Virus record (IMG/VR): IMGVR_UViG_3300010885_040629
Coordinates: 1 to 26,594 of that record
Strand: one strand, 5' to 3'
Source: a virus
DNA length: 26,594 nt
Part shown: positions 1 through 26,594 of the stretch, in pieces
Layout: each line of letters starts with the position of its first letter
Position numbering within the stretch: position 1 is the stretch's first letter
The notes under the pieces: model-generated
Told to the model about the DNA's origin: nothing
The model's database searches: none
The model's input: only the letters and a program-made list of their open reading frames with translations
Program-made: the position numbers and the translations under genes

Positions 1-1
1 G

Positions 2-280
2 CAGATGAATCAATTCAGGACAAACACGCTAACGATTGTTGTCAATGGAGATTCGCGGCGTAGAGTTGGCGAAATCGTATCAGTCGATATTCCTAGTACA
101 GAAGACCCCAAAGGCAAAGACGACTGGTATGATCCCTATCTATCAGGTCGTTATATGATTACTGCAATTCTCCACGAATTGGGAGATGGCAATTACACGA
201 TGAAAATGGAATTGGTCAAAGATGGTTATGATGAGCGTATTCCTGATGTTCAAACTTTTGGTGCTGGTGGAGACTTTTAA
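2..280 (+). CDS. Baseplate hub protein, gp27-like, C-terminal end (partial)
   Basis: The reading frame is open from the window edge (codon at position 2) to the TAA at 278-280, so the gene begins upstream and only its last ~93 codons are seen. The ATG at position 5 is unlikely to be the true start, because the open frame continues to the edge and no ribosome binding site can be assessed. The visible part reads like the last beta-barrel of the gp27/gpD-type hub fold: a V-G-E-I-V segment, then Y-L-S-G-R-Y-M-I-T followed by a strand with alternating hydrophobic residues (Y-T-M-K-M-E-L-V-K-D-G). In that family the GRY-type strand sits near the end of the hub protein, which forms the trimeric collar holding the gp5 spike. 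The next gene, 2 bases downstream, is a gp5-like spike, as expected for a hub partner. Assignment rests on this short region and on context. Confidence 0.6.
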   Translation, partial: QMNQFRTNTLTIVVNGDSRRRVGEIVSVDIPSTEDPKGKDDWYDPYLSGRYMITAILHELGDGNYTMKMELVKDGYDERIPDVQTFGAGGDF

Positions 281-282
281 TT

Positions 283-2052
283 ATGTTGAATGAAATGCCT
301 GACAATCCCAATGATTACATGGGAAAGATGGACTTCGTGTGGTGGCACGGAGTCGTTGAAGATAATAACGATCCATTGAAGATTGGTCGTTGTCGAGTTC
401 GCATCTATGGATTTCATACTGAAGACAAAATCCTCATCCCTACAGAATCCTTGCCTTGGGCATCAGTTATGCAGCCCATCACTAGTGCGGCTATCAGCGG
501 TAAGGGTCAATCCCCAACAGGAATACTTCAAGGAACATGGGTTGTAGGATTCTTCCGCGATGGTCCACACGCGCAAGATCCGATCATAATGGGTACAGTA
601 GCGGGTCTGCCCACAACAAATTCCGATGGAAACTATAAAGATCCCGAACGAGGATTCTATGATCCTAGTGGCACATATCCATTGGATGGCTACAACGGAG
701 AACAAGATACCAATCGTCTTGCGCGTGGAGAGGCTTTGGAGAAGACCATACTAAAGCCCCGCGCAGATGCCCGTATTCCTAACATTCCTGCTGCCTTAAC
801 TGGTCAATGGGCAGAACCAAAATCGGCTTATGGTGCTACCTATCCACATAACCATGTCTATGAAAGCGAATCGGGACATATCTTTGAAGTGGATGATACC
901 CCCACCGCAGAGCGTCTTCATCGTTATCACAAGTCGGGAACTTTTGAAGAGATTCGTCCCGATGGTTCTCGCGTCACAAAAATCAAGGGAAGTGATTATG
1001 AACTGACCATTGGCTCCAAGTCAATGGTAGTCAAGGGGGATATCCTCTATACAAATGAAGGTAAGGCACAACTCAAAGTCGGCAAAGACTTCTATATTGA
1101 AGTGGATGGCGATATGAGAACTTTGGTGCATGGCAATGTCATCATGTATACCAAGGGAAGTTTGGTTCATCGTGTTGGTGGTTCATATACAGTTGCTAGC
1201 GATGGAAACATGACTTTTGTGGCTCCTCGCATCGATCTCAATCCTGAAGGTATCAATTCATCTAAAGTCAGCGTTGGTGGATTGGATAGTATCGCAAAAC
1301 GAAGAGTACAATTCCCCGATCCTGCCGATACAACCAAGACAAAATCGCTCAAGTCTTTGGATGATGCTTCGACTGCTGATGTTGTTGCGGGTAATACAAC
1401 AACACAATCCGGTAACCCCACCACGCTGTCCATGCTTCAGCAACAGTCAGAAGGAACAGTTTCCCAAGGTGCGTTGGCTACAACTCCTGCGGTTCAAGTA
1501 GAGGCAGCAACTACAACCACCACGACAGCGGCTACAACTACAACCGAGGCTGCAACTACACAATTGAATGGTTCTGCTGCTCCTGCCGTACCATCCGAAG
1601 TTGGAGGGGTAGCACGCCCTGCCGGTGCAAGCAGTCTTCCATTTGGACGAGCAACTGTGCCACTTATCCTTGGCGGTGTTGCATTGGCAGGAGTTGGGGT
1701 TGCTGCTGCTCTTGCTCTTTCGAGTAATTCTGGAGGCAGCACGAAAAAGGTGGCGGCAGTTTCTCTTCCGCCGTTGCCTTCAACATCTCCAGGTCTTCAG
1801 ACTGCAATCACAGGAGCAGCACAGGCAGAAACAGGATTTCCTGGTCTTCCTACCGTCAGTCTGTATGCAGTTCCCGATGAAGCCGCCACACTTCTTCAGG
1901 GATATCCTGGTCAAACTGGTATTGCAAACACCGATCCTGCAAGCGATTTGCCAACAGTTGACGCTTTGCCAAGCGTTCCGGTTCTTGCTTTCCCTGCCGA
2001 ATTTGTCCAATCTGCAAACATTCCCGATGTATTGGACGGAGGGGCGTTTTAA
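283..2052 (+). CDS. gp5: gp5-like baseplate central spike protein without lysozyme domain, with C-terminal extension
   Basis: This is probably the trimeric cell-puncturing spike below the hub. Residues ~18-110 form the gp5 OB-fold domain (W-W-H-G-V-V-E-D, then G-R-C-R-V-R-I-Y-G, and a G-T-W-V-V-G-F-F strand). Residues ~188-320 look like the gp5/VgrG beta-helix: H-N-H, G-H-I-F-E-V-D-D, then short alternating strands with repeated K-G-D, V-D-G-D and V-H-G-N turns. T4 gp5 carries a lysozyme domain between these parts; here only ~80 residues separate them, with no room for one. After the helix comes a ~270-residue extension: a Thr-rich tract (~408-427), an uncharged membrane-like segment (~459-479, V-P-L-I-L-G-G-V-A-L-A-G...), and a Pro/Ala-rich tail. 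The start is supported by GGAGA at 269-273. The stop overlaps the next ATG by one base (TAATG). Spike identity is confident; the role of the extension is unknown. Confidence 0.82.
   Translation: MLNEMPDNPNDYMGKMDFVWWHGVVEDNNDPLKIGRCRVRIYGFHTEDKILIPTESLPWASVMQPITSAAISGKGQSPTGILQGTWVVGFFRDGPHAQDPIIMGTVAGLPTTNSDGNYKDPERGFYDPSGTYPLDGYNGEQDTNRLARGEALEKTILKPRADARIPNIPAALTGQWAEPKSAYGATYPHNHVYESESGHIFEVDDTPTAERLHRYHKSGTFEEIRPDGSRVTKIKGSDYELTIGSKSMVVKGDILYTNEGKAQLKVGKDFYIEVDGDMRTLVHGNVIMYTKGSLVHRVGGSYTVASDGNMTFVAPRIDLNPEGINSSKVSVGGLDSIAKRRVQFPDPADTTKTKSLKSLDDASTADVVAGNTTTQSGNPTTLSMLQQQSEGTVSQGALATTPAVQVEAATTTTTTAATTTTEAATTQLNGSAAPAVPSEVGGVARPAGASSLPFGRATVPLILGGVALAGVGVAAALALSSNSGGSTKKVAAVSLPPLPSTSPGLQTAITGAAQAETGFPGLPTVSLYAVPDEAATLLQGYPGQTGIANTDPASDLPTVDALPSVPVLAFPAEFVQSANIPDVLDGGAF
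1501..1560 (+). repeat. Low-complexity Thr/Ala-codon tract inside the spike gene
   Basis: This stretch is made largely of AC-rich triplets (acn Thr, gcn Ala) and encodes a run dominated by threonine and alanine in the spike C-terminal extension, residues ~407-426. It probably acts as a flexible linker between the beta-helix and the hydrophobic segment. Such triplet-rich DNA can change length by slippage. Confidence 0.6.
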
Positions 2053-2846
2053 TGCCACTTACACATGGTCCGCAGCAGGAGTATTTGTGGCAGGGTAAAT
2101 ATAGAACATTATCAGAGGTAGATCCTGCTACCTACTATCCAAATGGAATAGTTTATGGATATGGCGTTGAAGGATCACCCATTGGAGCAACAGGATATGG
2201 AGTTAGTGGTCCTGGTCCTGCCCCGCTTCCAGGCGTTACTGGTGAGGGATTAACAGGCGAATGCTTTAGAATTGATTTTCCGCTATCCCCTTCTCCGTAT
2301 TCATTCAGTTCCAACAAAAAGTATTTTGAACAACAAGACATCACCGATGATAGATTCTGGTCGTTTTATTTGGGATTCAATAGTATTTTTGGAGGGGTCT
2401 GTATTGGAACCGAGGAGGTCATACCTGATCCTGGTTTCTTAATAATTTCGGGAGATTTTTCGCCAGATATGATCTTGAATTTGGATACGGGGAAATTGAT
2501 CGGAAGAACGGGTTCGATGATTCAATATGTGGAAGGACTTCATGTGCCGCCCGACTTTCAGATAGATGAGCAGAACTATGGAACCCAAGGACCGTCTTCG
2601 TATTTCAAAAACGGTGCAGGGGTGGATGTTAAGGTCAGAGTGGCTGCGCGAGTGTTCAGCAAGTCAAATCCTAATATCTTTGCGGACGGGCAGTTCCAAT
2701 ACAACTTACGCAATAACTGGTCAACCGATAGAGATTTTTTAATCCTAAATATCAAGAATCAGTTCTTTGTTAATGGCATAACAGCCTCAAATATTGAGTA
2801 TCTTGAAGCACAAAAAGCCAAGGGATTCTTTCCAGGTCCACCTTAA
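2052..2846 (+). CDS. Unknown protein between spike and PAAR genes
   Basis: I do not recognise this 264-aa protein. The N-terminus is rich in Gly, Pro and Tyr (residues ~24-70, with repeated G-Y-G and G-P-G-P steps). It is followed by a mixed beta-looking region with many aromatics (F-W-S-F-Y-L-G-F near 102-109) and a short Pro-Gly end. No signal peptide, membrane segment or catalytic motif is evident. The start at 2052 is supported by a strong GGAGGGG at 2038-2044 and overlaps the spike stop codon, so the two genes are translationally coupled. It lies directly between the gp5-like spike and the PAAR tip gene. That position suggests a structural or adaptor role at the tail tip, but this is inference from context only. 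Confidence 0.75.
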   Translation: MPLTHGPQQEYLWQGKYRTLSEVDPATYYPNGIVYGYGVEGSPIGATGYGVSGPGPAPLPGVTGEGLTGECFRIDFPLSPSPYSFSSNKKYFEQQDITDDRFWSFYLGFNSIFGGVCIGTEEVIPDPGFLIISGDFSPDMILNLDTGKLIGRTGSMIQYVEGLHVPPDFQIDEQNYGTQGPSSYFKNGAGVDVKVRVAARVFSKSNPNIFADGQFQYNLRNNWSTDRDFLILNIKNQFFVNGITASNIEYLEAQKAKGFFPGPP

Positions 2847-2855
2847 GGAGTTTCG

Positions 2856-3143
2856 ATGCCCGCAGCACACAGACAAGGCGATATTTGTACGGGACATAAA
2901 TGCTTCCCTCCTCGTCAAAACATTTCGTGGTCTACGAATGTGTTTGTAAACAACAGAGGATGGCATCGCCAATACGATAGTTGGGGACCACATAGATGCG
3001 ATGATCGTCACCATAAAGGGCATACCGCAGAGGGATCTTCTATGGTTTTTGTCAATAGCCGTCAGGCGGCTCGGATCGGAGATCCCGTTTCCTGTGGCTC
3101 TGCAATCGCCACGGGAAGCAAAGATGTGTACTGTGGAGGCTAA
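2856..3143 (+). CDS. PAAR-domain spike tip protein (T4 gp5.4-like)
   Basis: This 95-aa protein has the size and pattern of PAAR-repeat tip proteins such as T4 gp5.4. It starts with P-A-A-H-R-Q-G-D-I-C-T-G-H and carries S-S-M-V-F-V-N-S-R-Q-A-A-R-I-G-D-P-V-S-C-G in its second half, ending with a G-S-x-x-V-Y-C-G-G strand. Known PAAR proteins form a sharp cone that caps the spike trimer and binds one metal ion through His/Cys residues. Here H5, H14, C11, C16, C48, C80, C93 and the histidine cluster 46-56 are candidates; the central loop (C48, H52, H53, H56) is unusually His-rich. The start is set by the AAGGAG at 2845-2850, which overlaps the end of the upstream gene's stop codon. Adjacency to the spike gene fits a tip that breaches the host envelope first. 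Confidence 0.92.
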   Translation: MPAAHRQGDICTGHKCFPPRQNISWSTNVFVNNRGWHRQYDSWGPHRCDDRHHKGHTAEGSSMVFVNSRQAARIGDPVSCGSAIATGSKDVYCGG

Positions 3144-3145
3144 CA

Positions 3146-3805
3146 ATGTCAGCAGAACCGCATAACAACATTGATTTTTGGGTGAGCGTAGGATCGGGAT
3201 TGACTGGTGTCATAGCCGGTATGGTCGCAGGTGTTTCTTATCTAAAGAATCGGTTTAAATCTTGGAAGAAGCAAGAGGAGATTGATGCCGCAATTACGGC
3301 TGCAATCACAGTAGACGATATCCGTAGATATGGTCAAGTTCAAGAAATACTGACTACCCTACGAAATCAATGTGGTGCAGATCGTATACAGATCCTTCAG
3401 TTCCATAATGGTGGCAAGTTCTTGGATGGCTCCTCTATGAAGCGTATGTCCGTGACCCACGAATCGTGCAGCAATGGAGTTGCCTACGAGTATATGCATC
3501 TACAAGCGGTTCTTGCCACGCTACTATGGGAGAAGATTGAGTTGGTCAAGAAGGACGAACCACAAGTTCATCTTGTCAAGAATCTATCGGAATCCAATCT
3601 TCGCACCTATTGTCGAAGCAAAGGTACGGAAGCATTCGCAGTTCTACCTATTCATAAAGACGCTTTGGTAATTGGCTTCATCAATTTGGATTGGCTTGAT
3701 GAGGAGACCGCACCGCATAAGCCAATGGAATTTGCCGCTATGTTTGAAGAGCAACGAAACTACATTGAACTTCAACTAGCAAAGGATCACAAGAATGGCA
3801 ATTAA
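3146..3805 (+). CDS. Membrane-anchored GAF-like domain protein of unknown role
   Basis: This 219-aa protein has one predicted membrane segment near the N-terminus (residues ~11-33, W-V-S-V-G-S-G-L-T-G-V-I-A-G-M-V-A-G-V), then a basic stretch (K34-K42), a helical linker, and a globular domain (~62-212). The globular part resembles a GAF-type sensor fold: a helix, C-G-A-D-R-I-Q-I-L-Q-F-H-N-G-G, a loop with M-S-V-T-H-E, and a later strand pair A-V-L-P-I-H-K-D-A-L-V-I-G-F-I-N-L-D. No ligand can be named. GGAGG at 3135-3139 supports the start. The gene ends inside gp25 (11-base overlap) and begins 2 bases after the PAAR stop, so it is firmly in the baseplate operon. A membrane-tethered sensor-like protein is unexpected there. 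It could be a virion membrane-contact protein or a host-membrane protein made late. The GAF call is by eye and moderate. Confidence 0.7.
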   Translation: MSAEPHNNIDFWVSVGSGLTGVIAGMVAGVSYLKNRFKSWKKQEEIDAAITAAITVDDIRRYGQVQEILTTLRNQCGADRIQILQFHNGGKFLDGSSMKRMSVTHESCSNGVAYEYMHLQAVLATLLWEKIELVKKDEPQVHLVKNLSESNLRTYCRSKGTEAFAVLPIHKDALVIGFINLDWLDEETAPHKPMEFAAMFEEQRNYIELQLAKDHKNGN

Positions 3806-4202
3806 GCGTCTAAAAGACCCTGTTCTTTTGTTTTCCGATCTTGATATGGATCTTACTATAGATCCATTGACCAAGGATGTTTCTGCCATTACGGGCGAAA
3901 ATACGGTAAAACAAGCCTTGAAAAATCTATTGCAGTTCAAAAAATATGATAAGCCCTTTCATCCTGAAATCGATTCGGGAATTACGGATCTGTTGTTTGA
4001 AAATGCAAATTCGATGATTATGTTTCAAATGAAGCGAAAAATAACAGAAATGATTCGATCATATGAAAGCAGGATTAGAGGATTGCAAGTGGACATCGTT
4101 GATCTGTCGGATCAGAATTCATATCAGATAGATGTTCAGTTTCAGATACAAAACTCAGTACAGACCTATCGTGCCACGGTAATCGTGGAGAGGATCAGAT
4201 GA
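3795..4202 (+). CDS. gp25: Baseplate wedge protein gp25
   Basis: At 135 aa this matches T4 gp25 (about 132 aa) in length and pattern. It forms part of the wedge that links the hub to gp6 and nucleates sheath assembly next to the tube. Visible family features are the N-terminal D-L-D-M-D-L-T-I-D-P start, a helix with N-T-V-K-Q-A-L-K-N-L-L, the hallmark K-P-F-H-P-E-I-D-S-G-I-T-D-L-L-F-E (53-69), and the following helix ending Y-E-S-R-I-R-G-L, equivalent to the E-P-R-I region of relatives. Some databases label this fold lysozyme-like, but in baseplates it is structural. The start at 3795 has AAGGA at 3782-3786. The gene overlaps the preceding one by 11 bases and gp6 by 4 (ATGA), which implies coupled translation. 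Confidence 0.94.
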   Translation: MAIKRLKDPVLLFSDLDMDLTIDPLTKDVSAITGENTVKQALKNLLQFKKYDKPFHPEIDSGITDLLFENANSMIMFQMKRKITEMIRSYESRIRGLQVDIVDLSDQNSYQIDVQFQIQNSVQTYRATVIVERIR

Positions 4203-6118
4203 CTACTCCAAATCTTCCAATAGACAACCTAGATTTTGATTCGATCAAGACGAATCTAAAGTCATTTCTAAAGAGCCAAGACAAGTTCAAGGACTATGAC
4301 TTTGAAGGTTCGGGTATGAATATCCTCTTGGATCTTCTTGCCTACAACACCCACTATCAAGCATTTTACGCAAACATGGTAGCGAATGAGTCTTTCATCG
4401 ATTCCGCAGTCAAGCGTCAATCGGTTGTGTCACTTGCCAAACATCTCGGTTATACTCCTCGTTCCTATCGTGCGTCTACTGCCACGGTAGATATTGTATG
4501 GAACGCTCCTTCGACCACAAATAACACATATGAAATATTCAAGGCAAATGTTGCAAGAGGAGAAGTCTTTGTAAAACGAGGCGATACCTTTGTTGCTTCG
4601 GGCGGTGGTTCTGTATTTACCTTCCTTCCCATAGAAAATTATAAAGTCACTCTTGAAGGCAACAACTGCGTTGCGAGAAATGTAGAAATCAAAGAAGGCA
4701 GATTTCAAACCTTTACCTATGTTGTAAATGGTGCGGATCCATCACAAAGATTCATCATTCCCGAGACACAAATAGACACAAGCAGCCTTCGTGTTCGGGT
4801 TGTGAAATCCACGAAAGACACAACGGGTATTGTAGATGTTTGGACTTTGGCGACTGATATCAATTCATTGGATGGCTCTACTAATGCGTATTTCTTGCAG
4901 CAGTCCGAAGACGACAAATACGAAATTCTATTTGGCGATGGTATTGTTGGACGCAAGCCACAGGATGGAAATGCCATCCTAATCGAATATCTGGTTACTC
5001 GCGCTGATGATGCAAACGGAGTCCAAAATTTTCGCTATTCAGGAACAATTACCGCATCTGGAGTGACTCCATCAATAGTCCTAGCATCAGACGAATATGG
5101 CACTCCACAGGCTTCCTATGGCGGTGGTCAGCCCGAAGACATCGAATCAATTCGCTATTATGCTCCAAGAAACTATCAGTCTCAGGAGCGTACAGTAACC
5201 GCGGAAGATTACAAGACCATTCTGACCCGCGATTATACAACAGCCGATTCGATTCTCGTATGGGGTGGAGAGGAAAGCGATCCTCCTCAATATGGTAAGG
5301 TATTTGTTTCTATCAAGCCAAAGAATGCAACTACTCTTTCAACTCTTGAAAAATTGTCAATTCAGAAAACAATATTGCAGCGCAAGAACATCTTGGGAAT
5401 TACTCCCGAAGTAGTCGATCCCGATTACACCTATCTTGTTTTGAACATGACTTCTCGTTATGACTCCAATCTCACCAATATGTCTGCATCAGATCTTGAG
5501 ACTCTTTTGACTACAACTGTAAATGCATATATGACCGAAAGACTTGGTAAGTTCGGATTGAATTTCCGATTCTCAAAGTTTGTCACCTTTATGGACGGTA
5601 TCAATCAGAGCATTACAAGTACCGATGCAAATATCCGTCTGCAAAAGCGATTTCAGCCAGTAATTGGCAAATCGGGAGTATATACGATCAAATTCAATTT
5701 TGACAATGAGGTATATCATCCAGTTGATGGATATCCTCCTGTATTGACAAGCAGCGGATTTGGCTATTTGGATACAGATGGGGAGACCCAAGTAGATGCT
5801 TATATGGAAGATGATGGCTATGGAAATATCCGTATCTACAAGTTAGTTGGCTCCGACAAGGTGACTTTGGTCGAAAGAGCAGGAACTTTGAACTATGCCA
5901 ATGGCACGATCAGCCTGATCGATTTCAACCCTACCTATGTTCTGCCCGCATCAAGCACCGAAATTGCCTTGACTGTTGTTCCCCTAAACAAGGACATATT
6001 CACACGGCGAAATCAAATTCTTTTGATTGACAAGGAGAACTCCAACATAGCGGTTGTTCCTGACTCGTTCCGAACAGAAAGAAGACAGACATCAAGTCCG
6101 TTCCCATCGAATAGATAA
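4199..6118 (+). CDS. gp6: Baseplate wedge protein gp6
   Basis: This 639-aa protein is close in length to T4 gp6 (660 aa). In known baseplates it forms a dimer that makes the inner iris ring and binds gp7 and gp25. The N-terminus has the conserved Y-D-F-E-G-S-G-M-N-I-L-L-D-L-L-A-Y-N-T-H (33-52) and N-E-S-F-I-D-S-A (63-70), then K-H-L-G-Y-T-P-R-S-Y (81-90). A second conserved block at ~320-345 contains Y-A-P-R-N-Y-Q-S-Q-E-R-T-V-T-A-E-D-Y, typical of gp6/gpJ-type wedge proteins. The C-terminal quarter is beta-rich and ends with a Ser/Pro-rich tail. The start overlaps the gp25 stop (ATGA) and is preceded by GGAGAGGA at ~4187-4194. Confidence 0.94.
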   Translation: MTTPNLPIDNLDFDSIKTNLKSFLKSQDKFKDYDFEGSGMNILLDLLAYNTHYQAFYANMVANESFIDSAVKRQSVVSLAKHLGYTPRSYRASTATVDIVWNAPSTTNNTYEIFKANVARGEVFVKRGDTFVASGGGSVFTFLPIENYKVTLEGNNCVARNVEIKEGRFQTFTYVVNGADPSQRFIIPETQIDTSSLRVRVVKSTKDTTGIVDVWTLATDINSLDGSTNAYFLQQSEDDKYEILFGDGIVGRKPQDGNAILIEYLVTRADDANGVQNFRYSGTITASGVTPSIVLASDEYGTPQASYGGGQPEDIESIRYYAPRNYQSQERTVTAEDYKTILTRDYTTADSILVWGGEESDPPQYGKVFVSIKPKNATTLSTLEKLSIQKTILQRKNILGITPEVVDPDYTYLVLNMTSRYDSNLTNMSASDLETLLTTTVNAYMTERLGKFGLNFRFSKFVTFMDGINQSITSTDANIRLQKRFQPVIGKSGVYTIKFNFDNEVYHPVDGYPPVLTSSGFGYLDTDGETQVDAYMEDDGYGNIRIYKLVGSDKVTLVERAGTLNYANGTISLIDFNPTYVLPASSTEIALTVVPLNKDIFTRRNQILLIDKENSNIAVVPDSFRTERRQTSSPFPSNR

Positions 6119-6124
6119 TAGGTT

Positions 6125-9100
6125 ATGACAACAGGAAACGATAAAAATCAGTCCCCGATTATTGCTCATCGTCTGCCCGAATTCGTTCAGACAGACCATC
6201 CCACGATGGTTGCATTTGTACAAGCATATTATGAATGGTTAGATCAGCAAGCCGATCAGGGATATGTTAGAACTCCTGCTGCTCTAGATGGGTTATCCGA
6301 TGTAGACAAGACGATTGAGGAGTTTGTTGCTGCATTCAAGAAGGAGTATTTGCTAGGATTTCCCGAGGAGTTCGCCGTCAATAAGGAAGGCGATACGGTC
6401 GATGTTCGTCAACTTATCAAGAATATCAAGGAATTCTATCGTAACAAGGGAACCGAAAAAACCTACGAATTGCTGTTTCGCATTCTCTATGATACAACTG
6501 TAGAATTCTACTATCCCTCCCGAGACATTCTGCGGTTATCTGATGGCAAGTGGATTCAAAAGTTTTCTATTCGTTGCTCCAATGAACTAGGGACAAAGAT
6601 ATCCGAGTCAAGAGGGAAAACCATAGTTCAGCGATCTTCGGATAATACTATCGTTGCAAGTGGTACGGTAGTTGATGTCACCGTGTATCAAGTGGGAAAT
6701 CGTCAAGTTTCAGAATTGTTCTTGAACAACATCAATGGAAACTTTGCAGCAAATACAGATGTTCTATCAAATGTAAGTGGTATTGAATTTACCGACAATG
6801 AAGGAATCGTACATACCGAAAAATGGATTTATTCTGTCTTGTCTGCCGTATCCATTTCCTCAAAAGGATCGAATTACCGCAAGGGTGATCGAATCTTCTT
6901 TCAACCCGACATCATGCCATACCGGCAAAATCTGCTCAAATGGAGCAATGCTATTGGAAAAAAGGCAAGTCAAGGGGGAAATTGGGTCAATGATGATGAT
7001 GCCGCATTCGCATATTTAGGAAAAAGTGGTGGATGTTTTCCTACTTTGAATTCCGTTACTGCTCCTGATTTGTCAAATACGGGAACTCTTGTATTTGTGG
7101 ATGCCGGACCTAATTCCTATTCTGCATTGAGTAGTGAAGCCTATGGTGTCAATCAAGTCTGTCCAATTGCCTTTGATGGTTCTGACAAAATATTGACATT
7201 TAGTGTTTATGTCAAAGCGGCAGATCTTCGAGGAATACCATTAGCACAGACTGCTGTGAGTGTGCCTCCGTTATACTTAACCCAATCACAAATAGATCAT
7301 AATAGAAGAATAGCCCTTTGTGTAGATACAAGACAACCAGGAAGCCTATTTTTCACCAGATCAAAAATAAGAGTTGATGCTAAAGTAGGAACTACTCCTG
7401 CAAGATATATTGAAAGAAGTTATAGTAAAAATACTACTTCGCCATCAACTCATTCAATTCCGACTTATACCATAACGGATGTAGGAAATGGATGGGCGCG
7501 AATTACTATGACCGTCACAATTAGTAACGCAGATGCAAATACACAATGCACCTTCACAATTTATCCTATAGGAAAAGAAAATGCTATTTCTTATGCATGG
7601 ATTTATCTATGGGGAGCGCAATTGAATGAGGGATCTTCCGCAACTCCCTTTATTAATACCCAAAAAACTATCCTTACTGTTGCAGCAACAAATGATACAG
7701 GACAAGGTGCGATTGCAACAATCACGGATGTAGATTCAAATGGTGGAATTCTTAAGACGCGCATGGATAATTTTGGCATTGGATATGAAATTGCTCCAAC
7801 CTATACTTTTGATTCGGCATTTGGATCAGGTGCAGCATTAACCACTACTATTGGAACTATTTGTAGATATCCTGGATATTATTCAAGCAATGATGGTCGC
7901 TTGTCTACAAACAAAGTAATGCAAGATAATCATTACTATCAAAACTTTTCATATGTCCTGCTTACAGAAACTGTCATTGACCGCTATAAGGACATCTTGC
8001 GCCGAATCATCCATCCTGCGGGAATGGGTATGTTTGGAAAGGTGTCCATAAAGCGTTGTGCTACTGAGGATGTTACGACAGATACAATTGCGAAGAAAAC
8101 CGATTTGAATGCTATCGGCAATTATGCGCCATATACACTCTATACCTATAGGGATCTTGGCAGTCTGTTCTTCAACGGAAGAGCATTGCCATATGTTCCT
8201 AGTATTGATGATGCAACAATTACGGGCGCAGGAGGAAATCCAACAGGTCTTACGGGATTGACCTCTGCACACTATCAAGTTGCGTTTACGCCAAAAGGAA
8301 TTACTGGTCTAAAGATTTGGTTGGATGGCAAAACAATTACTGCAAATGCATCAAATACAAAAGGTGTGACCGCATGGGGGGATTCGAGTGGAAATGGCTA
8401 TACCGCTACTGCAAATATTTGGGGGACGCAACCAGGTTATCCTTATACACAAGATAAACCATATTACAATAAAATTCCAGCAGCATCTGTTATGGGAGGA
8501 TTACAACTTAGTGGATCTTCCATGACTGCATCCTCAATTACTTCGGGTTCTACTTCTGGTTGCGTATTGACAACGCCAAATTTAAGAGAAACCCTACAAC
8601 AACGCTCTTTGTTTGTTGCATTCACTCCCAATCCATTACCATCTACAGATATCACAACAAGCCAACAAAATACTTTAGTTGTCGGATTGATGCGCGGACT
8701 AACGGCTACTTCGAACGAAAGTGCTGAAAGTCTCTATACTCCTATGGGACAAAATCATCAATTGCATAGTATTTGTGTAGATTACAGCAGAAATATTGTA
8801 GACGGAAATGAAATCTCGCCAAGAATTGCGGCTTATTATGGAGTAGGAAATCACAAATATGGGCTATCTGCTGCTGCGGGAAATGGGGAATATGAATACA
8901 AAAAACTTGTATCCTACAATCCCGATGCTTTCCTTTCAAATCGGCTTGCTTTGATGAATAACAAAAGTTCAATCATATATTACAATTTCAAGGAACCTCT
9001 TGTTTCGCTTACTGCAAACAATCCAAATACCACAATAGTATCTTCTATATTTGCCGAAAGCGATCCTTCTTTGACTGCGGCTGCATATTCATATGCAACT

Positions 9101-11764
9101 GAAGTGAAGAAGTTTGACAAAAAAAGCAACAATGACCAACCTGATGCAAGATATTATCGCTATCAGAAGATGGCAGAATTTGTTGCAACAGAAAATGGAT
9201 CATATAATTTTAGCATGGATATGAAGACCGATTATGGCAATGCGGGTGCTACTGCAATGTATTGGAGGGCAATACTTACCAAGAATGATCAAATCATAGA
9301 ATCATCAACGCAGTCACAACCAGATGTTCCAAACCAAATAGCAGAGTGGGGTTGGTCTTCGATGAGTCGTGGATTAGGCACCCTCAATGTGCCGTATTAT
9401 GCACCCGAATATGATTCTAAAATTTATCAAACTCATAAAGTATCCGCAAAAGATGTCAAGGCTGGAGATGTCCTAAGAGTATGGATGACTCCATCGCGTA
9501 ATGCTGGAACAAAACCACTAAACAGCACTCTTCTCACCGCCAAGGCACTCTATACTAGAAATTTCACAGTCAACAAGATATACAGCCAAGGTAAGAATTT
9601 CTTGACTGTCAATGGTGTGGAAGTCGGGACTGCTTTGGGCAATTGGAATGGTAGTACGGGAGAGCAACGCCTCACAATCGGTCTAGGTCAGAACTATTTT
9701 AACGGTGTAGTTCACGAAGTACTTCTGTATGATCGCGCACTCACAAAGCAAGAACGAGAGACCATAGAGGCTTATCTCTATAAGCGTTGGACAGGAAATA
9801 TCATTCCTGTTAGAAATCACTCATGGTATTTGCCTATTGATACTGCTTCGTCTGGTATTTATCCTGCTCTACCAACAGAAGACGGATATACCGCAAATAC
9901 TGCAATCAACAGCGCATATGGCTACCCTTACTTCACGATCAACGAGAATCCAAACCTCTCGCTTGCTACAGAAGTGGAACCATATGCTGCTCGTATCCTT
10001 GATACGCAATATAGCGACTTCCTTGGCGGCGGTACAGGCTCGGCAGGATATTGGTCGGAGTGGGCAGAGGGTTCAACTGCAAATCGTCAGAATTGGGCAG
10101 CAAGTCTAACTGCCGCAGGAAGTCGCAACGCCCTTCTTAAGTATTCTACAAGTTCCGAATTCCGCAAGATCACAGCAGAGGCATTCTTGGATCGTAAGGT
10201 CGGATTGCAGTTTGATTGCAAGAATGAGGAGATTGTCGAACCATATATCCCCCAAGTGAAATTGACTTATTGCCTTGATTTTGTAAATAGCACAGTCTAC
10301 TCTAATGGTACGATCATTTTCAACTATACGATTCTGAATTCAGAGAACATGAATTATTGGATCACGGATCGAATGGAAGTAGAAGTAAGCGATGGGCGAA
10401 AGTTGTATCGCTATCGCCCCGAAGCCGCAAAATGGAAGCAGACCGTATCTCCTCACGGCGAATTTGGTCAATTCAAGATCTCTGGATTTACTTCCGAAGG
10501 TATTGCCGCAAAACAATATACCGTAACCTTTAGACTATTGAATTACTATGGCAAAGTCATTTCTGGATCCGAACTCTCGGTTTCATTCTCGCACCAATAT
10601 GCAGGTCTTTCAGCAGAAACCAACAGTCTAACAACTTGCACAGAGATATCGACTTATACCGATCCGAATGCAGGACAGACAACTCCATCATATAGATTCG
10701 GAACTACTTTGGCAACGGGAGTTCCTAGCGGAGAAGATATTGGAGATGATCCCGACATTTGGAAATGGTATTGGGATGATAGAATCAAAGTGCGTAGCGA
10801 TGATTGGTTCTGGCAATTGGGCAAAGACGATACTATGCCGCTATTCGAAGGTGGCAATTATTGCGATCCTCTTGGTCTAAAGACATTCTGGAAACCTGGT
10901 TCGGCACCGTTCTCTATGCCTAAAGACGATCCGCTAAATCCGAACAGGCCAGGATGGCCAATATTGGGTGGTGGTCAACGGGGTCAAAATTATCGTTTGC
11001 CCACAGAGATTCCGCCGCTAGGTGTAGAACCAAAATATGTAAATGATAATGATGGATCGGAAGTTTATTACTGGAGTGGACATTGGTGGATTCGCACAAG
11101 AACAAGAGATCCATTGACCGGTAACCTGATAATCACATGGCGATTTAAGATTCCAATGTCTAATCCTGATGATTGGACTTTTGGAAAGAGTGTAGGAAAA
11201 GATGGCGAACTAGAGGAAGATACATTTGATGATGCCACTAATGGTAATAATGCTATTGAATATGGTAATCTTTGGACAAAATTTGTTCCTTGTTACGGGG
11301 TTCCTCTTTGCTTTGAGCAGACGAGTGATGGTGGATACCGAGTCAAGCCTGATACTTTTGGAGAAGACATTCCACAATTCCCCTTATGGGGGAAACCATC
11401 CGTATACCCACCAGGATGGTTTCCAGGTCAGATAAATCCATACAATGTACCAAATGATGATCCGTCAGCACCATTCCCTGGTGGTTGGAGAAAAACAAAT
11501 GTTCCGGCAGGAAAAGACAAAGATCGAGATCCGTATTACGGAAGAGGATGGGATCCTTTCTTTGGACCGTTCTATTTGGATCCAAATAGAGGATTAAGAC
11601 CATATGGATATGGTGGAGTTGATGTTGTTGATGCACCGGATGACTTTTTCTCGGATCGCAAACTTGAACATCCACCTTGCAAGAATGGTGGAAATAGTCC
11701 TGGCATAGAACCACCCAAACCACCAACAGCCCAAGGTCTTGACGACCGTGTTCCAGGATTATGA
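6125..11764 (+). CDS. Giant gp7/Tri2-like baseplate wedge protein with inserted carbohydrate-binding and lectin-like domains
   Basis: This is an 1879-aa protein. Residues ~10-265 and ~515-645 look like the wedge core: F-V-Q-A-Y-Y-E-W-L-D (31-40), then Y-R-N-K-G-T-E-K-T-Y (105-114), the R-x-K-G-T signature shared with P2 gpI/Tri2-type proteins, and later P-G-Y-Y-S-S-N-D-G-R-L-S plus I-I-H-P-A-G-M-G-M-F-G (628-638). Its place after gp6 fits a gp7 counterpart that pairs with the gp6 dimer. An apparent insertion (~268-515) resembles carbohydrate-binding modules of phage tail proteins. A concanavalin/LamG-like module spans ~724-1222 and itself seems interrupted (~922-1155). Residues ~1230-1500 are beta-rich, and the C-terminal ~380 residues are rich in Pro, Gly, Asp and Trp. 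The ribosome site before the ATG is weak (TAATAGG), so coupling to gp6 is likely. T4 gp7 is ~1030 aa; the excess is mostly the inserted modules and C-terminal tail. Confidence 0.75.
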   Translation: MTTGNDKNQSPIIAHRLPEFVQTDHPTMVAFVQAYYEWLDQQADQGYVRTPAALDGLSDVDKTIEEFVAAFKKEYLLGFPEEFAVNKEGDTVDVRQLIKNIKEFYRNKGTEKTYELLFRILYDTTVEFYYPSRDILRLSDGKWIQKFSIRCSNELGTKISESRGKTIVQRSSDNTIVASGTVVDVTVYQVGNRQVSELFLNNINGNFAANTDVLSNVSGIEFTDNEGIVHTEKWIYSVLSAVSISSKGSNYRKGDRIFFQPDIMPYRQNLLKWSNAIGKKASQGGNWVNDDDAAFAYLGKSGGCFPTLNSVTAPDLSNTGTLVFVDAGPNSYSALSSEAYGVNQVCPIAFDGSDKILTFSVYVKAADLRGIPLAQTAVSVPPLYLTQSQIDHNRRIALCVDTRQPGSLFFTRSKIRVDAKVGTTPARYIERSYSKNTTSPSTHSIPTYTITDVGNGWARITMTVTISNADANTQCTFTIYPIGKENAISYAWIYLWGAQLNEGSSATPFINTQKTILTVAATNDTGQGAIATITDVDSNGGILKTRMDNFGIGYEIAPTYTFDSAFGSGAALTTTIGTICRYPGYYSSNDGRLSTNKVMQDNHYYQNFSYVLLTETVIDRYKDILRRIIHPAGMGMFGKVSIKRCATEDVTTDTIAKKTDLNAIGNYAPYTLYTYRDLGSLFFNGRALPYVPSIDDATITGAGGNPTGLTGLTSAHYQVAFTPKGITGLKIWLDGKTITANASNTKGVTAWGDSSGNGYTATANIWGTQPGYPYTQDKPYYNKIPAASVMGGLQLSGSSMTASSITSGSTSGCVLTTPNLRETLQQRSLFVAFTPNPLPSTDITTSQQNTLVVGLMRGLTATSNESAESLYTPMGQNHQLHSICVDYSRNIVDGNEISPRIAAYYGVGNHKYGLSAAAGNGEYEYKKLVSYNPDAFLSNRLALMNNKSSIIYYNFKEPLVSLTANNPNTTIVSSIFAESDPSLTAAAYSYATEVKKFDKKSNNDQPDARYYRYQKMAEFVATENGSYNFSMDMKTDYGNAGATAMYWRAILTKNDQIIESSTQSQPDVPNQIAEWGWSSMSRGLGTLNVPYYAPEYDSKIYQTHKVSAKDVKAGDVLRVWMTPSRNAGTKPLNSTLLTAKALYTRNFTVNKIYSQGKNFLTVNGVEVGTALGNWNGSTGEQRLTIGLGQNYFNGVVHEVLLYDRALTKQERETIEAYLYKRWTGNIIPVRNHSWYLPIDTASSGIYPALPTEDGYTANTAINSAYGYPYFTINENPNLSLATEVEPYAARILDTQYSDFLGGGTGSAGYWSEWAEGSTANRQNWAASLTAAGSRNALLKYSTSSEFRKITAEAFLDRKVGLQFDCKNEEIVEPYIPQVKLTYCLDFVNSTVYSNGTIIFNYTILNSENMNYWITDRMEVEVSDGRKLYRYRPEAAKWKQTVSPHGEFGQFKISGFTSEGIAAKQYTVTFRLLNYYGKVISGSELSVSFSHQYAGLSAETNSLTTCTEISTYTDPNAGQTTPSYRFGTTLATGVPSGEDIGDDPDIWKWYWDDRIKVRSDDWFWQLGKDDTMPLFEGGNYCDPLGLKTFWKPGSAPFSMPKDDPLNPNRPGWPILGGGQRGQNYRLPTEIPPLGVEPKYVNDNDGSEVYYWSGHWWIRTRTRDPLTGNLIITWRFKIPMSNPDDWTFGKSVGKDGELEEDTFDDATNGNNAIEYGNLWTKFVPCYGVPLCFEQTSDGGYRVKPDTFGEDIPQFPLWGKPSVYPPGWFPGQINPYNVPNDDPSAPFPGGWRKTNVPAGKDKDRDPYYGRGWDPFFGPFYLDPNRGLRPYGYGGVDVVDAPDDFFSDRKLEHPPCKNGGNSPGIEPPKPPTAQGLDDRVPGL
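6926..7669 (+). other. Inserted carbohydrate-binding-module-like domain within the gp7-like gene
   Basis: This covers residues ~268-515. It begins N-L-L-K-W-S-N-A-I-G with a nearby G-G-N-W-V-N, and ends G-N-G-W-A-R-I-T-M-T-V ... Y-L-W-G-A-Q-L-N-E-G-S-S-A-T-P-F-I. That start/end pair is a recurring signature of beta-sandwich modules found in many phage tail and capsid surface proteins. It splits a core strand region that stops at K-G-D-R-I-F-F and appears to resume at T-G-Q-G-A-I-A-T-I-T-D-V. Seven of the nine arginines inside are AGA, against two of fourteen in the preceding 267 codons. Boundaries are approximate and the sugar specificity is unknown. Confidence 0.7.
8294..9790 (+). other. Concanavalin A/LamG-like lectin module, interrupted by a second insertion, within the gp7-like gene
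   Basis: This covers residues ~724-1222. The opening G-I-T-G-L-K-I-W-L-D-G (725-735) with W-G-D-S-S-G-N-G-Y (751-759), and the closing F-N-G-V-V-H-E-V-L-L-Y-D-R-A-L-T-K-Q-E-R (1192-1211) followed by Y-L-Y-K-R-W, are hallmarks of the LamG/concanavalin-like sandwich used for glycan or peptide binding. Between them, roughly residues 922-1155 (8888-9589) look like a separate beta-rich unit (N-G-S-Y-N-F-S-M-D-M-K, later V-K-A-G-D-V-L-R-V-W-M). The lectin thus seems split by another domain. The lectin call is good; the inner domain is inferred from the unusual spacing. Confidence 0.65.
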
Positions 11765-11799
11765 ACTGAAATATTACGCATTCCGAAATAAGGATTAAA

Positions 11800-13287
11800 A
11801 TGGCAAACAACATCAAGCAAATCAAAGCGGCAATTGAAGCGAACTTGGCAAAAATTCGGGATGCATATTATGCAGCGTTGAATAGCAACTCTTCCGCTGA
11901 AGGGATTGAAACCGCAAGAGCAAACTATGCTACTGCCTTGAAGTCGGCGCAATTGAATGCGTTGACATTGCTGAATGCACAGACTCCATTCACAGAAGCA
12001 GAATACACTACTCGAAATCTCGCTCTAGAATTGGAAATATCAATTGATACTATTAATGAAGACACCAGATACGATACAAGATCTGCACAGGAAGTATCAA
12101 AAAAAGATTGTATGGATCTTTTTAATAAGTATATCAGCACTATTAAAAAAATGAGAGATTTGCTTACTGATGATAATATAGATAAATTAATAGAAATATA
12201 TTATTACATCTATGGAATAGATCCAGGATTTCCAGAAAGTCTAGGATTGGGTTTCAGATTAGGATCGAATCCTGTAAATTGTTGGCTTGCTTGCGAAATG
12301 AACGAATTCGTCAAAGCACATCCAAATACACCCAATGGCTTGGGCGGTATATTCAGAGAGCGAAGAGGTGGGTTGTTTGGCGGCGGTGAGGATTGTTGGC
12401 AGTATATACGAGCGCCTGGTCAGGATTTAACTATACCAATACGAAATCCGGAAAACAAAAATATCCCACCTTTGCCGTGGAAAATTCCTTCGTTTCCTCC
12501 GGAATTATTGCCAGATTGGATACCAGCGCCAGGAGATATAGATTGGTCAGACCCAAAGAAAGTGGGAGAATGGCTTGAGAAAATGAGAAAATTTTTGAAA
12601 GAAGTTCAAAATAATCCTTCGGGCAATAACCCCAATCCTTCTTGCAATCAACTATACAAAGAAGCAGTAAATTGGCTTGCAGATAAAGTGGGTATAGTTT
12701 TGCAGTTTTTATCTTTAGGAAAAGAACTTCAAGACCTGTATGAGCAAATGCGACTCGGACCATGTAACGAGATACTCAGATTAGATGTCGTGTTTAGAGA
12801 CAGGCAGATTGGTAGATTTGATGATCCTCTGAAATTTGGTGAATGGTTATGGAAATTACATAAAAAGGAACTTCAACCTATGCCCAATTTGGATCCTCTA
12901 GTATCTCTACTTTCGGAGACAAGAATACCTTCTGATACTGCCACCCTGCTAAATGAGTGGGAAAAAAATTGTGAAAAAGAAAATCCCAATCGATATAAAG
13001 TTGCATTAACCGAATATGAAGCATGGGCAGCAAAGTCTCCTGAAGAAAGAAACTTCGTTCCTCCAATCAAAGGACTATTTCCAGTATTAAATACTTCAGA
13101 CTTTACCGATGAATTTGCCTTTATGTATTTGGCAGCAATGTCCTGGTACGGTCTACTAAAGCAAGAAAGCGACACAATATACAGATTAACTTATCAAAAT
13201 CTCACAGCATATGCTAATGAATGCTCTGCCATGCTTTCTCTATACAATGTCCCTGAAGTTACTGTAGATCTGGAAGAAGAGAAATAG
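11800..13287 (+). CDS. Unknown 495-aa protein between gp7-like and gp8 genes
   Basis: I do not recognise this protein. The N-terminal ~90 residues look helical and coiled-coil prone (Ala/Leu/Glu-rich, A-N-N-I-K-Q-I-K-A-A-I-E-A-N-L). A second helical region runs to ~140. It is followed by a Gly/Arg-rich patch, a Pro-rich segment (~213-250, repeated P-P, P-W, P-G), and a mostly helical C-terminal half with several Trp and Cys residues. No membrane segment, signal peptide or catalytic motif is seen. The start has AAGGA at 11790-11794. Base composition is visibly more AT-rich than the neighbours: 15 of 22 arginines are AGA/AGG and none are CGT or CGC, while gp8 next door mainly uses CGT. It lies in the same operon direction between two wedge genes, so a virion role is plausible but unproven. 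It may be a later acquisition. Confidence 0.75.
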   Translation: MANNIKQIKAAIEANLAKIRDAYYAALNSNSSAEGIETARANYATALKSAQLNALTLLNAQTPFTEAEYTTRNLALELEISIDTINEDTRYDTRSAQEVSKKDCMDLFNKYISTIKKMRDLLTDDNIDKLIEIYYYIYGIDPGFPESLGLGFRLGSNPVNCWLACEMNEFVKAHPNTPNGLGGIFRERRGGLFGGGEDCWQYIRAPGQDLTIPIRNPENKNIPPLPWKIPSFPPELLPDWIPAPGDIDWSDPKKVGEWLEKMRKFLKEVQNNPSGNNPNPSCNQLYKEAVNWLADKVGIVLQFLSLGKELQDLYEQMRLGPCNEILRLDVVFRDRQIGRFDDPLKFGEWLWKLHKKELQPMPNLDPLVSLLSETRIPSDTATLLNEWEKNCEKENPNRYKVALTEYEAWAAKSPEERNFVPPIKGLFPVLNTSDFTDEFAFMYLAAMSWYGLLKQESDTIYRLTYQNLTAYANECSAMLSLYNVPEVTVDLEEEK

Positions 13288-13321
13288 GCGGCACAGTCGT
13301 ATATTAAGATGCATACTAATT

Positions 13322-13330
13322 GATAAATAC
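13322..13330 (+). promoter_or_regulatory. Possible T4-type late promoter upstream of gp8
   Basis: GATAAATAC lies in the 62-base gap before gp8 and matches seven of eight positions of the T4 late consensus TATAAATA (mismatch only at the first base). It is followed by an AGAGGA ribosome site and ends about 20 bases before the ATG, leaving a short leader. This gap is one of the few real intergenic spaces in the module. The motif is short, so chance cannot be excluded. Confidence 0.5.
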
Positions 13331-13349
13331 CCCCACAGAGGACTCTTAA

Positions 13350-15695
13350 ATGGCTAATGTCTGCGACAAGTTCCGTCAGAATTTCAAGCAAACCTTCATA
13401 GATCACTTTGCTATGATGTTTGGCAACCTGTCCACAGACAAGTGGTTTCTTTCCATTGGTAAGCCTCTACCTTGGCTGTCTACATCGGGAGAAATTGACA
13501 ATTTGCCACCCGCTGCTGCGGATACGGATCAAACAGAATCTGAGTTTTGGCAAAATGTCCTTGCTCACAAGAGAATTACCGAAGACGATGTTTCTATCGT
13601 AGTTCCTCGTTATGATTGGACAATCGGGACAGTTTATAGCCCATATCGTCCAACAATCGAACTCTTCAATCCCGACAATCCATATATCTTCTATGTTTTG
13701 GTGGACGAAGAACGAGTCTATAAGTGCATTGACAACAACTATGGCGCACCTTCAACAGTTGCACCAACTCATACCGATACCGATGTCAAATTGCTTTCCG
13801 ATGGCTATCGTTGGAAGTTTATGTACTCCATCACGGAAAGCCGCCGTAAGTTTCTTCTCAAGGGTGGGCTAAAGACAAGTGGAACTCTGCGTCCAGGTTA
13901 TATGCCGGTTGAAAATATCGAATCACTAGGCATTAACGATGAGCGATACTTGCAGTTTGCGGTTCAGAATGCGGGAGTAGATGGGGAAGTAGTCTTCATT
14001 TACTTCCTACCCGAATATTCCAACTATCTGATTTCTGATCGTTGCATTTTTTCTTCAACTAATAATGTTATCGTATCCCCTTCTGTTTCGGTAGGTGGAT
14101 TGACTGCAACTTTATATTCCCCATCCTTTGTTCCCGTTCAAGATTACTACAACAATATGGTGTTGTCTATCGATTCGGGACAAGGCAAGGGACAACGAAG
14201 AATCATCAGCAGTTATACACCAGGCACAACAAGCGCAAATGTAACTATCGAAGTCACCAATCCATTTACTGTCGAGTTGCTTCCCAATTCTTCAACCTTT
14301 TCGATTGTTCCTAATGTAATCCTTGATGGTGATGGGTCTGCAAACAACAATACATTGGATCCATTACGCACGATAGCCGATGTATCCGTTCTATTCGATT
14401 CTACCACTATAACTGGTGGATATCGTTATGTCGATTCCTTCGAAATGCTTGATACGGGTATGGATTACTCGTATGCAAACCTTAAGGTAATTGCAGGATT
14501 GACTTTTGCATCCAATATCCCATCATCTCTTCTCACAGATTTTTCAAATGCAGCAATACCGATCATTTCTCCCCAAGGCGGTCACGGATCAAAACCTGTA
14601 GCCGAACTTGGTGGCAACTCTCTGATGATAGTGAAAAAATACAGCGGAAATGAAAACGGAAAGGTCACTTCACAAAATGAGTTCCGTCAATTTGGCATCA
14701 TCAAGAATCCCGATCTTGCCCAACCTCAAATCAGAGTTTCTACGGTTCAGGCAGGAAATGCAAATTCATTCACAGTAGGTTCTATTGTAGAACAAGGGGT
14801 GACTGGAGGATTTGCAGGAGCAACCGGTACTGTAGTTTCGTGGAGACCAGGATTAACGGGCTATACGGGAACATCTGAATTGATTCTTACCAATGTGATT
14901 GGAAACTTTACTTCGGGTAAAGGAGTTGCTATTGGATCAACCTTGGATGTTTTCGATGTTGCCTCACGCACCCGCGCAGGAACAGATGGACGAGATCTTC
15001 TTGTTCTGACAGTCACTCCAACAATTGCCACTACTTTTTCTGCAATCGCAAACGAGTTTCCGCAGGGAATGAATGCCGTTGGAGTCGGGAATGCTGCACT
15101 AGACATTGAATTCTCTGGTTCAAATGGCAGAATCTACCGTTGGGATGCAATATCCGGTCTCAATAATCAAGGCAAGATCTATTTGGAAAATGCTCATGGT
15201 ACTTTTGATATCGGTGAGACTGTTGGCGTAAGAGACCGCTATATGAATTTCTATTCAGGTCTTACGGGAATTGCAAAAATTGTCGAGAAGACAACGGTGA
15301 TAGAGGGCATTCCCGATACTTATAGCCAAGTCTACAAATTTGTATTGAATCCCGCCGGAGGAGATACCTTTACCTCATCTTCGTTTGTTTTGGACAATAC
15401 TGTATATCTGTATAGTGGTTTATCTCAGATTGCTACAGGCAAAGTAATCAATTGGAATACCTCCGGAGCAACAGGAGATCTATCTGTCATCATCACATTA
15501 GGCTCCGTTGTGGTAGGAAACACCATCTCATATACAAATGCTTCGGGAATTGCTGCTAGTGCCTTGATTTCGGCTATCAGTCAATTCCCCGACTTCAAAT
15601 TTAGATCAGGACAAGTTCAATACATACAGAATATAAGACCTGTTGTTCGTTCAGATAGTCAAGAGGAAGAGATCAAACTCATAATTGGGCTTTGA
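13350..15695 (+). CDS. gp8: Baseplate wedge protein gp8
   Basis: The N-terminal ~200 residues show the gp8 pattern of T4-like phages: F-G-N-L-S-T-D-K-W-F-L-S-I-G-K-P-L-P-W (24-42), A-H-K-R-I-T-E-D-D-V-S-I-V-V-P-R-Y-D-W (72-90), V-Y-K-C-I-D-N-N-Y-G-A-P-S (123-135) and L-S-D-G-Y-R-W-K-F-M-Y (149-159). In T4, gp8 forms a dimer in the outer wedge bound to gp7 and gp10. The rest (~210-781) is Gly/Thr/Ser-rich beta structure with repeated short strands, making the protein about twice the length of T4 gp8 (334 aa). The extension may carry extra surface domains. The start has AGAGGA upstream, and the gene ends 12 bases before the DUF4815 gene. Confidence 0.88.
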   Translation: MANVCDKFRQNFKQTFIDHFAMMFGNLSTDKWFLSIGKPLPWLSTSGEIDNLPPAAADTDQTESEFWQNVLAHKRITEDDVSIVVPRYDWTIGTVYSPYRPTIELFNPDNPYIFYVLVDEERVYKCIDNNYGAPSTVAPTHTDTDVKLLSDGYRWKFMYSITESRRKFLLKGGLKTSGTLRPGYMPVENIESLGINDERYLQFAVQNAGVDGEVVFIYFLPEYSNYLISDRCIFSSTNNVIVSPSVSVGGLTATLYSPSFVPVQDYYNNMVLSIDSGQGKGQRRIISSYTPGTTSANVTIEVTNPFTVELLPNSSTFSIVPNVILDGDGSANNNTLDPLRTIADVSVLFDSTTITGGYRYVDSFEMLDTGMDYSYANLKVIAGLTFASNIPSSLLTDFSNAAIPIISPQGGHGSKPVAELGGNSLMIVKKYSGNENGKVTSQNEFRQFGIIKNPDLAQPQIRVSTVQAGNANSFTVGSIVEQGVTGGFAGATGTVVSWRPGLTGYTGTSELILTNVIGNFTSGKGVAIGSTLDVFDVASRTRAGTDGRDLLVLTVTPTIATTFSAIANEFPQGMNAVGVGNAALDIEFSGSNGRIYRWDAISGLNNQGKIYLENAHGTFDIGETVGVRDRYMNFYSGLTGIAKIVEKTTVIEGIPDTYSQVYKFVLNPAGGDTFTSSSFVLDNTVYLYSGLSQIATGKVINWNTSGATGDLSVIITLGSVVVGNTISYTNASGIAASALISAISQFPDFKFRSGQVQYIQNIRPVVRSDSQEEEIKLIIGL

Positions 15696-15707
15696 TCGGA
15701 GGAATAA

Positions 15708-18700
15708 ATGTCATACGACCCCACGCTATTCAATGTAGATCCCTATTACGATGACTTCAACGAGGACAAGAAATTCCTTCGTATCATGTTTAAGCCTGGC
15801 TATGCCCTACAGGCGCGTGAAGTCACACAAATGCAGACCATGCTTCAGAACCAAATTGAACGCTTTGGTTCCAACATCTTTGAAAATGGATCGGTTGTTC
15901 TTGATGGTCAAATTACGGAAAACTATCTCCGTTACGGTCGTATCACAGGTCTATCGGGCGTATCTGATGTGACAGGTCTTGTTGGCGCAGTAGTCGGAGC
16001 AGTCGGTTCTGCACAGGCTAGGATTATCCATGCAGAGGCGGGGCTATCTTCATCTACGGTAGACGCATTTGACCTTATTTACTTTGATTATATCGGTGGT
16101 GGGACAGGATTCACTCACAATACGACTATTTCGGGAACCGCAGGAACAAATTCGGTTGCTTTCTCCCTTACTGGAAACAGCACCGCTTCGGTAATTGGCG
16201 ATTCAACAGTCATCTCGGTAAACTCCGGTGTTCGTTATGTTGATGGCTATTTTGTAATGCACGATGCCCAAATGATCGGTGCATATCAAGTAACTGGCTC
16301 CGCAGGATCAGAATATAGAAAGTTCAGCAATCCAACTACACGAATTGGATTTGCAACAAATCCCTCATTCGTAACCTCAAGTGACGATGAGACTCTGAAT
16401 GACCCTGCATTTGGTTACTATAACTATGCAGCACCTGGTGCAGATCGATTCAAACTTGATCTAACCCTGACGCAATATGGCTTCGATCCAACTGCTGTAA
16501 CCACAACAACCAATTTTGCCCGTGGAAACTTTATGGAAATCATCCGTATTGTAGATGGTCAGACCGTGAAGAAGGAACTCTATCCGCAATATGCTGCCAT
16601 TGAAGATACCCTTGCACGGCGTACCTATGATGAAAGTGGCAACTATACGGTTGAGCCATTTGATCTGAATTTGACTTATCGTAATGTTGTTGGTGGCGCA
16701 GCAGGAGCAACTCTCTCTGCCGAACTTGGTCAGGGCAAGGCGTATATCTTCGGACATGAATTTGAAACCCAAGGAACTACTGTGTTGTCTATGCCAAAAG
16801 CAAGATCAACAACGCAAAATGCAAATCAATTTGCAATCGGTTCTATTGGACCATCTCTGCCGGTTATTCTAGGCGGTGAGACCGAGGGTGGAAACTTCAT
16901 AGGTTTCAACATTACCAAGCAACCCAAAGTTTATCTTTCTTCTTCTGGTGCGTACTATGCGATGAATGGCAACACCGGACCACAAGGACAAACAAGTGCC
17001 TATGATTATGTCAACATAGGAACTGCAAGAATTCGTAATATCATTCCTTCTGGTGCAAATAGCGAATACGATCTATATCTTTATGATATTAAATTAAACG
17101 AGGCAAATACGCTATCCGATATTGGCTCGATATTCTTGGACGAAGGACATACAACTCCGACTTTTGTTTCTAACTGGATAGATTCGGGAATTTTTGATAA
17201 CAAAAATGATACTGGACTTCTTTATTCTCTACCAAGAGGAGATCGTATCGAGTCAATTAATACTGTAGATTATGCCATAAGCAACTTTAAAGCATTGATT
17301 CCAAATGCTAGTGGATCAATTGTAATTACTTCTCCGGCTTCAAATGTGACTTTCTCTGCGCCAATTGGAGCCATAAGCAATCCTTCTAATGAACTTTTTG
17401 TCCTCAATAGAGATGGATTGGCGGCTCCATTTACCGCTGTTGTGACTTCAAACAAATTACAACTAACTATAACCATTCCAGAATACGATTCAGGAAATCC
17501 TGAAGAATTCTATATTTTCTATGTAACAAATTTGAGCAATACTGGGGGAGCATATAATAGAAGAACAAAGACAAAATCCACATATACAAGCACAAGTGGG
17601 TTTGCTTCAACTCAGACATGGGTAACCGATCAAGAAACCGGTAAGTCTTTCCTGTATCTAAAGCGTCAATACACAGACATACCTTGCACCGATGTCATCA
17701 ATGTTCTTTCCATTACAGGCACATTATGGACTTCCAATGGCACCACCGCAGGAATCGCTAATCAGCAATTACTGAATTACTTTACTCTAGATAATGGTCA
17801 GAGAGACAATTATTACGATTACTCTCGGTTGATTGCGGCTTCAAATGTTTTGCCATACAACTATGCAACATCAAATTCTCTGCCCCCCGCAGGATTTGTA
17901 GGGGTCGGCGGTCCTTTCACTTACACATTTACTAGATTCGTTCACGGCAACGCAACTCCTGGAGTAACAGGACCATTTACTGTAGATTCCTATACTGATG
18001 GAGGTGTGGATTATTCTGATATTCCCGTATATGTCAGTCCATCAACAGGGCGGTCATATCGTCTATCTGATGTTCTTGATTTCCGTCCATCTAGAGCGGA
18101 TATTAGAACAAGTAGTGGTTCAGCCACAGGAAATTTTGAAGGATCATATGTAATTCCTTCTCCATCTGTTGCAAATCTAAACAAATTTACATACACAAAC
18201 TATCTACCAAGAACCGACAAGATTGTATTGGGACGAGATCGTAACTTCAAGGTTCTATCTGGTATCCCATCGAACAATCCGCAACCTCCGATGGATAGCC
18301 CCGATGCAATGACTCTTTACAATGTAACGGTAAATGGATATACCACATCCAAAGATGATGTTCAAATTAGTCGTATCGAAAACAAGAGATACACTATGCA
18401 GGACATTGCCAGCCTTGAGAATCGCATCGATAATGTAGAATATTACAGTAATCTCAATATTCTAGAGCAACAGGCAAGAAATTCTCCATTCTTGGATGAT
18501 GCCGGTATAGAGATTCCAAAGAAGGGAATTCTTGTTGATGGATTCCGTGGTCACTCGGTAAGTGATGTACAGGATCCGATGTATGCAGCATCAATTGATT
18601 TTGAAAACAATGAGATGCGTCCATCGTTCCGAAATAGAGTATATCGTCTAAATCAGATCTCAAATGCAATTAATGCAAGTGGATCGTCTGATGGAATCTA

Positions 18701-20774
18701 TACACTCAACTATCAGACATCTCCACTCATCAATCAACCCTTGGCTACATCCTCGCTAAACATAAATCCTGCGGGAGTTTTCAACTATCTTGGATTTATG
18801 CGTGCTACCCCATCAAGCGACTTCTGGTATGACGACACCGTTGCACCTGTTGTACGCATCAATACTGAAGGCGAGAATGATGCTTGGATTTTTGGTAATG
18901 CTTCTGGAACAGGTCCAGGACAGGCAAAAGGATTTGGATCTCAATGGAATGATTGGGAATCAAATTGGCTAGGCGTTCCCAAGAATAATAACATAACATC
19001 ATCTGTCAATTCGGAACCAACAAGAAGCATATTCGTATCCTCTTCTGGTTCTCGGTTGACACAGCCATCTTCAAATAGTTCGACTTTGCCTTATTCGCTA
19101 TCGAATAATACGGAAAACTTGCAGATAAGATCCGATGTTGTTCCATATGCAAGAAGCATTGATATAGGACTATCTGCAAGCAATCTTCGTCCAAATACAA
19201 ATCTTTACCTGTTTGTAGATGGAGTGTCTGTATCTGTGGGTGGACTTGCATCGGATGCAGCAGGAAATGCTTCAGTATACTTCTCAATTCCATCAACATC
19301 TTTTGTTGCAGGAAAGAAGTCAATTCGACTGACAAGCAGCCCAACAAATGATCTAACCACAACCACAACTGCGGTAGATTATGTCTTCCCCATGCAAGGA
19401 ACATGGGGTAATGTCAAGGATGGAATCATCACTACAAGAACGGTGCAGTCTCGTAGAGAAAGCGTTCGTTCGGAGAACATAGTTACCAACATCTTTGGTA
19501 AGGATATTCAGCGTTCCAAGTTCACACAATTGCGTGGATTTACTGATCCTCTTTCTCAAAGTTTCTATGTGGATCCTTCGATCTATCCATCAGGAGTGTT
19601 TGCAAAAAAGGTTACGCTCTTCTTCAAGAGCAAGGACTCAAACGCAAACACACCAGTTTCTATAGTACTGCGTCCAATTGTAAATGGATATCCACATCCA
19701 TCAAAATTCATTCCGTTGTCGGATACAACTATCCTCTCATCTGCAATCACCACATCTACAAATGCATCGGTAGGAACTGATTTTGCGTTTACAAGTCCAG
19801 TATATCTTGCTCCTGGTGAGTATGCATTCTCGTTGGTCACTCCAAGTAACAATTTTGATATCTTCACTTCACAGATTGGTATGGATGTCTTGAAGCAATC
19901 TACTACAGAATCGACTGTTCGTGCAACAAAGCAGCCATATGCAAGAAGTCTTTTCAAGAATCAAACTTCAACAGGGGTGCAGAAGTCTGACATAGAAGAT
20001 GTGAAATTCTTGCTTCACATCTGCAAGTTTGTTACCTCATCTGCTTTCTTTGACTTGGGAGCAGCAGGATCTGCTTACTATGGAAGCGGAACATCATTGC
20101 CTGCTCATGCAGCCCATTATAATGTTCCTTATATCGTTCCTTCCAATACACAGATAATCAATACCGAAACTGGTTTGGTTAGTTCTAATGTAGATTTGAA
20201 TAAATTGGTTGCAACCACAACCAAGACATTCAATGGATCTACAACAAATTTCACAAAATTGCAGTTAGAATTGCGTACTTCAGATCAATATGTTTCTCCC
20301 GTTGTTGACATTGATCGTGCAAATGCCAACATCATCGAAAACAAGATCAACTATGTGGATTTGGCACAGAGTGGAGAGACCGGTTCGACCAATCTAGGCG
20401 CAATCTCTTCGTCTAGAGCAACTGCTCGGTATATCACCAAGCGTGTTGTTCTTGAACCTGGTATGCAAGCCACAAACTTGCGGGTTGAAATGCTGGCTTC
20501 GTATCCAAGCAATACTACCTTCAAGGTTTATGCTCGTATGGCTTCGGATGATTCAACCCAATCTCCTTTTGATCTTCTTGGTTATACGGAAATGACTCCC
20601 GTTACCACATATGCCAATACCACAGCAAATGGTTATCAAGAAATGTCATTCAGATTGATGGATCAACCCAAATTCAAAGTATTTGCCATCAAGATTGTAA
20701 TGGGATTGGCATCTGCTGCTTCGGATCCAACAATTGTTCCGAGATTCAAAAACTTGAGAATTACCGCAGCATGA
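15708..20774 (+). CDS. DUF4815-type baseplate/fiber structural protein (gp9/gp10-position)
   Basis: This 1688-aa protein opens with the DUF4815 signature: F-N-V-D-P-Y-Y-D-D-F-N-E-D-K-K-F-L-R-I-M-F (8-28), then K-P-G-Y-A-L-Q-A-R-E-V-T-Q (29-41) and I-E-R-F-G-S-N-I-F-E-N-G-S (50-62). A second hallmark is a coiled-coil-like helix at ~894-925 (R-Y-T-M-Q-D-I-A-S-L-E-N-R-I). A third is D-P-L-S-Q-S-F-Y-V-D from residue 1280, with L-F-F-K-S-K-D and L-R-P-I-V-N-G-Y-P following, in a beta-rich C-terminal third. In T4-like marine phages such proteins occupy the gp9-gp10 region of the baseplate periphery and anchor fibers; the exact role here is inferred. An ideal GGAGG at 15699-15703 precedes the ATG. 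The TGA overlaps the start of the 70-aa gene (ATGA). Most of the middle is Ser/Thr/Gly-rich beta structure. Confidence 0.87.
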   Translation: MSYDPTLFNVDPYYDDFNEDKKFLRIMFKPGYALQAREVTQMQTMLQNQIERFGSNIFENGSVVLDGQITENYLRYGRITGLSGVSDVTGLVGAVVGAVGSAQARIIHAEAGLSSSTVDAFDLIYFDYIGGGTGFTHNTTISGTAGTNSVAFSLTGNSTASVIGDSTVISVNSGVRYVDGYFVMHDAQMIGAYQVTGSAGSEYRKFSNPTTRIGFATNPSFVTSSDDETLNDPAFGYYNYAAPGADRFKLDLTLTQYGFDPTAVTTTTNFARGNFMEIIRIVDGQTVKKELYPQYAAIEDTLARRTYDESGNYTVEPFDLNLTYRNVVGGAAGATLSAELGQGKAYIFGHEFETQGTTVLSMPKARSTTQNANQFAIGSIGPSLPVILGGETEGGNFIGFNITKQPKVYLSSSGAYYAMNGNTGPQGQTSAYDYVNIGTARIRNIIPSGANSEYDLYLYDIKLNEANTLSDIGSIFLDEGHTTPTFVSNWIDSGIFDNKNDTGLLYSLPRGDRIESINTVDYAISNFKALIPNASGSIVITSPASNVTFSAPIGAISNPSNELFVLNRDGLAAPFTAVVTSNKLQLTITIPEYDSGNPEEFYIFYVTNLSNTGGAYNRRTKTKSTYTSTSGFASTQTWVTDQETGKSFLYLKRQYTDIPCTDVINVLSITGTLWTSNGTTAGIANQQLLNYFTLDNGQRDNYYDYSRLIAASNVLPYNYATSNSLPPAGFVGVGGPFTYTFTRFVHGNATPGVTGPFTVDSYTDGGVDYSDIPVYVSPSTGRSYRLSDVLDFRPSRADIRTSSGSATGNFEGSYVIPSPSVANLNKFTYTNYLPRTDKIVLGRDRNFKVLSGIPSNNPQPPMDSPDAMTLYNVTVNGYTTSKDDVQISRIENKRYTMQDIASLENRIDNVEYYSNLNILEQQARNSPFLDDAGIEIPKKGILVDGFRGHSVSDVQDPMYAASIDFENNEMRPSFRNRVYRLNQISNAINASGSSDGIYTLNYQTSPLINQPLATSSLNINPAGVFNYLGFMRATPSSDFWYDDTVAPVVRINTEGENDAWIFGNASGTGPGQAKGFGSQWNDWESNWLGVPKNNNITSSVNSEPTRSIFVSSSGSRLTQPSSNSSTLPYSLSNNTENLQIRSDVVPYARSIDIGLSASNLRPNTNLYLFVDGVSVSVGGLASDAAGNASVYFSIPSTSFVAGKKSIRLTSSPTNDLTTTTTAVDYVFPMQGTWGNVKDGIITTRTVQSRRESVRSENIVTNIFGKDIQRSKFTQLRGFTDPLSQSFYVDPSIYPSGVFAKKVTLFFKSKDSNANTPVSIVLRPIVNGYPHPSKFIPLSDTTILSSAITTSTNASVGTDFAFTSPVYLAPGEYAFSLVTPSNNFDIFTSQIGMDVLKQSTTESTVRATKQPYARSLFKNQTSTGVQKSDIEDVKFLLHICKFVTSSAFFDLGAAGSAYYGSGTSLPAHAAHYNVPYIVPSNTQIINTETGLVSSNVDLNKLVATTTKTFNGSTTNFTKLQLELRTSDQYVSPVVDIDRANANIIENKINYVDLAQSGETGSTNLGAISSSRATARYITKRVVLEPGMQATNLRVEMLASYPSNTTFKVYARMASDDSTQSPFDLLGYTEMTPVTTYANTTANGYQEMSFRLMDQPKFKVFAIKIVMGLASAASDPTIVPRFKNLRITAA

Positions 20775-20983
20775 GTCAACAACGAGTCAATGGAGAACCC
20801 AACATGGTACGGGATTCAAATTCCCGTGCTTTGTTGTTTACAAATAGAGAGGACATTTTGGCTTATGAAAAACGAAAAGCCGAAATGAAGTCTCAAACTT
20901 TACAGATAAATACGCTGAAGCAAGAAGTCGCAGAGTTGAAGGATATTGTCCGACAACTCATTGAACGGCAGGAGAACCGCTAA
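20771..20983 (+). CDS. Small coiled-coil structural or accessory protein
   Basis: This is a 70-aa hydrophilic protein. The first third contains M-V-R-D-S-N-S-R-A-L-L-F-T-N (12-25), a pattern I associate with small proteins beside tail genes in T4-like marine phages. The rest forms a heptad-rich helix (L-Q-I-N-T-L-K-Q-E-V-A-E-L-K-D-I-V-R-Q-L), a likely parallel coiled coil. It is coupled at both ends: ATGA overlap with the DUF4815 gene upstream and TAATG overlap with the fiber gene downstream. No clear ribosome site precedes it, so it probably depends on coupling. A trimerising link between the DUF4815 protein and the fiber is plausible from position, but not shown by sequence. Confidence 0.85.
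   Translation: MSQQRVNGEPNMVRDSNSRALLFTNREDILAYEKRKAEMKSQTLQINTLKQEVAELKDIVRQLIERQENR
20905..20913 (+). promoter_or_regulatory. Possible internal late promoter before the tail fiber gene
   Basis: The nonamer GATAAATAC here is identical to the one before gp8. It lies inside the 70-aa gene, about 70 bases before the fiber ATG at 20983. A late promoter here would allow extra fiber transcription. Because it lies in coding sequence (an Asn-Thr context), coincidence is quite possible. Confidence 0.3.
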
Positions 20984-23796
20984 TGCCACTCACCGGTAAT
21001 GTCATTGATATCCAAAAGATCCAACTAACGGACACCTTTCAGACTTGGTTTGCAAAAACCAATGAAATGGTTGACGCGCTCAATCCCGTCAACATCTATG
21101 ACATTGATAATGGTTACGGCACATATGTGTCGTATGGAATTACTGGAGTAAATTACAATGGTATCAAATATGTCAATGTAAATGCCGCATATGGTACTGA
21201 GGTAGCAACCGATACGGGAAGACCTTGGTCGGGTGTTGTTGCTCTTGATCTTTCGAGCATCAGCGGAGATGCCTATACCCTTACAGGAAACCAAGCCTAT
21301 ACTCTTACCGGCGGAGCAATATTAGCATCTGAAGTCAATGCATATGATTGGGTTTTGGTTCAAGACATCTCTGATACGGCTCAAGGAGTTTCAGGAACAA
21401 CTAAAAAAGTTCAAGCCAGAAATATGCTTCCCCGAGAAATTTATATGCCTATTCTTGACTTTTGGGGCGATTTTAATGTAAAGGGTAATTTCTCTGCGGT
21501 TGGAGCGGCTTCCACCCAAGTAGGAAGTCTATCAATCAATTCTCAGTATGTGTACCTAGCAACTACCGGTTCTGCTGGATCTACTGCGGGTGCCTATAAT
21601 TCCGATAATGCATTGGGAGAAGGCGGCGTAATTCTTGCTATCACCGGAAGTGGAAATGTAAATAAGAGATTCCTATGGAAACATAATAATGGAAATTCTT
21701 ACTGGACATTCAGTACTCCATTTGGCGCAAACGAACCAAATCTTCCGCTTGTTGCTTCTAAATTCATCTCACGAAATTTTGTAACCGGCACTACAGCAAA
21801 TACCTTCATCTTTGAGGCAGGAGCAAGCGCACAAACCAGCCTACGGTTGACGGAAAGTGCGGCAAATTCAAATTGGCCTTATTTTGGCATTGTCAAAGAC
21901 GCAAATTCGAGTAGTGTAAACTTCAATGCATATGCAGGTGCAGGAGTTACTTCAATTGCTTACTTCATAGCAGGAGCAACATCACAGTACACAGGCGTAA
22001 CTGCAAACGCTTTCATTCAGTATGCCAATGTGGACATGGTTGATGGTGCAAATGCAACTACAGGCGCAAGTGCATGGACAATTCCCGTAACCGACCAATT
22101 TGGGCAAATCTATGGAGATCGCCACAATGCAGGACAGATTAAGCGTAGATTTACACAAGCAAGTCACGGTCTGACTACAGGTCAGGCAGTTGCTGTTATT
22201 GCTGCTGATGCCGCAAGTGGAACACCTGGAACAATTACAGGCGCACAGGCAAATAGCACATCGACAGAAGCATTTGGTATAGTTGATAGAATTATCAATG
22301 CAAATGAATTCTCAGTAACCATGAAGGGTTACATAGAGTTGTCTTCCAATGGTCTCCGAGGTATCGGAAGAGCAGTTACGGGACAGACCTATTATCTTGA
22401 TTGGGCTAGATATGGCTGTCTGACCGCCAATACAAATGTTCCTTCTGGAAATCTTTATCAACCTCTATTCATGGCATTGGGAGGTAGTGCCGGTATTGTA
22501 TACGGCAATGAAGCCGATGTAATTTTCCCATATGCACAAGATCAGGTCTATATGCGTGGAATGGTTCCAATTGGTGCCATCCAACCATATGCGGGTGGTC
22601 TTGCAGGACTCTCACTTGGTCTTTCGGGTGGGTCAATTCCTGTCAGCGATGTGCAGTACAATGACAATTGGATGCCATGCGATGGTCGCGCTCTTACTGC
22701 AAATACATTTGTAGATCTGTTCAATCTGATCGGTTACACCTATTCAATGCGTGGAACTATTGTAAGTCAGACTTCTGCGGCTTCTACAGTCATTCGTCCT
22801 GATCGGGGAACTGCAAATATTGCATCTTTGGGATTGGCAGCAGGAACAATTAGATACATTCGCAGAGGATCAAACTCTCCAGGTGTAATTGCAAATCTTA
22901 ATTATACGGGTGGAATTACTGCCGATGGAACAACAATTACTGTTGCAGGGATAGGTACCAACAATACAAATCTTGGAAACAATGGTGACATTGTAGACAT
23001 CCTTTCACCAAGTGTTGATTCTTACTTCTTTGCTCCTGACCTTCGCGGCAAGTCTCCATTTGGTGAATATGCTCCATATGGTTCAAGAGGCGAAGCATTT
23101 GGTCTATCGGGAGGATTTACTGGCGGAACGGCTAATGGTGATGGTGGACTTTTCACCAACTTCATCATTCGCGCAAAGCGAGATTCCGATGCAATGATTC
23201 TCACGGGTCACAACCACGATTCTCGATATCTACGCAAAGATGTAAGTGATTCCGTATCGTTGGCATCAAGCACGCTGACCTTGCAAAATTTGAATGTTGT
23301 AGGAAATATTGCAGGAATCGCATCGGCATATACTGGTCTTGCTACTTTCAATGCGGGTATTACATCCAACCATCTCTATGTTTCAACTGGTGCGACATTT
23401 GCCGGTACATCAGTCTATACCGGTCTTGCTACCTTCAATAGTCTCGCAGGGTTTAATGCGGGGGTTACATCCAACCATCTCTATGTTTTAAGGGGTGTAA
23501 CATTTGCAAGTACATCGGTACATAATGCAGGAATCACATCCAACTATCTCTATGTTTCAAATGGTGCGACATTTGCTGGTACATCACCATCTTCTTCAAC
23601 TACTACAGGCGCACTAGTAGTGGCGGGTGGTGTAGGAATTGGGGGTTCACTCTATATTGGTGGTGGTATTACTGCTACGGCATCTATCGTACCTAGTGCA
23701 TGGGCAAATGGTGCAGCACCAAAATCTTACATAAGCACCTCTGCTCCAACATTAGCAAATTTCCCTATCTCAGGTTCTATTTGGTTTGTAGTGTAA
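20983..23796 (+). CDS. Tail fiber protein with Phage_Collar domain and C-terminal repeats
   Basis: This 937-aa protein is a likely short-fiber or receptor-binding component. The N-terminal ~150 residues (I-Q-L-T-D-T-F-Q-T-W-F-A-K-T-N-E-M-V-D-A-L) look like a virion attachment region seen in fibers of T4-like marine phages. Residues ~160-520 are beta-rich. The tail-collar domain begins near 527 (M-V-P-I-G-A-I-Q-P-Y-A-G-G), has W-M-P-C-D-G-R-A-L (563-571) and G-Y-T-Y (584-587), and closes with P-D-L-R-G-K (685-690) and G-H-N-H-D-S-R-Y-L-R-K (742-752). About 97 residues separate G-Y-T-Y from P-D-L-R-G, longer than in compact collar domains. Three 21-residue repeats follow (790-868), then a Gly-rich G-A-L-V-V-A-G-G-V-G-I-G-G-S segment common in phage fibers, and an end W-F-V-V. 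The start has AGGAG upstream and overlaps the previous stop. No S74 autocleavage domain is seen. Confidence 0.87.
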   Translation: MPLTGNVIDIQKIQLTDTFQTWFAKTNEMVDALNPVNIYDIDNGYGTYVSYGITGVNYNGIKYVNVNAAYGTEVATDTGRPWSGVVALDLSSISGDAYTLTGNQAYTLTGGAILASEVNAYDWVLVQDISDTAQGVSGTTKKVQARNMLPREIYMPILDFWGDFNVKGNFSAVGAASTQVGSLSINSQYVYLATTGSAGSTAGAYNSDNALGEGGVILAITGSGNVNKRFLWKHNNGNSYWTFSTPFGANEPNLPLVASKFISRNFVTGTTANTFIFEAGASAQTSLRLTESAANSNWPYFGIVKDANSSSVNFNAYAGAGVTSIAYFIAGATSQYTGVTANAFIQYANVDMVDGANATTGASAWTIPVTDQFGQIYGDRHNAGQIKRRFTQASHGLTTGQAVAVIAADAASGTPGTITGAQANSTSTEAFGIVDRIINANEFSVTMKGYIELSSNGLRGIGRAVTGQTYYLDWARYGCLTANTNVPSGNLYQPLFMALGGSAGIVYGNEADVIFPYAQDQVYMRGMVPIGAIQPYAGGLAGLSLGLSGGSIPVSDVQYNDNWMPCDGRALTANTFVDLFNLIGYTYSMRGTIVSQTSAASTVIRPDRGTANIASLGLAAGTIRYIRRGSNSPGVIANLNYTGGITADGTTITVAGIGTNNTNLGNNGDIVDILSPSVDSYFFAPDLRGKSPFGEYAPYGSRGEAFGLSGGFTGGTANGDGGLFTNFIIRAKRDSDAMILTGHNHDSRYLRKDVSDSVSLASSTLTLQNLNVVGNIAGIASAYTGLATFNAGITSNHLYVSTGATFAGTSVYTGLATFNSLAGFNAGVTSNHLYVLRGVTFASTSVHNAGITSNYLYVSNGATFAGTSPSSSTTTGALVVAGGVGIGGSLYIGGGITATASIVPSAWANGAAPKSYISTSAPTLANFPISGSIWFVV
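23350..23586 (+). repeat. Three 63-bp in-frame direct repeats in the fiber gene
   Basis: The copies are at 23350-23412, 23455-23517 and 23524-23586, each exactly 21 codons and in the same frame. Each encodes N-A-G-(I/V)-T-S-N-(H/Y)-L-Y-V, then a G-(A/V)-T-F-A stretch ending T-S. A 24-bp unit (TATACYGGTCTTGCTAC...) also occurs twice, at 23329-23352 and 23416-23439. Copies differ by scattered substitutions, so they are diverged. They would form a repetitive shaft near the fiber end and offer sites for recombination that changes fiber length. Confidence 0.85.
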
Positions 23797-23820
23797 TCTT
23801 TACAATAGATAATATCCAAT

Positions 23821-25041
23821 ATGACAATACAAAACAGCGATAGACACGGAGTATGGGTAAACGATGGCTCGGGAACCCCAAAACTTATTCATGCAGCATG
23901 GGTAAACAATGGTGGAACTACTGCGGCAGCAAAAGAAATATGGATAAACAATGCCCAAACACTTACGCGAGTTTGGCCTCCCCGTGCCTATGTTGTGGAA
24001 TTGGTTCCTATTGGAACTAGGCACGGAAATGCTGATCATCTGTTTACAGCAGTCGATAGCACTACACTCTCTATTGCACAAGGAACAGCAGATCCTCAAT
24101 GGAATAGTGGAAATTGGAATGCTTTGTGGGGAGGAATGCGTTATTACGGAGAGGGAAGCGTTACATATGCATTTCGCCGTTGGGACAAATACGATACGGT
24201 AGGAAATTACGATTTTTCAACTGCAAATGCAGTCAGAAGAACAACTGCTACGGCGAGTACTCCAGGTAATGTCGGATTTGGACATGGTGGCTTGTGGAAA
24301 AACTTGTTGAGAACTTCGCCCTATGATCCAAATGACAAAAGAACCCATTCTCCATTTGTAGTGATAGAACCTGGTTCAAAGATTTTGTGCATACGCACAA
24401 ATTTTGCAAAATTATATTCACAAGGTTCTGATGAAGGCGGATCTTCACCTGTTGCAACTATTGGTCTATATTCGGGAAATGATACCTATTTTGGTAGCAC
24501 TTCAACCACGACTCATACTTGGTCATCGACCGTAACAAATGATATTCCTGTAACAGGAGGAGAAAACGGAGCGCAACCAGCGTCACCCGCTGCGGCGAGT
24601 GGTATTTTTGCAACTACAAGCACAAATAATACATTTTTCACAAATTTTGGAATGGTTTACGGTAAGGGAAGTTGTAGGTTTGGAATTTCTACGCATAGTT
24701 CATTTGGTCCAAATACTCTCAATGTTGGATCTTGGATGAACAACAAAAACTATGGTTCTTCCCCAACCTCTACGATATATGGGTTTGGCGACAACAACAA
24801 TAGATTAACAATACCCAGCGTTTCTTTCAATGTTGTACCCTACACTCTTCCCACGCCTACTATTTCTGGTCATGTTGGTTGGAAATACATCCAATTCGAT
24901 TACGATGATTCCGCAGCATCGAACGGATATGTCTACGAAAACTACAATATTCCTACATCATCCTATAGTGCTTCGGATTGGGGAGCCGTTGGTGTCAATA
25001 CTTCTCTCGGAAGCACCTTGTTCCTCGTAATACCCCCTTAA
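23821..25041 (+). CDS. Unknown beta-rich protein in the fiber region, with N-terminal W-V-N repeats
   Basis: This is a 406-aa protein of unknown function. The N-terminus has three short tandem strands: V-W-V-N (11-14), A-W-V-N (26-29) and I-W-I-N (40-43). They end in R-V-W-P-P, a pattern seen at the start of many uncharacterised phage surface proteins. The remainder (~55-406) is rich in Gly, Ser, Thr, Asn and aromatics with no membrane segment, consistent with a beta-sandwich or adhesin-like domain. It follows the collar fiber gene by 24 bases and precedes the Ig-like gene, so a virion-surface or receptor-binding role is likely but not shown. No clear ribosome site is seen before the ATG at 23821; the upstream bases are AT-rich (AGATAATATCC), which leaves the exact start less certain. 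Confidence 0.78.
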   Translation: MTIQNSDRHGVWVNDGSGTPKLIHAAWVNNGGTTAAAKEIWINNAQTLTRVWPPRAYVVELVPIGTRHGNADHLFTAVDSTTLSIAQGTADPQWNSGNWNALWGGMRYYGEGSVTYAFRRWDKYDTVGNYDFSTANAVRRTTATASTPGNVGFGHGGLWKNLLRTSPYDPNDKRTHSPFVVIEPGSKILCIRTNFAKLYSQGSDEGGSSPVATIGLYSGNDTYFGSTSTTTHTWSSTVTNDIPVTGGENGAQPASPAAASGIFATTSTNNTFFTNFGMVYGKGSCRFGISTHSSFGPNTLNVGSWMNNKNYGSSPTSTIYGFGDNNNRLTIPSVSFNVVPYTLPTPTISGHVGWKYIQFDYDDSAASNGYVYENYNIPTSSYSASDWGAVGVNTSLGSTLFLVIPP

Positions 25042-25050
25042 TTGGATTTT

Positions 25051-25058
25051 ACTAAATA
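25051..25058 (+). promoter_or_regulatory. Possible late promoter before the Ig-like gene
   Basis: ACTAAATA (followed by C) lies in the 35-base gap before the ATG at 25077 and matches six of eight bases of the T4 late consensus TATAAATA. The same nonamer ACTAAATAC recurs before the glycosyltransferase gene. Spacing to the start is similar to that at gp8. Support is modest. Confidence 0.4.
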
Positions 25059-25076
25059 CTTCTCAAAGAAGGCATT

Positions 25077-25415
25077 ATGGCAATATCAATCAATTACGAC
25101 ATGGATCAAGGAGCAAACTTCGCGTTCACTATTCGTGCAAACGATACGAACGGAAATGCCCTTAACATTTCCTCTGGTTATACTGCCAATGCTCAGATGC
25201 GTAAATATTACACATCCAATACTGCAACCACTTTTGTTACTTCGATTACAGGCGGAACAGGATATATAAGCGTATCTCTTGGTCCAACTGCAACTGCGGC
25301 GATCAAAGCAGGAACTTATTTTTATGATGTAGAATTACAATCAAATAGTGGAAATACAATTCAAAGACTAGTTCAGGGGATGATCACGGTCTATCCAGAA
25401 GTGACTAGGGTATAA
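25077..25415 (+). CDS. Small Ig-like/BppU-N-like beta-sandwich virion protein
   Basis: This 112-aa protein has a pattern common among small structural proteins of T4-like marine phages and similar to the N-terminal domain of BppU baseplate proteins. It has D-Q-G-A-N-F-A-F-T-I (9-18), a D-T-N-G-N-A-L-N turn, A-Q-M-R-K-Y-Y strand, a Gly-rich hinge, then A-G-T-Y-F-Y-D-V-E-L and G-M-I-T-V-Y-P-E-V-T-R at the end. Alternating hydrophobic residues suggest seven or so beta strands. It has no membrane segment or enzyme motif. It lies at the end of the fiber block, with AAGAAGG before the ATG. A decoration or fiber-attachment role is plausible; no partner is shown. Confidence 0.8.
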   Translation: MAISINYDMDQGANFAFTIRANDTNGNALNISSGYTANAQMRKYYTSNTATTFVTSITGGTGYISVSLGPTATAAIKAGTYFYDVELQSNSGNTIQRLVQGMITVYPEVTRV

Positions 25416-25440
25416 TGCATATATCGGTTCTTGAGATTAC

Positions 25441-25460
25441 CTGAAATTTTTTCGGATTTT
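25441..25460 (+). terminator. Weak candidate terminator after the Ig-like gene
   Basis: CTGAAA (25441-25446) can pair with TTTCGG (25450-25455) around a three-base loop, with one G-U pair, and is followed by ATTTT. The stem is only six pairs and AT-rich, so it is weak. It lies in the largest intergenic gap of the window, between the tail block and the glycosyltransferase. Confidence 0.25.
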
Positions 25461-25482
25461 GCTCAAACTCACAATCAACACA

Positions 25483-25490
25483 ACTAAATA
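25483..25490 (+). promoter_or_regulatory. Possible late promoter before the glycosyltransferase gene
   Basis: ACTAAATA (followed by C) repeats the motif at 25051 and resembles the T4 late consensus. It ends 39 bases before the ATG at 25530. The intergenic space of 114 bases and the nearby ribosome site (GGAGA at 25520-25524) make an independent transcript plausible. A second T4-like string, TTTAAATA at 25511-25518, is too close to the ATG to leave room for the ribosome site after initiation. Confidence 0.4.
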
Positions 25491-25529
25491 CAGTTTGATA
25501 GCACAGTTTCTTTAAATATGGAGAATACA

Positions 25530-26594
25530 ATGGTTACTACGATTGAACAGACCACACCCACCGCAGTTGTATCTGCACCCACAAACAATCCATCAAAGAC
25601 AAAGACGATCACTCTATGCATGATCGTCAAGGATGAGGCGCGTGTTATTGAACGCTGCCTTGCTTCTGTTCTTCCAATCATCGATAACTGGGTCATTGTT
25701 GATACTGGTTCAACTGATGGCACACAGGACAAGATTCGCAAGTTCTTTGAGAATGTCGGTATTCCTGGCAAACTCTATGAGCGTCCTTGGAAGGACTTCG
25801 GACATAACCGCAGCGAGGCTCTTGAACTTGCCAGCACCGAAGGCGACTATGCATACATGATTGATGCCGATGAGGTTCTTGTTTTTGAACCAGGTTTTGA
25901 TCCCGAACAGTTCAAGGCAAGTCTGACTGCCGATCTCTACAACATCTTTGCAGAATACGGTGGCACCAAGTATCACCGTCCGCAGATGACAAGCACCAAG
26001 AAGAAGTTCTACTACCGTGGCATTCTCCATGAATATGTTGATTGTCAGGAGGAGATCAAGACCCGCGATTTTGCCCGTGGTTTCAAGAACACCCCCATTC
26101 AAGATGGTAATCGTTCAAGTCAACCAATGAAGTATGAACGCGATGCAGAACGCTTTGAGGAAGCCCTCAAGGGCGAAGTTGACCCAAAGGACTTCAACCG
26201 TTATCACTTCTATCTTGCACAGTCCTACCGTGACTCGCAGCAATGGGAGAAGGCTCTTGCTGCTTATATGAAGCGGGCGGAACTTGGTGGATGGAACGAA
26301 GAAGTCTTCTATTCCCTTTATCAGGCAGGTCGCATCATGGAAGTTCTGAACAAGAACATCGATGAGATCATCAAAGTCTATTTCAATGCTTATCAGTCTG
26401 CTCCTTATCGTGCAGAAAGCCTGTGGGCAGCGGCTCGTCTATGCCGCCTGAACATTCGTTTTGATCAGGCATATACCTTTGCCAAGCAAGGTCTCAAGTG
26501 CCGTTGCCCCGAAGGCGCACTCTTCATTGCTGCTCCGATCTATGAGTGGATGTTGCTTGATGAGTTTGCAATTGCTGCTTATTGGGCAGGACAC
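25530..26594 (+). CDS. Family 2 glycosyltransferase with TPR-like C-terminal region (3' end outside window)
   Basis: The frame is open from ATG 25530 (GGAGA at 25520-25524) to the window end, giving 355 codons with no stop. After a ~25-residue Thr/Pro-rich leader comes a GT-A fold: L-C-M-I-V-K-D-E-A (29-37), V-I-V-D-T-G-S-T-D-G-T (55-65), and the metal-binding D-x-D at 112-114 in Y-M-I-D-A-D-E. R-G-I-L-H-E-Y-V (163-170) follows, a G-x-x-H-E element seen in related GT2 enzymes. Residues ~222-355 are helix pairs in a TPR-like pattern (Y-H-F-Y-L-A-Q-S-Y-R, then W-E-K-A-L-A-A-Y). Such enzymes transfer a sugar from a nucleotide sugar to a protein, lipid or glycan. Donor and acceptor cannot be read here. 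Arginine codons are mostly CGT/CGC, so the gene uses codons like the structural genes. Placement after fiber genes suggests virion or host-surface glycosylation, which is inference. Confidence 0.9.
   Translation, partial: MVTTIEQTTPTAVVSAPTNNPSKTKTITLCMIVKDEARVIERCLASVLPIIDNWVIVDTGSTDGTQDKIRKFFENVGIPGKLYERPWKDFGHNRSEALELASTEGDYAYMIDADEVLVFEPGFDPEQFKASLTADLYNIFAEYGGTKYHRPQMTSTKKKFYYRGILHEYVDCQEEIKTRDFARGFKNTPIQDGNRSSQPMKYERDAERFEEALKGEVDPKDFNRYHFYLAQSYRDSQQWEKALAAYMKRAELGGWNEEVFYSLYQAGRIMEVLNKNIDEIIKVYFNAYQSAPYRAESLWAAARLCRLNIRFDQAYTFAKQGLKCRCPEGALFIAAPIYEWMLLDEFAIAAYWAGH

Follow-up and report, generated by a model that had tools for sequence, protein, structure and literature searches.

The open reading frame at positions 6125 to 11764 of the window, the complete 26.6 kb virus record analysed here, encodes what sequence comparison identifies as a gp7-like baseplate wedge protein. 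We think it probable, at roughly 0.6, that this protein consists of a gp7 core carrying exchangeable, exposed modules that bind glycans and serve in adhesion. Its parts are as follows.

6125–11764, + strand: gp7-like baseplate wedge protein, 1879 aa, ATG start, directly 3' of a gp6-like gene (4199–6118)
6125–6910, + strand: wedge core, part 1, residues 1–262, with RNKGT (106) and a beta domain at 141–260 (pLDDT ~95 over most of it); PF23786 and PHROG wedge matches, profile match to T4 gp7
6911–7678, + strand: site-1 insertion, residues 263–518, with the module proper, of a tail-fibre-type jelly-roll/CBM-like kind, at 268–515 (6926–7669); clean absence in relatives, family profile
7679–8251, + strand: wedge core, part 2, residues 519–709, with DNHYYQNFSYV and HPAGM (630); comparison with relatives, strands at 527–587 with pLDDT mostly >90
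8270–9049, + strand: LamG-like unit, part 1, approximately residues 716–975, right border uncertain (921 in the earlier note); PHROGs 11772 and 10356, alignment with uninterrupted homologues
9050–9583, + strand: nested beta-rich unit, approximately residues 976–1153; separate AlphaFold beta domain (pLDDT ~50–76), Foldseek matches to CBM and TNF jelly rolls
9584–9832, + strand: LamG-like unit, part 2, residues 1154–1236; Laminin_G_3 below cut-off, PHROGs 11772 and 10356
9842–10639, + strand: post-core region, residues 1240–1505, common to relatives that do not have the LamG unit, with site 3 near 1312; comparison with relatives
10640–11761, + strand: C-terminal W/P/G/D-rich tail, approximately residues 1506–1879; found in the window and in relative L001 only

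The wedge core and its neighbourhood

The earlier note had described a gp7-like wedge core marked by an R-x-K-G-T signature and an H-P-A-G-M block. Both motifs are present, at residues 106 and 630, and profile searches, structural comparison and the adjoining gp6-like gene all bear out the identity. The Pfam family PF23786 (Baseplate_wedge) matches the reading frame with 53.1 bits against a cut-off of 27, several wedge PHROGs match it as well, and the Pfam, PHROG, PDB profile and Foldseek results define the core as residues 1–257 and 517–660. In the PDB, the core profile finds T4 gp7 (E = 2e-5 and 2e-4). The AlphaFold model of residues 1–708, which is of moderate quality with a mean pLDDT of only 64.5, has Pa193 gp46, T4 gp7 (entries 5iv5, 5hx2 and 9f4a) and E217 gp45 as its best Foldseek matches.

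The gene order in the window is gp25-like, gp6-like, gp7-like, a 495-aa ORF and gp8-like; the 495-aa ORF (11800–13287) matches no Pfam or PHROG family. The likeness to T4 gp7 extends from the wedge core to the position after gp6, but the two proteins differ in layout. The match falls at T4 gp7 residues 732–766, with the additional T4 domains before it, whereas in the window protein the core is N-terminal and the additional domains are inserted within it and follow it. The core is that of a gp7-like protein and not that of a Dit.

Elsewhere in the window, residues 459–534 of the gp8-like protein (13350–15695) weakly match positions 145–219 of the profile for the beta domain of the wedge core, which might reflect a shared fold or a duplication. 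Next to the tail genes, the contig ends in a glycosyltransferase family 2-like ORF (25518–26594). One relative, L212:2524–5574 (Pelagibacter phage HTVC008M gp055), is labelled 'head closure Hc2', yet it is a gp7-like wedge by its position after gp6 and by profile; PHROG 3465 bears the same name.

The site-1 insertion and its module family

Comparison with relatives shows that the first insertion is real, as the core closes cleanly without residues 263–518. The gap between the core halves is 10 residues or fewer in 57 of the 81 distinct IMG/VR relatives that have both halves, and exceeds 60 aa in 18; in the nearest relatives with an empty site (~50–70% identical), the equivalent of window residue 259–261 is joined straight to that of 517–519. 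The earlier note had proposed an insertion of 268–515 and held that the lack of homologues without it would count against the idea. Such homologues make up the 57 empty cases, and the family profile locates the module at residues 268–516. In the AlphaFold model of residues 1–708, the strands flanking the site (256–260 and 527–536) are part of beta segments in which most residues have pLDDT above 90. The insert itself is modelled apart from the core at lower confidence, and on this basis the insertion appears to sit in a beta-hairpin turn of the core. The segments on either side of the module (264–308 and 505–522) have pLDDT below 50 and are probably flexible. Other relatives carry different inserts at the same turn, of ~145 aa in L015–L019, ~418 aa in L101 (L101:7959–11108) and ~743 aa in L124 (L124:3435–7052), the last of which contains a module of the insertion-1 type.

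A profile built from 32 copies of the module matches the RcGTA head fibre Rcc01080 over the full module length (E = 4e-47), E217 gp45 and Pa193 gp46 ('baseplate wedge 2'; E ~1e-26), and a tail fibre, gp17. By profile, the site-1 module belongs to a tail-fibre module family (PHROG 5939 / E217 gp45 domain), whose remaining copies are mostly in tail-type ORFs and tail-protein PHROGs, often in tandem, and the landmarks W, GNGW-R and WGAQ are retained in copies less than 40% identical. Relatives of both the module and the LamG unit were detected through alignments rather than single-sequence queries, as single-sequence scans of viral contigs with either one gave no matches. Neither has a second copy elsewhere in the window by profile search.

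The earlier note had labelled this module carbohydrate-binding-like, and the resemblance stands, although no recognised CAZy family lies behind it. CBM_4_9 (PF02018) is weakly matched in just 5 of the 32 family members, and the window's own copy matches no Pfam family at E ≤ 0.1, CBM_4_9 included; 'CBM-like' is therefore used here for resemblance rather than membership, the module being of a phage tail-fibre and head-fibre type. The family also occurs in a 388-aa distal-tail-like protein from IMG/VR (L170:4389–5552), where it lies ahead of the second Dit part in the manner of an evolved Dit. Syn1 gp217 has a module copy as well, yet is not a wedge, and was rejected as a wedge relative.

A probably split LamG-like unit after the core

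The LamG-like unit that follows the core is likely interrupted by another beta-rich unit, as its sequence relationships suggest. PHROGs 11772 and 10356 match first its N-terminal part (~710–772) and then its C-terminal part (~1179–1223), with ~250–285 more residues between the matched parts in the window protein than in the profiles, and bacterial homologues of the unit are uninterrupted at ~215–230 aa. The ordered matches, the excess length and the uninterrupted homologues together support a split lectin. Laminin_G_3 (PF13385) matches the C-terminal part only (1156–1210), at 22.3–24.7 bits against a cut-off of 27.6, and the PDB holds no sequence match for the unit.

The AlphaFold model of residues 709–1509 is poor (mean pLDDT 38.1, from an alignment of only 8 sequences) and says nothing on the joining of the lectin parts. 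It contains a separate beta unit at ~984–1153 (pLDDT ~50–76), which returns CBM and TNF-type jelly rolls in Foldseek. Of the nested lectin that the earlier note had drawn, the split of the LamG-like unit is retained, while the left border of the inner unit moves from 922 to ~976–984. The LamG-like unit as a whole (~716–1236) is missing in 21 relatives that retain both flanks, and so homologues that do not have it exist. The spacing from the core to the next domain is 65–114 residues in proteins that do not have the unit versus 552–556 in those with the LamG unit alone. Among the relatives searched, none has this LamG without the inner unit.

Module exchange and its proposed role

Comparison with related phages shows that the modules are inserted at fixed sites, where they have been gained, lost or swapped between close relatives. 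Copies are found at site 1 in the window, L001, L006 and L193, at site 2, the junction just after the core, in L006, L007 and L193, and at site 3, a loop further on near residue 1312, in L193. In a module tree whose bootstrap is not fully settled, the site-1 copies cluster (97/77), as do the site-2 and site-3 copies with each other (100/99). A recent event is seen in L002 and L007. Nucleotide identity between them is 96.6–97.9% along nearly the whole of the ~17 kb compared, and the one large difference is the site-2 module, which accounts for ~597 bp in frame. In L001 and L006, core half 2 is 99.3% identical and core half 1 is 86.9% identical, while the site-1 modules share only 38.9%, and DNA identity ends abruptly just inside both conserved module ends. 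The most plausible reading is that recombination replaced the module; edges of identity as sharp as these make very rapid divergence the less likely course. Sequence comparison thus shows what the core is, where the insertions lie, to which family the module belongs and that modules have recently been gained, lost and replaced.

We propose that the protein would be the gp7 component of a (gp6)2–gp7 wedge in a T4-like myophage, an assignment to the assembly that follows gene order, with accessory beta-sandwich modules at permissive sites in the core hairpin turn (site 1), at the post-core junction (site 2) and, in a relative, in a later loop (site 3). The modules would protrude from the six wedges and bind host-surface glycans, providing adhesion that supplements the tail fibres, with the core still doing its normal work in assembly and contraction. 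Recombination between phages would swap modules and so alter the adhesion repertoire without the baseplate being rebuilt.

The strongest precedent for auxiliary adhesion is Vp4 Gp119 (BW3), a wedge protein with CBMs that its close homologue, Deep-Blue Gp177, lacks; the GFP-tagged protein binds cells and the CBM-less homologue does not (PMC11406892). Unlike the window protein, Gp119 is a third wedge protein from the Herelleviridae with a CBM16-type fold, and the likeness is one of description rather than of sequence comparison. The homologous module of RcGTA Rcc01080 offers a second parallel, as the fluorescent head fibre shows stronger binding to cells that have a capsule (PMC10218006), although there it decorates a head and is not inserted into a baseplate core; the module domain is unresolved in the RcGTA cryo-EM model (PMC7296036). 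Evolved Dits of siphophages are likewise structural tail-tip proteins with an inserted sugar-binding module, though a Dit is not a contractile-tail wedge. Sugar binding by the wedge modules is our inference from their homologues.

The solved wedges of Pseudomonas phages are the nearest in architecture. E217 gp45 and Pa193 gp46 (PB1 gp45, DUF2612) are present in one copy per wedge and have a domain of the same family at ~206–391 with wedge sequence on both sides, but they have a single module and no LamG unit. We do not claim that the insertion site is the same as in E217, because hhalign does not link the core of PB1/E217 gp45 to that of the window protein. These gp7-equivalents, together with the cell binding of Vp4 Gp119, qualify the earlier note's premise that such a wedge protein is normally structural.

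The main alternative, which we consider unlikely, is that the modules are themselves structural and dock tail fibres or baseplate neighbours with no sugar bound. E217 gp45 and Pa193 gp46 do anchor fibres and contain the family domain, but the anchoring is via a different segment, a fibre-attachment loop (76–123/80–113); in XM1, the gp7 ortholog has flexible parts in spike binding (PMC10457771). A docking surface would be expected to co-vary with its partner, and yet the module sequence is replaced beside a 99%-identical core half. The near-isogenic pair L002 and L007 also disfavours docking, with the module absent from one of two ~97%-identical phages over 17 kb and no other large change.

It is rather improbable that the modules are neutral passengers, tolerated at permissive turns and spread by recombination between abundant tail-fibre genes, with no selected function. 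The variety of inserts at the site-1 turn (L101, L124, L015–L019) would fit this, as would the fact that most relatives manage without a module. Random insertion would not be expected to place one fold family at three sites, however, and the reading frames are intact across hundreds of codons, with W, GNGW-R and WGAQ kept at below 40% identity.

We regard as a little more doubtful still an extension of adhesion in which the wedge is a modular host-recognition platform whose glycan-binding modules pass from phage to phage and between three fixed sites, with the core-hairpin module coupling binding to wedge rearrangement so that the surface is sensed without tail fibres. The sensing role suggested in the earlier note, in which glycan binding by the module pulls on the core and helps to trigger sheath contraction, is very improbable, for although site 1 lies within a confident core beta domain, and a proposed model for E217 has the pull of the fibres passed on by the gp7-equivalent to the gp6-equivalent (PMC10329688), the low-confidence segments beside the module (pLDDT <50) are probably flexible.

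CBM-bearing wedges and evolved Dits are already published, and a solved wedge already contains this domain, for which we found no functional interpretation. As far as we have found, what is new is the shared insertion site, the occurrence of one module family at three sites, and its recent gain, loss and swapping in T4-like phages. These findings carry the idea of CBM-bearing wedges beyond the Bacillus myophages for which it has so far been reported, into environmental phages of the T4-like kind, and link it to the solved domain of Pseudomonas phage wedges. The pair L002 and L007 is a natural experiment that would make module function testable. Exchange of modules probably helps the phage to hold on to changing hosts. 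Host range in T4-like phages is usually credited to the tail fibres; as probable adhesion modules come, go and are exchanged in a structural wedge protein even between near-identical phages, wedge genes should be weighed together with fibres in host-range prediction.
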